Below the pieces are notes generated by a model, which was not told where the DNA came from, ran no database searches, and saw only the letters and a program-made list of their open reading frames with translations. DNA of 64,000 nt from Thalassovita mediterranea (GTDB lineage Bacteria; Pseudomonadota; Alphaproteobacteria; Caulobacterales; Hyphomonadaceae), in contig CP080408.1 of NCBI GenBank assembly GCA_019448215.1, positions 992,001 through 1,056,000 of the forward strand, read 5' to 3'. A program made the translations under genes and the position numbers. Below, piece by piece: positions 1-64,000 of the stretch. Within the stretch, counting starts at the first letter, position 1; the number at the start of each line of letters is the position of its first letter.

Positions 1-771
1 CAATTCAAAACTGACGGCGTGGCACTCCTGCCCGGCTTTCTCGACGGGGAGGAGATGGCCGAAGCGCTCAGACTGTTCGAATGGTCGATGGACAATCCGG
101 GCCCGGCGGCTGGCGACCTTCTACCAGGGCGCGCGGGCGCCCGTCAGGACCTAATCAATCCCAAAGCCCCGGCGGCATATGAAGATTTCCTGAGGTCGGC
201 GCCGTTTGCCAAGGCATCGAAAGCGCTCTGGAACGCGCGAAATTGCTGGTTCATGTATGAGCAGGTCTTTCGCAAGGATGGCGCCGATGGTGTCGGCCGC
301 ACGCCTTGGCATCAGGATCTGCCTTACCTTGCCATTGAGGGCGATGATATCGCCGTCTTCTGGATATCATTCGAAGCCGTCCCGGCCGAACGCTCGCTTG
401 AATTCATTCGCGGGTCTCACAAGGGGAAGCTCTACAATGGCTCCGCCTTCGACCCGGAGGATGAAACAAAACCGCTTTATCCGAGCGATGAGCTGCCTCG
501 CATCCCGCCTTACGAGGCCGAGCGCGACAAGCATGATATCGTCTCGTTCGGCGTTGAGCCGGGCGATGTGGTCGTCTTCCATCCAGCCATCATGCATGGC
601 GGCGCGCCTACGCCTGCGGGTACAATCAGGCGAACCCTGTCGCTTCGCTTTTTCGGCGACGATGCGGTCTTTGCGAAGCGGCCCTTTGGCGGGGGCGTCA
701 TTGTGCCAGCCATGAAGTCGCTTTCTGCAGGCGACCCGTTCCGTCATGAAAGCTTTCTTGAACTCGCCTGA
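1..771 (+). CDS. PhyH-family Fe(II)/2-oxoglutarate dioxygenase, 5' end missing
   Basis: The reading frame is open to base 1, and its first residues (QFKTDGVALLPGFL) look like the early part of a phytanoyl-CoA dioxygenase domain, so the true start lies upstream; the GTG at 19 is probably internal. The iron ligands can be seen as an HxD pair in TPWHQDLPY and a distal His in VVFHPAIMHGG, with a following Arg (RRTLSLRF) placed to bind 2-oxoglutarate. Members hydroxylate small molecules or lipids in the cytoplasm. The substrate cannot be told from sequence. The next gene is a PhzF-like isomerase about 107 bp downstream, with no clear terminator between them. Confidence 0.85.
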   Translation, partial: QFKTDGVALLPGFLDGEEMAEALRLFEWSMDNPGPAAGDLLPGRAGARQDLINPKAPAAYEDFLRSAPFAKASKALWNARNCWFMYEQVFRKDGADGVGRTPWHQDLPYLAIEGDDIAVFWISFEAVPAERSLEFIRGSHKGKLYNGSAFDPEDETKPLYPSDELPRIPPYEAERDKHDIVSFGVEPGDVVVFHPAIMHGGAPTPAGTIRRTLSLRFFGDDAVFAKRPFGGGVIVPAMKSLSAGDPFRHESFLELA

Positions 772-878
772 ACCACCCCAAGAAGCCTTTCTCATGCATC
801 GCTTAGAAAGTCTGGTTTGTGGTGCGAGCTGGTTTGCCGTAGGTCGGGGCGGCACTTGAAACGCTCCGGGAGCCCGAC

Positions 879-1703
879 ATGACGGCTATTCCTTTCTATC
901 AGATCGACGCATTCGCCAGCCGGCCATTTGAAGGCAATCAGGCCTGCGTGATGCCGCTGGACGACTTTCTGCCAGACGAGACGCTGCAGGCCATCGCGGC
1001 AGAGAATAATGTGGCCGAGACGGCCTTCATCGTCGCCAAGAAGCCCGGACAATACGCCCTGCGCTGGTTCACGCCTGCCGTGGAAGTCCCGCTTTGTGGC
1101 CATGCGACGCTGGCATCGGCGCATGCGATCTATACGCATCTCGGCTTCGACGGCGAGGAGATCGACTTTGAAACCGTCCAGTCCGGCGTCCTGAAAGTCC
1201 GCCGCTTGGCAGACGAGACCTATGAGATGGATTTCCCGGCGCCAAAGGTCGAGAAGATCACCGTCACTGAAGACGTTGCGGCGGCGCTTGGTGCGTGGCC
1301 CCTGGAAGCCTGGGGCGGCCCGTTCTATGCAGCCGTATTCGGCACGCCCGAAGATATCGAAGAGCTCAAACCCGATATCAGCCTGCTAAAGACGCTCGGC
1401 GTCAGCGGCATTGGCGGAAACTGGGAAAGGGGCAATTTCGGATGTGTCGCACCCGGCGGCGCTAACGGTGCTGACCTCACCAGCCGTTTCTTCGCACCGG
1501 GCAGCGGCATTGATGAAGACCCCGCCACCGGCAGCTGGCACTGCATGGTCGCCGCTATCATGGGGCCGCGCCTCAAGCGCCCGCTCGATTGCTACCAGGC
1601 CTATCCGGGACGCGGCGCGAAGATCGGGATTGAGCTTGTCGGCGACCGGGTAAAGCTGCGCGGTGATGCCGTGACCGTCATAGAGGGCAAGTTCACGCTC
1701 TGA
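879..1703 (+). CDS. PhzF family isomerase-like protein
   Basis: This 274-aa protein carries the two halves typical of the PhzF/diaminopimelate-epimerase fold. The N-terminal signature is FEGNQACVM, then NVAETAFI, where the Glu corresponds to the catalytic acid of PhzF. The C-terminal half has the GSGIDEDPATGS motif. The length matches the family (about 260-300 aa). The start has a good GGGAG site 7 nt upstream. No other phenazine gene is nearby, so it is best read as a general PhzF-like isomerase of unknown substrate, not as part of phenazine synthesis. Confidence 0.88.
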   Translation: MTAIPFYQIDAFASRPFEGNQACVMPLDDFLPDETLQAIAAENNVAETAFIVAKKPGQYALRWFTPAVEVPLCGHATLASAHAIYTHLGFDGEEIDFETVQSGVLKVRRLADETYEMDFPAPKVEKITVTEDVAAALGAWPLEAWGGPFYAAVFGTPEDIEELKPDISLLKTLGVSGIGGNWERGNFGCVAPGGANGADLTSRFFAPGSGIDEDPATGSWHCMVAAIMGPRLKRPLDCYQAYPGRGAKIGIELVGDRVKLRGDAVTVIEGKFTL

Positions 1704-1733
1704 ACGAGCCGAGGCATCAGGCGTTAGGCCTTA

Positions 1734-2324
1734 ATGGATAAGAGCAACCGCTATATTCACCTCTATTCAATAGTAGCGTGTCTGATCGCCGTCACGATTG
1801 ATCTGTCGCTCGCTATTTTCATGGATCGTCAGAGCCTGCTGACATCAACGATCAGTGATCTCGCCGCGGGTGACTTTGACTTGGCGCAGGATATCGGACT
1901 CACGCTGGTGGCGCTGGCCATTGCCCTGACCGCTCTCGTGATCTGGAAAGATACGGACAGCGATCGGCGCCTCAAAACCGCAGCCATTCTGTTGGCTTTC
2001 GCCGGGCCGATTATCGTTCTTATCTCGCTTTACGAGGCCTATTCGAAACAGGACCCGGACGGCCCCCTCATTCATTATTGGGCGGTAGGGGCTATCGGGC
2101 TCTCCATTTCCGCGGCGCTCGGACTGATCGCGTGGGCGCGAAGCGAGGCCCATCCCTTATTCAGGTGGGGGACGGCTCTCGCAGCGATTATCTTTCTATC
2201 GGCTGGCGCGGCAACCTTCGGGGTCTCAAACGAGATTATCGGCCTTGTCGAACGGTTTGCGGCGGTGGCTCTTGTCCTGTGGCTCGTGGGATTTCACGGC
2301 AGCCGTCTTCAGAAGTCATCCTAG
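1734..2324 (+). CDS. DUF998-like multi-pass membrane protein
   Basis: This 196-aa protein is mostly hydrophobic, with about six predicted membrane spans. The segment STISDLAAGDFD after the first span resembles the conserved loop of DUF998 proteins, which is the only basis for the family call. No catalytic motif is visible and the function is unknown. It starts 30 bp after the PhzF-like gene in the same direction and may be cotranscribed with it. Its stop overlaps the stop of the convergent TauD-like gene within a single CTAG at 2321-2324. Confidence 0.6.
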   Translation: MDKSNRYIHLYSIVACLIAVTIDLSLAIFMDRQSLLTSTISDLAAGDFDLAQDIGLTLVALAIALTALVIWKDTDSDRRLKTAAILLAFAGPIIVLISLYEAYSKQDPDGPLIHYWAVGAIGLSISAALGLIAWARSEAHPLFRWGTALAAIIFLSAGAATFGVSNEIIGLVERFAAVALVLWLVGFHGSRLQKSS

Positions 2325-3163
2325 AACGGCCGGTCCCCGTTGACGGTCACGCGCCGCATGTGGCGGCGATGGCCCGCATAGTCATTGAGGGCGAAGTGCC
2401 AGGTTGAGCGGTTGTCCCAGAAAGCGACCGAGCCTGCCTCCCAGCGGAAGCGGCAGGTGAACTGCTCCTGTCTTGAATGCTCGAACAGGTAGTTGAGCAG
2501 CGGTCGGCTCTCGCGCTTCGTCCAGCCCTTGAAGCGCAGCGTGAAGGCCGGGTTCACGTATAGCCCCTTGCGGCCTGTCTCTGGATGCGTACGCACCACA
2601 GGATGCTCGAATTCAGGCGCATCATCGGCCTGTTTCGTTTCCATCGACTGACGATTGAGGGCCGACTGACCTTTCGGCCCATACTCCCGGCCTGCTGAAT
2701 GGATGGCAGTCAGCCCATCGAGCGTCGCTTTCAGCCCATCCGACAGGGCATCGTATGCCATATGCTGGTTCGCCCAGAGCGTATCGCCGCCATAGGGCGG
2801 GACCTCTATCGCGTGCAGGATGGAGCCGAGTGCAGGCTCCTCAAGGAAGGACATGTCGGTGTGCCAGCCGCCGCCGAAATTGGTCTTCTCTTCTGGCTCC
2901 TTGATGATCTCGAGGATCTCCGGGTGGCCCTCCATCCCCTTCACATAGGGATGGACGTTGAGGCTGCCGAAACGCCTGCCAAACGCCTTGTGGCGCTCGG
3001 GACTCAGATCGTTCTGGTCCCTGAAGAAGATGACGTGATGATCGAGAAAGGCGCGGTGCACCTTGTCGAAGGCTTCATTGGAAAGGTCTTGCGAAAGGTC
3101 GATCCCTTCAATCTCTGCGCCCAGCGCGCCTGAGATTGGCCTGACATTGATTTCGCGGTTCAT
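2321..3163 (-). CDS. TauD/TfdA family Fe(II)/2-oxoglutarate dioxygenase
   Basis: This 280-aa cytoplasmic enzyme shows the TauD fold signature: an HxD iron pair in GGGWHTDMSF and a distal His in NRSTWHFALNDY, followed by Arg residues (GHRRHMRRVTVNG) that bind 2-oxoglutarate. The N-terminal INVRPISGALGAEIEGIDLS is typical of TauD/TfdA proteins. The start is supported by a GGAGG site 7 nt upstream. Family members release sulfite from taurine or alkyl sulfates, or attack phenoxy acids; the substrate here is not readable. It lies 72 bp downstream of, and in the same direction as, an EamA transporter, so the two may form an uptake or export and catabolism pair. Confidence 0.9.
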   Translation of the reverse strand: MNREINVRPISGALGAEIEGIDLSQDLSNEAFDKVHRAFLDHHVIFFRDQNDLSPERHKAFGRRFGSLNVHPYVKGMEGHPEILEIIKEPEEKTNFGGGWHTDMSFLEEPALGSILHAIEVPPYGGDTLWANQHMAYDALSDGLKATLDGLTAIHSAGREYGPKGQSALNRQSMETKQADDAPEFEHPVVRTHPETGRKGLYVNPAFTLRFKGWTKRESRPLLNYLFEHSRQEQFTCRFRWEAGSVAFWDNRSTWHFALNDYAGHRRHMRRVTVNGDRPF

Positions 3164-3235
3164 CGTCTATCCTCCACTGGGCAGTCTTGTGCCGCCCTCC
3201 GTGTAGGGTAGCAGACCCGCTGGCCTGCCGGAAGA

Positions 3236-4144
3236 TCAGGAAGAGGCGGAGGCGCGCTTGCGGCTCTGGCGCTGTGAGAACCACACGCCCGCCAGAATCA
3301 GGATGAAAGCAGCGACGGCATTCCAGCTCTGTGTTTCACCAAAGGCGAAATAGCCGAGCACTGCCGACATGATCGGAATGACATAGCCGGTCAGCGCCAC
3401 GAAAGTCGCGCTGGTGCGGGCCACAAGCTGCATGAGCAGGATGCCGGCAAGACCGGTTGAGACAGCGCCCAGGCCAAGAATGCACAAGAGGCTCGCCTTT
3501 GTGGGGTCGACCGTTTCCCAGTCGGTCCAGAGCAGCATCGGTACCGACGTGATCGACGCAACAGTCAGAAAGCCGACCGGAAGCACGATGGGCGGAAGGC
3601 GCGGTGCCTGACGCGCGATGATACTGTTCACCGCGTAACAGAAGGCCCCGCAAAGCACGAGCAGCTGCGCGATGAGGTCTGCATTGCCAAGCCCCTGCAT
3701 CGCGTCCGGGCCAAGCAGTAGCGCGACACCCGCAAAGCCTGTCGCAAGGCCTGCAATCTTGAAGCCTGTAAAACGCTCATCATGGAAATAGAAATGCGCG
3801 AGCACAGCGGTAAAAAGCGGCGCACCTGATATTAGAAGCGCGGCCAGCGAAGAGTCGATCGTCTTCTGCCCGATGGTGATCAGATAGAAGGGTAGCGCCG
3901 TGCCAGCGACGCCCATGCCGACAATAGCGAGCCAGGATGAGCGGTCCGAAAAGGGCGGCAGGCGATCACCGCGAACAAGCATCACCGCCCACAGGATCAG
4001 CGCCCCTGTCATCAGGCGCCCCGGAATAATGACGCTTGCTGGCAATTCTCCGACGGCGACCTTGGTCATCGCAAAGGCGCTCGCCCAGCAGGCAGACAGA
4101 AGCAGGAACAGGCCCCAGTCGCCAGGTGAACGCTTTGTCTGCAT
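3236..4144 (-). CDS. EamA/DMT superfamily transporter
   Basis: This 302-aa inner-membrane protein has about ten hydrophobic helices arranged as two EamA repeats (roughly residues 10-138 and 150-290). Each repeat contains the proline-rich hydrophobic pattern of drug/metabolite transporters, for example RLMTGALILWAVML and a late GYVIPIMSAVLGYFAFGE. The C-terminus is basic (RQSRKRAS). Family members export amino acids, nucleotide sugars or drugs; specificity is not predictable. It is transcribed towards the TauD-like gene and divergently from serC. I see no strong ribosome-binding site before its ATG. Confidence 0.88.
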   Translation of the reverse strand: MQTKRSPGDWGLFLLLSACWASAFAMTKVAVGELPASVIIPGRLMTGALILWAVMLVRGDRLPPFSDRSSWLAIVGMGVAGTALPFYLITIGQKTIDSSLAALLISGAPLFTAVLAHFYFHDERFTGFKIAGLATGFAGVALLLGPDAMQGLGNADLIAQLLVLCGAFCYAVNSIIARQAPRLPPIVLPVGFLTVASITSVPMLLWTDWETVDPTKASLLCILGLGAVSTGLAGILLMQLVARTSATFVALTGYVIPIMSAVLGYFAFGETQSWNAVAAFILILAGVWFSQRQSRKRASASS

Positions 4145-4258
4145 GAAGGCTGGTCCGTAAATCTATTGCCGACAGGGACTCGCACCCCAGCGGGCCTCCG
4201 GCAAGTCTCCAGCTCTCGATAATGTCACAATTGTTTCCCTATGCGGGGGCGCACAAGT

Positions 4259-4321
4259 CTGGCATAAGGGCGGTGGGCCAGCCCTCCCCAACGAGAGCCA
4301 GCCTATCTGTAAGGATAGGAG
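4259..4321 (+). promoter_or_regulatory. serC leader with hairpin over the ribosome-binding site
   Basis: A perfect 6-bp stem, CCTATC (4302-4307) with GATAGG (4314-4319), closes a TGTAAG loop. Its 3' arm overlaps the Shine-Dalgarno AGGAG (4317-4321), which lies 8 nt before the serC ATG. A second, larger stem can be drawn from CTGGC (4259-4263) to GCCAG (4297-4301) around a GC-rich interior. A conserved alphaproteobacterial serC leader motif has been described from comparative genomics; whether this is a member was not tested. Confidence 0.55.
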
Positions 4322-4329
4322 TAAAACAG

Positions 4330-5502
4330 ATGACACTACCCCCCAAGCCGGAGGTCCGTCCGGCGTGCCCGCATTTTTCATCGGGCCCCACGGCCAAACG
4401 CCCCGGATTTTCCCTCACACAACTCGAAACGACAGCCTTTGGCCGCTCGCACCGCGCCAAGGATGCGAAAGCCAAGCTGAAGGAAGCGATTGATCGCACC
4501 AAGCAGGTGCTGAACCTTCCTGCTGACTATCGCGTCGCCATCGTGCCCGCTTCTGATACGGGCGCTGTCGAGATGTGCATGTGGTCCATGCTCGGCGCAA
4601 AGCCGGTCGATATCTTTGCCTGGGAAAGCTTTGGCAAGGATTGGGTGACCGACGCCCAGAAGCAGCTGAAACTCGACAACTGCGAAGTCTATGTCGGCGA
4701 CTATGGCGTCCTGCCGCCATTCGAGAAGGCGCGCGACGATGCCGATATCGTCTTCACCTGGAACGGCACCACATCCGGCGTGCGCGTCGATGACCATAGC
4801 TGGATCAGGCCGAACCCTGACCGCGTGGTGATCTGCGATGCCACTTCGGCTGTGTTCGCGCAGGACATTCCCTTCGAGAAGCTCGATGTCATCACCTATA
4901 GCTGGCAGAAAGTGCTCGGCGGCGAAGCGGCCCACGGCATGCTGATCCTCAGCCCGAATGCCGTAAAGCGGCTCGAGAGCTACACGCCGGACCGTCCGCT
5001 GCCGAAAATCTTCCGCATGACCAGCGGCGGCAAGCTGAACGAGGCCCTCTTCGAAGGCGCGACGATCAACACGCCGTCCATGCTCTGCGTTGAAGATTAT
5101 CTGCGCGCGCTCGACTGGGCGGAAGAGTGTGGCGGCCTGAAAGGCCTCAAGGCCCGCTCTGACAAGAGCCTCAGCATCCTCGAAGACTGGGTCGCGAAAA
5201 CCGACTGGATCGACTTCCTCTGCGCCGACAAGGCCACGCGGTCCAACACGGGTGTCACCTTCAAGATCACCGACCCGCGGGTCGCGAAGCTTGATACCGA
5301 CGCGCAGGAAGCCTTCGTGAAAAAGATGGTCACCCTGATCGAGAAGGAAGGCGCCGGTTTCGACTTCAACTCCTACGCAAAAGCCCCTCCGGGTCTGCGC
5401 ATCTGGGTTGGATCAACTGTAGAGCCGTCTGACGTCGAGAAGCTGTTGCCGTGGCTCGACTGGGCCTTTGCGACTGTCGCTTCGGACCTTCAGGACGCCT
5501 GA
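4330..5502 (+). CDS. serC: phosphoserine aminotransferase (alphaproteobacterial type)
   Basis: SerC transaminates 3-phosphohydroxypyruvate with glutamate to give phosphoserine, the second step of serine synthesis, and also serves pyridoxal phosphate synthesis. The frame is open back to 4222, but the ATG at 4330 has an AGGAG site and gives the usual 390-aa length. N-terminal PHFSSGPTAKRPGF and the PLP lysine K194 in ITYSWQKVLGGEAAHG identify the family; D170 in VICDATSAVF probably contacts the PLP ring nitrogen. It is a cytoplasmic fold-type I enzyme. serA follows after 117 bp of hairpin-rich DNA, so the two most likely form one serine operon. Confidence 0.97.
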   Translation: MTLPPKPEVRPACPHFSSGPTAKRPGFSLTQLETTAFGRSHRAKDAKAKLKEAIDRTKQVLNLPADYRVAIVPASDTGAVEMCMWSMLGAKPVDIFAWESFGKDWVTDAQKQLKLDNCEVYVGDYGVLPPFEKARDDADIVFTWNGTTSGVRVDDHSWIRPNPDRVVICDATSAVFAQDIPFEKLDVITYSWQKVLGGEAAHGMLILSPNAVKRLESYTPDRPLPKIFRMTSGGKLNEALFEGATINTPSMLCVEDYLRALDWAEECGGLKGLKARSDKSLSILEDWVAKTDWIDFLCADKATRSNTGVTFKITDPRVAKLDTDAQEAFVKKMVTLIEKEGAGFDFNSYAKAPPGLRIWVGSTVEPSDVEKLLPWLDWAFATVASDLQDA

Positions 5503-5515
5503 TCAAACGCCGCTC

Positions 5516-5589
5516 ATCTCCGCGAAGGCGGAGATCTCGTGCCACAAACCTTTCCCTTCATTGCCCGAGGTCCCCGCCTTCGCGGGGAC
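5516..5589. repeat. pair of palindromic REP-like hairpins between serC and serA
   Basis: Two perfect 20-nt hairpins lie 34 nt apart. The first (5516-5535) has an 8-bp stem ATCTCCGC/GCGGAGAT with a GAAG loop. The second (5570-5589) has an 8-bp stem GTCCCCGC/GCGGGGAC with a CTTC loop. The second is close to the reverse complement of the first, so the pair sits in head-to-head orientation, as in two-unit REP clusters. CCCCGCGAAGGCGGGG-type palindromes are common intergenic repeats in alphaproteobacteria. Neither hairpin is followed by a T run, so they are unlikely to be simple terminators. Confidence 0.75.
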
Positions 5590-5619
5590 GATCGGGGCAA
5601 ATCTTCAGGAAACCCTCCC

Positions 5620-7215
5620 ATGCCTAAAGTCCTAATCGCTGACGATCTCAGCCAGGCCGCCGTCGATATCTTCACCAATCGCGGCATCGAAACCGACATC
5701 AAGGTCGGCCTTTCGAAAGACGAGCTCATCGCCATTGTCGACCAGTATGACGGCCTCGCCGTGCGCTCGGCCTGCAAGCCGGACGCCGATGTCATCGCCG
5801 CCGCAACGAACCTCAAGGTCATCGGCCGCGCCGGGATCGGGGTCGACAATATCGATATCAAGGCCGCAACCGCCAAAGGCGTCGTCGTCATGAACACCCC
5901 GTTCGGGAACGCGGTCACGACCGCCGAGCACGCCATTGCCATGATGTTCGCAGCAGCCCGGCAGATCCCCGCCGCCGACCAAGGTACCCAGGCCGGCAAA
6001 TGGCCGAAGAAGCACTTCGTCGGCACCGAGCTCTCCTACAAGACGCTCGGCCTGATCGGCTGCGGCAATATCGGTGCCCGCGTTGCAGAACGTGCCAAGG
6101 GTCTGACCATGAAAGTGGTCGCCTATGACCCGTTCCTCACCGAAGAGCGCGCCATTGAGCTTGGCGTCGAGAAGGTCGATCTCGACACGCTGCTCGCGCG
6201 GGCTGACGTGATCACGCTGCACACCCCGCTGACAGACCAGACCCGCAACATCCTGTCACGGGAAGCGCTGGCCAAGGCCAAGAAGGGACTGATCCTCGTC
6301 AACTGCGCGCGCGGCGGTCTCGTCGACGAGGCGGCAGTGCGTGAAATGCTCGACAATGGTCATCTCGCTGCAGCGGCCTTCGACGTTTTTGCTGAAGAGC
6401 CTGCGAAGGAAAACGTGCTGTTTGGCGCACCCAACTTCATCGCCACGCCTCACCTCGGTGCAGCCACCGTCGAGGCACAGGAAAACGTCGCCCTTCAGGT
6501 CGCTGAACAGATGAGCGACTATCTCCTCTCCGGCGCCGTGACCAACGCTCTCAACATGCCATCGGTTACCGCTGATGAGGCCCCGCGTCTGAAGCCGTTC
6601 ATCGAACTGGCAGAAAAGCTTGGTGCATTCGCCGGTCAGGTCTCTGATCACGGCTTTGAAGAAGTCATCATCGAGTATGAGGGCGAGGTTGCCGAACTGA
6701 ACCGCAAGCCGGTAACGGCAGCGGCGCTTTCCGGCCTGCTGCACGCTTCGCGCGGCGACGTGAACATGGTTTCAGCGCCGTCGATACTGGCCGAGTCGGG
6801 CGTGAAGCTTTCCGAGACGAAGACCGAGGAAAGCCCGGTCTATGACAACCTCATCCGTATCAAGGTGAAGGTGCCGCGCACGGCAAATTCGGATGAAACG
6901 GGCTGGCGTTCGCTCGCCGGTACGGTTTCGGCGGGTCGCCCCCGCATTGTCGAAGTAAAGGGCATGCCGCTCGAAGGCGCGTTCTCCCCGGTCATGCTTT
7001 ACGTCAACAATATCGACAAGCCGGGCTTCATCGGCGCGCTTGGTGCCATGCTGGGTGAGGCCGGGATCAACATCGCGACCTTCCACCTCGGCCGTCAGGA
7101 TGCAGGCGGAGAAGCCATCGCGCTGATTGGCATTGACGGCGAGCCGCCTCATGAGCTTACCGCGAAGCTCGATGCGCTGCCACATGTCCGCTACGCGAAA
7201 GTGCTGAACTTCTAG
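5620..7215 (+). CDS. serA: D-3-phosphoglycerate dehydrogenase, long form
   Basis: SerA oxidises 3-phosphoglycerate with NAD+, the first committed step of serine synthesis. The frame is open from 5539 across a hairpin repeat, but the ATG at 5620 has an AGGA site 9 nt upstream and starts at the conserved PKVLIADDLS, giving 531 aa. Visible parts are the substrate loop IGRAGIGVDN (69-78), the Rossmann motif GCGNIG (147-152), the catalytic His in FIATPHLGAAT, an allosteric substrate-binding domain, and a C-terminal ACT domain (about 455-531) that in this class binds serine for feedback inhibition. Alternative starts inside the repeat are rejected. A terminator follows the stop. Confidence 0.97.
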   Translation: MPKVLIADDLSQAAVDIFTNRGIETDIKVGLSKDELIAIVDQYDGLAVRSACKPDADVIAAATNLKVIGRAGIGVDNIDIKAATAKGVVVMNTPFGNAVTTAEHAIAMMFAAARQIPAADQGTQAGKWPKKHFVGTELSYKTLGLIGCGNIGARVAERAKGLTMKVVAYDPFLTEERAIELGVEKVDLDTLLARADVITLHTPLTDQTRNILSREALAKAKKGLILVNCARGGLVDEAAVREMLDNGHLAAAAFDVFAEEPAKENVLFGAPNFIATPHLGAATVEAQENVALQVAEQMSDYLLSGAVTNALNMPSVTADEAPRLKPFIELAEKLGAFAGQVSDHGFEEVIIEYEGEVAELNRKPVTAAALSGLLHASRGDVNMVSAPSILAESGVKLSETKTEESPVYDNLIRIKVKVPRTANSDETGWRSLAGTVSAGRPRIVEVKGMPLEGAFSPVMLYVNNIDKPGFIGALGAMLGEAGINIATFHLGRQDAGGEAIALIGIDGEPPHELTAKLDALPHVRYAKVLNF

Positions 7216-7235
7216 CGTGCGATCATAACATTTAT

Positions 7236-7270
7236 GCCTGCCCTGAGGGTTATACTCGGGGCAGGCTTTC
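7236..7270 (+). terminator. rho-independent terminator of the serC-serA operon
   Basis: GCCTGCCC (7236-7243) pairs with GGGCAGGC (7259-7266), with a further GAG/CTC pairing inside the loop region. A short T-rich tract (TTTCT) follows. It lies 21 nt after the serA stop. Confidence 0.7.
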
Positions 7271-7309
7271 TATCTTGGTCTCCATAATCCCTGTTTTCGG
7301 AGACCTATC

Positions 7310-7900
7310 ATGACCAAACTCGCTATCGTCTATCATTCCGGCTACGGCCACACCGCCAAAGTCGCAGAACACGTTGCGAAAGGCGCGCGCGGCGTCACCG
7401 GTGTAGAGGTTGACCTCATCAAGGCTGACGACCTTCAGAACGCCGAAGAGGGCCCGTGGGACGCGCTCGCATCCGCTGACGGCATCATCTTCGGCTCGCC
7501 CACCTATATGGGCTCCAGCTCCTCGGTCTTTAAAAAGTTTGCCGAAGCCTCTTCCAAGGTCTGGATGAATGGGGGCTGGCGCGACAAGATCGGCGCAGGC
7601 TTCACCAATTCCGGCTCGCTTGCAGGCGACAAACTCAACACGCTTCAGGAGCTTATGATTCTCGCTGGCCAGCATGGCATGGTCTGGGCAAACTATGGCG
7701 CGTTCCCGGGCTACAATACGAGCAAGAGCGACTTTGGCGCTGCGTGGAATCGGGCCGGCCATATGATCGGCCTCGGCACGCAGGCACTGACCGACCTTCC
7801 TGCAGACCAGGCCCCTGACAAGGCAGACCTGAGCACGTCGGAGGACTTCGGTCAGCGCGTTGCGGAGATCACGAAACGCTGGGTTGCCGGAAAGGCATAG
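7310..7900 (+). CDS. flavodoxin-fold NAD(P)H-dependent oxidoreductase, WrbA/NQO-like
   Basis: This 196-aa protein starts with the FMN phosphate-binding loop of the flavodoxin fold (IVYHSGYGHTAKVAEHVAKG). It continues with GSPTYMGSSSSVFKKF, the pattern of WrbA-like and related quinone reductases that contact the isoalloxazine ring. Members reduce quinones by two electrons and limit redox cycling in the cytoplasm. The start has a GGAG site 8 nt upstream. It sits between two terminators and so is probably monocistronic. True WrbA proteins have a slightly different central insert, so no gene symbol is given. Confidence 0.85.
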   Translation: MTKLAIVYHSGYGHTAKVAEHVAKGARGVTGVEVDLIKADDLQNAEEGPWDALASADGIIFGSPTYMGSSSSVFKKFAEASSKVWMNGGWRDKIGAGFTNSGSLAGDKLNTLQELMILAGQHGMVWANYGAFPGYNTSKSDFGAAWNRAGHMIGLGTQALTDLPADQAPDKADLSTSEDFGQRVAEITKRWVAGKA

Positions 7901-7944
7901 TTCACACGCGAACTTGCAGCAGATCCCCGAAAAAACTTGACCTT

Positions 7945-7980
7945 ATGCCCGCCCGGTACTCTCTGGGCGGGTATACTTTT
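7945..7980 (+). terminator. rho-independent terminator after the flavodoxin-fold gene
   Basis: A 10-bp stem, ATGCCCGCCC (7945-7954) with GGGCGGGTAT (7965-7974, one G-T pair), has a 10-nt loop and is followed by ACTTTT. It ends 14 nt before the next start codon. Confidence 0.75.
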
Positions 7981-7994
7981 AAGGGGAGCTACCC

Positions 7995-8573
7995 ATGAAA
8001 CGTTTGATTGCACTCGCACTTGCCACGACCGCGATCGCTGCTCCGGCCAGCGCGCAATTCGTTGAAGAGGCGCGCCTTGGCGTGATGCAGCACAATGTCT
8101 GCATCCTCGACTGCAAGAATGCCGACAAGGAAGATGGCCCGAACATTGAAGCGGAGCTCGTCTTCGCCAGCCCCGACTTTCTGAGCATACTCGCCAGCCC
8201 GCGCCCTTACATTGTTGGCTCCTTCAATACCGCAGGCGACACCAGCTTTGGCGGCTTCGGCTTCATGTGGAACTGGGACTTTGCTGAGGGCTGGTCTCTT
8301 GAGCCAAGCCTTGGCTATGTCATCCATGACGGCGCGAATGAAAGCCCATTCCCACAGGGCGATCCGCGCAGCGACGCTTTTGCCCAGGACAACATCTATT
8401 TCGGCTCCGACGACCTTTTCCGCACGGGCCTCGCGCTGAACCGCGACCTGACAGATTCAGTCGGCGTACAAGTGCTTTACGAGCACCTTTCGCACGGCCA
8501 GATCCTCGGCGATGGCCGCAATCAGGGCGTCGATAATATCGGCGTTCGTGCTTACTTCCGCTTCGGACAATAA
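7995..8573 (+). CDS. PagL-like lipid A 3-O-deacylase family outer-membrane protein
   Basis: The 192-aa product has a clear signal peptide (MKRLIALALATTAIAAPASA, cut after residue 20) followed by alternating beta-strand sequence ending in the aromatic RAYFRF, as expected for a small outer-membrane barrel. The segment YEHLSHGQI (residues 162-170), then NQGVDNIG, matches the PagL active-site region, with H164 and S166 at the positions of the catalytic His and Ser. PagL removes the 3-position acyl chain of lipid A. The usual acidic partner looks to be Asp, not Glu, so activity is uncertain. A GGGGAG site precedes the ATG. Confidence 0.75.
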   Translation: MKRLIALALATTAIAAPASAQFVEEARLGVMQHNVCILDCKNADKEDGPNIEAELVFASPDFLSILASPRPYIVGSFNTAGDTSFGGFGFMWNWDFAEGWSLEPSLGYVIHDGANESPFPQGDPRSDAFAQDNIYFGSDDLFRTGLALNRDLTDSVGVQVLYEHLSHGQILGDGRNQGVDNIGVRAYFRFGQ

Positions 8574-8580
8574 ACCGGCT

Positions 8581-8614
8581 CAAGGCTGACGCAGCTTACC
8601 CTTCGTCAGCCTTG
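8581..8614. terminator. 11-bp inverted repeat after the PagL-like gene
   Basis: CAAGGCTGACG (8581-8591) pairs exactly with CGTCAGCCTTG (8604-8614) across a 12-nt loop, 7 nt after the PagL-like stop. There is no T run, so it may stabilise the 3' end or act as a protein site rather than a classical terminator. Confidence 0.45.
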
Positions 8615-8634
8615 CATCACGCCAGCTAAACGCG

Positions 8635-8672
8635 AATTCTCCCTCCCAAGAAACTTGGTTTGAGGGAGAATT
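8635..8672 (+). promoter_or_regulatory. hairpin enclosing the ribosome-binding site of the monooxygenase gene
   Basis: AATTCTCCCTC (8635-8645) pairs perfectly with GAGGGAGAATT (8662-8672). Inside, CCAAG (8646-8650) pairs with CTTGG (8654-8658) around an AAA loop, leaving a TTT bulge. The 3' arm contains the only Shine-Dalgarno-like sequence (GAGGGAG), a few bases before the ATG at 8676. As RNA it would hide the ribosome-binding site; as DNA the 11-bp arms could be a repressor operator. Confidence 0.6.
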
Positions 8673-8675
8673 TGC

Positions 8676-10142
8676 ATGACTAGGAAGCATGCCATTGTCA
8701 TCGGGTCCGGTCTTGGTGGGCTGACTGCTGCCATCAAACTGCAGGAAGCCGGGCACACTTTTGATCTGATTGATCGAAACCCGAAAGTTGGCGGCACCTG
8801 GTACGAAAACTCCTATCCGGGCTGCGCCTGCGACGTGCCGGTTGCCCTTTATCAGCTCTCCTTTGCCCAGAGCATCAACTGGACGCGCACTTTCCCTCAA
8901 GGCCCTGAAATTCAGGCCTATGCCGAGGAGATCGCTGAGCGCTACCAGCTCGCCCCTCACATGCACCTCGGCGATGAGGCGGTCGCCGCCAACTGGGACG
9001 AGAACACCAAGACCTGGACCGTCAAAACCGCCAGCGGCAAGACCTTCACTGGCGACATCCTTGTCGGAGGGCTTGGGCAGCTCAACCGCCCGAACTGGCC
9101 GACCATCGAAGGGCTCGACACATTCGAAGGCGCAAAAATGCACTCGGCCCGCTGGGACCATTCAGTGTCCTGGGAAGGCAAGCGCGTCGCGGTCATCGGC
9201 TCTGCCGCGAGCGCCGTGCAGATTATCCCCGAAGTCGCAAAGACCGCGGGCCACCTGACCGTTTATCAGCGTACACCGAACTGGGTCACACCGCGCCGCG
9301 ATGTCCCGATCACGCCGCAGGAACAGGCGCTGATGTTCACCCAGCCAGAGGCCGCGATGGATATCGGCGCACGTGGCCGACAGCTCATCTATGACAATGC
9401 CGATCATTTCTTCTGGCAGGTCTTCGAATGGACCGACGCCGGGCGCGCCGCCTACACCACAATCGCGACCAACCACCTGAATGAGCAGGTAAAAGACCCA
9501 GAGCTTCGCAAGAAGCTGACCCCTGATTATCCGATTGGCTGTCGCCGAATCCTGATCTCAGACGACTATTTCCCTGCCCTGCAACGTGACAATGTCGACC
9601 TCGTGACGCAGGCGCCTTCGAAGATAGATGCGAAGGGCGTCACGACACCGGATGGTGACTATCGCGAGTTTGATATCCTGATCTTTGCCACGGGGTTTGA
9701 AACAACCGAGTGGAAATGGTCCGTCGATGTGCAAGGCGTCGATGGCAAACATCTCAACGATGTCTGGGCCGATCACCCGTCAGCCTATGCAGGCGTCACG
9801 GTGAACGGTTTTCCGAACCTCTTTGTGCTCTATGGGCCAAACACCAATCTCGGGCACAACTCGATCACCTTCATGCTGGAACGGCAGGTCGAGTGTATGA
9901 TGAAGGCGATCGAGGCGATGGACGCGCAGTCGGCAAAGTCCATGATGCCGAAGAAAGCCGCTCAGGATGACTGGAATGCGCGCATCCAGGCTGATCTTCG
10001 TAAAACCGTCTGGGCGGACCCGGCCTGCAACTCCTGGTACAAGACCGATGACGGCCTCATCACCCAGAACTGGTCGTCGCATACCCGCGACTACGCCAAG
10101 GCCGTCGAGGCTGTGAAGGTTGAGGATTACGAGCTCAGCTGA
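8676..10142 (+). CDS. flavin-dependent monooxygenase, Baeyer-Villiger type
   Basis: This 488-aa enzyme has an N-terminal FAD Rossmann motif GSGLGG (residues 10-15), then GGTWYENSYPGCACDVP, which is characteristic of class B monooxygenases. It carries the Baeyer-Villiger fingerprint FxGxxxHxxxWD (F150, G152, H156, W160, D161) and a second, NADPH-binding Rossmann segment near residue 175. These enzymes insert oxygen next to ketones or oxidise heteroatoms using NADPH and O2. The substrate is unknown. A strong hairpin covers its ribosome-binding site, which suggests controlled translation or a palindromic operator. It appears monocistronic. Confidence 0.9.
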   Translation: MTRKHAIVIGSGLGGLTAAIKLQEAGHTFDLIDRNPKVGGTWYENSYPGCACDVPVALYQLSFAQSINWTRTFPQGPEIQAYAEEIAERYQLAPHMHLGDEAVAANWDENTKTWTVKTASGKTFTGDILVGGLGQLNRPNWPTIEGLDTFEGAKMHSARWDHSVSWEGKRVAVIGSAASAVQIIPEVAKTAGHLTVYQRTPNWVTPRRDVPITPQEQALMFTQPEAAMDIGARGRQLIYDNADHFFWQVFEWTDAGRAAYTTIATNHLNEQVKDPELRKKLTPDYPIGCRRILISDDYFPALQRDNVDLVTQAPSKIDAKGVTTPDGDYREFDILIFATGFETTEWKWSVDVQGVDGKHLNDVWADHPSAYAGVTVNGFPNLFVLYGPNTNLGHNSITFMLERQVECMMKAIEAMDAQSAKSMMPKKAAQDDWNARIQADLRKTVWADPACNSWYKTDDGLITQNWSSHTRDYAKAVEAVKVEDYELS

Positions 10143-10151
10143 CGCATTATT

Positions 10152-10176
10152 TGCCGGACCTTACGCAGGTTCGGCA
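10152..10176 (+). terminator. weak terminator-like hairpin before purA
   Basis: TGCCGGACC (10152-10160) pairs with GGTTCGGCA (10168-10176), including one G-T pair, around a 7-nt loop. It sits 9 nt after the monooxygenase stop and is followed by a mixed, not T-rich, sequence. Confidence 0.4.
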
Positions 10177-10240
10177 TCTGCGCTCTTGAAATCCGCCCCT
10201 AAAACCTTTCAGTGGCGAGCGCACAGATCAGGAGCTTCAC

Positions 10241-11536
10241 ATGGCAGGTGTGGTGGTTGTCGGCGCCCAATGGGGCGATGAAGGCAAAGGCAAGATCGTC
10301 GACTGGCTCTCGAGCCGCGCCGACACGGTTGTTCGCTTCCAGGGCGGGCATAATGCCGGCCACACCCTCGTGATCGATGGCAAGACCTTCAAACTTGCCC
10401 TGTTGCCCTCTGGCCTCGTGCGCGGTGGCAAGCTGTCCGTGATCGGCAATGGCGTGGTCGTAGACCCGTGGCACATGCTGACTGAGATCGCCGGTATTCG
10501 CGAGCAGGGCGTCGACGTGTCGCCTGAATCGCTCATCCTTGCTGACAATGCCTCGCTCATCCTGCCTTGGCACAAGGACATCGATGCGGCCCGCGAGGGC
10601 GCACTTGGTGCCGCCCAGATTGGCACGACAAAGCGTGGCATTGGCCCGGCCTATGAGGACCGTGTCGGCCGCCGCGCCATCCGTGTGGCAGACCTCGCAG
10701 ACCCTGCCGCCCTCGACCTCAAGATCGAGCGCCTGCTTGCCCACCACCGGCCACTTCGTGCCGGCGTCGGCCTGCCAGAGCCAGATGGCGAAGCGCTGAA
10801 GCAGGAGCTCCTCAAGATCGCGCCGGAAGTCCTCGCCTATGCGCAGCCTGTCTGGAAAACGCTGGATGAGCAGGTCCGCGCGGACAAGCGCATCCTGTTT
10901 GAAGGCGCACAAGGCGTGATGCTTGACGTTGACCACGGCACGTACCCGTTCGTCACTTCCTCGAACGTCGTTGCTGGTAACGCATCAGCAGGCGCCGGTG
11001 TTGGGCCGGGCGCCATCTCCTACGTCTTGGGACTGGCGAAAGCTTACACCACCCGCGTCGGCTCGGGCCCCTTCCCGACCGAGCAGGACAATGAAATCGG
11101 ACAACGTCTCGGCACAGTCGGGCGCGAAGTTGGCGTGAACACGGGCCGGACGCGTCGCTGCGGCTGGTTCGATAGCGTGATGGTGCGCCAGGCCTGCGCG
11201 ACGTCTGGCGTCAACGGCCTTGCTCTCACCAAGCTCGACGTTCTCGATGGGTTTGAAGAGATTAAGGTCTGCGTCGCCTACAAGCTGAATGGCCAGACGA
11301 TTGACTACTACCCGGCGGGACTCACTGATCAGGCCGCCGTGGAGCCTGTCTATGAAAGCATGCCGGGCTGGAAAGAAACGACGAAAGGCGCGCGCAGCTG
11401 GAGCGACCTGCCTGCGGAGGCGGTGAAATATGTCCGCCGCCTCGAAGAACTGGTCGGCAAACCATGTGCGCTGGTCTCGACCTCTCCGGAACGCGAAGAC
11501 GTCATCCTGATGCGTGACCCGTTCGAGCGGGTCTAG
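10241..11536 (+). CDS. purA: adenylosuccinate synthetase
   Basis: PurA joins IMP and aspartate with GTP hydrolysis to form adenylosuccinate, the first step towards AMP. The 431-aa length and the N-terminal GTP-binding loop [11 protein letters not shown] (residues 8-18) identify it, together with the internal [17 protein letters not shown] and [12 protein letters not shown] segments that bind IMP. It is cytoplasmic and dimeric in the known family. An AGGAG site supports the ATG. It is alone between a hairpin and a convergent small gene whose stop overlaps the purA stop in one CTAG. Confidence 0.98.
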
Positions 11537-11844
11537 TCCTCAAGTTCGACGATATCGCGGATAAACCCGCTGGTCGGGTTTATCAGGAAGGCAAGCTGCG
11601 CGACCTTCACCCATTCAAAGCCGGTATCCGGCTTGCGCAGGCCTGCCCTCTTCCAGTTTTTCACCAGATCGCCGCGATACTGGATCGGCAGGTACTCGCC
11701 CCGCTCAAAATCTGACGCGTCCCGGTCATCACCCGCCATTTCCTCACGCGCCGCCTCTGGCTCGTCAAAGGACGCAGGTGGGCCTGCCTCGCTCACGATG
11801 GCGAGATTAGAAAATAGCGAAATGACCAGTACGAGGTTCAGCAT
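11533..11844 (-). CDS. small exported RcnB-like protein
   Basis: The likely start is the second of two close ATGs, with GGAG 8 nt upstream, giving 103 aa. The first about 18 residues ([18 protein letters not shown]) form a signal peptide. The C-terminal half ([14 protein letters not shown], then [10 protein letters not shown] and [13 protein letters not shown]) follows the pattern of the RcnB periplasmic domain: a Trp/Gly-Leu stretch, a Gly-x-x-Trp-Val, and a closing Gly-x-Ile. RcnB proteins are linked to nickel/cobalt homeostasis in enterobacteria; in alphaproteobacteria most copies are uncharacterised. No metal transporter is adjacent, so the role is open. Confidence 0.6.
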
Positions 11845-11931
11845 CGGGGTTGCTCCGTTCATATCCAGAACGGCCCGTGCGGTCAGGCAGTTCCGGCGTA
11901 ACCCCGCCAACACTGATGATTCATCGATATG

Positions 11932-12741
11932 TCAGCCCCCGCGAGGCGCGGCAGACGCGTGACAATGGGCCAGTGCGACCGCACCGGCCGTCGCAACATT
12001 GATGCTGTCGAAGCCACCCGTCATGGAAATTCTTACCGGCCGGCAGCTGTCGATTAGTCGATCGTCGAGTCCGGGCCCCTCGGGCCCCAGCAGGATCGCT
12101 GTCTTCGGTGCAGGCCTCAGACTGTGCAGCTCTTCTGCCGACGCCCGCGGCGTCATGGCCCAGACCTCAAAGCCCTCTTCCAGCAATCTGGATACATGAT
12201 CCTCACTCCGCCCCTCCTGCACGTAAGGCAGCCAGAGCGCCGCGCCGGCCGAAACGCGGATAGACTTCCGGTAGAGCGGGTCGCAGCTCTGCTCATCGAG
12301 CAGCACGCCGCCCGCACCAAAGGCAGCGGCATTGCGAAAAGCCGCGCCGACATTGTCGTGATTGGAGATGCCGTTGAGGACAAGCAGCGTCTCTGCCCCA
12401 AGAAGCTGCTCAACTCCGACTGGCTGACCTTTCCGGGCACACGCCAGGACGCCCCGGTGGATCGGAAACCCCGCAACCTGATCCATGACATTTTGCGACG
12501 CGACGTAGACCGGCACGCCTTCAGGGACCTGCGCCAAAACTTCGAACAGCGGCTCGACCCGCGATTGCCCTATAAACACGCTCTCAATCTCGAACCGCGA
12601 CCGCTCCAGCAGGATGGCGAGCGTTACCTTCCCCTCAACGATGAAGCGCCCATCGCTACGGCCAGTGAGGTCGCGCTCCCTGATCGAGACATAGGGGGCA
12701 AGGCGCGGGTCGCCAGCGTCACTGATGAAGACAGTTTTCAT
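11932..12741 (-). CDS. SpoU/TrmH-family RNA 2'-O-methyltransferase
   Basis: This SPOUT-class enzyme transfers a methyl group from SAM to a ribose 2'-OH in tRNA or rRNA. The three SpoU motifs can be seen: NGISNHDNVGAAFRNAAAFG (motif 1, with the catalytic Asn/Arg), LLGPEGPGLDD (motif 2) and ISMTGGFDSINVATAGAVAL (motif 3). The frame reaches back to 12807, but that start would fall inside the rpoH terminator; the ATG at 12741 with GAGG 5 nt upstream gives 269 aa. The substrate nucleotide is not predictable. It lies just downstream of rpoH but is separated from it by a terminator. Confidence 0.87.
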   Translation of the reverse strand: MKTVFISDAGDPRLAPYVSIRERDLTGRSDGRFIVEGKVTLAILLERSRFEIESVFIGQSRVEPLFEVLAQVPEGVPVYVASQNVMDQVAGFPIHRGVLACARKGQPVGVEQLLGAETLLVLNGISNHDNVGAAFRNAAAFGAGGVLLDEQSCDPLYRKSIRVSAGAALWLPYVQEGRSEDHVSRLLEEGFEVWAMTPRASAEELHSLRPAPKTAILLGPEGPGLDDRLIDSCRPVRISMTGGFDSINVATAGAVALAHCHASAAPRGG

Positions 12742-12763
12742 CGAAGCCTCATCCCACAAACAG

Positions 12764-12797
12764 AAACGCCCGACCAGTATGAGCCGGCCGGGCGTTT
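12764..12797 (-). terminator. rho-independent terminator of rpoH
   Basis: On the minus strand AAACGCCCGGCC pairs with GGTCGGGCGTTT around a 10-nt loop, and the stem runs on into TTTCTGTTT. It begins about 20 nt after the rpoH stop. It also carries A-runs on the other side and could act in both directions. Confidence 0.8.
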
Positions 12798-12819
12798 TGA
12801 TCGTCATTTGAAGGATGCG

Positions 12820-13707
12820 TCAGGCGCCGACAGGCAGGCCCTGCTCTTTCGCCATACGCTTCATCGCTTTCTGGATTTTCTCGAAAGCGCGCACCTCGAT
12901 CTGACGGATACGCTCACGCGAGACGTTATAGACCTCCGACAGCTGCTCCAGCGTCTTCGGGTCGTCAGTCAGGCGGCGCTCCTGAAGGATGTGCTGCTCA
13001 CGCTCAGACAGGTCCGCCATGGCTTCCTGAAGAAGCTCCATACGGCTGTCGAATTCCTGCCGGTTGGCATAGGTATCAGCCTGGGTCGGCTCATCATCGG
13101 TGAGCCAGTCCTGCCACTCCATGTCGCCTTCCTGCCCCATCGGCGCGTTCAGCGATGCGTCGGAACCGCTCATACGGCCATTCATGCTGAGCACGTCCTT
13201 CTCGGACACGTTCAGACGGGTCGCAATCTCAGTGACCTGATCAGGGTTGAGGTCACCGGCGTCCAGCGCGTTGATCTCGCCCTTGATGCGGCGAAGGTTG
13301 AAGAAAAGCTTCTTCTGGGCAGCCGTGGTGCCGAGCTTCACGAGGCTCCAGCTGCGCAGGATGTACTCCTGAATGGCCGCGCGGATCCACCACATCGCAT
13401 AGGTGGCGAGACGGAACCCCTTGTCCGGGTCGAACTTCTTCACGGCCTGCATCAGGCCAACATTGCCCTCGGAAATTACCTCAGCCATCGGCAGGCCATA
13501 GCCGCGATAGCCCATGGCGATCTTTGCCACGAGCCGAAGGTGCGAGGTCACCATTTTCTCAGCAGCCTCAGTGTCTTCATGCTCCTGCCAGCTCTTGGCG
13601 AGCATGAACTCTTCCTGCTTTTCCAGCATGGGAAATTTGCGGATTTCGCTGAGGTAGCGGCTCAGTCCCTGCTCTGGGCTGAGTGCAATTGATGTTTTAA
13701 CAGCCAT
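12820..13707 (-). CDS. rpoH: heat-shock sigma factor sigma-32
   Basis: This 295-aa sigma-70 family protein directs RNA polymerase to heat-shock promoters. Region 2 is obvious (YGLPMAEVISEGNVGLMQAV, then RLATYAMWWIRAAIQEYI). The RpoH box QKKLFFNLR lies at residues 131-139 and distinguishes it from RpoD. Region 4 ends in a helix-turn-helix (TLEQLSEVYNVSRERIRQIE). A long leader with a sigma-32-like promoter at 13847-13876 suggests autoregulation, as reported for Caulobacter rpoH. A terminator follows the stop. Only one copy is visible in this window; some alphaproteobacteria have two. Confidence 0.97.
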   Translation of the reverse strand: MAVKTSIALSPEQGLSRYLSEIRKFPMLEKQEEFMLAKSWQEHEDTEAAEKMVTSHLRLVAKIAMGYRGYGLPMAEVISEGNVGLMQAVKKFDPDKGFRLATYAMWWIRAAIQEYILRSWSLVKLGTTAAQKKLFFNLRRIKGEINALDAGDLNPDQVTEIATRLNVSEKDVLSMNGRMSGSDASLNAPMGQEGDMEWQDWLTDDEPTQADTYANRQEFDSRMELLQEAMADLSEREQHILQERRLTDDPKTLEQLSEVYNVSRERIRQIEVRAFEKIQKAMKRMAKEQGLPVGA

Positions 13708-13846
13708 CGGCTTTTGTCTCCGTATCTACAGGTACTGACCCATTCGTCCGGCATCAGTTCCGTATCGGCCCTGGAGAAAGCTTGTAGCCCCGATCATCGG
13801 CAGCGTCTCTCCCCCTTAAGCGCATTTGCATTATCGCGCCGCTGCA

Positions 13847-13876
13847 TAAATGGGTAGGCCGGAGTGCATTTGGAAG
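13847..13876 (-). promoter_or_regulatory. sigma-32-like promoter upstream of rpoH
   Basis: Reading the minus strand, CTTCCAA (13876-13870), a 14-nt spacer and ACCCATTTA (13855-13847) resemble the heat-shock consensus CTTGAAA-N13-17-CCCCATNTA. It would give a leader of roughly 130 nt before the rpoH start. Confidence 0.45.
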
Positions 13877-14111
13877 GGGTAAACCATCGAAAAAACAACG
13901 ATCAAGGCGGTCTGTCACGATCGTGGGCCAATTAACTATCAGGCGCTCTTGTCGCACTAGGTGGATCGCTCAGGCGTGGTCTTTTCCCGCCGTTGAGATG
14001 AAGTCTTTGTTAGACCTTCCCTGCACCTCCAGCTGCGTCGAGTAAGCGCAGAACGCTGCCGATGACATTTCACACCGACTGACCTACATCAGCGGCTGGA
14101 AGGACATTCAA
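13877..14111. other. intergenic region between rpoH and the HIG1-type gene, no gene seen
   Basis: Together with 13708-13846 this is the longest gene-free stretch in the window (about 404 bp). It separates divergent rpoH and the HIG1-type gene. I find no tRNA cloverleaf, no credible small coding frame with a ribosome-binding site, and no strong terminator. It most likely holds the two promoters and the long rpoH leader. Confidence 0.5.
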
Positions 14112-14315
14112 ATGATCAATCTGCTCACGATCGGTTTCTATATTGCCATAGCGGTGCTGGTGATCGTCCTTGTTGCGGGGGTCGTGAATCTCACCCGCAC
14201 CGACGACGCGCAGGCAAGCCGGTCCAACAAACTGATGCGGCTGCGCGTTCTGGTGCAGGCGATTGCGATCGCACTACTCTGCGCGCTTGCGCTTGCGGCG
14301 GGCGCCTTCAGCTAA
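14112..14315 (+). CDS. twin-transmembrane HIG1-domain-like protein
   Basis: This 67-aa inner-membrane protein has two hydrophobic helices (about residues 5-25 and 47-65) separated by a short basic loop, RTDDAQASRSNKLMRLRVLVQ. That loop resembles the alphaproteobacterial relative of mitochondrial HIG1 proteins, which associate with respiratory complexes. A GGAAGGA-type site precedes the ATG. It starts a plausible operon with the cobalamin adenosyltransferase 28 nt downstream, an arrangement I recognise from other alphaproteobacteria. Its biochemical role in bacteria is poorly known. Confidence 0.75.
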   Translation: MINLLTIGFYIAIAVLVIVLVAGVVNLTRTDDAQASRSNKLMRLRVLVQAIAIALLCALALAAGAFS

Positions 14316-14343
14316 AATTGGCAAGACCGCGGGAGACCACCCC

Positions 14344-14916
14344 ATGGTAAAACTCGACAAGATCTACACGCGCTCCGGCGACAAGGGTAAGACACGTCTT
14401 GCGACGGGGGAACTGGTCGACAAGTGGAATCCACGCGTTACCGCCTATGGCAGCGTTGATGAAGTGAACGCTGCGCTCGGCGTCGCTGTCCTCAGCGCCG
14501 ATGGCGAGATGAAAGCGCAGCTTCAGCGCATCCAGAATGACCTGTTTGACCTCGGCGCAGACCTTGCGACGCCGGAACGCGACAAGCCGCTCGGCTTTGA
14601 GCCCCTGCGCGTTGTTGCAGAGCAGACCAAGCGTCTCGAAACCGAAATTGACGCCATGAACGCCGATCTGACGCCACTGGACAGTTTCGTACTGCCGGGC
14701 GGCACGCCGCTGGCCGCTCAACTCCATGTGTGCCGTACGATCTGCCGGCGTGCCGAACGCGACATCGCAAAACTGGTCAGCGACCAAAGCGAAATCGTCA
14801 GCGAGCACGCGCTGACCTTCATCAACCGGCTGTCCGACTGGTTTTTTGTCGCTTCCCGCTTCGCCAATGACAAGGGCAAGGCCGATATCAAATGGAAGCC
14901 GGGCGCAAACCGCTAG
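14344..14916 (+). CDS. PduO-type cob(I)alamin adenosyltransferase
   Basis: This 190-aa enzyme adenosylates cob(I)alamin with ATP to make adenosylcobalamin. The N-terminal ATP-binding sequence IYTRSGDKGKTRL, the GSVDEVNAALG helix, and VCRTICRRAERDIAKL with LSDWFFVASRFAN near the C-terminus are classic PduO/MMAB motifs. The frame is open from 14263, but that region overlaps the HIG1-type gene; the ATG at 14344 has GGAG upstream and starts at the conserved MVKLDKIYTRSGD. It probably supplies coenzyme for methylmalonyl-CoA mutase, which is not in this window. No cobalamin riboswitch is visible. Confidence 0.93.
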   Translation: MVKLDKIYTRSGDKGKTRLATGELVDKWNPRVTAYGSVDEVNAALGVAVLSADGEMKAQLQRIQNDLFDLGADLATPERDKPLGFEPLRVVAEQTKRLETEIDAMNADLTPLDSFVLPGGTPLAAQLHVCRTICRRAERDIAKLVSDQSEIVSEHALTFINRLSDWFFVASRFANDKGKADIKWKPGANR

Positions 14917-14919
14917 ACT

Positions 14920-15396
14920 CTAGCTGTCCTGAATATTCAGCGTCTCGCTGAGATGGCCATTCAGACCTGATACGATCTGCTGAAGCGACATCCACTCGCT
15001 CGCGGAAATCTGCGCCGCGACTTCACTCAGCACGGGCCGGGCTGCGGCGTCGCAGGATGCTTTGATGTCTCGTCCCTCCTGCGTGAGGGTTACAAATCTG
15101 GCCCTGCGGTCACCCGGCTTCGACCGCGTCTCGACAAGTCCACGCCCGCGCAGCTTCGCCACCGTCGAGGACATGGTCGGTTGTGAGACCGTGTGGGTTT
15201 CGGCCAGCTGCGTGATGGATAATCCGTCGCTCGTGGCGAGCGTATTCAGGACGGCGTACTGCGCAACGGTCACAGGACCGGGCAGGCGGGCCGCAACAGC
15301 GCAGTCGGTCATGTGAGCCAGTCGCCCAACCTCCCGAAGCACAGCGGCGGCCATGTCGTCCCCACGCCTGGCGACGACTGTATTTTCATCCGTCAT
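14920..15396 (-). CDS. MarR family transcriptional regulator
   Basis: The product (158 aa from the ATG at 15396, GGAG 8 nt upstream) has the winged helix-turn-helix of MarR. Recognition helix: SQPTMSSTVAKLRGRGLVE. Wing: SKPGDRRARFVTLTQEGR, with the conserved D-R-R. It is convergent with the cobalamin adenosyltransferase, with stops 4 nt apart, and divergent from the DUF3297 gene. A gapped palindrome at 15466-15485 lies about 70 nt upstream of its start and is a candidate operator. The ligand and targets are unknown. Confidence 0.9.
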   Translation of the reverse strand: MTDENTVVARRGDDMAAAVLREVGRLAHMTDCAVAARLPGPVTVAQYAVLNTLATSDGLSITQLAETHTVSQPTMSSTVAKLRGRGLVETRSKPGDRRARFVTLTQEGRDIKASCDAAARPVLSEVAAQISASEWMSLQQIVSGLNGHLSETLNIQDS

Positions 15397-15465
15397 CTGA
15401 AGTTTCTCCACCCACAACCGGCCGTAACTACTTCTGGGAGGCGCAAAACGAGAATTAATTTTTGA

Positions 15466-15485
15466 AAGTTTCCAGACGAAAACTT
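15466..15485. promoter_or_regulatory. gapped palindrome in the MarR/DUF3297 intergenic region
   Basis: AAGTTT (15466-15471) and AAACTT (15480-15485) form 6-bp inverted arms with an 8-nt spacer in the AT-rich region between the divergent MarR and DUF3297 genes. The size is compatible with a MarR dimer site. No protein evidence is available. Confidence 0.35.
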
Positions 15486-15547
15486 GCCACACGATCCGCG
15501 GCCAAATCCGGGTTGAGTTGCGCCAATATTAGAGGCATTGAAGCGCC

Positions 15548-15802
15548 ATGACAGACACACCTCCAGACAGGCTCAGCCTGAATCCTCGCAGCCGCTTCTA
15601 TGATGAAGCTCTGATCCGCCGCGGCGTTGGCGTCCGTTTCAAGGGCCAGGAGCGGACTAATGTTGTCGAATACTGTCTCTCGGAAGGCTGGATAAAGGTC
15701 GCCGCGGGCAAATCTCTCGACCGCAAGGGCAACCCATTGACCCTCACCCTGAAAGGGCCAGTCGAAGTCTGGTTCGAGGATGTCGAGGGCCAGGAAGAGT
15801 AG
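15548..15802 (+). CDS. DUF3297 family protein
   Basis: This 84-aa soluble protein matches a small, highly conserved proteobacterial family. The signatures are PPDRLSLNPRSRFYDEA at the N-terminus, then RGVGVRFKG, NVVEYCLSEGW and AAGKSLDRKGNPLTL. No catalytic motif or cofactor site is evident and the function is unknown. Some database entries for this family carry unrelated enzyme names that the sequence does not support. It is divergent from a MarR gene and 150 bp upstream of etfB. Confidence 0.85.
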   Translation: MTDTPPDRLSLNPRSRFYDEALIRRGVGVRFKGQERTNVVEYCLSEGWIKVAAGKSLDRKGNPLTLTLKGPVEVWFEDVEGQEE

Positions 15803-15952
15803 CCTCGCCAGAATACGAACGCTGAAAGTTGCCCATCTCCGGGGATCAAGACAGCGGCGAAATGACCTTGAAGCCGCCGCAGCGCTTGATTGTTGCACTG
15901 CGCTTCTCTAGGTCATCACGAGTTTAACAGGGATAGAAACAGGAGCCAGCCT

Positions 15953-16699
15953 ATGAAGGTGCTCGTACCCGTAAAGCGGGTCATCGACTACAATGTGAAG
16001 GTCCGCGTTAAATCTGACCAGAGCGGTGTAGACCTCGCCAACGTGAAAATGTCCATGAACCCCTTCGACGAAATCTCCGTCGAAGAAGCCGTTCGCCTGA
16101 AGGAAAAAGGCGCGGTTGAGGAGATCGTGGTTGTATCCATCGGCCCACAACAGGCGCAGGAAACCCTGCGGACCGCTCTCGCCATGGGCGCCGACCGCGG
16201 CATCCTGATCAAGACCGACGACACGGTTGAGCCGCTGGCTGTCGCCAAGATCCTTGAGAAGGTGATTGGTGAAGAGAACCCGGAACTCGTGATCCTCGGC
16301 AAGCAGGCAATCGACGACGACTCTAACCAGACCGGCCAGATGCTGGCTGCCCTGCTTGGCTGGCCGCAAGGCACGTTTGCGTCGGAAGTCATCCTGGAAG
16401 ACGGCAAGATCAACGTCACCCGCGAGATCGATGGCGGCCTCCAGACGCTTTCGCTGCAGACCCCGGCCATTGTGACGACGGACCTCCGCCTCAACGAGCC
16501 GCGCTACGCGTCTCTGCCAAACATCATGAAGGCCAAGAAAAAGCCGATCGATGAGAAGGCACCAGGCGATTATGGCGTCGACACCGCCGCCCGCCTCAGC
16601 GTCGTCAAAGTGACCGAGCCACCAGTTCGCGAAGCCGGTGAGAAGGTCGAAGACGTCTCTGAACTGGTCTCCAAACTCAAAGCTAAGGGAGCGATCTAA
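15953..16699 (+). CDS. etfB: electron transfer flavoprotein beta subunit
   Basis: EtfB, with EtfA, passes electrons from acyl-CoA and other dehydrogenases to ETF:quinone oxidoreductase. The 248-aa product begins [20 protein letters not shown] and contains the ETF-beta signature around [25 protein letters not shown] (split over residues about 118-142), which forms the AMP site and the docking loop. The ATG at 15953 has AGGAG 7 nt upstream; an upstream in-frame ATG at 15890 is rejected. The stop overlaps the etfA start by one base (TAATG), so the two subunits are translationally coupled. Confidence 0.97.
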
Positions 16700-17628
16700 T
16701 GGCTGTTCTCGTTATTGCTGATCACGACAACGCAACGCTGACGGATGCGACGCACAAGACTGTGACCGCTGCCAAGGCCTTCGGTGGGGACATCGACGTC
16801 CTCGTCGCTGGCAAGGGCGCAGGCGATGTTGCTGCTGCTGCCGCAAAGATCGACGGCGTCCGCAAGGTTCTCCACGCCGAGGGCGATGCTTATGAAAAGC
16901 AGCTCGCCGAAGCCATGGAAGCCCTGATCGTCCCGCTGATGGACAGCTATGATGCGCTGTTCTCGCCTGCCACTACGATGGGCAAGAACGTCACGCCGCG
17001 CATCGCAGCAAAGCTCGACGTCATGCAGATTTCCGACATCACCGGCATTGAAGGCACCGACACGTTCGAGCGCCCGATCTATGCAGGTAACGCGATCATG
17101 ACGGTCAAATCGTCCGACGCGAAGAAAGTCGTCACCGTCCGCGGTACGGCGTTCGACGCGGCTGGCGAAGGCGGCTCTGCTTCGGTCGAGACGATCGACG
17201 CACCAGCTGGTCCGTTCAAATCGGCTTTCGTCGAAGAGAAGATCGTCCAGTCCGACCGTCCAGAGCTGACCTCCGCAAAGACCATCGTGTCTGGTGGCCG
17301 TGCGCTTGGCTCCAAGGAAGAGTTCGACCGCCTGATGATCCCGCTGGCAGACAAGCTCGGCGCCGGTATCGGTGCTTCGCGTGCTGCAGTGGACGCAGGC
17401 TATGCGCCAAACGACTATCAGGTCGGCCAGACCGGCAAGATCGTTGCGCCAGAACTTTACATCGCCATCGGTATTTCGGGCGCCATCCAGCACCTTGCTG
17501 GCATGAAGGACTCCAAGATCATCGTTGCGATCAACAAGGACGAAGAGGCACCAATCTTCCAGGTTGCCGATTACGGCCTGGTTGCTGACCTCTTCAATGC
17601 TGTGCCGGAGCTGACCGAAGCGGTCTAA
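16699..17628 (+). CDS. etfA: electron transfer flavoprotein alpha subunit
   Basis: This 309-aa subunit holds the FAD. The C-terminal FAD domain is clear: [20 protein letters not shown], then [20 protein letters not shown], and [20 protein letters not shown] with [20 protein letters not shown], which is the ETF-alpha signature. It follows etfB with a one-base overlap. In many alphaproteobacteria hbdA comes next; here a terminator closes the operon and 3.5 kb of other genes separate etfA from hbdA at 21164. Confidence 0.97.
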
Positions 17629-17653
17629 GCTTTCGCAGCATAAGACAATACAG

Positions 17654-17684
17654 AAGCCCCGGGCGTGACGCGTCCGGGGCTTTT
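17654..17684 (+). terminator. rho-independent terminator of etfBA
   Basis: AAGCCCCGG (17654-17662) pairs with CCGGGGCTT (17674-17682) around an 11-nt loop and runs into TTTT. It lies directly beside the stop of the convergent sirtuin gene and may serve both strands. Confidence 0.85.
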
Positions 17685-18437
17685 CTATGCGGCCTCAAGC
17701 TCTTTCATGACCTCATCCATCAGCGCGCCAATCTCTGTGTTGAGAACGAGGCTCGCATAGGGGTCGAGGTCCGTCGGCTCGCGGTTGATGATGACGAGAC
17801 GTGCGCCTGCACGCGCCGCCATCACCGGGATCCCGGCCGCCGGATAGACAACGAGGGATGAACCGAGCACGATGCACAGATCGCACGACTCCGCCTCAGC
17901 TGTCGCACGCGCCATCTTGTCCTCTGGCATGGCCTGTCCGAACGAAATGGTCGCCGTCTTCAACAGGCCCGCACACGAGGCGCAGACAAGCTCTTCGTCA
18001 TTCTCCCAAGGTGCGCGTAGCTCTTCGAACTCATGGCGCATGCCGCAATCGAGGCATTTGGCGTAGGAGGCATTGCCATGGATCTCGATGACCTTGTCAT
18101 CGGGCACGCCTGCATCCTGATGGAGGTTATCGACATTCTGCGTCACGACGGCGCTGACCTTGCCCTGCTTGACCAGTTCAGCAATTGCATAGTGGCCCGT
18201 ATTCGGACTCGCTCCGACCCAACCAGCGGTGCGATTGAAGACACGCTTCCAGCCTTCGCGGCGCGCATCACGGTCCGACACAAAGTCCTGGAAATAAATC
18301 GGTTTCATCTTCGACCAGACGCCGCCCGGGCTTCTGAAGTCAGGGATGCCGCTTTCGGTTGAGATACCCGCGCCCGTGAAAACAAGGACGCGGTCGGCGG
18401 CGCGGATCATCTCCGCTAGGGATTTAGCATTGCTCAT
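17685..18437 (-). CDS. NAD-dependent protein deacylase of the Sir2 family
   Basis: This 250-aa sirtuin removes acyl groups from lysines using NAD+. The NAD-binding motif GAGISTESGIPDFRSPGG lies at about residues 22-39, TQNVDNLHQDAG follows, and the catalytic His is in VIEIHGN. Four zinc cysteines appear as CLDC and CASC, about 30 residues apart. IVLGSSLVVYPAAGIP completes the Rossmann fold. It is cytoplasmic and CobB-like, but the lysine-acyl preference cannot be read off. It is convergent with etfA and codirectional with the glutaredoxin-MauE gene 20 bp upstream, so the two may share a transcript. Confidence 0.92.
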   Translation of the reverse strand: MSNAKSLAEMIRAADRVLVFTGAGISTESGIPDFRSPGGVWSKMKPIYFQDFVSDRDARREGWKRVFNRTAGWVGASPNTGHYAIAELVKQGKVSAVVTQNVDNLHQDAGVPDDKVIEIHGNASYAKCLDCGMRHEFEELRAPWENDEELVCASCAGLLKTATISFGQAMPEDKMARATAEAESCDLCIVLGSSLVVYPAAGIPVMAARAGARLVIINREPTDLDPYASLVLNTEIGALMDEVMKELEAA

Positions 18438-18457
18438 GGACTGACCTTATCCCAGCG

Positions 18458-19255
18458 TCAGAACAGCATCCAGAGGCCCATGGCGATCATCATGAGATTC
18501 TCTGTCAGCGAGACAAAGCCGAGCGGTACGTTCGAATTACCGCCAACACAGGCGCATTTGAGCTCCCGCTTGTCGATATAGACCGCCTTGAAGACCGAGA
18601 TTGCCCCAATCGAGCCAATCAGGATCGCAACAGGCGCGGCGAGCCAGATCAACGCCCCCGCAATCATCAAAATGCCAGCGAAAGCTTCGGCGAAAGGGTA
18701 GACGAAGGCGTATCGCACGTCGCGCTGGGCCAAGAGGTCATATCCCAGGAACTGGTTCTGGAAGGCGGTCAGGTCCTGCAGCTTCTGGATGGCGAGCACA
18801 CACATCGCGATCGCGATGAAAAGTTCAATCGCGCGGAAGGTGAAGATCGTCCCGGACGCCAAATAGCTCACCGCCAGCGCCATCAGGAATGAGGTCGCAA
18901 AGATAGCAATGACCGGCGTGTAGCTGGTCTTGCCTTCCTTGTCAGCGGCTGTCGACTTGCCGAAGTACCGACGCAGATCGTCATGACCGCCAATCCGTTC
19001 CCCATTGATCCAGGTCTGCGGCGTCGTCTTCACGTCATGCTGTTGCTTGAAGGCGTCGGTCTCCTCACGCGTGGTGAGGTGGTTGTCCTCAATCTCAAAT
19101 CCTTCACGCTTGAGAAGGTCGCGCGACTTCAGCCCGAATGGACAGATATGCTTGTCCATGACCATCCGGTAGAGGACGGCCTTGTTTGGCCCACTGCGTT
19201 CAGCGGGGCCCATTGCGATGTCATGTTCTTTCACTGCGTCAGACATTGGTGTCAC
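18458..19255 (-). CDS. glutaredoxin-MauE fusion membrane protein
   Basis: The 265-aa product joins a glutaredoxin-like domain (about residues 25-98) to a four-helix MauE/DoxX-like membrane domain (about 110-265). The redox site is CPFG with a single Cys (C38), and the cis-Pro loop is TTPQTWING. The membrane part ends with a CAC motif in LKCACVGGNSNVPLG, as in MauE. Such proteins are thought to move reducing or oxidising equivalents across the inner membrane. The start is a GTG with AAGGAAG just upstream. It is expressed from a mer-type promoter/operator divergent from a MerR gene, so it is probably induced by metal or thiol stress. Confidence 0.82.
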   Translation of the reverse strand: MTPMSDAVKEHDIAMGPAERSGPNKAVLYRMVMDKHICPFGLKSRDLLKREGFEIEDNHLTTREETDAFKQQHDVKTTPQTWINGERIGGHDDLRRYFGKSTAADKEGKTSYTPVIAIFATSFLMALAVSYLASGTIFTFRAIELFIAIAMCVLAIQKLQDLTAFQNQFLGYDLLAQRDVRYAFVYPFAEAFAGILMIAGALIWLAAPVAILIGSIGAISVFKAVYIDKRELKCACVGGNSNVPLGFVSLTENLMMIAMGLWMLF

Positions 19256-19282
19256 AACTTCCTTTGAGTGCGGTCAATGACC

Positions 19283-19316
19283 CCTATATCGGGTCTGTAC
19301 CATGGTACGGAGTCAA
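19283..19316 (-). promoter_or_regulatory. mer-type operator/promoter of the glutaredoxin-MauE gene
   Basis: On the minus strand the -35 TTGACT (19316-19311) is followed by CCGTAC-CATG-GTAC, containing the perfect 12-bp palindrome GTACCATGGTAC. A -10 candidate CGATAT or GATATA lies 19-20 nt from the -35. The TTGACTCCGTAC half is identical to my recollection of the mercury operator of Tn21/Tn501, and a long spacer is the hallmark of MerR-activated promoters. Confidence 0.75.
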
Positions 19317-19319
19317 GAG

Positions 19320-19724
19320 ATGAATGATATGACGATTGGCCAACTCGCCGAGGCTGGCGGCGTTGGCGTTGAAACCATTCGCTATTATCAGCGCCGGGGC
19401 CTGCTCGAGGTTCCTGAGGTGCGCCCTCAGCAAGCTCATACGAGGACAGTCAGGCGCTACAACGCTGACGACCTGAAAACGCTTAACTTCATTCGATCGG
19501 CCCAAAAAGCCGGGTTTACCCTTTCGCAGATCGAAGAGCTTCTCGAACTCGACGCAAGTCAGGACAGACGCCGGGCCCGGAAAATCGCTGAGGAAAGGCT
19601 CGCAGCGCTCGACGCAGAAATCACGGCGCTACAGAAAGCTCGCCAGAGCCTGATCAAGCTATCAAACGCCTGCGCCGAAGGGCCTGCTGGCCCCTGCCCC
19701 ATTCTCTCCGCCTTTGATCACTGA
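19320..19724 (+). CDS. MerR family metal- or stress-responsive regulator
   Basis: The ATG at 19320 (GGAG 7 nt upstream) gives 134 aa; an earlier in-frame ATG at 19302 lies inside the operator and is rejected. The N-terminal helix-turn-helix and wing (MTIGQLAEAGGVGVETIRYY, RRYNADDLKTLNFI, SAQKAGFTLSQIEELLEL) are MerR/mercury-type. Only two metal cysteines are present, C118 and C126 in ACAEGPAGPCPIL; the position of MerR Cys82 is occupied by QDRR. Mercury sensing by the classic three-Cys site is therefore unlikely. It overlaps the DUF305 gene at its 3' end by 7 bp. Confidence 0.88.
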   Translation: MNDMTIGQLAEAGGVGVETIRYYQRRGLLEVPEVRPQQAHTRTVRRYNADDLKTLNFIRSAQKAGFTLSQIEELLELDASQDRRRARKIAEERLAALDAEITALQKARQSLIKLSNACAEGPAGPCPILSAFDH

Positions 19725-20248
19725 GGGTTCAGCTCACCCTCAAACTCCGGTAGCGGGCGCGCCTCAGCTTCTTCTTCGGTCGACGCAACGCCATTTTCCG
19801 CAATGTCGGCGATCAACCAGTTCATCTCTTTGATTTCCTTGCGCTGCGCCCGGATAATCCCGTCTGCCAGCTCGCGCACACGCACATCCTCGATATTCGA
19901 CCGCTCACTCGTCAGGATGGCGATGGAGTGGTGGGGAATCATGGCTTTCATGTATGAGCGGTCGCCAACCGTCGTCTGGCTCCGGACTAGATAAAGCGCC
20001 CCTAGAAGCATCAGGGCGCTACCGGCAAAAATGGCGATGTTCGCCTTCGTGTTCTTGTACATGCCCAGCATGTAGCCAAGCATGACGATCGCCATCGCAC
20101 CGCCCATGATGAAGGTCATATAGAAGCGGGTTTCGCTCCAGCGAACATGCTCAAAGGCGTAGGTGTTGAAATACATCAGCGCGAACATGACGAGCATGGA
20201 CGTCAATATCATCGCGCCAAATCGGAAATAGGAAGATGAAGTATTCAT
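19718..20248 (-). CDS. DUF305 family membrane protein
   Basis: This 176-aa protein has three hydrophobic segments (about residues 10-30, 40-62, 70-90), then a DUF305 domain, recognisable by DRSYMKAMIPHHSIAILTSE, DVRVRELADGII and AQRKEIKEMNWLI. DUF305 is a ferritin-like four-helix domain with conserved Met and His residues, often encoded near copper and other metal-resistance genes. The C-terminus is acidic and low in complexity. Its convergent overlap with the MerR gene, and the neighbouring redox fusion, support a role in metal or oxidative stress, but no ligand is shown by sequence. Confidence 0.8.
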   Translation of the reverse strand: MNTSSSYFRFGAMILTSMLVMFALMYFNTYAFEHVRWSETRFYMTFIMGGAMAIVMLGYMLGMYKNTKANIAIFAGSALMLLGALYLVRSQTTVGDRSYMKAMIPHHSIAILTSERSNIEDVRVRELADGIIRAQRKEIKEMNWLIADIAENGVASTEEEAEARPLPEFEGELNPQ

Positions 20249-20326
20249 CGGTTGTCCTCCACTTTCTTTCTTATTGGAGAAGGTATCGCGCTCCGCTAAG
20301 TTCCAAGAAAATCCGGGGAAAGCTTG

Positions 20327-21055
20327 ATGCTGCGCGAAGCGATCAACCGTGAACTAGACCACGATCCACGCTTTACCTGGCGCGGCGGGTCGGTCACACG
20401 CATCGAGAATCTCTCAGACATCGTCTTCGCGCTCGCGCTGGGCATGATCGTTTCCTCAGGCGCCAGCCCGACCACCTTCTCAGAGCTGACCAGCCACCTC
20501 TTCACGATCATTCCCGTGACCGCAGCCTTCGCGATCCTCTTCGTGATCTGGAATGCCCATTACATTTTCTTTCGCCGCTATGGCGTCGCGGATGGCTGGA
20601 TCATCTTTCTGAACTGCATTCTTCTCCTTCTGATCCTCTTCGTCGCCTATCCGCTGCGATACATCTTCGATGGGCTCTTCGGCTATATCGTCGGCGCCGC
20701 GACCGGTGATTGGGAAAGGCTGGAGTCCGCGGGGCTCAGCTATCGCACCTCGGGCATCACCATGGGCTATTTCGCGCTCGGCTACGGGCTGATAAATCTG
20801 GTCATCAGCCAGATGTACGCCCACACGCTGAAAATGGCTGATCTTCTTGATTTGAGCGACATGGAGGTGGCGATCACGAAGCAGTCGGTCTGGTATTACC
20901 GAACGGAGATACTGATCGTTGTGCTGGTCGGCGTTCTTGCCGTCTGGACGCCAATGACAGCCTTTGCAGGTTTCCTCATGATCCTGACATGGCCGGCCTC
21001 ATGGTTCATTCACAAGCGATTTCCGCTGCCGCAGTCGACGGGCGAGGAGAGCTAG
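20327..21055 (+). CDS. TMEM175/DUF1211-like potassium channel family protein
   Basis: This 242-aa integral membrane protein has about six helices. The segment RIENLSDIVFALALG (about residues 28-42) corresponds to the TMEM175 signature RxxxFSD, with Leu replacing Phe. Bacterial TMEM175 proteins form tetrameric potassium channels; here the channel role is inferred from the family only. I chose the ATG at 20327 over an in-frame TTG at 20324, with GGGGAAAG upstream. It begins 78 bp after the divergent DUF305 gene. Confidence 0.7.
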   Translation: MLREAINRELDHDPRFTWRGGSVTRIENLSDIVFALALGMIVSSGASPTTFSELTSHLFTIIPVTAAFAILFVIWNAHYIFFRRYGVADGWIIFLNCILLLLILFVAYPLRYIFDGLFGYIVGAATGDWERLESAGLSYRTSGITMGYFALGYGLINLVISQMYAHTLKMADLLDLSDMEVAITKQSVWYYRTEILIVVLVGVLAVWTPMTAFAGFLMILTWPASWFIHKRFPLPQSTGEES

Positions 21056-21163
21056 TATGCCGCCTCCGCCAATGGCCATGTGCGCACAGGGCTTGATATT
21101 TGACGCGCTGCACAATCACTCTAGAAGCAGAGAATTGACTATCTTCGCCATCTGGAGGGCGGA

Positions 21164-22042
21164 ATGAGTGAGATCGCACGCATTGGTGTTGTAGGCGCAG
21201 GTCAGATGGGCAATGGCATCGCCCATGTCTGCGCACTGGCCGGTTATGACGTCCATCTGAACGACATTTCTGAGGACGCATTGTCCGCAGGAATGAAGAC
21301 GATTGAAGCCAATATGACCCGGCAGGTCTCACGCGACATGATCTCGCATGAGGATATGTCGAAGGCGATGTCGCGCATCCATACCAGCACATCGCTCGAC
21401 GGCTTCGGCGACGTCAATCTTGCGATCGAAGCGGCCACGGAAAAGCGCGAGATCAAGGAAGGCATCTTCAAATCACTCTGCGATGCCGTTCCGGCGAACG
21501 CCTACCTCGCAACGAACACCTCCTCCATCTCGATCACGCGCCTTGCGGCGACGACCGATCGGCCGGAGAAGTTCATCGGCCTGCACTTCATGAACCCTGT
21601 GCCGCTGATGAAGCTGATGGAAGTCATTCGCGGCCTGGCCACCGATCAGGACACGTATGAAATGGCGCTCACTTTTGCCAAGCGCCTCAACAAGACGACC
21701 ACGAACGCCGAAGACTATCCGGCCTTCATCGTGAACCGCGTCCTTGTCCCGATGATCAACGAAGCGGTCTACGCCCTCTATGAAGGCGTCGGCACCGTCG
21801 ACAGCATCGACACGGCCATGAAGCTCGGCGCAAACCACCCAATGGGGCCACTGCAGCTTGCAGACTTCATCGGCCTCGATACCTGCCTTTCCATCATGCA
21901 GGTCCTCCATGATGGTCTTGCCGATACCAAGTATCGCCCTTGCCCGCTTCTGGTGAAATATGTCGAGGCCGGCTGGGTCGGCCGCAAGGCAGGCCGCGGC
22001 TTCTACGACTATCGCGGCGACGCCCCGGTCCCGACCCGCTAG
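21164..22042 (+). CDS. hbdA: 3-hydroxybutyryl-CoA dehydrogenase
   Basis: This 292-aa enzyme interconverts acetoacetyl-CoA and 3-hydroxybutyryl-CoA with NAD(P)H. The Rossmann motif GAGQMG is at residues 11-16. The catalytic His is H141 in FIGLHFMNPVPLMKLMEV, and the conserved Asn-Thr-Ser (ATNTSSISIT) precedes it. The C-terminal dimerisation domain includes EDYPAFIVNRVLVPMINEA and NHPMGPLQLADFIGLD. A GGAGG site supports the ATG. It probably belongs functionally with etfBA, although here it is separated from them by accessory genes. Confidence 0.95.
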   Translation: MSEIARIGVVGAGQMGNGIAHVCALAGYDVHLNDISEDALSAGMKTIEANMTRQVSRDMISHEDMSKAMSRIHTSTSLDGFGDVNLAIEAATEKREIKEGIFKSLCDAVPANAYLATNTSSISITRLAATTDRPEKFIGLHFMNPVPLMKLMEVIRGLATDQDTYEMALTFAKRLNKTTTNAEDYPAFIVNRVLVPMINEAVYALYEGVGTVDSIDTAMKLGANHPMGPLQLADFIGLDTCLSIMQVLHDGLADTKYRPCPLLVKYVEAGWVGRKAGRGFYDYRGDAPVPTR

Positions 22043-22077
22043 GTCCGGACCACGCGCCCTTCATACACACGGCTATC

Positions 22078-22707
22078 TTAAACTGCCGTCGTCCTGATCA
22101 ATTCAATTACGGCATTGATCATCGTATTTACGGCGACAGCCGCCAGGATCATGCCCATAACGCGGCTGACAAGGGCTGCGCCCGCCATCCGGATCACTTT
22201 CAGGATTGGCGATGCCAACAGCATGAGCGCGAGCGCGCACAGCATGATGGCAACCATGATTCCGGCCGTGACGGCCTGCTCTTCGATGCTGAAACGGTTA
22301 TTGTCCGTCAGCACCACAATCGCGAGGATCGCGCCAGGGGATGCCAGAGACGGCATCGCTAACGGAAACACGGCGACCGATCCGCCATCTGGTTCCTGCT
22401 CATACCCAAGCGCTTCGGACTCCGGCTTGGAGTCTCCAAAGATCATCGTCAACGCAAAGACCAGAAGGACGAGGCCGCCTGCAATCTGGAAGGCAGGCAG
22501 ACTGATCTGAAGCGCGTTAATCAGGAACTGTCCGCCGACCAGAAAAGTCAGGAGGACGGACGTCGACGCAATCGTCGCCTGCACGGCAACCCGTCTTCGT
22601 TGGACTGCGGTCATCGCTGCAGTGACGGCAATAAAAACCGGGATCGTACCGATCGGATCGATTACGACCCATAGCAGGATGAACTGTTCAACGAGGGTGT
22701 GCGTCAT
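22078..22707 (-). CDS. MarC family integral membrane protein
   Basis: This 209-aa protein has six hydrophobic helices and the MarC family pattern: an N-terminal LLWVVIDPIGTIPVF, a central AFQIAGGLVLLVFALTMIFG, and FPLAMPSLASPGAILAIVVL. Despite its name, the family has no proven role in multiple antibiotic resistance and its transport substrate is unknown. The gene is convergent with hbdA. About 115 bp of featureless sequence separate it from the MarR gene upstream on the same strand. Confidence 0.88.
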   Translation of the reverse strand: MTHTLVEQFILLWVVIDPIGTIPVFIAVTAAMTAVQRRRVAVQATIASTSVLLTFLVGGQFLINALQISLPAFQIAGGLVLLVFALTMIFGDSKPESEALGYEQEPDGGSVAVFPLAMPSLASPGAILAIVVLTDNNRFSIEEQAVTAGIMVAIMLCALALMLLASPILKVIRMAGAALVSRVMGMILAAVAVNTMINAVIELIRTTAV

Positions 22708-22822
22708 GCTTGGCTGGCACGCCTTTCCTGCAAAATCTGAATTTTTAACGGAGCTGCTTCAGAGATTGCGGACCAAAGCACGATTACAAGTGCGCGGGTG
22801 TGCTTGCCTGCAAAGAAATGTG

Positions 22823-23263
22823 TCAGGCGAGCTCGGACAGAGCTGTTCTAAGGTCCTGGGGCCCGCAGGCGGTGACCAATGCATCAACTTTCGCGTGCTC
22901 GCTTTCCCAGATCGGGGCGGCCTCAGCTAAAAGCGAATGCCCTGCGTCCGTCAGCCTCAAAAGTCTGCTTCGCCGGTCTTTGGGATTGGGGGTGATTTCC
23001 AGCAATCCGCGCCGCTCCAATGGCTTGAGGTTCGCGGTCAAGGTTGTGCGGTCCATTGCCAACAGCTCGGCTACAGTCCCCATTGGCGGCGGCTCGGGCC
23101 TGTTCAGCGACATCAACAGCGAGAATTGACCGCTCGTGATGCCAAGATGGCGAAACGCTTCGTCAAAGCGGCGTGCCAGCGCTCTGGCCGCCCGCTGCGC
23201 CGCCAGGCAGAGGCAATGATCCTTCACATGAAGGGTTTGCGAAAATGTCACTTGATTCGTCAT
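22823..23263 (-). CDS. MarR family transcriptional regulator
   Basis: This 146-aa regulator shows the MarR winged helix-turn-helix: TVAELLAMDRTTLTANLKPL as the DNA-reading helices and NPKDRRSRLLRLTDAGH as the wing with conserved D-R-R. An N-terminal CLCLAAQRAARALARRFDEA helix begins the dimer interface; its two cysteines could be redox-sensitive, but this is a guess. It is divergent from the DUF1428 gene, and a perfect 12-bp palindrome at 23280-23291 lies about 17 nt upstream of its start. Autoregulation and control of the DUF1428 gene are likely. Confidence 0.9.
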   Translation of the reverse strand: MTNQVTFSQTLHVKDHCLCLAAQRAARALARRFDEAFRHLGITSGQFSLLMSLNRPEPPPMGTVAELLAMDRTTLTANLKPLERRGLLEITPNPKDRRSRLLRLTDAGHSLLAEAAPIWESEHAKVDALVTACGPQDLRTALSELA

Positions 23264-23279
23264 CGCTTATATAATTTAC

Positions 23280-23291
23280 GTTGATATCAAC
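23280..23291. promoter_or_regulatory. perfect palindrome, candidate MarR operator
   Basis: GTTGATATCAAC is a perfect 12-bp palindrome in an AT-rich setting between divergent MarR and DUF1428 genes. TTGATATCAA-like sequences are typical MarR-family sites. The start codons lie 17 bp (MarR) and 84 bp (DUF1428) away. Confidence 0.6.
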
Positions 23292-23375
23292 TCTTATTCA
23301 ATCGCGGAATTTGCCTATCTCAGTCTCCTCTCACATTGGATTTGGACGCTGAAGCACTCAAAAAGGACCTCTCCC

Positions 23376-24092
23376 ATGAGCTACATTCAAGGTTTCGTCG
23401 CCGCCGTCCCGGAAGAAAACAAGGAAGCCTATCGAAAGCACGCCGCCGACGCCTTCCCCCTGTTCAAGGAGTTCGGCGTCCTGCGCATGGTTGAAAGTTG
23501 GGAAGACGACGTTCCGGACGGCAACGTGACCGACCTTCGCCGCGCCGTGAAGGCAGAACCCGGCGAGAAGATCGTCTTTTCCTGGTTTGAATTTGCCTCG
23601 AAGGAAGCCGCCGATGCGGCCAGCCAGAAAATGATGGAAGACCCCCGCATGGGAGCGATGGGCGGTGAGATGCCCTTCGATGGCATGCGGATGATCTTCG
23701 GCGGCTTCGAAACCTTGTCGGATGTCGGAAAGGCTGATGCCACTGAATACATCAGCGGGATGGTCGCCCCGGCCCCTGCCGACGGCAAGGAAAGCTATGC
23801 CGAATTCGCAAAGACGATGGCCGCAATTTTCCAGGAGTATGGCGCGACACGCCTGCTCGATGCCTGGGGCGTTGGCGTTCCCGCTGGCGAGGTCACCGAC
23901 TTCCAGCGCGCCGTGCAGGCAACCGATGATGAGACCGTTGCCTTCGGCTGGGTCGAATGGCCCTCAAAGGAGGCCAGCGATGCCGGCTGGGAAAAGATGA
24001 TGTCCGATGAGCGCATGCAGAACATTGAAATGCCTTTCGACGGCAAGCGCATGATCTTTGGCAATTTCAGGCCGATCGTCGACCTCAGCTAG
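23376..24092 (+). CDS. tandem DUF1428 protein
   Basis: This 238-aa protein consists of two related DUF1428 domains, about residues 1-117 and 123-238. Both halves keep the same landmarks: an ACT/ferredoxin-like start (YIQGFVAAVP and YISGMVAPAP), a GVLRMVESWEDDVP or GATRLLDAWGVGVP segment, and PFDGMRMIFGGF or PFDGKRMIFGNF at the end. Usual DUF1428 proteins are single domains of about 115-120 aa that dimerise, so this looks like a fused dimer made by internal duplication. The function is unknown. AAGGA precedes the ATG, and a divergent MarR gene probably controls it. Confidence 0.85.
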   Translation: MSYIQGFVAAVPEENKEAYRKHAADAFPLFKEFGVLRMVESWEDDVPDGNVTDLRRAVKAEPGEKIVFSWFEFASKEAADAASQKMMEDPRMGAMGGEMPFDGMRMIFGGFETLSDVGKADATEYISGMVAPAPADGKESYAEFAKTMAAIFQEYGATRLLDAWGVGVPAGEVTDFQRAVQATDDETVAFGWVEWPSKEASDAGWEKMMSDERMQNIEMPFDGKRMIFGNFRPIVDLS

Positions 24093-24098
24093 CAAGGT

Positions 24099-25211
24099 CT
24101 AGCTGCGCCAGCGCAGCGTCACCGGCTTGATCGGGTTCTCAAACGGGCGGCTCTCGGTTCGCGAAGCCGCCCATTCCTTTTTCAGCGTGCGGTACCACTT
24201 GGCCTGCACGTCGATATCGTCGATCCAGATCATCGCCTTCTGATACTTCATGCCCTCATTCTGAAGGTCGACGATGTCGCCGTCCTGGCGCAGGAATTTG
24301 CGCGCGGCCGGCTTGAAGATCGGAATGGCGAGGTTCAGAAGCGGCGCCCCGAAGAACCAGGTCACCTGCGTGATCCGGGTCTGCTTTTTATAGACCGGGG
24401 TCAGACAGGTCAGCGTCAGAAGGCGCGCCGTGTCATTCTCGACAATCTCCCAACGATAGCCGGGAAGCTGGAATATGATCTGCGTCGTAACCTTGCCGCC
24501 GAATACCGCCTTGTATGCCAGCGAATTGGAAGACGGCTGGTGGCGATCAATCGCCCAGCCCCGATCACGCGGCACGAAGGGCTTTTCCTTCAGCTTGAGG
24601 CCCACGCTCGGCGGGCGCCACCACCATTGCGAATGCACGAAAGCGACATGGGCCGGGTCCATCAGGCCCACGACGGCGTCGTCCATGTGCGCGTTGAAAG
24701 TCTCTTCGATGACGAATTTCGGCTTGTCGGGCAGCTCTCCGTAGTCTGGCGGCGGCACATCGGGTTCGCCCTCGAACTTGGGGTCATGCGCGATGAAGAC
24801 GAAGATCATCCCGTTCTTTTCGTGCACCGGATAGCGGCGCACCTTGAAGCGGCTTGCCTCATAGGGCTGGTCTTCGAGCACACTCGGCATGTGGCGGCAG
24901 ACCCCGTCCGTCCCAAAGCGCCAGCCATGATAGGGGCACTCAACCGTCGGCTCGCCATTCGTGTCCTTCATCTTGCCTGCCGATAGCGGCACGAGGCGAT
25001 GCGGGCAGATATCGCGCAGCGCAAAGGCCTCGCCTGCCTCAGTCCGGCCAACCACAATGGGCTGATCCAGCATGATGACATGCTTCAGGCCGCCGGGTTT
25101 CAGCTCGCTGGACGGGCACGCCAGATACCAGCTATCGGTCAGCCAGCCTTCAGCCGTGATGCCCGGCTGGGTGTCTGTCGTCTTGTCGATAAGGGTCTGC
25201 GTGTCGGCCAT
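24099..25211 (-). CDS. Rieske non-haem iron oxygenase, alpha subunit type
   Basis: The ATG at 25211 gives 370 aa; the frame continues upstream to 25697 but that part is antisense to lepA. The Rieske [2Fe-2S] ligands are C69, H71, C92 and H95 (CPHRLVPLSAGK and CPYHGWRFG). The mononuclear iron site appears as DAVVGLMDPAHVAFVH with the expected Asp/His/His spacing. Such enzymes hydroxylate or demethylate aromatic or other ring compounds and need a separate reductase, which is not encoded nearby. The substrate is unknown. It is convergent with the DUF1428 gene and divergent from lepA. Confidence 0.9.
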   Translation of the reverse strand: MADTQTLIDKTTDTQPGITAEGWLTDSWYLACPSSELKPGGLKHVIMLDQPIVVGRTEAGEAFALRDICPHRLVPLSAGKMKDTNGEPTVECPYHGWRFGTDGVCRHMPSVLEDQPYEASRFKVRRYPVHEKNGMIFVFIAHDPKFEGEPDVPPPDYGELPDKPKFVIEETFNAHMDDAVVGLMDPAHVAFVHSQWWWRPPSVGLKLKEKPFVPRDRGWAIDRHQPSSNSLAYKAVFGGKVTTQIIFQLPGYRWEIVENDTARLLTLTCLTPVYKKQTRITQVTWFFGAPLLNLAIPIFKPAARKFLRQDGDIVDLQNEGMKYQKAMIWIDDIDVQAKWYRTLKKEWAASRTESRPFENPIKPVTLRWRS

Positions 25212-25262
25212 GACGCCTTTTATACTGCGCAAACCCTTACAGAAAGCCTGCAACACCCCGCA

Positions 25263-25286
25263 TTGACAGCACGCAGCCGCTAGTCG
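25263..25286 (+). promoter_or_regulatory. possible housekeeping promoter of lepA
   Basis: TTGACAG (25263-25269), 9 nt, then GCTAGTCG (25279-25286) partly match the Caulobacter consensus TTGACGS-N10-14-GCTANAWC. The spacer is one base short and the last -10 positions differ. Confidence 0.3.
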
Positions 25287-25316
25287 GGGACGGCAAGCCC
25301 CGCTATATGGCGGGCC

Positions 25317-27122
25317 ATGACACCCCGCGACAAGATCCGCAATTTTTCCATCGTGGCCCATATCGACCACGGCAAGTCCACCCTCGCTGACCGGCTCATC
25401 CAGGTCACGGGCGGTCTCACTGATCGTGAGATGCGCGAACAGGTGCTCGATTCCATGGATATCGAGCAGGAACGCGGCATCACGATCAAGGCCCAGACGG
25501 TCCGCCTGAACTACACCGCCAAGGATGGCGAGACCTATGTCCTGAACCTGATGGACACGCCCGGTCACGTCGACTTCTCCTACGAAGTCAGCCGCTGTCT
25601 TGCTGCCTGTGAGGGCTCGCTCCTCGTCGTCGACGCCTCTCAGGGCGTTGAGGCGCAGACCCTCGCCAACGTGTATCAGGCGATCGAGCAGGACCATGAG
25701 ATCGTCCCTGTCCTCAACAAGATTGACCTGCCTGCCGCTGAACCTGACCGCGTGAAAGAGCAGATCGAGGACATTATCGGCCTCGACGCCTCAGACGCGA
25801 TCATGACATCGGCCAAGAACAATATCGGCATCGAGGACGTGCTCGAAGCCATCGTTACGCGCCTGCCCCCGCCGCATGAAGGCGACCGCGACAAGCCGCT
25901 GAAGGCGTCACTGATCGACGCCTATTACGACCCCTATCTCGGCGTGGTCGTCATCGTGCGCATCGTCGACGGCGTGATGAAGAAGAAACAGAAGATCCGC
26001 ATGATGCGCGCCAAGTCGACCTATGAGATCGACAAGGTCGGCATTTTCGGCCCCAAGCCGACCGACGTAGACGAGCTTGGTCCGGGCGAAGTCGGTTTCT
26101 TCGTCGCTTCCATCAAGGAAGTGGCAGACACGGCGGTCGGCGATACGATCACGGACGAGAAGAACCAGGCCACCACACCGCTTCCGGGCTATAAGGAAGT
26201 CGTTCCGATGGTGTTCTGCGGCCTCTTCCCGGTCGATGCAGGTGACTTCGACGATCTGCGCGCGGCCATGTCGAAGCTGCGCCTCAACGATGCGTCTTTC
26301 ACCTGGGAAATGGAAACGTCTGCGGCGCTCGGCATGGGCTTTCGCTGCGGCTTCCTCGGCCTGCTCCACCTCGAAATCATCCAGGAGCGCCTCAGCCGCG
26401 AGTTTGACCTCGACCTGATCGCGACGGCCCCATCCGTGGTCTATGAAATGACCATGACGGACGGCACAGAGATGGAGCTGCACAATCCGGCGGACATGCC
26501 AGACGTCGTGCGCATCAGTGAAATCCGTGAGCCGTGGATCAATGCAACGATCTACACACCGGACGACTATCTCGGCGCCATCCTGCAGCTCTGTCAGGAC
26601 CGCCGCGGTATCCAGAAAGAGCTCTCCTATGTCGGCGGTCGCGCCATGGTGAAGTATGAGCTTCCGCTCAACGAAATCGTCTTCGACTTCTATGACCGAC
26701 TGAAGTCCATCTCGAAAGGCTATGCGAGCTTCGATTACGAGATCATCGGCCACCGCGCCGAGAACCTCGTGAAGATGCAGATCCTCGTGAATGATGAGCC
26801 GGTCGATGCGCTTTCCATGCTCGTCCACCGCGATCGCGCCGAAGGCCGGGGCCGTCAGATGTGTGAGCGCCTGAAAGACCTCATCCCACGCCAGATGTTC
26901 AAGATCCCGATCCAGGCCGCCATTGGTGGCCGCGTGATCGCACGCGAGACCATCTCGGCGCTCCGCAAGGATGTGACCTCGAAATGCTATGGCGGCGACG
27001 CGACCCGGAAGCGCAAGCTTCTGGAAAAGCAGAAGGCCGGTAAGCAGCGCATGCGCCAGTTCGGCAAGGTGGAGATTCCGCAAGAAGCGTTCGTCGCAGC
27101 GCTGCGGATGGATGACGATTGA
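25317..27122 (+). CDS. lepA: elongation factor 4 (LepA), ribosome-associated GTPase
   Basis: LepA is a translational GTPase that acts on ribosomes during initiation or stalled elongation. The 601-aa product has the G1 loop [10 protein letters not shown] near residue 14, the switch motif [15 protein letters not shown], and NKIDLP as G4. The EF-G-like domains end in the LepA-specific C-terminal domain ([20 protein letters not shown] and [14 protein letters not shown]). It is the usual full length. It is alone in its direction; a GC-rich hairpin repeat follows about 75 nt after the stop. Confidence 0.98.
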
Positions 27123-27196
27123 TCTCTTCCTATCCACTCGCATAGCGACCGAAGCCGAACCACAGGGTCGGCAGTCGGCACGCTAATGCAAGCGCC

Positions 27197-27239
27197 CCCT
27201 CCCCGCCTGCGGGGAGGGTCGGGGTGGGGCCTCCCCCAC
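27197..27239. repeat. GC-rich double hairpin after lepA
   Basis: CCCTCCCCGC (27197-27206) pairs perfectly with GCGGGGAGGG (27209-27218). A second stem joins GTGGGG (27224-27229) and CCCCAC (27234-27239). This CCCTCCCCGC-N-GCGGGGAGGG pattern is a common alphaproteobacterial intergenic repeat type. There is no T run, so it may act as a transcript end only with Rho or not at all. Confidence 0.6.
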
Positions 27240-27258
27240 GTCACCGATAGGCAGGCGG
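27230..27258 (+). repeat. 29-bp upstream repeat, copy 1 (before the Old Yellow Enzyme gene)
   Basis: This segment matches 28947-28975 at 27 of 29 positions; the core is CGTCACCGATAGGCAG. It ends 49 nt before the ATG at 27308. Similarity continues more loosely towards the start codon (GCTGAT versus GCTAAT, then AAAACAG), as if two promoter regions shared an origin. Confidence 0.75.
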
Positions 27259-27307
27259 CTTTTCGCTGATACTGTCCCGGAAAACAGATATCCGGGAGGC
27301 CTGCCGC

Positions 27308-28399
27308 ATGACCAAGACCGATCTTTTCGAGCCCGTCACCTATAACGGACTGACGCTCAAGAACCGCATCGCCCTATCGCCGCTGACGCGCGCCCGCGCG
27401 ACGCAGGATGGCAAGGCAGGCAAGCTTCAGGCAGACTATTATTCACAGCGCGCGAGCGCCGGTCTCCTCATCACCGAAGCAACAGCGGTCGTTCCGGGTG
27501 GACGCGGCGGGCCAATGCTGCCCGGTCTCTGGGAAGACGCACAGATCGCTGGCTGGAAGGAAGTGACCGACGCGGTACACGCGAAGGACGGCCTCATCTT
27601 CAGCCAGCTCTGGCATGCAGGCCGGCTCAGCCACTCCTCTCTCAGCGCTGACGGCAAGAGCGCGCCCGTCGCCCCGTCAGAATACAGCCAGCCCGGCGAG
27701 ATTTTCACCGAAACCGGCCCTCAGCCCTATGAGCCGGTCCACGTCATGACCAAGGCGGAAATCAGGGAGATGGTCGGCGCCTATGAGGCCGCCGCAACCC
27801 GCGCCAAGGAGGCCGGCTTCGACGGGATCGAGCTGCACGCGGCCCATTCCTACCTCATCTCGGCCTTCCTCAATGACATGACGAACCAGCGGGACGATGA
27901 GTATGGCGGCTCTATCGAGAACCGCGCCCGCTTCCTGAAAGAAGTCCTCGAAGCCTGCCTGAAGGTCTGGGACGGCAATCGCATCATGATACGCCTTGCC
28001 CCGCTCGGTCACGCCTATGGCACCTGGGACACTGACCCCGAGCCGCTCTTCACTCATGTCGTCGACATGATGAATGATCTCGGCATTGGCTGGCTCGACC
28101 TCGTCGAAGGCGATACCGGCGTCACACGTACACCAGAGCCCTTCTTCGACGTCCTGAAACTGCGCAATCGCTTCAAGGGCCCGACCATTCTCAACAATCT
28201 CTACACAAGAGAAATGGCCCTCGACGCGCGCGAGAAAGACAGCGGCGACATCATCGCTTTTGGGCGCCCGTTCATTGGCAATCCGGACCTCGTCGAACGC
28301 CTCAAGGCCGATGCCGAACTTCACGAAGCCCCGCTCAAGGCTTATTATGGCGGCGGCGCACGCGGCTATACCGACTTTCCGACCATGGAAAAGGCCTGA
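27308..28399 (+). CDS. Old Yellow Enzyme family alkene reductase (NADH:flavin oxidoreductase)
   Basis: This 363-aa FMN enzyme is a TIM barrel that reduces activated C=C bonds. Signatures are the N-terminal LFEPVTYNGLTLKNRIALSP and LTRARA, the LWHAGR strand, HAAHSYLISAFLNDMTNQR followed by DDEYGGSIENRARF (substrate His residues and the YGGS motif), and the C-terminal phosphate loop IIAFGRPFIGNPDLVERL. It belongs to the NemA/OYE group; the physiological substrate is unknown. GGGAGG lies 10 nt before the ATG. The upstream 29-bp repeat is shared with the enoyl-CoA hydratase gene at 29019. Confidence 0.92.
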   Translation: MTKTDLFEPVTYNGLTLKNRIALSPLTRARATQDGKAGKLQADYYSQRASAGLLITEATAVVPGGRGGPMLPGLWEDAQIAGWKEVTDAVHAKDGLIFSQLWHAGRLSHSSLSADGKSAPVAPSEYSQPGEIFTETGPQPYEPVHVMTKAEIREMVGAYEAAATRAKEAGFDGIELHAAHSYLISAFLNDMTNQRDDEYGGSIENRARFLKEVLEACLKVWDGNRIMIRLAPLGHAYGTWDTDPEPLFTHVVDMMNDLGIGWLDLVEGDTGVTRTPEPFFDVLKLRNRFKGPTILNNLYTREMALDAREKDSGDIIAFGRPFIGNPDLVERLKADAELHEAPLKAYYGGGARGYTDFPTMEKA

Positions 28400-28431
28400 G
28401 CGCTTGCGATAAACCGTGAACTGGGGGCAAC

Positions 28432-28944
28432 ATGACACGACCATTCTGGACCGTCGCAACCGCACTGGCCCTGATAACGGGATCATCTGCCTACGGACAG
28501 AAGTCTGACCTCGCCGGCGCCCGCGGCACGACTGTGCTCGAAGACTGCCTCGCCGAGGCTGAAGCCGGTGACCGTGACCGGCAATCCTGCGTCGGCAAGA
28601 TGTACGATGCCTGCCCGGGGAATGCCGGCTCCACCCTCGAAATGGTGACCTGCATCACTGATGAGACTGCTTTCTGGGATGCCCGTCTCAATCAGGTCTA
28701 CCGCGAGCTCATGGCGCTCTACCAGCAACAGGACGCCGAGTTTGACGATGCCTACAATATGGCCGCACGCCTGCGTGAGACGCAGCGCGGCTGGATAGAG
28801 TGGCGCGATCTCAAATGCCGCTTTGCCTATGACGAGTTTCGGGGCGGCACGCTGGGCCGCATCACAGGCGCAGACTGCATCATGAACATGACGGCAGAGC
28901 GCGCCTTCGAACTGGAAGACCTCAAAGACGCCGCGGAGATGTGA
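28432..28944 (+). CDS. exported DUF1311/LprI-like protein
   Basis: The 170-aa product begins with a signal peptide (cleavage near residue 22, after SSAYG). It has a DUF1311-type helical domain, seen in DETAFWDARLNQVYRELMAL, then AARLRETQRGWIEWRDLKC and ITGADCIMNMTAERAFELED. Several cysteines (about six in the mature part) are spaced for disulfides, which fits a periplasmic location. DUF1311 includes the lysozyme inhibitor LprI of mycobacteria; whether this copy inhibits lysozyme is not shown. It follows the Old Yellow Enzyme gene by 32 bp and may be cotranscribed. Confidence 0.82.
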   Translation: MTRPFWTVATALALITGSSAYGQKSDLAGARGTTVLEDCLAEAEAGDRDRQSCVGKMYDACPGNAGSTLEMVTCITDETAFWDARLNQVYRELMALYQQQDAEFDDAYNMAARLRETQRGWIEWRDLKCRFAYDEFRGGTLGRITGADCIMNMTAERAFELEDLKDAAEM

Positions 28945-28946
28945 CC

Positions 28947-28975
28947 CCTCCCCCGCGTCACCGATAGGCAGCCGG
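28947..28975 (+). repeat. 29-bp upstream repeat, copy 2 (before the enoyl-CoA hydratase gene)
   Basis: Second copy of the sequence at 27230-27258 (27 of 29 identical). It starts 3 nt after the DUF1311 stop and ends 43 nt before the ATG at 29019. GCTAATCT, 13 nt further on, partly resembles the Caulobacter -10 consensus GCTANAWC. Confidence 0.75.
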
Positions 28976-29018
28976 GGCGCCAGCAGCTAATCTCCCACGC
29001 AAAACAGGGAGACACGCC

Positions 29019-29825
29019 ATGCCGGACACCGCCACCACTTTCGAGGAAATCCTCTACGAGGTCGCTGACAATATTGCGACCATCACGCTCAACGCGCCTG
29101 ACCGGATGAACACGATTTCGGGGCCGATGCTCGACGGGCTCTCGGAAGCCCTCCTCAAGGCCGACAAGGACCCGGAAGTCCGCTGCGTGATCCTGACCGG
29201 CGCTGGCCGTGCCTTCTGTGCGGGCCTCAACCTGGAAAGCGCCACCAAAGGCGAAGGCATGGGCTCCGGCGCGGTCTCGTCGGCGAACCTTGACCTCCGC
29301 AACACGCCGCCGACCATCCTCTTTAACATGGACACACCGACCGTCTGCGCCATCAATGGCGGGGCGGCGGGTTATGGCATGGATACAGCGCTTGGCTGCG
29401 ATATCCGCATCATGTCCGACAAGGCGAAGATGGCGGCCGCCTTCACCAAGCGCGGCATCCTGCCTGAAAGCGGCGGCACCTGGTTCCTGCCGCGCATGCT
29501 GGGTTGGGAGAAAGCATGTGAGCTCATCTTCACGGGCCGCACGCTCAAGGCTGACGAGTGCCTCGCCGAAGGCCTCTGCTCCAAGGTCGTCGCACATGAC
29601 AGCCTGATGGACGAGGCCCGCGCCCTGGCCAAGGAAATCGCGTCCAACGCGCCGCTCGCCGTTCAGGCATCCAAACGCCTCATGCGTATGGGCCTGTCGG
29701 AGCCATTCACCGAGCACGTCCACCACGTCTTCCTGCAACTCCTGCCGCTCATGCGGTCAGAAGATGCCCGCGAAGGCATGATGGCTTTCCTCGAAAAGCG
29801 CGAGGCGAACTTCAAGGGCCGCTAA
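29019..29825 (+). CDS. enoyl-CoA hydratase/isomerase family protein
   Basis: This 268-aa crotonase-fold enzyme probably hydrates or isomerises an acyl-CoA in the cytoplasm. The first oxyanion-hole segment is ILTGAGRAFCAGLNLESA, and the second is INGGAAGYGMDTALGCDIRI. The catalytic region AAFTKRGILPESGGTWFLPR contains the Glu (LPES) used by many hydratases, while the usual first Glu position is less clear. The C-terminus ends with a helix typical of the trimer. GGGAG precedes the ATG. Exact substrate is not predictable. It is convergent with the acidic secreted protein gene. Confidence 0.9.
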   Translation: MPDTATTFEEILYEVADNIATITLNAPDRMNTISGPMLDGLSEALLKADKDPEVRCVILTGAGRAFCAGLNLESATKGEGMGSGAVSSANLDLRNTPPTILFNMDTPTVCAINGGAAGYGMDTALGCDIRIMSDKAKMAAAFTKRGILPESGGTWFLPRMLGWEKACELIFTGRTLKADECLAEGLCSKVVAHDSLMDEARALAKEIASNAPLAVQASKRLMRMGLSEPFTEHVHHVFLQLLPLMRSEDAREGMMAFLEKREANFKGR

Positions 29826-29831
29826 GCGGCG

Positions 29832-31511
29832 CTAGAAGCCACCTACAGCCAGCGCGAGGTCGCGTGCCTCGTCCTCAGCGCCAAGCCTCCGAAGGGTGGA
29901 CAGGGCATTCTGCAGACCAGCCGGGGAAAGCTCGTCTGGATTGCCACCAACAGCGTTGAGGATAAGGAACAGCGCCTCGCCATGCGCGCCATTGCGGGCC
30001 GCTGCATCGATGGCGACGAGCTGGCCCGGAGACGGGCGGCTAGCTGCCTCATCGACCTGCGTCGCAAGCGCCTGACGAGCATCAACCGGCAGCGAGACAT
30101 CGAAGGCGGTCCAGACCGCGAACAACGCCAGCGCCTGTGCGCGAACCTCGTCGCTCGCATCTTCGCCGATAAGGTTTTCGGCCACGCGCTCGATGGTCGC
30201 GCGGTTGCGTTCGCGGGACATGATCAGGCCATAGCCGCGCATGAGATCGACCTCATAGGACGCATCGCCTGACTCCACGCCAGCTGCATCGAGCCAGAAC
30301 GTCGCCAGCGACATGTTGCCAACGGCCATTGCGGCGCGGGCAAAGCTGAGCGCCTCATCCTGCTCCACGGCATCTGCCGGAAAGCGTTTCAGATCGTCTT
30401 CGAACAGGGCGGCTGTCGTCGCGAGACCTTCCTCGCTGGCGCGGGCCTCCTCAAGGGCGGCTGCCAGTGCTTCGATCCGGCGGCGTTCCAGCGGAACAGT
30501 CTCCTCGGCATCGTCCTCGTCGGCATCGATCTCTTCTTCGGTACCAATAGGTTGGAGCGCGGTCAGGTCGCCGGGGCGCAGGATCACAGGCTGCTCTTCA
30601 ACCTGCGTCAGCAGGTAGAGCGCTTCTTCACTCGCCGTCTCCGGCTCGAAATCTGGCGCAGCGACATAGTCGACATAGAGCGAGCGCAATTGCGGAGCGT
30701 CCATCAGCCTGCCCGCGACCGCCGTGCGCGCAGCCACCACACGCAGTTCAATCGGATTGCCGCGGTCATTTGCATAGGCGAGCGCAAGATCCGGCCGTGC
30801 CGTCTCCAGCGCTTCAGGTGTTACTTCGAGGTCAGCCAGCTCGGAGAACGCGACCTGCAGGCCAGAGCCCAGTCTCGCCTCGGGGCGCTCCTCAGCCTCC
30901 GCAATGATCGCGATCGCGGTCTCTGTGACCCACGGATCAGCACCTTCTTCAATGGCGGCAAGCTCAAGCGCGAGCTCAGCATCGCCAAGATTTTCGCCTT
31001 CGATGGCGCAGATGATACGAAGCTCCAGCCAGAACTTGTCGGCCGCTTCAGGGTTCATCTGATCGCAGACAAGCCCAAGTTCGCCGCGTGCGAGCCTGTT
31101 GTCCGACGTGATCGCATCAGGGTCGACGCCCTCTGGCAGCATATCCACCTGACGGCCAAGCTCGGAAACCGCCTGGCGTTCGCCCAAGGCTGCAAGCAGC
31201 TCGAGCCGTTTAGTTTGCAATTCAGCCGCGCCTTCTCCGCGCGGCGCCGCCGACGGTGAGCGCAATGCACGGCTGAGCAGGTCGCGCTCCGCCTCAGTCA
31301 TCGTCTCGACCTCGAGGGAATTCATCAGGTCCAGAAGAAAATCCGGGTCAGACGAGGTCCAGATACGGTCACTCAGCGCGCGTTCGCCGCGCGCCAGAAG
31401 GTTGGTGTTCCAGGCATTCACGTCATCAAGGCCGCTAGTGCGGATCTGCGCGTCTGCCCCAAAACTGATCGACGCTGCCAGAAGCAGCGCCGGAACCGTT
31501 CTAGAAAACAT
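29832..31511 (-). CDS. large acidic exported protein of unknown function
   Basis: From the ATG at 31511 the product is 559 aa with a signal peptide (MFSRTVPALLLAASISFGADAQ). The rest is rich in Ala, Glu and Leu with helix-like periodicity, including an acidic run (EEEIDADEDDAEE near the middle). Short helical pairs such as ALYLLTQVEEQPVI, AFVRAAMAVGNMSLATFWL-like and AAARNGAHGEALFLILNAVG suggest a TPR- or solenoid-type fold, but I cannot assign a family. Its ATG overlaps the stop of a 44-codon gene, so the two are translationally coupled. It is probably periplasmic. Confidence 0.75.
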   Translation of the reverse strand: MFSRTVPALLLAASISFGADAQIRTSGLDDVNAWNTNLLARGERALSDRIWTSSDPDFLLDLMNSLEVETMTEAERDLLSRALRSPSAAPRGEGAAELQTKRLELLAALGERQAVSELGRQVDMLPEGVDPDAITSDNRLARGELGLVCDQMNPEAADKFWLELRIICAIEGENLGDAELALELAAIEEGADPWVTETAIAIIAEAEERPEARLGSGLQVAFSELADLEVTPEALETARPDLALAYANDRGNPIELRVVAARTAVAGRLMDAPQLRSLYVDYVAAPDFEPETASEEALYLLTQVEEQPVILRPGDLTALQPIGTEEEIDADEDDAEETVPLERRRIEALAAALEEARASEEGLATTAALFEDDLKRFPADAVEQDEALSFARAAMAVGNMSLATFWLDAAGVESGDASYEVDLMRGYGLIMSRERNRATIERVAENLIGEDASDEVRAQALALFAVWTAFDVSLPVDARQALATQVDEAASRPSPGQLVAIDAAARNGAHGEALFLILNAVGGNPDELSPAGLQNALSTLRRLGAEDEARDLALAVGGF

Positions 31512-31635
31512 TCTCGACCTCCATGCGCACTTCGCCGGCGTCCGGGCGCGAGTTATCAACTTCGGTGCCCAGCCACCAAAGAGTGCCAACAATGGCGATG
31601 ATCAGGACAGCGAACAGGATGAACCATTTGCGCAT
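31501..31635 (-). CDS. 44-aa single-span membrane peptide coupled to the acidic exported protein
   Basis: The frame starts ATG at 31635 and ends TAG at 31503-31501. It encodes MRKWFILFAVLIIAIVG, then a Trp-Trp pair and a polar tail ending in VRMEVENVF. One transmembrane helix (about residues 4-23) and a positive N-terminus predict an inner-membrane anchor with a periplasmic tail. GAGG lies 10 nt before the ATG. The stop is inside the first codons of the downstream gene (ATGTTTTCTAG), a classic coupling overlap. I recognise no family. Confidence 0.7.
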   Translation of the reverse strand: MRKWFILFAVLIIAIVGTLWWLGTEVDNSRPDAGEVRMEVENVF

Positions 31636-31728
31636 TCGAAAGAAACCTCATTGGCATTAGCATGACCGCGATTGTTGCTCGGCAACGTCGAGCCTGTATA
31701 GGACACTCATGAGCGAGCTTAAAAGCCC

Positions 31729-32310
31729 ATGACCACAAAGAGTAGCTACACCGCAGATCCGGCACGAATAGGGCAAGCCATCTCTAAACGCACAGTCGCG
31801 CTTGTCGGGCTCATGGGCGCTGGCAAATCGACTGTAGGCCGTCGGCTGGCAGAAGTGCTGGGCCGCCAGTTCTATGACAGCGATAATGAGATCGAGAAGG
31901 CAGCCGGCCTTTCCATCTCCGACATATTCGCCCTGCATGGCGAGGAAGAGTTCAGGCGCGGCGAACACCGCGTGCTGGAAAGGCTCCTCGGTGAAGCCCC
32001 TCATGTCCTCGCGACGGGCGGCGGCGCTTACCTCAATCCCGACACGCGCGACCTGCTGCGCGAAAAAGCCGTGACGATCTGGCTGAATGCCGATCTTGAG
32101 ACGCTATGGCGCCGCGTTTCCCGTCGCAGCCACCGCCCGCTTCTGAAGGCAGACAACCCAAAAGGCGTGCTCAGCCGTCTTCTCGATGAGCGAACGCCAA
32201 TCTATGAAAAGGCCGATCTGGTCGTGACCAGTGAGGAAGGCCCTCACCGCGCGACCGTGAACGCTATCCTGAAAGCGCTCGACGAGTGGAGCCAGACGCA
32301 TAATGACTGA
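31729..32310 (+). CDS. aroK: shikimate kinase
   Basis: AroK phosphorylates shikimate with ATP in aromatic amino acid synthesis. The 193-aa product has the P-loop GLMGAGKST (residues 27-35). The shikimate site is FYDSDNEIEKAAGLSISDIF with the Asp that binds the substrate, and EEFRRGEHRVL with the conserved Arg. GGG in LATGGGAYLN is the Walker B-side loop, and RRSHRPLL forms the lid. An N-terminal extension of about 20 residues is poorly conserved, so a later start is possible. It overlaps aroB by 8 nt and is probably cotranscribed with aroB and the CorC-like gene. Confidence 0.95.
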   Translation: MTTKSSYTADPARIGQAISKRTVALVGLMGAGKSTVGRRLAEVLGRQFYDSDNEIEKAAGLSISDIFALHGEEEFRRGEHRVLERLLGEAPHVLATGGGAYLNPDTRDLLREKAVTIWLNADLETLWRRVSRRSHRPLLKADNPKGVLSRLLDERTPIYEKADLVVTSEEGPHRATVNAILKALDEWSQTHND

Positions 32311-33433
32311 AACAACGACCGCCCTTCATTCGGTGCGCGTCGATCTTGGCGCGCGCAGCTATGACATCAAGATCGGCGCTGGCCTGATCGAGAGCGCAGG
32401 CGCAACGCTCGCGCCTCTGACCCGGCAGCCACGCGTTTTCGTGCTGACCGACGGAACGGTCGGCGGGCTCTATGCAGGCGCGCTCGAAAAAAGCCTGAGC
32501 GCCGAAGGCCTCGATATGCGCCTCAAGGCCGTGTCTCCTGGTGAGGGCGCAAAGAGCTGGGCAATTCTTGGCGAAGTGCTGGACTGGCTCCTGTCAGAAG
32601 GCGCTGGCCGGGACGACGTACTCGTCGCCCTTGGCGGCGGCATCGTGGGGGATCTGACAGGCCTCGCCGCCTCGCTGATGAAGCGCGGCATGACCTTCGT
32701 TCAGGTGCCGACGACTCTCCTTGCCCAGGTCGATAGCTCTGTCGGCGGCAAGACCGCCGTAAACGCGTCGCAGGGCAAAAACCTCATCGGCGCCTTCTAC
32801 CAGCCTGCGCTCGTGCTCGCAGATACCGGCCTGCTCGCCTCCCTGCCGGAAAGAGAGCGTCTCGCGGGCTATGCCGAAATCGTGAAATACGCGCTGATTG
32901 ACGACCCCGCCTTCTTCGACTGGCTTGAAAGCCATGGCCGCGATGTCGTCGCACTGAAGCAGGAGGCACTGGCTGAAGCGGTCGCCGTATCCTGCCGCGC
33001 CAAAGCGCGCATCGTCTCACAGGATGAGCGCGAATCCGGCGTCCGCGCGCTCCTCAATCTGGGTCATACCTTCGGCCACGCGCTGGAGGCTGTGAACGGG
33101 TTTCGCGACACCCTCCTGCACGGCGAAGCTGTTGCCGCGGGCATGGCGCTCGCCCTTCGCTATTCTGCGCGCCTCGGCCTGATGGACGTGGCAGACGCAC
33201 AACGCGCTGAAGCGCTGCTTGAAAAAGCAGGCCTCGTGACACAATTGAACCGCGTGCCAGGGGGTCCATACACATCCAGTGCGCTCGTCGAAGCGATGAA
33301 GCAGGACAAGAAGGGCCGCGCCGGAAAGATTCCGCTCATTCTTGCGCGCGGTCTCGGTCAGGCCTTTATCCTGCCAGACGCCGATCTCGCCGATGTCGGC
33401 GAATTCTTAGAAGGGGAGCTCCAGCGGAGCTAA
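32303..33433 (+). CDS. aroB: 3-dehydroquinate synthase
   Basis: AroB cyclises DAHP to 3-dehydroquinate using NAD+ and a metal. The 376-aa product carries VALGGGIVGDLTGLAASLMKR with FVQVPTTLLAQVDSSVGGKT, the NAD and phosphate site. GKNLIGAFYQP follows, then AEIVKYALIDD (metal Glu) and NLGHTFGHALEAV (metal His). It starts within the last codons of aroK, which indicates coupled translation of two shikimate-pathway enzymes. Its stop is 3 nt before the next gene. Confidence 0.97.
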   Translation: MTETTTALHSVRVDLGARSYDIKIGAGLIESAGATLAPLTRQPRVFVLTDGTVGGLYAGALEKSLSAEGLDMRLKAVSPGEGAKSWAILGEVLDWLLSEGAGRDDVLVALGGGIVGDLTGLAASLMKRGMTFVQVPTTLLAQVDSSVGGKTAVNASQGKNLIGAFYQPALVLADTGLLASLPERERLAGYAEIVKYALIDDPAFFDWLESHGRDVVALKQEALAEAVAVSCRAKARIVSQDERESGVRALLNLGHTFGHALEAVNGFRDTLLHGEAVAAGMALALRYSARLGLMDVADAQRAEALLEKAGLVTQLNRVPGGPYTSSALVEAMKQDKKGRAGKIPLILARGLGQAFILPDADLADVGEFLEGELQRS

Positions 33434-33436
33434 GCC

Positions 33437-34708
33437 ATGATTATTGGAACATTTATCGCCATCCTCTGCCTGCTCGGGATGTCGGCTTTCTTTTCAGGCT
33501 CTGAGACAGCCCTTACGGCCGCCTCACGCACCCGGATGCACCAGCTTGAGCGTGACGGCGACAAGCGCGCTGCCAAGGTCACAACGCTGATTTCAGATCG
33601 CGAGAAGCTGATCGGGGCAATCCTGCTCGGCAACAACCTCGTTAACATTCTCGCCTCGGCGCTGGCGACGACGCTATTCGCTTCGCTCCTGCCGGGCGCG
33701 GCAGGTGTGGCGGTCGCCACCGCTGTGATGACCATTCTGGTTCTCATCTTTGCCGAAGTCCTGCCAAAGACCTACGCAATCACGCGCGCAGACCGCATGG
33801 CAATGTCGGTCGCAAAGCCGATCTCCTGGCTCGTCGCTGGCGCGGCATGGGTCGTCACTATCATCCAGAGCATCGTGAACTTCACCCTGCGCATGATTGG
33901 CGCAAGCGCGCCTGACGCGGACTTCACCGCCGAAGAAGAAATCCGCGGCGCCATCGACTACCACCACTTTGAAGGCGGCGTGGACGAAGCTGACCGCCAC
34001 CGTCTCGTCGGCGCGCTCGACCTCAAGGACATGACCGTCGAAGAGGTCATGATCCACCGCAAGAACATCACCATGCTGGACGGCACCCTCCCCTCCGGTG
34101 AGATCATCCGCCAGGCGCTGAAAAGCCCGCACACCCGCATCCCGCTCTATCAGGCCGATGATGACGAGATTACGGGCATCCTTCACGTGAAGGACCTGCT
34201 GCGCGCGGTCGTCCATCACAAGGGCAATATCGACGGGCTCGACCTGACGGAGCTGCTACGTGAACCCTGGTTCGTGCCGGAAACGACGCCGCTACAGGAC
34301 CAGCTCGACCTCTTCCTGAAAGAGCGCAATCACTTCGCCCTCGTCATCGACGAGTATGGCGAACTCCAGGGCCTGCTGACGCTGGAAGACATTCTCGAAG
34401 AGATTGTTGGCGATATCCGCGATGAGCACGACGTGCCGGTTCAGGGTGTGCGTCCACAATCAGACGGATCGGTCATTACCGAAGGCTGGGTAACTATTCG
34501 CGATCTGAACCGCGCAACGGGCTGGCAGCTGCCAGACGAGGAAGCCGTCACTGTGGCCGGGCTCGTCATCCACGAAGCCCAGACCATCCCGGAACCGGGC
34601 CAGCGCTTTGCCTTTCACGGCCACCGCTTCGACATCATCCGCAAGACCCGCAACCAGATCACGGGCCTGCGGGTCGCCCCCATGCCGGAAGAGCCTGAGG
34701 ACGACTGA
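33437..34708 (+). CDS. CNNM/CorC family membrane protein with CBS domains
   Basis: This 423-aa protein has an N-terminal DUF21 (CNNM) membrane domain of about four helices (residues 1-190), two CBS domains (about 200-325) and a C-terminal CorC/HlyC transporter-associated domain (about 340-420). The CBS part includes MIHRKNITMLDG, RIPLYQADDDEITGILHVKD and HFALVIDEYGELQGLLTLED. DUF21 proteins act in magnesium or cobalt efflux or homeostasis; which ion is unknown. It begins 3 nt after aroB and shares its operon, a neighbourhood seen in other alphaproteobacteria. Confidence 0.92.
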   Translation: MIIGTFIAILCLLGMSAFFSGSETALTAASRTRMHQLERDGDKRAAKVTTLISDREKLIGAILLGNNLVNILASALATTLFASLLPGAAGVAVATAVMTILVLIFAEVLPKTYAITRADRMAMSVAKPISWLVAGAAWVVTIIQSIVNFTLRMIGASAPDADFTAEEEIRGAIDYHHFEGGVDEADRHRLVGALDLKDMTVEEVMIHRKNITMLDGTLPSGEIIRQALKSPHTRIPLYQADDDEITGILHVKDLLRAVVHHKGNIDGLDLTELLREPWFVPETTPLQDQLDLFLKERNHFALVIDEYGELQGLLTLEDILEEIVGDIRDEHDVPVQGVRPQSDGSVITEGWVTIRDLNRATGWQLPDEEAVTVAGLVIHEAQTIPEPGQRFAFHGHRFDIIRKTRNQITGLRVAPMPEEPEDD

Positions 34709-34738
34709 CGCTGAAAGATGGCGGGTTCGGGTAGCGCG

Positions 34739-35524
34739 CTACTGTGCGACCCAGCCGCCATCCATCTGCATGAGCGCGCCATTGATCTGGTTCGCGGCGG
34801 GGCTCGTCAGGAACACCGCCATTGCACCGACCTGCTCAACCGTCACAAACTCTTTGGTCGGCTGTGCCGCCAGCAGGACGTTCTGCTTGACCTCTTCCTC
34901 ACTGATACCGCGCGCTTTGGCGGTATCGGCAATCTGCGCATCGACAAGCGGCGTGTGGACATAGCCGGGGCAAATCGCGTTACAGCGCACGCCGTGCTGG
35001 GCCCCTTCCAGCGCAACAACTTTGGTCAGGCCTGCAATTCCGTGCTTGGCCGCGACATAGGCTGACTTGAAGGGCGACGCGACCAGCGCGTGGGCACTCG
35101 CCGTATTGATGATGCGCCCCCAGCCTTTCTCCTTCATCTGTCCCATAACGAGACGCGTCGTGTGAAACGCCGCGCTCAAATTCAGCGCGATGATGAGATT
35201 CCACTTCTCGACCGGAAATTCATCGACCGGCGCAACGTGCTGGACGCCCGCATTATTGACCAGAATATCGACACCGCCAAAATCGCGCTGCGCGTATCCG
35301 ATCAGGCCCTCAATCGCCTTGGGGTCGGTCAGGTCAGCGCCAGAAAAGCCAACATCGACGCCAAATTCCGACTTGAAGTCCTCTACGAGTTTCTCGTCCT
35401 CGCCCGGCTTGGTGAGGCCATTCAGGATGACATTCGCCCCCTCTTTCGCCAGCGCCCTGGCAACGGCCTTGCCGATACCGCTGGTTGAACCGGTGATGAG
35501 TGCCGTTTTCCCGCTGTGCAACAT
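34739..35524 (-). CDS. 3-hydroxybutyrate dehydrogenase (short-chain dehydrogenase)
   Basis: The ATG at 35524 (AGGA 9 nt upstream) gives 261 aa, the usual size for D-3-hydroxybutyrate dehydrogenase. The Rossmann motif TGSTSGIGKAVA is at the N-terminus, NNAGVQHV follows, and the catalytic Ser-Tyr-Lys triad lies in NTASAHALVASPFKSAYVAAK. The motif NAICPGYVHTPLVDAQIADTA and the Gln-rich surroundings are typical of this SDR subgroup, which oxidises D-3-hydroxybutyrate to acetoacetate in polyhydroxybutyrate breakdown. It is convergent with the CorC-like gene and divergent from the DUF350 gene. Confidence 0.88.
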   Translation of the reverse strand: MLHSGKTALITGSTSGIGKAVARALAKEGANVILNGLTKPGEDEKLVEDFKSEFGVDVGFSGADLTDPKAIEGLIGYAQRDFGGVDILVNNAGVQHVAPVDEFPVEKWNLIIALNLSAAFHTTRLVMGQMKEKGWGRIINTASAHALVASPFKSAYVAAKHGIAGLTKVVALEGAQHGVRCNAICPGYVHTPLVDAQIADTAKARGISEEEVKQNVLLAAQPTKEFVTVEQVGAMAVFLTSPAANQINGALMQMDGGWVAQ

Positions 35525-35599
35525 TGGCATCCGTCCTGCTTGAGTGGTTGGTCCGGCTTGTTTAGGACAGACCATCAGAACAGAACAGTAGAGGTTTCC

Positions 35600-36034
35600 A
35601 TGGGTGCGGTTTTTCAGTCTTTTCAGGAAGGCTTTCCGACATTCCTGATGTGGACCGGCACGGCCGGCCTCATGCTGATTGTCGCCGTGGCGATTTATAT
35701 TCTGCTGACACCGTGGAAAGAGCTCGCGCTTGTGCGCGGCGGCAATGGGACTGCAGGCCTTGCCCTTTCCGGCGCGATTGTCGGCCTCGCAATTCCACTC
35801 GCATCATGCCTCGCCTCGAGTGTGTCGCTGCCTGACCTGATCCTCTGGGGCATGGTCTCGCTGATACTGCAGCTTCTTGCCTATCGCTTCACTGACCTTC
35901 TCCTGCGGGATCTGCCGCGTCGCATCCAGGAAGATGAAGCCGGCGCAGCTATCGTGCTCATCGGGACAAAGCTTGCCAGCGCCATGCTGCTCGCAGCAGG
36001 CCTCTGGGATCCAGCACTTCAGCGCCTCGGCTAA
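35600..36034 (+). CDS. DUF350 family membrane protein
   Basis: This 144-aa inner-membrane protein has four helices. The pattern GNGTAGLALSGAIVGLAIPL, then LLAYRFTDLLLRDLPRRIQE and AGAAIVLIGTKLASAML, matches the duplicated DUF350 unit. DUF350 proteins have no proven function but recur near proteases and envelope genes. The ATG at 35600 has GAGG 5 nt upstream; an earlier frame start at 35516 overlaps the divergent dehydrogenase and is rejected. The next coding region begins 12 nt after its stop, in the same frame, and encodes a membrane-anchored protease. Confidence 0.85.
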   Translation: MGAVFQSFQEGFPTFLMWTGTAGLMLIVAVAIYILLTPWKELALVRGGNGTAGLALSGAIVGLAIPLASCLASSVSLPDLILWGMVSLILQLLAYRFTDLLLRDLPRRIQEDEAGAAIVLIGTKLASAMLLAAGLWDPALQRLG

Positions 36035-36046
36035 AGGGAGCGAGCT

Positions 36047-36889
36047 ATCTTACGCCACCTTCCAGACTGGGTTTTCTACCTGCTTGCGCTCGCGGCGCTG
36101 GTCATTGGCGTATTCTCTATTTCGCCAAACCAAGATGCGCCGCCAGCGACGCCGGACTCCGTTGAACGCGAAGGCGCGACGCTGCCGCCGCCATCTGCCT
36201 TTGATGAGGCTGTTCTGGTGCGTGTGGAAGCGCCGCGCGACGGCATCGGTACCGCCTTCTCGATCAATACGGATGGCTACTGGCTGACCGCCCGCCACGT
36301 CGTCGATGGGTGCGATGATGTCTGGCTTCTCGTCGCCCCGAACCGCTATCTCCCGGTTCGCGACTTTTCTGTCTCGGACACGAATGACCTCGCGCTGCTC
36401 TATGCGCCGCCAAGCCTCGCCCCGGTCGCGCTCGACATTTCCAACGATCTTCGCGTTGGCAGCTATGGCTACCATGTCGGCTATCCGCAGGGGCGCCCCG
36501 GCGAAGCTGCCAGCCGTCTGATCTCCCGGTCCCGCCTGATCTCTCGCGGTCGCCGTACCGGTGAAGAGTCCGTGCTCGCCTGGGCTGAGACCGGTCGCAC
36601 CTCTGATCTTGAAGGCACGCTTGGCGGCCTGAGCGGTGGCCCAGTTTACGACGCAGAAGGCAAGGTTCGCGGCGTCATCATCGCTGAAAGCCCCCGTCGT
36701 GGCCGCCTCTATAGCGCGTCGCCCGAAACCATCCGCACCTTCCTTGCCGAGCAGGACGTCGTCCCCCTGGGTGAACGCCCCGTTCCGTTTGAGCCAGGCA
36801 CTTATGGCGGCTCTGCTGACCGCGTCCGCCAGAGCCTCCAGGTCGTGAAGGTCGCCTGCAAGGTCGACGAACCGGAAGCAGACTCATGA
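36047..36889 (+). CDS. membrane-anchored trypsin-like serine protease with no normal start codon
   Basis: The catalytic domain follows the S1 trypsin-like pattern: the His in TARHVVDGCDDVW, the Asp in SDTNDLALLY, and the nucleophile in LGGLSGGPVYDAEG (GGLSGGPV). Upstream of the first GTG (36218) the frame stays open and encodes a basic start and a membrane helix (RHLPDWVFYLLALAALVIGV), so the true protein is longer. In that stretch there is no ATG, GTG or TTG. The best start is an ATC at 36047, with AAGGGAG 6 nt upstream, or a CTG at 36080. It overlaps pyrF by ATGA and follows DUF350; the three look like one operon. Confidence 0.75.
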   Translation: MLRHLPDWVFYLLALAALVIGVFSISPNQDAPPATPDSVEREGATLPPPSAFDEAVLVRVEAPRDGIGTAFSINTDGYWLTARHVVDGCDDVWLLVAPNRYLPVRDFSVSDTNDLALLYAPPSLAPVALDISNDLRVGSYGYHVGYPQGRPGEAASRLISRSRLISRGRRTGEESVLAWAETGRTSDLEGTLGGLSGGPVYDAEGKVRGVIIAESPRRGRLYSASPETIRTFLAEQDVVPLGERPVPFEPGTYGGSADRVRQSLQVVKVACKVDEPEADS

Positions 36890-37764
36890 ATTTCGCTGAC
36901 CGGCTCATTGCAGCCACAGATGAGTATGGCCCGCTCTGCGTTGGCCTCGACCCGCATGCTGGCCGTATTCCGGACATTTTCGGCGGTGACACGCCAGAAG
37001 GCGTCGAGGCCTGGGGCCTTGCGATGGTCGAGGCTGCCAAGGGCCGCACCGGCGTCATCAAGCCTCAATCTGCCTTCTATGAGCGTCATGGCTGGCAGGG
37101 CATGCGTGCACTAACCCGCATTCTGGAAGCCGCACGCGACGCTGGCCTCGTCGTGCTTATGGACGCAAAGCGCGGCGATATCGGCTCAACCGCCGAAGGC
37201 TATGCGGCCGCATTCCTCGCCGAAACCGCGCCCTTTCCCAGCGATGCGCTGACGGTGAACCCCTATATGGGCGTCGACACGCTGGAGCCGCACGTGAAGG
37301 CAGCCGAAGCGAACGGCAAAGGCGTCATCGTCCTTGCCCGCACCTCCAATCCCGGCTCTGCCGACTTCCAGTCGAAATCGCTCGAGGGTGCGCCCCTCTA
37401 TGAGCGCATCGTCGAAGCGCTCGCGCCAATGATCGAACGCCTCAGGGGCGAGAGCGGCTGGTCTGGTCTTATGCTCGTCACCGGCGCAACCGGCCCACAG
37501 GAAGCCCGCCGCCTGCGAGAGCTGGCACCCGACGCGCTTTTCCTCGTGCCAGGCTATGGCGCACAGGGCGCAGGGGCCGCAGACGCCATGAGCGGCTTTG
37601 TCCTGCGCGGAAACCGCCTTTCCGGCGGCGTAGTCAGCGCATCTCGCTCTGTCAGCTTCCCGCCAGAGGCCCAGTCTGCCTCGACCCTCGACGAGTGGCG
37701 CACCGCGATCGCAGGCGCCATCAATGCCGCGCAGGCCGATCTCATGGTCGCCGCAACGCGCTGA
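36886..37764 (+). CDS. pyrF: orotidine 5'-phosphate decarboxylase, long type
   Basis: PyrF decarboxylates OMP to UMP. The 292-aa product belongs to the longer (type 2) class. It has LCVGLDPHAGRIPD at the N-terminus, the substrate-binding GVIKPQSAFYERHG, the active-site VLMDAKRGDIGSTAEGYA with Lys95 in the DxKxxD-like motif, and FLVPGYGAQGAG near the end. It starts within the stop of the protease gene (ATGA), a coupled arrangement. Only one pyrimidine gene is here. After the stop come about 119 bp before the PQQ dehydrogenase. Confidence 0.95.
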   Translation: MNFADRLIAATDEYGPLCVGLDPHAGRIPDIFGGDTPEGVEAWGLAMVEAAKGRTGVIKPQSAFYERHGWQGMRALTRILEAARDAGLVVLMDAKRGDIGSTAEGYAAAFLAETAPFPSDALTVNPYMGVDTLEPHVKAAEANGKGVIVLARTSNPGSADFQSKSLEGAPLYERIVEALAPMIERLRGESGWSGLMLVTGATGPQEARRLRELAPDALFLVPGYGAQGAGAADAMSGFVLRGNRLSGGVVSASRSVSFPPEAQSASTLDEWRTAIAGAINAAQADLMVAATR

Positions 37765-37883
37765 AAATGCCCTCCTGCCCTGACGTTGCGTCCACCTCGA
37801 CAAGGCTATCGAAAACCGTAGCATGACACGGGCATCGGCCACGGCAATGATAAGGCCGGTCTTGAGGAAACACTGGAGGGATC

Positions 37884-40157
37884 ATGAAACCTGTACGCCT
37901 GGTTGCGACGGCTGCGCTGTCTGCACTCTGGCTGACGGCATGCGGAAACCCGTCTGAGGACGCGGCCGATGTCGAAGCCCCAAACCCACCCGAGGCAGAT
38001 GAAGCCTCTCCGACCGGCGCGGCCGCTGTCGATGAGGCCCGCCTCTCGAATGCAGCCTCAACGCCTGCCGAGTGGCTGACCTATAACGGCACCTATGAAG
38101 AGCAGCGCCACTCTGCGCTGACTAATATTTCCGCAGAGAACATCTCTGAGCTGGCGCCAGCCTGGACGTATGAGCTGAATACCGGGCGCGGTATTGAATC
38201 GACGCCGATCGTCGTCGACGGCGTGATGTACCTCACCTCCTCCTGGTCGGTCGTCTACGCACTTGATCCTGTCACCGGCGAAGAGCTCTGGGTGCACGAC
38301 CCGGAAGTCGACCGCGCAGTTGGCGTGAAAGCCTGCTGCGATGTCGTAAACCGCGGTGTCGCTGTCTATGATGGCAAGGTCTATGTCGGTGTGATCGATG
38401 GCCGCCTCCAGGCCCTCGATGCCGAAACCGGCGAAGTGGAATGGAGCGTCGTCACCGTCGACCAGTCCAAGCCGTACACGATCACCGGCGCGCCGCGCAT
38501 CGTCAAAGGCAATGTCCTCATCGGGAATGGCGGCGCCGAACTCGGCGTCCGTGGCTACCTTTCTGCTTATGACGCAGAGACGGGTGACCTCGACTGGCGC
38601 TTCTACACGGTGCCGAACCCGAACAAGGAACCGGACGGCGCAGCCTCCGATGCGATCTTCGCAGAACTCGCCAATGACACATGGGGCGATGATGGCGCAT
38701 GGGTCAGCGATGGCGGCGGCGGCACAGTCTGGGACGCGATCGTCTATGACGAAGTGAACGACCAGGTCATCTTCGGCGTTGGCAACGGCTCTCCGTGGAA
38801 CGCAGATCTGCGCGACCCGAACAGCGACGGCGACAACCTTTTTGTTTCGTCCATCGTCGCAGTCGATGCCACGACGGGTGAGTATAAGTGGCACTATCAG
38901 ACCACGCCGCGCGATAACTGGGACTACACCGCCACCCAGCACATCATGCTGGCCGACCTGCCAGTGGGTGAGAACGGTGAAACCCGCCGCGTCGCCATGC
39001 AGGCGCCAAAAAACGGCTTTTTCTACGTTGTCGACGCAGAGACTGGCGAGCTGATCTCCGGTGAACCCTATGCCGCGATCAACTGGGCTGAAGGCCTCGA
39101 TGAGGATGGCCGTCCGATCGAAAACCCTGAAGCGCGCAACAACGACCCCGAAACCTATGCTGGTTTCGTGCAGGTCCCTGCCCCATACGGTGCCCACAAC
39201 TGGCATCCAATGGCGATGAACCCGGATCTTGGCCTCGTCTACATCCCTGCGATGGAGCTTGGTCAGGCCTACATCACAGACCCACGCTTCCAGTCGAAGC
39301 CCGCCAAGTGGAATACCGGCATGGACTTCTCCGCCGGCATGCCGCTTCGCTATCCTGAAGGTACCGTCCAGGCGCTGCGCGCAGCCGCAAAAGGCACGCT
39401 GGTGGCATGGGACCCAGTCGCTCAGGAGGCCCGCTGGACAGTTGAGCATGGTGCTGGCTGGAATGGCGGCATTCTTTCCACCGCAAGCGGCATCATCTTC
39501 CAGGGCCAGCTTGATGGCACCTTCGCAGCCTATGACGGCGCAACAGGTGAAGAACTGTGGAGCGACCAGCTCAATTCCGGCGCGCTCTCCGGTCCGATGA
39601 CCTATGAGGTCGATGGCGAACAGTATGTCACCATCACGACTGGCTGGGGCCATGCCTATGGTCTCGCTGCGGGCATGCTGTTCAAGGACGCTGTGCCACC
39701 AGCACTCGGCAAGGTGATCACCTTCAAGCTTGGCGGCGAAGCTGAAATCCCGCCACTCGATACCGATCTCATCGTCGAACCAGAGCCAAAGGCAGAGCCT
39801 TTTGGTGACGAAGAGATGCTGGAGGCCGGCCTTATCCACTACTCGCGCAACTGCGGCGTCTGTCACGGTCTGCTCGGCATCAGCTCCGGCGTGCTGCCAG
39901 ATCTTCGCTGGTCGACCTACACGGCGAGCGCGGATGCCTGGAACAATGTCGTGATGAATGGTGCCCTCGCCGGCAATGGCATGGTGTCCTTCAGCGACGT
40001 CCTGACACCAGAAGACTCCGAAGCGATCCGTGCCTATGTCGTGACCCAGGCGCACATGAACCGCGAGGATGTCAGCAATCAGGATATCCAGGAAGAAGCT
40101 GTCGGCCCCGGAATGGACCCGGACGCAGACCCTGAACTGGAAGCTGACGAACAGTAA
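37884..40157 (+). CDS. PQQ-dependent quinohaemoprotein dehydrogenase, lipoprotein
   Basis: This 757-aa protein has an N-terminal lipobox LTAC with C20 as the lipidated residue, then a linker rich in Pro, Glu and Ala. An eight-bladed PQQ propeller follows (adjacent cysteines C151-C152, repeated W-x-x-D-x-x-T-G-E motifs such as YALDPVTGEELW and AYDAETGDLDW). The C-terminal cytochrome c domain has haem motif CGVCH (C657, C660, H661). Such enzymes oxidise alcohols in the periplasm and pass electrons to the respiratory chain. Calcium or lanthanide use depends on an Asp I have not located. A very acidic C-terminus (DPDADPELEADEQ) and the lipid anchor are less usual. SD is GGAGGG. Confidence 0.93.
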   Translation: MKPVRLVATAALSALWLTACGNPSEDAADVEAPNPPEADEASPTGAAAVDEARLSNAASTPAEWLTYNGTYEEQRHSALTNISAENISELAPAWTYELNTGRGIESTPIVVDGVMYLTSSWSVVYALDPVTGEELWVHDPEVDRAVGVKACCDVVNRGVAVYDGKVYVGVIDGRLQALDAETGEVEWSVVTVDQSKPYTITGAPRIVKGNVLIGNGGAELGVRGYLSAYDAETGDLDWRFYTVPNPNKEPDGAASDAIFAELANDTWGDDGAWVSDGGGGTVWDAIVYDEVNDQVIFGVGNGSPWNADLRDPNSDGDNLFVSSIVAVDATTGEYKWHYQTTPRDNWDYTATQHIMLADLPVGENGETRRVAMQAPKNGFFYVVDAETGELISGEPYAAINWAEGLDEDGRPIENPEARNNDPETYAGFVQVPAPYGAHNWHPMAMNPDLGLVYIPAMELGQAYITDPRFQSKPAKWNTGMDFSAGMPLRYPEGTVQALRAAAKGTLVAWDPVAQEARWTVEHGAGWNGGILSTASGIIFQGQLDGTFAAYDGATGEELWSDQLNSGALSGPMTYEVDGEQYVTITTGWGHAYGLAAGMLFKDAVPPALGKVITFKLGGEAEIPPLDTDLIVEPEPKAEPFGDEEMLEAGLIHYSRNCGVCHGLLGISSGVLPDLRWSTYTASADAWNNVVMNGALAGNGMVSFSDVLTPEDSEAIRAYVVTQAHMNREDVSNQDIQEEAVGPGMDPDADPELEADEQ

Positions 40158-40200
40158 GCCGCAGCGCTTGCAGCTTTCGCTGCAGGACCGGAAGTCATAA

Positions 40201-40232
40201 ACTCCCCGGCAGACCCGCCGGGGAGTTTTTTT
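40201..40232 (+). terminator. rho-independent terminator that also carries the next gene's ribosome-binding site
   Basis: ACTCCCCGG (40201-40209) pairs with CCGGGGAGT (40218-40226) around an 8-nt loop, followed by a run of seven T residues (40226-40232). The GGAG in the 3' arm lies 9 nt before the ATG at 40235, so the hairpin could both end the PQQ dehydrogenase transcript and mask translation of the TerB-like gene on readthrough RNA. Confidence 0.85.
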
Positions 40233-40234
40233 CC

Positions 40235-40768
40235 ATGCACATTTTGCTTGCGATTTTTGGCGTCGTGGCAGCGCTTGCGCTCTGGTATCACCGGATCCGG
40301 ATGATCTCGACCGCGGCACGCGGCTCCTATCGTGCTGCTCGTACCCTTGCGGGGCGCCGAGCCAGCAAAAGCACGGCGCCAAAGCCGGACGGAACTCCAT
40401 TGGGATCGGTAACTGACCCTCGTCAGGCTGCCGTTGTCATGATGATGCAGATCGCTGGGCCCGAAGGCGCGCTCTCTGACCGCCAGGATGCTGCGATCCG
40501 GGACGAAATAAAGGCACACTTTGGATGCTCGGAAATGGACGCCGAAGACCTGATGGCGAAGGCTGGCTGGGCCGTTCGCAATGCACCGCCACCCCAGAAG
40601 GTGATGGCTCGTATGAGCGACATCGTTATTCACTCTCCTGGCATGGGACCGAAAGAGTTCGACGACCTCTGCGCCATGCTGGAGAATGTCGCCGTGACAG
40701 ACGGACGGGCCAATTCCAACCAGCGCGACCTCATCCAGATCTGGCGCCGCAAGGCGGGCCTGAACTGA
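40235..40768 (+). CDS. membrane-anchored TerB-like protein
   Basis: This 177-aa protein has an N-terminal membrane helix (about residues 2-18), a basic linker (RAARTLAGRRASKS) and a helical C-terminal domain (about 60-175). The domain resembles TerB/tellurite-resistance and DnaJ-linked TerB-like families: AAVVMMMQIAGPEGALSDRQ, then VMARMSDIVIHSPGMGPKEF and DGRANSNQRDLIQIWRRKAG. The function of such stand-alone proteins is unknown. Its ATG sits 2 nt after the T run of the preceding terminator, so its expression must come from readthrough, a promoter inside the terminator region, or a leaderless start. Confidence 0.7.
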   Translation: MHILLAIFGVVAALALWYHRIRMISTAARGSYRAARTLAGRRASKSTAPKPDGTPLGSVTDPRQAAVVMMMQIAGPEGALSDRQDAAIRDEIKAHFGCSEMDAEDLMAKAGWAVRNAPPPQKVMARMSDIVIHSPGMGPKEFDDLCAMLENVAVTDGRANSNQRDLIQIWRRKAGLN

Positions 40769-40805
40769 ACCGCTTGGCAGGAGCGGGCGCGGCGCTGTAC
40801 AAGCC

Positions 40806-41627
40806 ATGCCCATGAGCGACGCCTACGAAAAACGTGTCCGCAAGGACAATTGGGGAAACTTCTCCGTCCTGCGCCACCGCGCCTTTGATGGCGTGCTGGT
40901 CACGTCGAAGAATTCCGGCACCCATTGGGTCAAATACATGTTCTCGGTGGCGCTTGCCGACACCTACGGGGTGCCGCGCCCGGAATACTTCTCCGAGAAT
41001 GCGGTGCGTCCCTACATCGGCTGGCCGAAGGACAAACCGACCTTCCCGGAGCTGCCGCGTCTCGCCTTCAGCCACACCATCCCGCACAAGCTGGCTGATT
41101 GGACATGGGCGCGCGGCATTGCAGGCCTGCCGCCTTACGTTCTTTTCGTGCGCCACCCGATGTCCATCCTCGCCAGCCACCATGCCAAGTGGAACCATGA
41201 GCTTGAGGTGGACTGGCTGGACTATCTTCGCGGCGACCCGTCAGGCTCGGTCTATCGCTGTGACCTCTACTGGCTCGCCCGCTTCTGGAACCGCTGGGGC
41301 GACATCCTCGAAAAGGCGGGCGACCGCATTTACCGCGTGCACTATGAAGACACCCGCGCCAATCCGCGCGCCATTCTTGGCGGTATGGCCGCTCATTGGC
41401 AGATCAGCCTGACCTCCAAGGCACTGGACGGCGCGCTCAAGGCCGGCACCAAGGAAGCGATGGCCAAGAAGGTCGATCCGGACGCCGAAGCGAACGTGCT
41501 CCAGTTCCGCAAGACGCCGCTTAGCGAGCAGTTCTCAGGTGAAGCGCTGGAGATTTACCGGGGCCGCGTGACGGAGCTTTTCCGTCACGACCTCGGCTAT
41601 GACCTCATGAATCTTCCGAAGACGTAA
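40806..41627 (+). CDS. sulfotransferase-domain protein
   Basis: This 273-aa soluble protein shows the PAPS-binding elements of sulfotransferases: the 5'-phosphosulfate loop SKNSGTHWVKYM (about residues 31-42) and the 3'-phosphate region VLFVRHPMSILASHHAKW (about 115-132). A late FRKTPLSEQFSGEALEIYR contains the basic and acidic residues of the acceptor side. The family moves sulfate to hydroxyls or amines of lipids, sugars or proteins; the acceptor is unknown. The 3' end overlaps the convergent GST gene by 23 bp. Two in-frame ATGs (40806 and 40812) are possible starts. Confidence 0.82.
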   Translation: MPMSDAYEKRVRKDNWGNFSVLRHRAFDGVLVTSKNSGTHWVKYMFSVALADTYGVPRPEYFSENAVRPYIGWPKDKPTFPELPRLAFSHTIPHKLADWTWARGIAGLPPYVLFVRHPMSILASHHAKWNHELEVDWLDYLRGDPSGSVYRCDLYWLARFWNRWGDILEKAGDRIYRVHYEDTRANPRAILGGMAAHWQISLTSKALDGALKAGTKEAMAKKVDPDAEANVLQFRKTPLSEQFSGEALEIYRGRVTELFRHDLGYDLMNLPKT

Positions 41628-42282
41628 AGCCGGCGCTACGGCCGTTTTCGTCATACTTGATCCACCAAGGCTCTGCCGCCGCTTCTGCGGCGAGCTTGAC
41701 CATCAGCGGATGGGACATGACGGCCACCATATAGGCCTGCGCCGTTGTTGAGCGCGGCAGGTCATAGGTCAGGAAACGCGTGACGACAGGTGCATAGACC
41801 GCATCAGCTGCACTCCAGGCACCAAACAAGTACGGCCCGCCAGACTTTTCCAGCGCGCTGCTCCAGATTGCATCGACGCGCAGAATGTCATTGGCGAGCG
41901 CTTCGGACATTTCCGGGCGGCCATGACGCGAGCGGATATCCATCGGACATTCGCGCCGGAGCGTCGGAAAGCCTGAATGCATCTCTGCTGAGATAGCGCG
42001 TGCTCTGGCCCGCGCCTTGGGGTCTGCAGGCCAAACCCCTGCGTCGGGATAACGGTCTGCCAGCCATTCGATGATGGCAAGAGAGTCCCAGACCGTCTCA
42101 TCATCCCAGAGCAGGAGCGGCACTTTCCGCGTCGGGCTGATCTCAGCAAGCCGCGCCGTCGTGTCCGGAAAATCCAGCGGGACGATCTCCTCTTCGACCT
42201 CGAGGCCCAGATGCCGAACCATCAGGAGCGCCCTGATAGACCAGCTGGAATAATTCAGGTTGCCACTGACAAATTTGCGCAT
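41605..42282 (-). CDS. glutathione S-transferase family protein
   Basis: The ATG at 42282 (AGGA 9 nt upstream) gives 225 aa. The N-terminal thioredoxin-like domain has the likely catalytic Ser in LNYSSWSIRALLM, the cis-Pro motif TRKVPLLLWDDETVWDSLAI, and IEWLADRYPDAGVWP. The C-terminal helical domain includes the N-capping box in LFGAWSAADAVYAPVVTRFL. The class cannot be fixed, but the Ser-type start argues for a theta/zeta-like or bacterial group. It forms a tight minus-strand run with the YciI-like gene and gpsA, 11 bp after YciI, so cotranscription is likely. Confidence 0.9.
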   Translation of the reverse strand: MRKFVSGNLNYSSWSIRALLMVRHLGLEVEEEIVPLDFPDTTARLAEISPTRKVPLLLWDDETVWDSLAIIEWLADRYPDAGVWPADPKARARARAISAEMHSGFPTLRRECPMDIRSRHGRPEMSEALANDILRVDAIWSSALEKSGGPYLFGAWSAADAVYAPVVTRFLTYDLPRSTTAQAYMVAVMSHPLMVKLAAEAAAEPWWIKYDENGRSAGFTSSEDS

Positions 42283-42293
42283 CTGAGGTCGTC

Positions 42294-42590
42294 CTATTCC
42301 GGCTTTCCGACGCCGAGCAGCCATCTGAAGGGACGGATCTCCACCGCGTCGAACAGACCCGCCTTCGCGTACGGGTCATCCGCCGCCCACGCCTTGGCAT
42401 CGGCAAGCGTCGGAAACTCCACCACGAAGGTCGACCCGGCAAACGTCTCGCCATCATCGGCGAAAACTGGTCCGGCCATCAGGATCTTGTCGGCATGCGC
42501 TTTCGCCCAGTCGAGGTGAGCTGGCCGGTTCTCCATGCGCAGGGGAAGCGCGCCAGCCTTGTCGCGGGCATTGATCAGGAATTGCGCCAT
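42294..42590 (-). CDS. YciI family protein
   Basis: This 98-aa protein has the ferredoxin-like alpha/beta fold of YciI: NARDKAGALPLRMENRPAHL, then KILMAGPVFADDGETFAGST and AKAWAADDPYAKAGLFDAVE. The conserved His-Asp pair of the active-site cleft appears as HLDW. YciI proteins are of mostly unknown function and are often encoded with dehydrogenases. The start codon follows the gpsA stop by one base (TGATATG), so it is translationally close-coupled to gpsA and probably in one operon with the GST gene. Confidence 0.88.
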   Translation of the reverse strand: MAQFLINARDKAGALPLRMENRPAHLDWAKAHADKILMAGPVFADDGETFAGSTFVVEFPTLADAKAWAADDPYAKAGLFDAVEIRPFRWLLGVGKPE

Positions 42591-42591
42591 A

Positions 42592-43581
42592 TCAGAGACC
42601 TTCGTGCGTAAATGGACGATTGAGAAGCGCGGTCATTGCCTCATCGACATTCTTCTGACCGGCCAGAATTTCATGGACCGCATAGCAGATCGGCATGGCG
42701 ACACCTTCGCGCGCGGCGAGCTCTGTCAGCGCAGGTGCCGTTGCGACGCCTTCAGTGACCGAATTGCGCTCTGCGAGAATATCTTCCGCTGACCGGCCCT
42801 GCCCCAGCGCCTTGCCAAAGCTCATATTCCGCGACTGCGTCGACGAACAGGTGAGGACAAGGTCGCCAAGGCCGCAGAGGCCTGCCAGCGTCTGCTGCTG
42901 CGCGCCCATCGCGACCGCAAGTCGCGTCATCTCCGCAAAGCCGCGAGAGATCAGCGCCGCATGGGCCGACTTGCCAAGCTCCAGGCCTTCGACAATCCCG
43001 CAAGCGATGGCGAGCACATTCTTTACAGCCCCGCCAATCTCAGCACCGATCAGATCATTCGACCAATAGGGACGGAAGGCGCTCCGTCCGATGGCCTGCA
43101 TCAGCGTCTGGCCAAGTTTCACATCGGCGCAGGCAAGCGTCACCGCAGTCGGCAAGCCGCGCGCCACATCTGCCGCGAAGCTTGGGCCGGACAGCACGGC
43201 TGGCGTGGCTTTCGGCATCGTCTCATGCACGACATCCGTCATCAGGCTCAGCGTATTTTTCTCGATACCCTTCGAGCAAAGCAGCACAGGCACGCCGGGC
43301 GACAGGTGTTCGGCAAGCCTTTCAAAGCTTGCCCGCGCATGCTGGGCTGGCACGACCGCAAGTATGGCCTCGCATCCAGCCAGGATGGACATGTCGTTTG
43401 ATGCCTGCATGGCGGGTAGATCAATACCCGGCAGGAAAACCGGGTTCCCCTTGCCAGCGCTCAGCGCCTCGGCAACTTCGCTTTCCAGCGCCCAGACCCG
43501 GACATCGCGCCCGGCTTTCGCGGCGGTCGCCGCAAGCGCTGTTCCCCAGGCGCCCGCGCCCAATACTCCAATGGTCTGCAT
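42592..43581 (-). CDS. gpsA: glycerol-3-phosphate dehydrogenase [NAD(P)+]
   Basis: GpsA reduces dihydroxyacetone phosphate to sn-glycerol-3-phosphate, the backbone of phospholipids. The 329-aa product begins with the Rossmann motif [13 protein letters not shown]. It carries [14 protein letters not shown] and [18 protein letters not shown], and the catalytic Lys in [17 protein letters not shown]. The C-terminal domain includes [19 protein letters not shown] with FGKALGQG. It is the first gene of a minus-strand run with the YciI-like and GST genes. Upstream, 72 bp separate it from the divergent TetR gene. Confidence 0.96.
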
Positions 43582-43619
43582 ATCAGCCTTCCTGTGCCAA
43601 GAGGCCGCTGAAGAATTTA

Positions 43620-43640
43620 TTGATCATTCAGACGATTTCC
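43620..43640. promoter_or_regulatory. operator-like sequence upstream of the TetR gene
   Basis: The sequence TTGATCATTCAGACGATTTC is closely echoed at 44275-44296 (shared blocks TTGA, TCATTCA, GATT, CC). It ends 13 nt before the TetR start and lies between TetR and divergent gpsA. A weak inverted pair CTGAA/TTCAG flanks it. It is a candidate autoregulatory site. Confidence 0.45.
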
Positions 43641-43653
43641 GTATCTTCAGGCC

Positions 43654-44268
43654 ATGAGTGACAAATCCAAGACCCGTGAGCAGATCCTCGATGCGGCCAT
43701 GAACCGTATCAAACACTACGGCTATGGCAAAACAACCATGTCCGAAATCGCAAGCGATTGCGATATGTCGGCGGGAAATATCTATCGTTTCTTTGCGTCC
43801 AAGCTGGATATCGCCGAGGCAATGGCGCGCCAGTTTAACGCAGAGCTCTACCAGTCCTATTCAGAGATCGCGCGAAGCAACGGCCCGCCAGCTCAGCGCC
43901 TGCGTCAGGTCTTTCATTACAATCTGGACCAGACTTTCGATGCGATAGAGCGCGAAGCGAAAATCCTCGAAGTCGCAGAGGTGCTTGGTGAGGAACGCCC
44001 TCTCTTCATGAATGAAGGTCTGGCGCAGGAGCGCATCTACCTCTGCACAATTCTTGAAGACGGCGTCGAGCGCGGCGACTTCGCGCCAATTGCTGACTGC
44101 AACTACACCGCCGAAATGATCCAGTCGGCGCTGATGAAGTACCGGTTTCCGCAGCTTTTCTCCCGCCTCACCCTCCCGAAGCTCCGCCGTGAGCTGAATG
44201 GCGTCCTCGACATCATCATCGCGGGCCTCGCCAAAGGCATCGAAAAGACGCCGGAGACTGAACACTAA
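43654..44268 (+). CDS. TetR family transcriptional regulator
   Basis: The 204-aa product has an N-terminal TetR helix-turn-helix (about residues 5-50): REQILDAAMNRIKHYGYGKT, then TMSEIASDCDMSAGNIYRFF and ASKLDIAEAMA. The rest is a helical ligand domain with no recognised subfamily. It is divergent from gpsA. The next coding region is a 37-aa membrane peptide gene about 107 bp downstream, with its own promoter that overlaps a copy of the operator-like sequence found before tetR. This makes the peptide gene a likely regulon member. Confidence 0.9.
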   Translation: MSDKSKTREQILDAAMNRIKHYGYGKTTMSEIASDCDMSAGNIYRFFASKLDIAEAMARQFNAELYQSYSEIARSNGPPAQRLRQVFHYNLDQTFDAIEREAKILEVAEVLGEERPLFMNEGLAQERIYLCTILEDGVERGDFAPIADCNYTAEMIQSALMKYRFPQLFSRLTLPKLRRELNGVLDIIIAGLAKGIEKTPETEH

Positions 44269-44274
44269 ATAATT

Positions 44275-44296
44275 TTGAAATCATTCATTGATTGCC
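44275..44296. promoter_or_regulatory. second operator-like sequence overlapping the -35 of the small-peptide gene
   Basis: The blocks TTGAAATCATTCA and TTGATTGCC repeat the layout of 43620-43640 with two small gaps. Its right half overlaps the proposed -35 (44288-44294), where a bound repressor would block polymerase. Confidence 0.45.
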
Positions 44297-44316
44297 AGAT
44301 TGAACGGTGCTATATC
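44288..44316 (+). promoter_or_regulatory. promoter of the 37-aa peptide gene
   Basis: TTGATTG (44288-44294), a 14-nt spacer, then GCTATATC (44309-44316), which fits the Caulobacter -10 consensus GCTANAWC exactly; the -35 matches TTGACGS at five of seven positions. It predicts a transcript start near 44323 and a leader of about 50 nt. Confidence 0.65.
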
Positions 44317-44374
44317 CTTCTTACCGGAGCAGACAGGCTCGCCTGCCCGGCTCTTTTGAGAAGGACAAAAAACA

Positions 44375-44488
44375 ATGAGCGTTTCCTCCACTGAAACCCG
44401 TCAGGGTATCTTCGCACTCCTGGTCAGCCTCCCGATGGCCGCCAGCCTCTGCGCTTTCGTGATGCTCGGATCCGGGCTCCTGATCTAG
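44375..44488 (+). CDS. 37-aa hydrophobic membrane peptide
   Basis: The frame runs ATG to TAG and encodes MSVSSTETRQGIFALLVSLP, then a hydrophobic stretch ending MLGSGLLI. One transmembrane helix (about residues 11-36) is expected, with a short polar N-terminus. AAGGA lies about 9 nt upstream. A promoter matching the local housekeeping consensus precedes it and a strong terminator follows 22 nt after the stop, so it forms a complete small transcription unit. I recognise no family. It is not a leader peptide of glmS, which is on the other strand. Confidence 0.65.
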   Translation: MSVSSTETRQGIFALLVSLPMAASLCAFVMLGSGLLI

Positions 44489-44509
44489 AAACCGTCAGGC
44501 AAACGAGAC

Positions 44510-44545
44510 AAAGCCCCGCCAGCGCGACGCTGACGGGGCTTTTTC
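44510..44545. terminator. bidirectional rho-independent terminator
   Basis: AAAGCCCCG (44510-44518) pairs with CGGGGCTTT (44534-44542), with CAGCG/CGCTG pairing further in and TTTT beyond. It sits between the small-peptide gene and the convergent glmS stop, and the A/T flanks suit both directions. Confidence 0.85.
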
Positions 44546-44575
44546 GTGTCTGGCTTCTGAGTATGAAGCTGGCCG

Positions 44576-46414
44576 CTATTCGACCGTGACGGACTTCGCG
44601 AGATTGCGCGGCTGGTCCACATCAGTGCCCTTCTCCACCGCCACATGATAGGCGAGCATCTGGATCGGAAGCGAATAGAGGATCGGCGCGATGAACGGGT
44701 CGCAGTCCGGCAGTTCGATCCGGCTTGCAGGGGTTTCACCCGCTGCTCTCACACCGGCTGCATCAGAAATCAGGACAACCTCGCCCCGGCGGGCCGCGAC
44801 TTCCTGCAAATTGGACAGCGACTTGTCGAACAGCCCATCGAAAGGCGCGACGAACACCACCGGCGTTTCTTCATCGATGAGCGCAATCGGACCGTGCTTC
44901 AGCTCGCCAGATGCGTAGCCTTCCGCGTGAATGTAGCTGACCTCTTTCAGCTTCAGCGCGCCCTCAAGCGCAATCGGGTAGTGCACGCCCCGGCCGAGAT
45001 AGATGACGTCACTTGCCTTCGCGATGTCGCGCGAGAGCTCTGCAATCCGCTCATCAAGCTGCAGCGTTGTCGACATTAGGCGTGGCAGTTCAGTCAGTGC
45101 GCGCACAAGCCGGATTTCAGCGTCCCGCGAAATCTGCTCACGCGCCCGGCCAGCGGAAATGGCTACTGCTGCTAGCGCTGCCAGCTGCGCGGTGAACGCC
45201 TTGGTGGACGCAACACCGATTTCCGGGCCGGCCAGTGTTGGCAGGACAAGATCAGCTTCGCGCGCAATTGACGACGTCGGCACATTAACAACCGCAGCCG
45301 TCTTCAGTCCCTGCTCCTTACAATAGCGGAGCGCCGCCAGCGTATCGGCGGTTTCGCCTGACTGGCTGACAAAGAGTGCAAGGCCGCCCTCCTTGGCGAG
45401 CGCAGGTTCGCGGTAGCGAAATTCCGACGCGATATCGGTTTTGACCGGCAGGCCGGCACATTGCTCGAACCAGTATTCGGCCACACGCGTCGCAAAGTGG
45501 GCCGTGCCACAGGCGATCATGTAGAGATACTTCACCTCGGACCAGTCGATCGCGTCGGCGCCCTCACCGGGCAGCTCAACGGTCTGGCGAAGGATATTCG
45601 TATAGGCACCAATCGTGCGGCCCGTTGAGTCTGGCTGCTCGAAGATTTCCTTCTGCATGAAGTGGCGATAATTGCCCTTCTCTGCTGCAGCGCCCGCGCC
45701 CTGCACAATGCTGACCGCGCGCTCGACCGGCTTGTCCTTGCGATCAAATATCTCATAGCTCTCATGGCTGAGGACGCAGACATCGCCTTCTTCGAGATAG
45801 ATGACGCGATTGGTGAAAGGCGCGACCGCGAGGGCGTCAGAGCCAAGGAACATCTCACCTTCGCCCACGCCAATCGCCAGCGGAGAACCTTTGCGTGCAC
45901 CGACCAGAAGGTCGGATCGGCCTTCAAAGAGAAGCGCAAGCGCGAATGCCCCATGCAGGCGCGCCACCCCGGCTTTTACGGCCTCAACCTCACCCATCCC
46001 CTTCTTCAGGTTGGACGCGATGAGGTGGGCAATCGTTTCGGTATCTGTCTCTGTCTCAAAATGGTGGCCTTCGGCTTCCAGTTCCTGGCGCAGCTCCCGG
46101 AAATTCTCGATAATCCCATTGTGAACCACGGCTACCGGCCCGGACACGTGCGGGTGCGCATTGCCCACAGTCGGTGAACCGTGCGTCGCCCAGCGGGTAT
46201 GACCTATGCCCTGATTGCCGGTCAGCGGATCGGCGGCAATCGCCTCGTCCAGGTTGATAAGCTTGCCCGGCGCGCGGCGTCTGTCCATCTTGCCGCTGGC
46301 GTCGATGGTCGCAATGCCGGCGCTGTCATAACCGCGATACTCAAGACGCTTCAGCGCATCAACGAGCCGCGGCGCTGCAGGCTCGTTGCCGAGGATACCG
46401 ATAATACCGCACAT
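44576..46414 (-). CDS. glmS: glutamine-fructose-6-phosphate aminotransferase
   Basis: GlmS makes glucosamine-6-phosphate from fructose-6-phosphate and glutamine, the entry step for peptidoglycan and LPS amino sugars. From the ATG at 46414 (GGAGG upstream) the product is 612 aa and begins MCGIIGILG, leaving Cys1 as the glutaminase nucleophile after Met removal. GHTRWATHGSPTVGNAHPH and VVHNGIIENFRELR complete that domain. Two SIS domains follow (SQSGETADTLAALRYCKEQG, HAEGYASGELKHGPIALID), ending with KSVTVE. It is divergent from glmM, so the two consecutive pathway enzymes share an intergenic region. Confidence 0.97.
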   Translation of the reverse strand: MCGIIGILGNEPAAPRLVDALKRLEYRGYDSAGIATIDASGKMDRRRAPGKLINLDEAIAADPLTGNQGIGHTRWATHGSPTVGNAHPHVSGPVAVVHNGIIENFRELRQELEAEGHHFETETDTETIAHLIASNLKKGMGEVEAVKAGVARLHGAFALALLFEGRSDLLVGARKGSPLAIGVGEGEMFLGSDALAVAPFTNRVIYLEEGDVCVLSHESYEIFDRKDKPVERAVSIVQGAGAAAEKGNYRHFMQKEIFEQPDSTGRTIGAYTNILRQTVELPGEGADAIDWSEVKYLYMIACGTAHFATRVAEYWFEQCAGLPVKTDIASEFRYREPALAKEGGLALFVSQSGETADTLAALRYCKEQGLKTAAVVNVPTSSIAREADLVLPTLAGPEIGVASTKAFTAQLAALAAVAISAGRAREQISRDAEIRLVRALTELPRLMSTTLQLDERIAELSRDIAKASDVIYLGRGVHYPIALEGALKLKEVSYIHAEGYASGELKHGPIALIDEETPVVFVAPFDGLFDKSLSNLQEVAARRGEVVLISDAAGVRAAGETPASRIELPDCDPFIAPILYSLPIQMLAYHVAVEKGTDVDQPRNLAKSVTVE

Positions 46415-46656
46415 ATATGTGTCGCCTCCGTGAGTGCTCAGCCTTCCTCTAGAAAACCGGAAGGCCACAGGTCATTGCAAAAAGCGTGACGTTTTATGTC
46501 AGCCCTCGTTCCCCAGAAGGGTGCAGGCTTCACCTGATAAGGTGATTACCCGCTTTGGTTAAAGGTATTGTTGCAACTTGAGGCTATAGTGGCTTTCACG
46601 GACTTGGCACGTTCAGTGAATGTATGCGAAGTCGCTTGGAAGACGGGAGGCCGCCA

Positions 46657-48003
46657 ATGACGCGCAAATATTTCGGTACAGACGGCATTCGCGGCACGGC
46701 GAACACGCCGCCGATGACACCTGAGATCGCGATGCGTCTCGGCATGGCCGCTGGGAAGTATTTCCGCCGCGGCGGCACACGGCGCCATTCGGTCGTGATC
46801 GGCAAGGATACACGCCTCTCTGGCTATATGATCGAGCCTGCGCTGGTGGCAGGCTTCACTTCGGTTGGTATGGACGTGACCCTCTTCGGCCCACTGCCGA
46901 CGCCCGGCGTCGCCATGATGACCCGTTCGCTGCGCGCAGATCTCGGCGTCATGATCTCTGCCAGCCACAATGCGTTCGAGGATAATGGCCTCAAACTCTT
47001 CGGGCCAGACGGCTACAAACTCTCCGACGAAATCGAGCTCGAAATTGAAAGCCGGATGGACCGCGCGCTCGACGACAAACTCGCGGCGCCGTCTGCGCTG
47101 GGGCGCACCCGCCGCGTCGATGATGCGCAGGCCCGCTATATCGAGATCGTAAAGGCAACCTTTCCACGCGGGATGCGCCTGTCTGGCCTTCGCGTCTGCG
47201 TCGACTGCGCAAATGGCGCAGCTTACAAGGTCGCCCCGACCGCCCTTTATGAACTTGGCGCCGAAGTCTTTCCGATCGGCGTGGCGCCGGACGGCTTCAA
47301 TATCAACCAGGAAGTCGGCAGCACGCATACGCTGGCACTCCGCGAAGCGGTGGTTAAGTATCGCGCCGATATCGGTATCGCGCTCGATGGCGATGCCGAC
47401 CGCTGCATCCTCATCGATGAAAAGGGCAATGAGATTGACGGTGACCAGCTGATCGGCCTGATCGCCGGCGACTGGAAAAAGCGCGGCCTGCTCGCCCGCG
47501 ACGGCGTAGTCACCACCGTCATGTCCAATCTGGGCCTTGAGAACTACCTCAAATCCCAAGGCCTCAGCCTTGAACGCACCAAGGTTGGCGACCGTTATGT
47601 CGTCGAGCGGATGCGCGAGGGCGGCTTCAATCTTGGCGGCGAACAGTCCGGCCATATCGTCGTCTCTGACCATGTCACCACCGGCGACGGCATGATCGCC
47701 GCGCTCCAGGCCCTCGCCGTCATGGTGGAGACCGGCAAGCCACTGTCGGAAATTGCGAGAGTCTTCGAGCCCGTGCCGCAGAAGCTCGTAAACGTCCGAT
47801 ACAAGAGTGAGGCGCCGCTGGAGCAGGACAGCGTCAAGCAGGTCATCAGCGCCGTAGAGGCACGGCTCGGCAGCTCAGGCCGTCTCGTCATTCGAAAGTC
47901 AGGCACCGAGCCACTTATCCGCGTCATGGCAGAGGCAGAAGATGCCGACGCCATGGAAACCGCGGTCAATGAAGTCGCCGATGCAGTTCGCTCAATAGGC
48001 TAG
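46657..48003 (+). CDS. glmM: phosphoglucosamine mutase
   Basis: GlmM converts glucosamine-6-phosphate to glucosamine-1-phosphate. The ATG at 46657 with GGGAGG gives the usual 448 aa; the frame is open from 46624 without a better site. [12 protein letters not shown] opens the protein, [14 protein letters not shown] carries the phosphoserine (S103), LDGDADRCI binds magnesium, GGEQSGHIV sets the sugar specificity, and [14 protein letters not shown] binds the phosphate. It is divergent from glmS. The next gene begins 72 bp downstream with its own ribosome-binding site. Confidence 0.97.
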
Positions 48004-48075
48004 CTGTCCCGACAGAACTAGCCTGATACTTGCAATCCACCTGTCAGACTGTCCTATTCAGGGAGAGAAGCTGAC

Positions 48076-48846
48076 ATGGCTACGGCACCAAAGATCGTTG
48101 CGCTCACGGCAGGCGGCCCGCACGCCTGGATCATGATCAATACGCTAAGGGAGCGCTTCGGCGACTTCCAGGTCATCCGCGAGGAAGGCGAGTCACAATC
48201 AACGCTGTGGCGTCGTCGCCGCAAACTTCTCGGGCCGTTGAAGGTAGCCAGCATGCAGGCTGCGCGCATTCCTATCAAACTCACCAGCAAGGGCAGCCAG
48301 GACACGATTGCCAAGCTCATCGCGCGCGAAAAGCTGGAACCTGAACCACGCAGCGACATGCGTATAATCGACGTGCCATCGGTGAATTCCGATCAGTGCC
48401 GCGCCACGCTGAAGTCGCTCAACCCGAAAGCTGTGTTCGTGGTCTCGACGCGCATGATCTCGAAGAAGACGCTCGCCAGTATCGACGCGCCGTTCATCAA
48501 TTACCATTCTGGCATCAATCCGGCCTATCGCGGCATGTTCGGCGGCTATTTCGCCCTCGCCAACGGAGAGCCGGAGCATTTCGGCGCCACGGTACACCTC
48601 GTCGATCATGGCGTGGATACCGGCGACATCCTCTACCAGTCGCGCCTCCGGGCCGAACCGGAAGATAACTTCCACACCTATCTCTGGCGGATGGCTGCAG
48701 GCAGCCGCGATATCGTCGTGCGCGCCATGGAGGACGCAATCAACAGCTCACTTCGCCCACAGAAAGTCGACCTGCCATCGAAGCAGTATTTTGCCCCAAC
48801 GCTGGGCGGCTATCTCTGGAGCGGGCTCAGCCGGGGCGTCTGGTAG
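48076..48846 (+). CDS. formyltransferase family protein
   Basis: This 256-aa protein has the formyltransferase N-domain. The catalytic Asn-His pair is in APFINYHSGINPAYRGMFGG and the catalytic Asp in HLVDHGVDTGDILYQSRL. Related proteins transfer formyl from formyltetrahydrofolate to amino sugars or to Met-tRNA, but the C-terminal domain of Met-tRNA formyltransferase is absent. An amino-sugar or unknown acceptor is more likely than translation. The N-terminus has a basic region (WRRRRKLLG). It follows glmM, and its 3' end lies 6 nt from the convergent tilS stop. Confidence 0.85.
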   Translation: MATAPKIVALTAGGPHAWIMINTLRERFGDFQVIREEGESQSTLWRRRRKLLGPLKVASMQAARIPIKLTSKGSQDTIAKLIAREKLEPEPRSDMRIIDVPSVNSDQCRATLKSLNPKAVFVVSTRMISKKTLASIDAPFINYHSGINPAYRGMFGGYFALANGEPEHFGATVHLVDHGVDTGDILYQSRLRAEPEDNFHTYLWRMAAGSRDIVVRAMEDAINSSLRPQKVDLPSKQYFAPTLGGYLWSGLSRGVW

Positions 48847-48852
48847 CGCGCC

Positions 48853-50043
48853 TCAAACGTCTTGCACCATCGCGGCGCTGAACTGCGCACTTAATCTCAA
48901 TGCCTGGCTCCACTGCGCCAGCCTCGCTGAGATGATTTCTTCAGCAGCCTCAGCCGGCGCACTATCCCGCACCAGGAATGGAAGCGCCGTTGTCTCTGAT
49001 GCGTCGGCTCTGTCATCGATATCCAGACGTTGGTAGCGCCCATCCCACACACCATCACTCCACGTCTTGCGCGCTTCGCCGGGGTCTCTCCCAATTAGCA
49101 GATGGTCGCCGCGACGCTGCACCCACGCCCCACCCAGCGTGACACGGCTCCCCGGCCCGTCAGAGACGATCGTTTCGGCAAGCGCCGACAGAGACGGAGC
49201 CGGCGCGCCATGGCTGCTCCCCGACGCTGCCTGCAGAAGCATATCGAGAAACCGGGCCCAAACTGCGAGCGCAGCTTCAACCCGCCCGAGCTCGACCTCG
49301 ATCAGGCCGCTCGGATCTGTACGCACCGCCCCGGTCAACAGCCTCGACAGCTGCAAGTCCTCAAACGCCCGGAGGCGCATAGCGTCGAAACCGATCCGCC
49401 CCAGCTGCGCGCCATCCAGCGCCGCAAGGAGCCTGCGCACACGCACACGCTCATAATAGTCTGCATCATTGCTGGGGTCGCTGATCCAGTCCTGCCCGCT
49501 CGCCTCAAGGTCCGCGACAAGCTCCTCTCGCCGTGAGGCGAGAAGCGGCCGCGCCAGCAGGATACCGCGCCCTTCAGGCCAGACCGGACAGATGGAGACC
49601 GGCTGCGGCCCAACCGCACCCGCAAGCCGTACTGGCCGCGACAGACGCATCAACAACGTCTCCACCACATCTGTCAGCGTATGGCCGAGGAGCACGGCGC
49701 CTGCGCCTGCCTTGCGTGCAGCCTCTGCCAGCAGGATATGCCGGGCCCTCCGGGCAGCATTCTGACTGCGCTTGTCCGGCGACCATGTCAGGATTTCAGC
49801 GGCAATCCCGCGATCATGAGCCAGATCAGCCACCCAGCGCGCCTCTTTGGCCGCTTCAGGGCGCAGGCCATGATCAATCGTCAGGACGAGCAGGTCGCGG
49901 CCGCGCTTTTCTGCCCACGTTCCTGCAAGGTTCAGCAGGCTGAGCGAGTCGCCCCCACCCGATACAGCAACGCAGACCGGGCCTTGCGACCCGGCTGCCA
50001 CCGCATCGATGAGCTGACAGCTATAGGCGTCTAGGCGCTGCAC
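48853..50043 (-). CDS. tilS: tRNA(Ile)-lysidine synthetase
   Basis: TilS ligates lysine to C34 of the AUA-reading tRNA-Ile, giving lysidine. The 396-aa protein has the PP-loop AVSGGGDSLSLLNLAG near residue 27, then LTIDHGLRPEAAKEA and ARRARHILLAEAARKAGAGA with VLLGHTLTDVVETLLMRL, which are strong family markers. The start is a GTG overlapping the last 13 nt of cpoB, so the tilS mRNA is an extension of the tol-pal operon. It is the usual shorter alphaproteobacterial length, with a reduced C-terminal domain. Confidence 0.93.
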   Translation of the reverse strand: MQRLDAYSCQLIDAVAAGSQGPVCVAVSGGGDSLSLLNLAGTWAEKRGRDLLVLTIDHGLRPEAAKEARWVADLAHDRGIAAEILTWSPDKRSQNAARRARHILLAEAARKAGAGAVLLGHTLTDVVETLLMRLSRPVRLAGAVGPQPVSICPVWPEGRGILLARPLLASRREELVADLEASGQDWISDPSNDADYYERVRVRRLLAALDGAQLGRIGFDAMRLRAFEDLQLSRLLTGAVRTDPSGLIEVELGRVEAALAVWARFLDMLLQAASGSSHGAPAPSLSALAETIVSDGPGSRVTLGGAWVQRRGDHLLIGRDPGEARKTWSDGVWDGRYQRLDIDDRADASETTALPFLVRDSAPAEAAEEIISARLAQWSQALRLSAQFSAAMVQDV

Positions 50044-50987
50044 CCTGCACGCGTGCGTTCCAGGGCCGCGAGGTTACGCGTCACGCCCGAAGCGTTCGGA
50101 TATTGCTGCGGCAGGACATCCAGAGCCTCACAGGCGCGGTCGGTATCACCAACAAGCCGCATGGAGCGGGCCAGCTTGACGAGCGCATCCGGCGCGCGCG
50201 CATCGTCTGGATATTCGCGGATCATTTTCAGATAGGCCTCACCGGACTCGCCATAGGCTTCCTGCTGGAACAGGGTTTCGGCAAGCCAGTACTGCGCTTC
50301 GCCTGCCTGCGGATCATCAGAGAAACGATCAAGGAAGGCACGGAACGCTTCCTCGGCGCCGGCATAGTCAAACTTCAGGAGGCGGGATTTCGCCGCCGCA
50401 AAAAGCGGGCCTGCCTCACCCGGAAGGTCGCTGGCGCTCAACGTACCGAGCGAGCCTTGATAATTCGGATTGCCCGCGTCACCCGTTTGCGTTGTCGCAG
50501 GTGCCCGCTCTTGCGAGTTCGCGCCGCTATTGCTGGTTCCGCGCATCTCGGTCGCTGAAGACGTCTGGGTCTCGCTCCGGCTCGTGGTCGGCGCTGTCTC
50601 CTGAACCTCATCGACCTCAGCGCGGTTCTGACTGACGTCCTCCTGCAGGGCGGAGATCTGGCGCTGAAGGCGCTCATTCTGCTCGGTCAGCTCACGGATG
50701 GACTGGCCAATGCGCTGGTCGTCCCGCTGCATCCGTTCGGACTCATCGCGCGATTGGGACAGAAGGAATTGCAGGGTCTCGACCTCGCCGTTCAGACGAT
50801 TGATTTCGTCTTCCAGACGCTTCTGCTCCAGATCCATCTGCGCCATGCGCTGGCGCATATCATTGACGGTCGTTGCCAGGTCTCCGCTGGTTGCGCCGCG
50901 GGTGATGGGCGCGCGATTGGACTGGGCGCCAGCCTCTATCGGGGCAAGCAGCGCGAGCGCGGCGATAAGCGGGACCATACGGATCAT
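50031..50987 (-). CDS. cpoB: cell division coordinator CpoB (YbgF), periplasmic
   Basis: The ATG at 50987 gives 318 aa with a signal peptide (MIRMVPLIAALALLAPIEAGA). A coiled coil (about residues 35-120) trimerises in the family. Then comes a Ser/Thr/Gln-rich linker, followed by a TPR domain of three repeats (about 195-315): AAKSRLLKFDYAGAEEAFRA, AGEAQYWLAETLFQQEAYGE and APDALVKLARSMRLVGDTDR. CpoB links peptidoglycan synthesis to Tol-Pal. It lies downstream of pal, but a terminator stands between them, and tilS overlaps its 3' end. Confidence 0.92.
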   Translation of the reverse strand: MIRMVPLIAALALLAPIEAGAQSNRAPITRGATSGDLATTVNDMRQRMAQMDLEQKRLEDEINRLNGEVETLQFLLSQSRDESERMQRDDQRIGQSIRELTEQNERLQRQISALQEDVSQNRAEVDEVQETAPTTSRSETQTSSATEMRGTSNSGANSQERAPATTQTGDAGNPNYQGSLGTLSASDLPGEAGPLFAAAKSRLLKFDYAGAEEAFRAFLDRFSDDPQAGEAQYWLAETLFQQEAYGESGEAYLKMIREYPDDARAPDALVKLARSMRLVGDTDRACEALDVLPQQYPNASGVTRNLAALERTRAGCSA

Positions 50988-51040
50988 GAAAGGGCCTCTT
51001 CGGGGCAGTAGGTGCACGATTTCAGCATATAGATAAGAAA

Positions 51041-51072
51041 AAAGCCGGGGCCAAATTATGACGCCCGGCTTT
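51041..51072 (-). terminator. terminator between pal and cpoB
   Basis: On the minus strand AAAGCCGGG pairs with CCCGGCTTT (stem 51072-51064 with 51049-51041) around a 14-nt loop, followed by TTTCTTAT. It would reduce readthrough from pal into cpoB-tilS. Confidence 0.75.
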
Positions 51073-51101
51073 CTGTATCAGCTATTGTCAGTCCAGAGCG
51101 C

Positions 51102-51659
51102 TTAGCTGCTCGGGCCGCCCATGATCTGGGTGAACGCGTTGCGGTTCATCGCCCATGCAGCTTCGTTCGACTCTGGCGCGATCGGGCGCTCCTTGCCGTA
51201 GGAAACCGTGTCGATGCGCGAAGGCGTAACACCAAGGTTCACGAGGTAGTCGCGAACCACAGAGGCACGGCGCTCACCGAGTGCGAGGTTGTACTCACGG
51301 GTGCCGCGCTCGTCGGCATTGCCTGCAACCAGGATGCGGACGTTCGGGTAGTTTTGCAGCCAGGCAGCCTGACGCTGCAGCACAGCCTGGTCGTCGCCAT
51401 CGAGACGGTACTGGTCGAGGTCGAAGTAAACGCGGTCGCCGACATTCACGCGGAAGTCTTCGAGAGAGCCAGCAGCCGGACCAGCGTCGATCACGCGGTT
51501 CGGAGTTTCGATGTCGGACTCGCGGACCGGACCGGTATTCGCATTGCCGTTATCGGAAACTTGCGACGCCGAATTGTCGACCGGATCTGGCTTCGATGCG
51601 CAAGCAGCGGCGCCGAGGATCAGGGCGAGGGAAGCAGTAGAAAGAACTAGACGACGCAT
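51102..51659 (-). CDS. pal: peptidoglycan-associated lipoprotein
   Basis: Pal is an outer-membrane lipoprotein that binds peptidoglycan and the Tol complex. The 185-aa product has the lipobox GAAAC with lipidated C20, an Asn/Ser-rich linker, and an OmpA-like domain (about 75-185) with DRVYFDLDQYRL, ILVAGNADERGTREYNLALG, RRASVVRDYLVNLGV and GKERPIAPESNEAAWAMNRN. GAAGGAGTAACC before the ATG is a strong ribosome-binding site. A TTGACA hexamer in the 128-bp gap from tolB may be part of a separate promoter. Confidence 0.97.
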   Translation of the reverse strand: MRRLVLSTASLALILGAAACASKPDPVDNSASQVSDNGNANTGPVRESDIETPNRVIDAGPAAGSLEDFRVNVGDRVYFDLDQYRLDGDDQAVLQRQAAWLQNYPNVRILVAGNADERGTREYNLALGERRASVVRDYLVNLGVTPSRIDTVSYGKERPIAPESNEAAWAMNRNAFTQIMGGPSS

Positions 51660-51787
51660 TGGTTACTCCTTCGTAAGGTCGTTGGCGCGACCCATTAGTG
51701 TCGGATTTTGTCAACTTCGTGGCTGACGATAGGTTCCTGAAAAAATATTCAGCGGCAGGGCTTTCTGCACTCGCCGCGGCTCGTATC

Positions 51788-53146
51788 CTAGTTCAGAAGC
51801 GGCGACCATGCCGGATCGGACGCCTGTGTCGGGGTCGGAATCTGGCGCAGGTTGCGGCCGGTCAGATCGACGGACCAGAGCTGCGGTCCAGCGCCCGGCG
51901 CGCGCTCACGGAAGAAGGTAATGACGCGCCCGTTCGGCGACCATTCCGGACCTTCGTCCAGATAGGACTCGGTCAGAACACGCTCGCCTTCGCCATCAGT
52001 GCCAATGACACCGATTGAGAAGCGGCCACGCGACTGTTTGGTGAAGGCGATGAGGTCACCGCGCGGGCTCCAGACTGGCGTAGAATAGCGGCCCGAGCCG
52101 AAGGTAATACGGCAGGCCGTATCACGTCCGCCCGACGGGCAGGTCAGCGGTGAGCCGTCCGTATTCATGATGTACAGTTGCGGGCTGCCACCACGGTCAG
52201 AGTTGAAGACAATCTGGCGTCCGTCAGGCGACATGGAGGGCGATGTGTCGATTGCCGGATGGTCCGTCAGCCTGCGCGTACTCTGCGTGACAAGGTCTCT
52301 CAGATAGATGTCGGAATTGCCGTTCACCGCCTGCGTCAACAGCACCGACTGGCCATCGCGAGAGAAGCGCGGCGCAAATGTCATGTTCTGGAAATTGCCG
52401 AGCACTTCCTGGCGACCACTCTGGATGTCGAACAGATAGACGCGCGGACGGTTATTCTCGAACGACATATAGGTGATCTGCTGGTTCGAAGGCGAGAAAC
52501 GCGGCGTCAGGACCGTGAACGTGCCGGAGGTGAGGTATTTCACATTGGCGCCGTCAGAATCCATGATTGCGAGGCGCTTGGTGCGGTCATCCTTCGGGCC
52601 GGTTTCGGCAACATAGACGATACGCGAGTCGAAATACGGGTCTTCACCGGTCAGGCGGGCATAGATCGTGTCTGCGATCTTGTGCGCGATACGGCGCCAG
52701 TCTTCGGGCTTTGCCGTAAAGCGGCGGCCGGCCTGACCTTCAAGGCGCATGACTTCCTCGCCATAGACATCCCAGAGGCGAACGGACGCGCGGATAAACT
52801 CGACGCCCTCGATGGTCACACGGTCAACTTCGCCCACGACCAGCGCATCGGTCTGGATGATCTTCCAGTCGGCAAAACGCGGCTGGGTATTGATCGACAG
52901 GTCGCGCTGGATGAAGGCGCTCTGCGGTGTGATCTCGAAGAGGCCGGTCGACAGAAGGTCATTCTGGATGACTGACGTGATATCCGTCGCCAGCTGCCTG
53001 TCCGCGCCTTCTGCTTCGAACACAGGAATTGCGATCGGCGTCGGCTTCAGCGTGCCTTCGGAAATGTTCACGGTCACCTGCGCCGTCGCGGCGGGAATGA
53101 CCGCCACAAAGGCAGCGAAGAGATAGGCGGCAATTGATTTCATCAT
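51788..53146 (-). CDS. tolB: Tol-Pal system beta-propeller protein TolB
   Basis: This 452-aa periplasmic protein has a signal peptide (MMKSIAAYLFAAFVAVIPAA and TAQ). An N-terminal alpha/beta domain (about 30-160) is followed by a six-bladed propeller built from TolB/WD40-like repeats such as SPSNQQITYMSFENNRPRVY, SRDGQSVLLTQAVNGNSDIY and SPDGRQIVFNSDRGGSPQLY. TolB connects TolA and Pal during outer-membrane constriction. It is placed after tolA with 24 bp between them, in the standard order. Confidence 0.97.
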   Translation of the reverse strand: MMKSIAAYLFAAFVAVIPAATAQVTVNISEGTLKPTPIAIPVFEAEGADRQLATDITSVIQNDLLSTGLFEITPQSAFIQRDLSINTQPRFADWKIIQTDALVVGEVDRVTIEGVEFIRASVRLWDVYGEEVMRLEGQAGRRFTAKPEDWRRIAHKIADTIYARLTGEDPYFDSRIVYVAETGPKDDRTKRLAIMDSDGANVKYLTSGTFTVLTPRFSPSNQQITYMSFENNRPRVYLFDIQSGRQEVLGNFQNMTFAPRFSRDGQSVLLTQAVNGNSDIYLRDLVTQSTRRLTDHPAIDTSPSMSPDGRQIVFNSDRGGSPQLYIMNTDGSPLTCPSGGRDTACRITFGSGRYSTPVWSPRGDLIAFTKQSRGRFSIGVIGTDGEGERVLTESYLDEGPEWSPNGRVITFFRERAPGAGPQLWSVDLTGRNLRQIPTPTQASDPAWSPLLN

Positions 53147-53170
53147 CTGGCTATCGCCCTTTCCTGACGT

Positions 53171-54061
53171 CTAGTTACCCGTAAAAGCCGGGCCGAGATT
53201 GATATTGGCTTCCTTCCAGAGATCGTAATCATCCCTCGGAAGCCGGTATGGTTGACACTTCTGGACCGCGCGCTGCGCCCGTTCGATCGCAAGCTGCATT
53301 GGCCGGTCCCCGATCGGCGCGCGCGACGGGCGCACCAGGTCGAGATCGATCAGGTTGCCTTCTGCATCGAGGCGTGCCCGCATGCTGACATTAAGCCGTT
53401 CCGGTTCTGGCTGATCGCCGACACCGTCCCAGCACGGATAGATCTGATTGTAGAGCAGCTGCTCGATCCGGACAGTGTTGGCCGTGCGATCGCCTGCGCC
53501 GGCACGCCGCTCCTGCGGGGCGGGCGTTTCTTCGCGCGGCTGTGTTTCACGGCGCGGCGCCTGCGTTTCCCGGCGGGTCTCACGCTCGCTCTGGAAGGTC
53601 GATTCTGCCGAGTTCAGGAGATTGTCGAGCGCGCTGCTATTACGCTTCGGGTTCGGCGCGGCCGGACGCTCTTCCTTTGGTTCCTCTGGCGGCGCTTCTT
53701 CTTCCTCGTCAGGCTCTGCCTCGAAGTTTGGAAGAATGTCGTCATCCTCTTCAGGCGGAGCAGCCTCGCGAGCCGTTTCGACCTCATCGACCGGAATGTC
53801 CCGCTCGTCCGGGATCTCCTCGACCGGAAGCTCTTCGTCTTCCTCAGGCTCCGGTTCCGGCTCTGGCTCGAGCTCTTCTTCCGGTTCCTGCGGTTCGATA
53901 ACCGGCGCGACATTCGTCATCTCACCGACATCGACCAGTTCGACCGGCACAACGACAAACTCATCCTCCGTCACGGTCGTGCCGACGTAGGGCCAGGCGA
54001 TATAGCCTGCGCCAATCACTGCAGCATGCAGCATGATGGATGCCGGAAGGCCTCGGATCAT
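53171..54061 (-). CDS. tolA: TolA-like protein with an acidic linker
   Basis: The 296-aa product has one N-terminal membrane helix (about residues 6-24), a long Pro/Glu linker (about 55-190) and a C-terminal TolA/TonB-type domain (about 195-296) with QIYPCWDGVGDQPEPERLNV, MRARLDAEGNLIDLDLVRPS and QRAVQKCQPYRLPRDDYDLW. Two cysteines there fit the disulfide of TolA domain III. The linker is strongly acidic, unlike the Lys/Ala-rich helix of enterobacterial TolA. Position between tolR and tolB supports the name. It starts 3 nt after tolR. Confidence 0.92.
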   Translation of the reverse strand: MIRGLPASIMLHAAVIGAGYIAWPYVGTTVTEDEFVVVPVELVDVGEMTNVAPVIEPQEPEEELEPEPEPEPEEDEELPVEEIPDERDIPVDEVETAREAAPPEEDDDILPNFEAEPDEEEEAPPEEPKEERPAAPNPKRNSSALDNLLNSAESTFQSERETRRETQAPRRETQPREETPAPQERRAGAGDRTANTVRIEQLLYNQIYPCWDGVGDQPEPERLNVSMRARLDAEGNLIDLDLVRPSRAPIGDRPMQLAIERAQRAVQKCQPYRLPRDDYDLWKEANINLGPAFTGN

Positions 54062-54064
54062 ATC

Positions 54065-54511
54065 CTAGCGCGACTCCTCGGCCTGAGGGTCTGTGACGAG
54101 CGCAATATTGCGATAGCCGGCGCGCTGCATGCGGGTCATGACGCCCATGACCTGACCATAATTCACGCCCTCATCTGCCCGCAGGAAGATGCGCTCTTCA
54201 TAGCCCTCGCCCGCGATCGCATAGAGCGTGGAGACGAGCTCCTCGGGGTTCACGCGCGTTTCCTGGATATAGATCGCCCCGCTGGAGTCGAGCGACACCG
54301 AAAGCGGCTGGCTCTGCGGCGCGCGCAGGTTCTCTGCTGACGCTTTGGGCAGAGAGACCTCCACGCCCGTTGTCAGCAGCGGCGCCGTGATCATGAAAAC
54401 GATCAGCAGCACGAGCATGACATCGACGAGCGGGGTCACATTGATTTCTGCGGCCATCGCGCGGCGGCCGCGGTTTCGCCCTGACGGGCCAGCAGCAAAT
54501 CCTCCAGCCAT
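54065..54511 (-). CDS. tolR: ExbD/TolR family protein
   Basis: This 148-aa inner-membrane protein has one membrane helix (about 28-48) with the functional Asp in [20 protein letters not shown], which in the family carries the proton path with TolQ. The periplasmic domain follows ([40 protein letters not shown]). It begins 3 nt after tolQ and ends 3 nt before tolA, so the three motor and transducer genes are tightly coupled. Confidence 0.96.
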
Positions 54512-54514
54512 GAC

Positions 54515-55222
54515 TTACGCTCCGAGGTCCGAAGCGCGGCGCGACAGGCGCACCAGAAGGTCCTGGCTGAAAGTATCGAGCTGGTCTGCGAACCGGTTCA
54601 CGTCGCCGGTGAACTTGTTGTAGAAAATGACCGCCGGAATGGCCGCAACGAGGCCGAGGCCGGTCGCAAACAGCGCTTCGGCAATCGGGCCTGCAACGTT
54701 GGTCAGGCTGGTGTCCTGCTTCTCGGCAATGTTGAGAAACGCGTTCATGATGCCCCAGACTGTGCCGAAAAGACCGATGAACGGGGATGCTGAACCGATT
54801 GTCGCGAGTACGCCAAGGCCATTGCTCAATCGGCCAACCTCACGGTCGACACCTGCACGCAGAGAGCGTTCGGCCCGGTCGATCATCATCATATGATCGT
54901 TCGGCTCTGGCGCGCGGCGGGCATCGCTCCATTCACGAGAGATGGAGGCATAGATGCGCGAGGCTGCGTCGCTGCCTGCAGGCGGCCCGCGGCGGTCAAG
55001 GTCATCTGCCCGGCCCGACCAGAAGGCATCCTCGAAAGCCTTTGCCCGGCGGCGCGCCCGCGAGACGCCAAAGGATTTCTCCACGATCACTGCCCATGAC
55101 CAGAGGCTGGCAATGAGAAGGATAATAAGGACGAGTTTGACCACGATGTCGGCTTCCATAAGAAGGCCGAGAAGGGAGAAGCCGCCATCGTTGACAATCG
55201 GCGCTGGGACGTCGCTTTCCAT
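54515..55222 (-). CDS. tolQ: Tol-Pal system proton channel TolQ
   Basis: The ATG at 55222 (GAGGA 5 nt upstream) gives 235 aa, the usual size. Three membrane helices are seen (about 20-40, 135-155, 170-190). The family motif is GLGVLATIGSASPFIGLFGT with VWGIMNAFLNIA, then GPIAEALFATGLGLVAAIPA. TolQ and TolR form the ion-driven motor that energises TolA. An earlier in-frame start at 55273 lacks a site. About 178 bp separate it from ybgC upstream, room for a promoter. Confidence 0.97.
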   Translation of the reverse strand: MESDVPAPIVNDGGFSLLGLLMEADIVVKLVLIILLIASLWSWAVIVEKSFGVSRARRRAKAFEDAFWSGRADDLDRRGPPAGSDAASRIYASISREWSDARRAPEPNDHMMMIDRAERSLRAGVDREVGRLSNGLGVLATIGSASPFIGLFGTVWGIMNAFLNIAEKQDTSLTNVAGPIAEALFATGLGLVAAIPAVIFYNKFTGDVNRFADQLDTFSQDLLVRLSRRASDLGA

Positions 55223-55400
55223 GAAATTCCTCTTCTTGCTGGCTGCAGCACAGCCTTTGCGCACGGCCCCCATCAGACCGCACGATCAATACGCTCCCCC
55301 TATCCTACGGAAATCAGGCGGAAACTTGGCATCTGAAGCAGAATATGTGCCGGAGCGCGTATGACAGACCGCTTTAGAGGCAAAAATATTGCCCCTTTGT

Positions 55401-55844
55401 TCAGGCCTTGAAAATATAGGGGCGAAGTCGCTGGACGACATCCGGGATGGGCCGGCGCGGACGCCCGTCCGTATGGATCATGATCGCGGTAATCACAGCT
55501 TCTGCAATGACCTCGTCGCCGCGGCGGGCAGTCTGCTCGAACAGGACTTTTGCGCCCTTCACGCCGGTATAACGCGAGCAGATCATCAGCGCGTCATCGA
55601 TCCGTGCTGCACGCTTATAATCCACCTGCACATTGGTCAGCGTGAAGGCCGCGGGCTCCGGCAGCGCCAGAAGTGACTGGTGCGAAACACCGGCATCGCG
55701 AAGGAATTCTGACCGTCCCCGCTCAAAAAAACGCAGATAATTGGCGTGGTAGACCATGCCGGTAAAGTCAGTGTCTTCGTAATAGACCCTGACCGGCAGC
55801 CAGTGCTGCATTGCGGCATCGAAGGGAGAGACGGCCTCTGCCAC
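55401..55844 (-). CDS. ybgC: YbgC-type acyl-CoA thioesterase of the Tol-Pal cluster
   Basis: This hotdog-fold thioesterase hydrolyses acyl-CoA or acyl-ACP and is often encoded first in tol-pal clusters. The motif YYEDTDFTGMVYHANYLRFF contains the catalytic Asp (D in EDTD), followed by FERGRSEFLRDAGVSHQSLL. I chose the GTG at 55844, 4 nt after the purH stop, which gives 147 aa; an in-frame ATG 33 nt further in (55811) would trim the N-terminus, and an upstream one would overlap purH by 41 nt. Transcription from purH into ybgC is likely. Confidence 0.9.
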   Translation of the reverse strand: MAEAVSPFDAAMQHWLPVRVYYEDTDFTGMVYHANYLRFFERGRSEFLRDAGVSHQSLLALPEPAAFTLTNVQVDYKRAARIDDALMICSRYTGVKGAKVLFEQTARRGDEVIAEAVITAIMIHTDGRPRRPIPDVVQRLRPYIFKA

Positions 55845-55848
55845 TGCC

Positions 55849-57435
55849 CTAGTGCCTGAAGTGGCGCATGCCGGTGAAGACCATGGCAAGGCCCGCCTCG
55901 TCAGCCGCCTTGATCACGTCCTCATCGCGGATAGAGCCGCCCGGCTGGATCACCGCTGTCGCACCGGCCTCAGCGGCCTGCAGGAGACCATCCGGGAATG
56001 GGAAGAACGCGTCGGAGGCTGCCACACAGCCACGCGTCTTCGGCTCATCCCAGCCTGCCACCTCGGCGGCGTCCACCGCCTTGCGGGCAGCGATACGCGC
56101 GGAATCGATCCGGCTCATCTGGCCCGCGCCGATCCCGACAGTAGCCCCACCTTTCACATAGACGATGGTATTGGACTTCACATGCTTGGCGACGCGCCAG
56201 GCAAACAGCATGTCCTCAAGCTCCTCGTCGCTCGGCGCCTTTGCCGTCACAACGCGAAGGTCGTCGCGCGAGACGCGCCCGAAATCACGGTCCTGCACGA
56301 GGAGACCGCCCGCGACGCTTTTCACCACACGACCGCGCGCCAGTGGGTCAGGCACACCGCTGGTCAGCAGCAGGCGAAGGTTTTTCTTCTTCTCAAAGAT
56401 GGAGAGGGCGCCCTGATCAGCGCCTGGCGCGATGACGACTTCGGTGAAAATCTTCGTGATCTCTTCTGCCGTCTCCTCGTCGAGCAGACGGTTCAGCGCA
56501 ACGATGCCGCCAAACGCCGACGTCGAGTCGCATTCAAGCGCCGCCTTGTAAGCGGCGAGCGGGGTGTCGCCCATTGCAACGCCGCAAGGGTTCGCATGCT
56601 TGATGATCGCAACGGCCGGGCGCTCATCGCCCAGTTCACCGATCAGCTCGAACGCCGCGTCCGTGTCGTTGATGTTATTGTAGGACAGCTCCTTGCCCTG
56701 CACCTGGCGCGCATTGGCAACGCCCGGTCGCTTGTCGCCCGTGACATAGAAGGCGGCCGACTGGTGCGGGTTTTCGCCATAACGAAGCTCCTGCGCCAGC
56801 TTGCCGCCAAAGCCTGCCCAGTCCGGCGTCGCATCGTTGAGCTGCTCGGCATACCAGCCGGAAATTGCAGCATCATAGGCGGCCGTGCGCGCATAGGTCT
56901 TTGCCGCAAGGCGGATGCTCAGCTCCCGGCTCACCTGACCTTCATTGGCATCCATCTCAGCCAGCGCGCGCGCCACATCGCCCGCATCCGTACAGACGGC
57001 AACGGACTCGCCATTCTTCGCCGCAGCCCGCAGCATGGCAGGCCCACCAATGTCGATATTCTCGATACAGGTGTCGAAATCGGCATTCGACGCGACCGTC
57101 GCTTCGAACGGATAAAGGTTGATATAAACGAGATCGATGGCCTCGATGCCGTGGCGCTCTGCGTCCTTGCGGTGGCTTTCAAGGTCACGGCGGTAAAGCA
57201 GGCCGCCATGAACTGCCGGGTGCAGTGTCTTGACCCGGCCATCCATCATTTCTGGAAAACCGGTCAGGTCAGCGACATCGACGACGTCGAGGCCTGCCTC
57301 TTTCAGCGTGCGGGCCGTGCCGCCCGTCGAGACCAGCTCAACGCCATGAGAGGCGAGCCTTTGACCATGTTCGACAAGCCCGGACTTGTCTGAAACCGAC
57401 AGCAGGGCACGGCGGACCTTGAAACGCTCAGTCAT
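55849..57435 (-). CDS. purH: bifunctional AICAR formyltransferase/IMP cyclohydrolase
   Basis: PurH catalyses the last two steps of IMP synthesis. The start at 57435 ([19 protein letters not shown]) matches the family and gives 528 aa; an in-frame ATG at 57453 is an alternative and neither has a strong ribosome-binding site. The cyclohydrolase half has [19 protein letters not shown]; the transformylase half has [25 protein letters not shown] and the Lys-His site in that segment, then [20 protein letters not shown]. It is followed closely by ybgC. Confidence 0.97.
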
Positions 57436-57516
57436 GGGCTCGGCGACTTTCATTCTTCTGGAAACCGGCGCCAGTGGGTAGCACCGCAATCCATTAGGTC
57501 AACCGTGTGTGGCCGC

Positions 57517-59400
57517 TTACTCCGCCGCCCGACGCGGACGGTACTCCGGCACCAGCTCTGCGAGCATTTTAATCGCCTCGTCACGGCGGCGATGACGGGC
57601 ATGATCGAGCAGCTCATCGAGCTTCTCATCGAAGTCGTTTGCGACAACCTGCTTGGAGGCAACCTTGTAGATGCCCTCAATGCCGATCGCATTCACCTCT
57701 TCATGATTGTAGGTGAGCTTCTCATGCATCTTTTCGCCGGGGCGAAGGCCCGTCGTGCGGATCTCGATATCCTGCCCTGGCACAAGGCCTTTCAGGCGGA
57801 TCATCGCTTCAGCCAGCGCCTTGATGCGAACCGGCTCACCCATATCGAGCACATAGAGAGAGGCTGACCCCGGGCTGCCATTATGCGTCGCCGATTGCAG
57901 GACGAGCGCGGAGGCCTCTTCCACCGTCATGAAGTAACGAGTGACTTCCGGATGGGTCAGTGTCACCGGGCCGCCCTTGGCGATCTGGCGCTCAAACAGC
58001 GGCACCACAGAGCCTGAAGACCCTAGCACATTGCCGAAGCGGACCATGGAAACAGAGAAGTTCGAGGAGACAGCCTGCCGCGTCACGGTCAGCTCTGCCA
58101 GACGCTTGGTCGCCCCCATAACATTGTCAGGGTGTACTGCCTTGTCGGTCGATACGAAGACGAATTTCTGGACTGATGAAGTCTGCGCCGCTTTTGCCGT
58201 GATCAGCGCCCCGCCGACATTGGTCAGGATGGCTTCACAGACGTTCTGCTCCATCAGCGGCACATGCTTCAGCGCCGCCGCGTGAATAATGATGTCAGGC
58301 TCAAACTGTTCGATGGCCCGGGACACCCTCGCGATATCGCGCACATCGCCGAGCTCTGAGTTGATCGGCAGGTTGGGGAACTGTTCTCGAAGCGACAGGT
58401 CGGCTTCGTAGAGATTGTACTCGGACGAATCGAACAGGGTCAGCGATTGCGGGTTCATGCTCGCGCACTGGCGCGCAAGCTCGGACCCGATCGTGCCGCC
58501 GCCGCCCGTCACGAAGACCCGCATACCTTCGATCATGTCCGCGACAGGTTCGATGTCGAGCTGGCGTTCACGTCGGCGCAGCAGGTCTGCCGGCCGTACA
58601 GGCAACATGGCGGCCGATGTCTGGTCGGCGGCAGCGCCGAGCGACATGACTTCTGTCTTTCGGCTGGCCGCCACTTCCAGAACCTGCGTCATATAATGAC
58701 GCTCGCGCGCGATGCCCGCCACGGCCACAAGCGGCGTCTTCTCATAACGAAGGGTCAGCAGGTCGAGCACCTTGCTCAGATCTTCCAGCCCGCCAAGCAC
58801 GGGGATGCCGCGAATCTTCCGGCCGAACTCTGCGCCTTCGGGCTCCAGCAGGCCAAGAATGCGAACCTTCGCGCCCTTCTCATCCTTGCCCATGAGCGAG
58901 TCGATACGGGCCGCCTCTTCTGATTGCGCGATCAGCAGCACCATCGGCGCGTCGGGACGTGCCCGCGAGAAGAAGATCTGGAGCGGCCGCTGCGTCGAAC
59001 GCCAGAGCGCGACCATGCGGCCAGAGAAGATGATGGTCAGCCAGATGACGACCGCAATGACGATAGCCGTGCGCGGCACACCGACGAGCCGGTTCCAAAG
59101 GAAGACAAGCGGCAGGAAGAACAGCGTTGCCAGACCAACGGCCTGGACGATACGAACCGCATCCCGCCAGCCGGAATGGCGCCACACCTGTTTGTGCACG
59201 CCCAGCATGTAGAAAGAGACAAAGCCGACGCCGGCAAAGATCGCGGTGGTGACGATACCGCCAAAAAAACTGTCAGGCGGCGCGCCGCCTGTCATCATCC
59301 AGCGCACGACCAGCGCAATAGCCATCGCCACCGCTGCGGCTGCGGTGTCGAAGCCAAGCGTAATCGCCATGGCTCTTCGGGCTTCGTCGCGTGGCGTCAC
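57517..59400 (-). CDS. membrane-bound FlaA1/CapD-type sugar-nucleotide dehydratase/epimerase
   Basis: From the GTG at 59400, which overlaps the heparinase stop as GTGA, the product is 627 aa (an ATG at 59427 is also open). Four N-terminal membrane helices (about 15-125) are followed by a nucleotide-binding-like domain and then a Rossmann SDR domain with FVTGGGGTIGSELARQ (about 293-308) and FVSTDKAVHPDNVMGATKRL as active site, where Lys replaces the usual Tyr-x-x-x-Lys start with an Met-x-x-x-Lys form seen in 4,6-dehydratases. Such enzymes make 4-keto-6-deoxy amino sugars for polysaccharide or glycoprotein. It is coupled to the heparinase gene upstream. Confidence 0.88.
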   Translation of the reverse strand: MTPRDEARRAMAITLGFDTAAAAVAMAIALVVRWMMTGGAPPDSFFGGIVTTAIFAGVGFVSFYMLGVHKQVWRHSGWRDAVRIVQAVGLATLFFLPLVFLWNRLVGVPRTAIVIAVVIWLTIIFSGRMVALWRSTQRPLQIFFSRARPDAPMVLLIAQSEEAARIDSLMGKDEKGAKVRILGLLEPEGAEFGRKIRGIPVLGGLEDLSKVLDLLTLRYEKTPLVAVAGIARERHYMTQVLEVAASRKTEVMSLGAAADQTSAAMLPVRPADLLRRRERQLDIEPVADMIEGMRVFVTGGGGTIGSELARQCASMNPQSLTLFDSSEYNLYEADLSLREQFPNLPINSELGDVRDIARVSRAIEQFEPDIIIHAAALKHVPLMEQNVCEAILTNVGGALITAKAAQTSSVQKFVFVSTDKAVHPDNVMGATKRLAELTVTRQAVSSNFSVSMVRFGNVLGSSGSVVPLFERQIAKGGPVTLTHPEVTRYFMTVEEASALVLQSATHNGSPGSASLYVLDMGEPVRIKALAEAMIRLKGLVPGQDIEIRTTGLRPGEKMHEKLTYNHEEVNAIGIEGIYKVASKQVVANDFDEKLDELLDHARHRRRDEAIKMLAELVPEYRPRRAAE

Positions 59401-61127
59401 TCTGCCTTTTCCTTCAAGAACACCCACCTAAGGCAATTAGGCGGTGCAGAACCATCACTATTCGGGTCGGCGCGCCCAGAAAGTACGATTTGCCTGCTTT
59501 TCTCCACCACACCGCGGCTGAGATAAACCGTCTTTTCAAGTTTCGCACCAGGATGGCTGGTCTTGAAATGCCAGATATCGCCTGAATCGGTTCGTAGCCG
59601 GATATACCTGTCTTTCATCGTGGCTGAAACCGTTGGATGTAGGTGAAAGCGCACGGCAAAAGGGATGGGCTTTTCCAGCTTGGCCGGCCCCTGTGACAGC
59701 GGGCGCGCGAGCGAGTCCTCACCTGTCAGGCGGCTACCGTCTGCAGACATGAAAAGCCTGCGGCGATGAAGCAGGCCGAACAGCCGCTTATAGCCGCCAT
59801 GCTGGGCATCCAGCCAGATCTCTTCATTCTCTTCCATACGCTTGGCAAAGATGCCTTCGGGCCCTTCAGGAAACGTCAGGCCCGTCTCTTCATTGCGCCG
59901 GAACGGGGCGGAATCTTCGGCGTCCAGCACCAGTGTTGAATGGGCGCCGGTTCTGCGGACGGCAGCCCGCCAGTCAATGTCCGCTTCAGGACTGAACCCG
60001 CATGACGTCACCAGCCGGGACTCGCCGTCCTGGAATTCAAAACTCAGCGCCCCGGCATGGGCCCCGTCCCCGAAAGGCTGGGCCGGCGCTTCACCCGCAT
60101 CGAGGATAAGGCATGCCCCAGCCTTGAGGATTTTGTGAAAGCCGGACTTTGGCGCGACCATGAAGCCGCGCGGCCGCGTCTTCATCCGCTCCAGAACCGC
60201 GTCTACAATCTGCGGCAGGCTCTCATCGCTGTCATTGAAGGGCGGCAGCGCGCCGTCGCCGCTGCGGAAGAAAGCGACCATGCCGCCCAGCCGCTCGATC
60301 CACTTTGACATGAATTCCGGGACGGGCCGGCCGGCCTTTCCAAAGGCATCTGCCAGGATGCAGAGGTCCAGCATGGTCCGCAGGCCGCGCGCAGGTGCCC
60401 TTGTCACATGCCCGCCATCCGGCAGGATCTGCGCCGTGCACTCGCTCTCCAGCAGCTCAAGCGCCTCATCGAGGCCCTCGCCTTCCTTCAGGCAGAGGCT
60501 ATCGAGCACCATGACGCAGGCCACGCGCCAGCGGGCGATGAAGTCGACACAGTCTGGCTGCAGCGCCTCGATATGGCGCAGATGCCGCGCTAGTGTCTCA
60601 AGCCGCCGCTCGATGTCGGCAGGCTCCCCGCGCGTAAACAGCATGGAGCCGCAAAGCATCCAGTTCCAGACGCGGTCGCCCGCGCAACCGATCCGCCAGG
60701 CAAATCCGTTGAAGCGCCCGAAATTGGCCATCCAGTCATCGACAAGATAGCAGGCCCGCTCTGCCCCTGCCTCGCCCTGGGCGAACACATCGGCCAGCCA
60801 GTCGAAACGATGAACCCTGTCGGCAAAGTGGCGCGATGGCAGAGGGGCCGTCCATGGCGGCAGACCCTCATTCATCTCGATCTTGTCCGCGCCGATCCGC
60901 CAGACATCCTTCATCAGGCTCTCGCCGCGCATATGGTCAGGCGGCGCAATCGGATCGGGATAGATTGAAAAACCGTCTGGCGTGGCACCGGAGATTTTCA
61001 GCCGGTGAATGGGAGAGGCGGCAATGTCCTGCCCGCTGACACCAGCCAGACGCATCCACAAATCCGCATCCTCTTCAGGTGTACGGCGTGGGGGTGGGGT
61101 CGATTTGGCGTACTCCACTGCGGTCAC
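59397..61127 (-). CDS. heparinase II/III family protein
   Basis: The likely start is a GTG at 61127, 19 nt after the rpe stop with AGG just upstream, giving 576 aa; the frame also runs back into rpe. An N-terminal alpha/alpha-toroid region (IHRLKISGATPDGFSIYPDP, NFGRFNGFAWRIGCAGDRVW, HIEALQPDCVDFIARWRVAC) is followed by the beta-sandwich with FEFQDGESRLVTSCGFSPEA and AHSTLVLDAEDSAPF. Related proteins are polysaccharide lyases, but alphaproteobacterial copies beside rpe and purH are not characterised. No signal peptide is seen, so it is probably cytoplasmic. Confidence 0.87.
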   Translation of the reverse strand: MTAVEYAKSTPPPRRTPEEDADLWMRLAGVSGQDIAASPIHRLKISGATPDGFSIYPDPIAPPDHMRGESLMKDVWRIGADKIEMNEGLPPWTAPLPSRHFADRVHRFDWLADVFAQGEAGAERACYLVDDWMANFGRFNGFAWRIGCAGDRVWNWMLCGSMLFTRGEPADIERRLETLARHLRHIEALQPDCVDFIARWRVACVMVLDSLCLKEGEGLDEALELLESECTAQILPDGGHVTRAPARGLRTMLDLCILADAFGKAGRPVPEFMSKWIERLGGMVAFFRSGDGALPPFNDSDESLPQIVDAVLERMKTRPRGFMVAPKSGFHKILKAGACLILDAGEAPAQPFGDGAHAGALSFEFQDGESRLVTSCGFSPEADIDWRAAVRRTGAHSTLVLDAEDSAPFRRNEETGLTFPEGPEGIFAKRMEENEEIWLDAQHGGYKRLFGLLHRRRLFMSADGSRLTGEDSLARPLSQGPAKLEKPIPFAVRFHLHPTVSATMKDRYIRLRTDSGDIWHFKTSHPGAKLEKTVYLSRGVVEKSRQIVLSGRADPNSDGSAPPNCLRWVFLKEKAE

Positions 61128-61146
61128 TCGCCTGGTGCTTATAGCT

Positions 61147-61815
61147 CTACTGGCCGTCTTCTCCACGAAGTGCGGCGATGTTGCGAGCATAAGCATCCGC
61201 ACCCCCCTTGAACACAGCTGATCCTGCGACGATCGCCGTTACCCCCGCCTCGATTGCACGAGGCGCCGTTTCCGGAGTCAATCCGCCATCGACCTCAAGA
61301 ATGATGTCGCGTCCACAGGCATCTATCTTCCTACGGAATGACTCAATCTTTCTGAGCTGGCTGTCAATGAAACTCTGGCCCCCGAAGCCCGGATTCACCG
61401 ACATGACCAGGATGAGGTCGATATCATCAATGATCGGATCGACGACTTCGGCCGGGGTGCCGGGGTTGATGGCAACGCCCGGACGCATGCCTGCCGCGCG
61501 GATCGACTGGAGCGTGCGATGAATGTGCGGGCCAGCTTCTGGATGCACCGTCAGGATATCCGCGCCGGCATCGGCAAAGTCCTGAATGTAGGGATCAACA
61601 GGCGCGATCATCAGGTGAACGTCGAACGGCTTGTCCGTGTGCGGACGCAGCTTCTTGATCACTGGCGCGCCGAAAGTGAGGTTCGGCACGAAATGCCCGT
61701 CCATCACATCGACATGGATCATGTCGGCGCCAGCCGTATCGATGGCGCGAATTTCTTCGCCCAGACAGGCGAAATCTGCAGACAGTATCGAGGGGGAGAT
61801 CATGACGCGTGACAT
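61147..61815 (-). CDS. rpe: ribulose-phosphate 3-epimerase
   Basis: Rpe interconverts ribulose-5-phosphate and xylulose-5-phosphate in the pentose phosphate and Calvin pathways. The ATG at 61815 gives 222 aa beginning [19 protein letters not shown]. Metal ligands lie in [18 protein letters not shown] and VHLMIAPVD, and the phosphate loop is [20 protein letters not shown] with AGSAVFKG. It is a cytoplasmic TIM barrel. The downstream heparinase gene starts 19 nt after its stop, so the two are cotranscribed. Neither ATG candidate has a strong ribosome-binding site. Confidence 0.95.
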
Positions 61816-61911
61816 GGCACGCTGGGTAAGGCGAAACCGCCGCAAGCACAAGGCTCGCGGCGGCATCGAAGCTTCAGTTTCAGCAGGCCAGAGACCCGGC
61901 CCGGCGGCGAT

Positions 61912-62418
61912 CTAGTAGCGTGAGTAGCCCTGCGCTGGCGACACCGTGGTGCGGCCGGCTGCATAGGTCACGTTCACGCGCTGGCCGGGATACATGGCAA
62001 TGTCCGCGCCCTGCACGACTTCGACCGTGCGGCCGCTATCGAGCTGCACCGTATAGGCGAAGCCGCGGCGGGTGTTCATGCCCTTGCCAAGCTCATTACC
62101 GGCAAGGCCGCCAAGGACTGCACCGCCAACGGCGCCAGCCGTCTGCGCCTTGTCGCCGCCGCCAAGCTCAGAACCTGCAAGACCACCGAGTACCGCGCCG
62201 GTCGCTGCGCCAAGAATGCTATTGTCCGGACGGATCGTGACTTCGCGCACATCGCTGATCGTGCCGAGCTCGACCTGCGAGGCATAGCCGACATCATTCG
62301 GGCTCACCGTGTTCGCGCCATAGGTGCTCGCACAACCAGCCAGCGTCAGGGTGAGGGCCGCAAACGCGCCTGCCATCAGACGGCTAGGCTTGGCGACTTG
62401 AGAGGCTTTGGTATTCAT
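61912..62418 (-). CDS. glycine-zipper outer-membrane lipoprotein, SlyB/Pcp-like
   Basis: The ATG at 62418 (AAGGA 8 nt upstream) gives 168 aa. The signal peptide ends in a lipobox LAGC with lipidated C29. The centre has two glycine-zipper stretches, AATGAVLGGLAGSELGGGDK and AVGGAVLGGLAGNELGKGMN, which form a helical hairpin. The C-terminus (VQLDSGRTVEVVQGADIAMY, then GQRVNVTYAAGRTTV) is a small beta domain as in SlyB. SlyB-type proteins stabilise the outer membrane and are often under PhoPQ or stress control. It is separate from rpe (96 bp) and from rsmB (116 bp). Confidence 0.9.
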   Translation of the reverse strand: MNTKASQVAKPSRLMAGAFAALTLTLAGCASTYGANTVSPNDVGYASQVELGTISDVREVTIRPDNSILGAATGAVLGGLAGSELGGGDKAQTAGAVGGAVLGGLAGNELGKGMNTRRGFAYTVQLDSGRTVEVVQGADIAMYPGQRVNVTYAAGRTTVSPAQGYSRY

Positions 62419-62534
62419 TATCCGGATCCTTTGATTACGGGACAGGACAAAGTATCCGCCCCGCGCGCTGAACGGAATATGAATTGCCGGCGGCAAGAAT
62501 AAGGCAACCGAATACTTTTCGGCGATCGGACGGC

Positions 62535-63818
62535 TCAAGCCTTGCGGCGAAGCCTCGAGATGAGGAAGGCGTCGTGCACGAAACCGTCCTGCGGCAGGGT
62601 GAGAAGGTCGCCCGCCCCTGTCAGTCCACCCGCAAAAGGCCCGGCTTCCGTGGCAGTGATCGGCGCACGCTCCAGCTCCGCATCCTTCAGCGCGGCCGCC
62701 ACAACATCAGCCCCTTCACGCTTCAGCGGCGTACAGACGCAATAGACGATGGTACCGCCCGGCTTCACCAGGCCCGCCGCTGCGTTCAGGAGGCGTAGCT
62801 GTACTTCAGGAAAGCGCGCAATGTCGTCAGGCCCCTTGATCCATGCCCCTTCCGGGTGACGCCGCAGCGTTCCGAAAGCTGAACACGGCGCATCCAGCAG
62901 CACGGCATCTGCCTGCTCGCCCGGAGACCATGTCTCGGCATTCGCCGCAACAATCTCCACTCCCTCCGTTAGGCCTGTACGCTCAAGGTTCTCTTCGACC
63001 CGCTGCAGCCGCGTCTTCGACCGGTCGACCGCCACCGTCTTCGCGCCCATCGCGGCGATCTGCATCGTCTTGCCACCCGGCGCGGCGCAAAGGTCAAATA
63101 CCGTCTGGCCAGCCTCGATCCCGAGCAGCTGCGCTGGGATCGCCGCCGCCGCATCCTGAACCCACCAGTCGCCAGCGCGGTAGCCTTCAACGCCCGCCAC
63201 ATCACCAGAGGCAACCCGCAGGCTGCCAAGCCCGACGCGCTTCGCGCCAATCCGCTTGGCGAGGTCTTCGGCAAAGCCCTCATCACGGACAGTGAGGTCG
63301 AGGTCCGGCTCCTCCATCTGCAGGCGGGCCAGCGCCGATGCGCCCTCAACACCCAGCGATGTCATCAGCTCCACCGTCAGCCAGTCCGGCCAGACAGATG
63401 TTACCGGCGCTGCATCAAAAGCGGTCCGGTCATTCACCGCCTTGCGCAGCACCGCATTCAGAAACCCCGAAGCAGAGCGGGCACGCGCCCAATGCTTCGC
63501 CGCGTTCACCGTCTCACTCACCACCGCATGCGCCGGCGTATCCAGTATCCAGCTTTGCGCCGCCCCAATCCGCAGCAGCGCCCGCGCTGGCGGCACGGCC
63601 GTCTCGATCGGGCGGTTGAGGAAAGGCGCAAGCCCCTTGTCGATACGGCCCAGCTGGCGCAGCGCGGCGCTCGCCATGGCGCGGGCAAAGCCCCGGTCCG
63701 GGCCGGTCAGCGCGCCATACGTCTCCGAAAGCTCCATCGCCTCATCCAGCGTGCGGCGATTGTCGAGGGTTTCAATGAGGAGATCGGCGGCAGCTTGTCT
63801 TGATCTGGATGCGCTCAT
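62535..63818 (-). CDS. rsmB: 16S rRNA (cytosine-C5) methyltransferase RsmB-like
   Basis: RsmB methylates C967 of 16S rRNA. The 427-aa product (ATG at 63818, overlapping the upstream stop as ATGA) has a NusB-like RNA-binding domain (about 1-140) and a SAM methyltransferase domain (about 160-427). Motifs are [20 protein letters not shown] (SAM binding), [20 protein letters not shown] (Pro-Cys of motif IV) and [13 protein letters not shown] (motif VI, Cys catalytic). An upstream in-frame ATG at 63824 is less likely because of the overlap. Its upstream neighbour is an HtpX-like protease. Confidence 0.93.
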
Positions 63819-64000
63819 CCCCACGGCCCACGGGCTGTGACCGTTTCGGGATAGAGCCGCTCAGGCGGCGCCACATTCATTTCCATGGCGAGCTTGTGCA
63901 GCGCCTCGACACGGTTGGCGGTAGAAGGATGGGTCGAAAACAGATTGTCACCTTTACGCCCGGCAAGCGGGTTCATGATGTAGACGTGCGCCATGGCCGG
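63815..64000 (-). CDS. htpX: C-terminal end of an HtpX-like M48 metalloprotease, cut by the window
   Basis: The minus-strand frame is open from the window edge to a TGA at 63817-63815. It encodes about 61 residues including [19 protein letters not shown], then [20 protein letters not shown]. The FSTHPST-NRVEAL segment is the characteristic C-terminal part of HtpX/M48 proteases, which degrade misfolded membrane proteins. The catalytic HEXXH and the membrane helices lie beyond the window. The stop overlaps the rsmB start codon (ATGA), so the two genes are translationally coupled. Confidence 0.85.

Follow-up and report, generated by a model that had tools for sequence, protein, structure and literature searches.

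Organization of the tetR-peptide locus

The window, i.e., the whole 64,000-nucleotide stretch of DNA analysed here, spans G000:C1:992001-1056000 of a genome of 3.22 Mb in a single contig. The gene order at the locus is gpsA (minus strand), tetR (plus), a gene for a small hydrophobic peptide (plus) and glmS (minus). The coding and terminating features are as follows:

43654-44268, plus strand: tetR, encoding a TetR/AcrR-family regulator of 204 aa
44360-44365, plus strand: Shine-Dalgarno sequence GAAGGA, 9 nt 5' of the ATG of the peptide gene and invariant in the aligned genus sample
44375-44488, plus strand: peptide ORF of 37 codons, hydrophobic, with one predicted transmembrane (TM) helix, MSVSSTETRQGIFALLVSLPMAASLCAFVMLGSGLLI
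44510-44542, not assigned to one strand: bidirectional intrinsic terminator with a 15-bp hairpin, common to the peptide gene and glmS
44576-46468, minus strand: glmS, convergent to the peptide gene

The initial annotation had placed tetR, a 37-aa ORF, its Shine-Dalgarno sequence and a -10 element within GCTATATC at this locus, and the sequence bears out all of these positions. It had also credited the peptide gene with a strong terminator; the hairpin is present but, as listed above, serves both genes. The terminator scan listed it on the minus strand, and the plus strand reads GGGGCTTTTT. The closest named orthologues of TetR (91-100% identity) all come from Henriciella (Hyphomonadaceae), and the window was assigned to Henriciella on this basis. 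In other genera, e.g., Hyphomonas, Terricaulis and Ponticaulis, the unit adjoins gpsA or a convergent tsaD, these genes having been named by eye from their translations. No TetR homologue was found on plasmids. One genome, G016, contains two tetR-peptide pairs (L018 and L041), each with its own operators.

TetR carries the Pfam TetR_N domain (PF00440; 5e-13, 49 bits versus a cut-off of 24) and TetR_C_27 (1e-8), and its AlphaFold2 model (pLDDT 91) consists of helices only. Foldseek searches with this model returned TetR-family regulators, including FadR, QacR and KstR2, the best matches sharing 15-24% identity with TetR; by sequence or by Foldseek E-value, FadR and KstR2 rank among the nearest, and by TM-score QacR does (0.77-0.78). 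All three are regulators that respond to hydrophobic ligands. With these three proteins TetR has in common the TetR_N DNA-binding domain, the all-helical fold and a palindromic operator at its own promoter and at its targets. It differs from them in its identity of less than 25% and in what it would control, the genes for the 37-aa peptide and for a secreted protein rather than fatty-acid, sterol or pump genes. The NCBIfam equivalog models for FadR (35 bits versus a cut-off of 200) and KstR (32 bits versus 280) did not recognize TetR, and its assignment to a known equivalog (BetI, AcrR, FadR or others) was rejected, the scores lying far under every NCBIfam cut-off. A conserved thiol switch was also dropped from consideration, Cys36 being replaced in family f3. 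As identity to FadR, KstR2 and QacR is 24% or less, their resemblance provides only a lead to the ligand, which may be hydrophobic and acyl-CoA- or drug-like.

The predicted small membrane peptide

Among the 80 named loci with a TetR orthologue, 78 have an operator site downstream of tetR, and each of these sites precedes a short ORF that encodes a single hydrophobic segment; at the two exceptions (L247 and L263) the contigs end there. The initial annotation had made its proposal depend on conservation of the peptide beside tetR in relatives, and the proposal withstands this comparison (78/80 loci). Short hydrophobic ORFs arise by chance, the same test being met by 9% of shuffled sequences, and the ORF could accordingly be fortuitous and lie within a leader that TetR controls for some other purpose. 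Its presence at 78/78 loci and the purifying selection described below argue against this and, because the terminator and the convergent gene come next in the window, there is no downstream gene for such a leader to serve; the probability of a chance ORF is practically negligible.

The peptides are about 34-45 aa long across Henriciella and related bacteria, the automatic start being too early at a few loci (e.g., L206, L214 and L217), where an upstream ATG was preferred. The hydropathy of the peptide is 2.3 over 17 residues. Its dN/dS (Nei-Gojobori) is 0-0.33 in the closest pairs and increases in more distant ones owing to saturation of synonymous sites, which also inflates the pooled value of 0.55; variability by codon position is 0.30/0.17/0.38. 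These comparisons indicate that the peptide is under purifying selection as a protein. Outside the genus its sequence is barely conserved, with ORF length and hydrophobicity remaining constant. A profile search recovered one copy of the peptide per genus genome, adjacent to tetR, and two copies in G016, where there are two tetR genes. Five TetR-bearing genomes of a second family, f3, also encode the peptide 3' of tetR, at a distance of 1.3 kb in G054, and G058, which is devoid of TetR, is also devoid of the peptide.

No family match to the peptide was found in Pfam or NCBIfam. With fewer than 50 aa, one predicted TM segment and selection as a protein, it resembles the small membrane proteins and would be inserted in the membrane through its single hydrophobic segment. 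YohP, AcrZ and MgtS, small stress-linked bacterial membrane proteins, are likewise shorter than 50 aa with essentially one TM segment (PMC7549839, PMC12719787, PMC11539335); unlike them, the peptide described here has no sequence family match and is in fixed pairing with a dedicated TetR regulator. A literature search found no paper on the tetR-peptide pair. The size and the single TM segment would also suit a hydrophobic toxin of the type I toxin-antitoxin kind, silenced by TetR. However, genomes normally have a single chromosomal copy of the gene, which is always adjacent to tetR and keeps a stable position next to gpsA or tsaD, and its loss coincides with that of tetR and of the secreted-protein gene considered in the next section; in addition, no antisense RNA family was matched in Rfam at E 0.1, a search that a new antisense RNA could escape. 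We regard a toxin as very improbable and retain the reading as a small membrane protein.

Predicted operator, promoters and regulon

Alignment of the orthologous loci yielded a 22-bp palindrome, TGAA-N3-T-N7-T-N2-TTCA, as the candidate operator. Its copies at the locus and the promoters that they accompany are:

43609-43630, no strand: predicted operator O1, TGAAGAATTTATTGATCATTCA, over the tetR promoter
43620-43647, plus strand: putative tetR promoter, with -35 TTGATC (43620-43625), a 16-nt spacer and -10 TATCTT (43642-43647)
44266-44287, no strand: predicted operator O2, TAAATAATTTTGAAATCATTCA, which begins inside the tetR stop codon
44288-44316, plus strand: putative peptide-gene promoter, with -35 TTGATT (44288-44293), a 17-nt spacer and -10 TATATC (44311-44316)

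The repeated blocks that the initial annotation had described before tetR and over the -35 of the peptide promoter are part of this shared element, but their GATT-CC portion was rejected as an operator component, since it is not conserved across orthologous loci, and the true unit is the palindrome, which starts further upstream. Half of the palindrome had thereby been overlooked. The palindrome covers the -35 at tetR and directly precedes it at the peptide promoter. Transcription of tetR would start at or just 5' of the ATG, giving a short leader or none. The promoter assignments rest on conservation, because a simple sigma-70 scan of the locus listed no promoter: the consensus of the tetR promoter is conserved in 78 loci and TTGA stands immediately 3' of the O2 palindrome in 73/78 loci, with a consensus -10 of CTATAT.

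O1 was found upstream of tetR in 78 of the 80 named loci, and the downstream site in as many. In another family, in which TetR shares 33-51% identity, four loci (L032, L033, L035 and L039) keep the palindrome at the tetR and peptide promoters alike, its TGAA..TTCA ends being exact. In the 3.2-Mb genome, the pattern TGAANNATNNNNNNATNNTTCA is matched exactly at a single place, the tetR promoter. When the pattern matches of this genome were scored with a position weight matrix (PWM), the best sites were those of the peptide gene (34.9 bits), tetR (30.0 bits) and a gene of the CC_3452 family (27.8 bits), followed by a site at 17.2 bits; as the matrix was trained on the tetR and peptide sites of relatives, including the own locus, the first two scores are not independent, whereas the CC_3452 score is. 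The next best site was not retained as a fourth target, as it overlaps a start codon and is probably fortuitous. A tighter pattern has matches in 27/29 genus genomes, versus one match in total for the reversed control, and the two genomes without a match (G023 and G027) are the two small genomes lacking TetR. These data support the pairing, proposed in the initial annotation, of a TetR regulator with a real small membrane-protein gene under a common operator.

The third strong site (G000:C1:264672) is located 95 nt 5' of the ATG of a gene encoding a 100-aa protein with a signal-peptide-like start, which belongs to the CC_3452 family (NF047636; 76 bits versus a cut-off of 40). The palindrome contains the -35 of this gene's promoter, TTGACA. 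The site is carried by 21 of the 23 genus orthologues of the first sample, with scores of 23.9-30.9 bits and positions from -82 to -107; the other two are a truncated match (G013) and an orthologue with a weak site of 7.6 bits (G007). The site is also present in four further genus genomes (G024, G025, G026 and G028) and in seven TetR-bearing genomes of other genera, with weak scores in two of these (10.8 and 12.0 bits). By contrast, no operator site was found at the CC_3452 orthologues of genomes without TetR, i.e., G043 and, in family f2, G037, G041 and G049. In Caulobacter, both iron limitation and a fur mutation raise CC_3452 2.5-fold (PMC3751524); the gene described here differs in carrying a TetR operator. 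At one locus (L271, genome G032), a strong operator is found 590 nt 5' of the CC_3452 match, followed by another ORF start with a GGTTTCCTCCC leader, an arrangement that perhaps corresponds to a tandem duplicate.

Three genomes (G023, G027 and G033) have neither TetR nor the CC_3452 protein, and the first two are also without operator and peptide. In G011 (87% complete, 590 contigs), TetR and the peptide are missing and operator sites are kept, most likely the result of an assembly gap. Because four genomes (G042, G044, G050 and G052) keep TetR and the peptide with no CC_3452 match, tetR and the peptide gene are the tighter pair. As judged from this distribution, the tetR, peptide and CC_3452 genes appear to be one conserved unit.

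In one lineage (G001, G003, G008, G011, G015 and G016) the site is also found 5' of two paralogous genes for iorA-type [2Fe-2S] subunits, one of which is followed by a gene for a Mo-cofactor-binding large subunit; the operator-bearing loci are L135-L142, L149, L151 and L152. The best reading is that iorA-type Mo-hydroxylase genes joined the regulon in this lineage. Such control was rejected for the own genome, in which the closest iorA copy (L164) scores -15 bits and has no site. Operator-like sites were observed 5' of genes for a flavodoxin-fold NAD(P)H reductase (L146 and L147), an epimerase-type dehydrogenase (L144 and L145) and an NmrA-like protein (L143), in one or two genomes each; by their upstream sequences, the flavodoxin-fold reductase and the NAD(P)-binding enzymes may be regulon members at single loci. 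The accessory redox and carbonyl enzymes suggest a response to reactive or lipophilic compounds. The CC_3452 target, the lineage-specific Mo-hydroxylase targets and the pattern of co-loss go beyond the initial annotation, whose interpretation is supported in part; its stress-induced membrane modulator and the omission of the gene by automated calling are conjectures.

At tetR and CC_3452 the -35 falls within the operator, and the iorA sites are spaced differently; these positions are consistent with occlusion, i.e., repression. At the peptide gene, activation is a live rival, because at most loci (73/78) the O2 palindrome runs straight into the -35, a constant spacing such as RNA polymerase contact would require, whereas in O1 and at CC_3452 the -35 is part of the site. 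TetR would then be dual, repressing its own gene and activating the peptide promoter from the site directly 5' of the -35. TetR-family regulators are, however, mostly repressors, and the iorA sites, at yet another distance from the gene, are a better fit to occlusion. We therefore consider a dual regulator unlikely and favour repression at all three promoters.

RNA-level features and proposed function

Two further features were noted in the transcript of the peptide gene:

44324-44353, plus strand: 5'-leader hairpin, bulged in this species, within the 44317-44359 leader
44382-44389, plus strand: TTTCCTCC, within the peptide ORF (codons 3-5)

The hairpin, supported solely by a simple home-made inverted-repeat search against mononucleotide shuffles, reaches p ≤0.03 in 12/25 genus loci (z -2.4 in the own species). 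Its stems are uninterrupted over 8-13 bp in 12/25, and several of these show compensated pairs. MAFFT/RNAalifold did not recover it, since the stems of the different loci do not line up, and Rfam at E 0.1 gave no relevant family, the lone sub-threshold match being on the terminator. The codons of Ser4-Ser5 of the peptide are TCC TCC in 27/27 genus loci, which are related sequences and not 27 independent events; TCC is used for 9/63 of the other serines of the genus peptides and for 63/242 in tetR. The eight-base motif TTTCCTCC shows no variation in an alignment of 14 rows, although L023 has GTGTCCTCC, and it is missing from most peptides outside the genus. CC_3452 mRNAs carry GGTTTCCTCCC immediately 5' of the ATG (e.g., L058:2557-2566). 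That the motif recurs in the peptide codons and before the CC_3452 start may point to post-transcriptional control of the two genes together. A role of GTTTCCTCC as a general start-codon signal was rejected, since only one of its 32 other genome copies (L278, ATGGTTTCCTCC) is plausibly at a start.

A leader hairpin in many species and a motif that is near-invariant at the nucleotide level within the genus might also mean that the transcript is mainly a regulatory RNA, with the ORF secondary. Yet dN/dS is well below 1, the codon positions vary unequally (see above), ORF length and hydrophobicity are constant where the RNA sequence has fully diverged, and Rfam holds no relevant family; we find this explanation quite improbable.

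With the peptide gene, the operator, its third target and their co-inheritance established computationally, we consider it likely that the palindrome at the tetR, peptide and CC_3452 promoters defines a small TetR regulon governed by repression and ligand-triggered release, with two envelope proteins as core output. A TetR dimer would bind the 22-bp palindrome at its own, the peptide-gene and the distant CC_3452 promoters, and would block all three without inducer; on binding a hydrophobic ligand, for which the fold suggests an acyl-CoA- or drug-like compound, TetR would leave the DNA. The core response would consist of a one-pass inner-membrane small protein and a periplasmic CC_3452 partner, and in one Henriciella lineage the iorA-type Mo-hydroxylase genes would likewise be under the palindrome. 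As to the function of the peptide, we infer that it and the CC_3452 protein may act jointly, a possibility that we place short of an even chance. A doubtful extension is that the two form an envelope device, composed of a membrane protein of drifting sequence and fixed size and position and of secreted CC_3452, whose mRNAs are tied by the UUUCCUCC element at the translation start. If true, UUUCCUCC would be read in both mRNAs by one RNA or protein, and the device would constitute a previously undescribed envelope response of Hyphomonadaceae.

In our assessment the system is of an ordinary kind, a TetR regulator with its own operators; its most constant output is an unrecorded small membrane protein, and the regulon is small and clear. 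For the study of small proteins, it illustrates that synteny and operator conservation find a gene that similarity alone loses beyond the genus. The CC_3452 family gains a regulatory link beyond the iron response of Caulobacter, and an unrecorded family of small proteins acquires a regulator with its operator, a secreted partner under common control and a taxonomic range, which makes its function directly testable.
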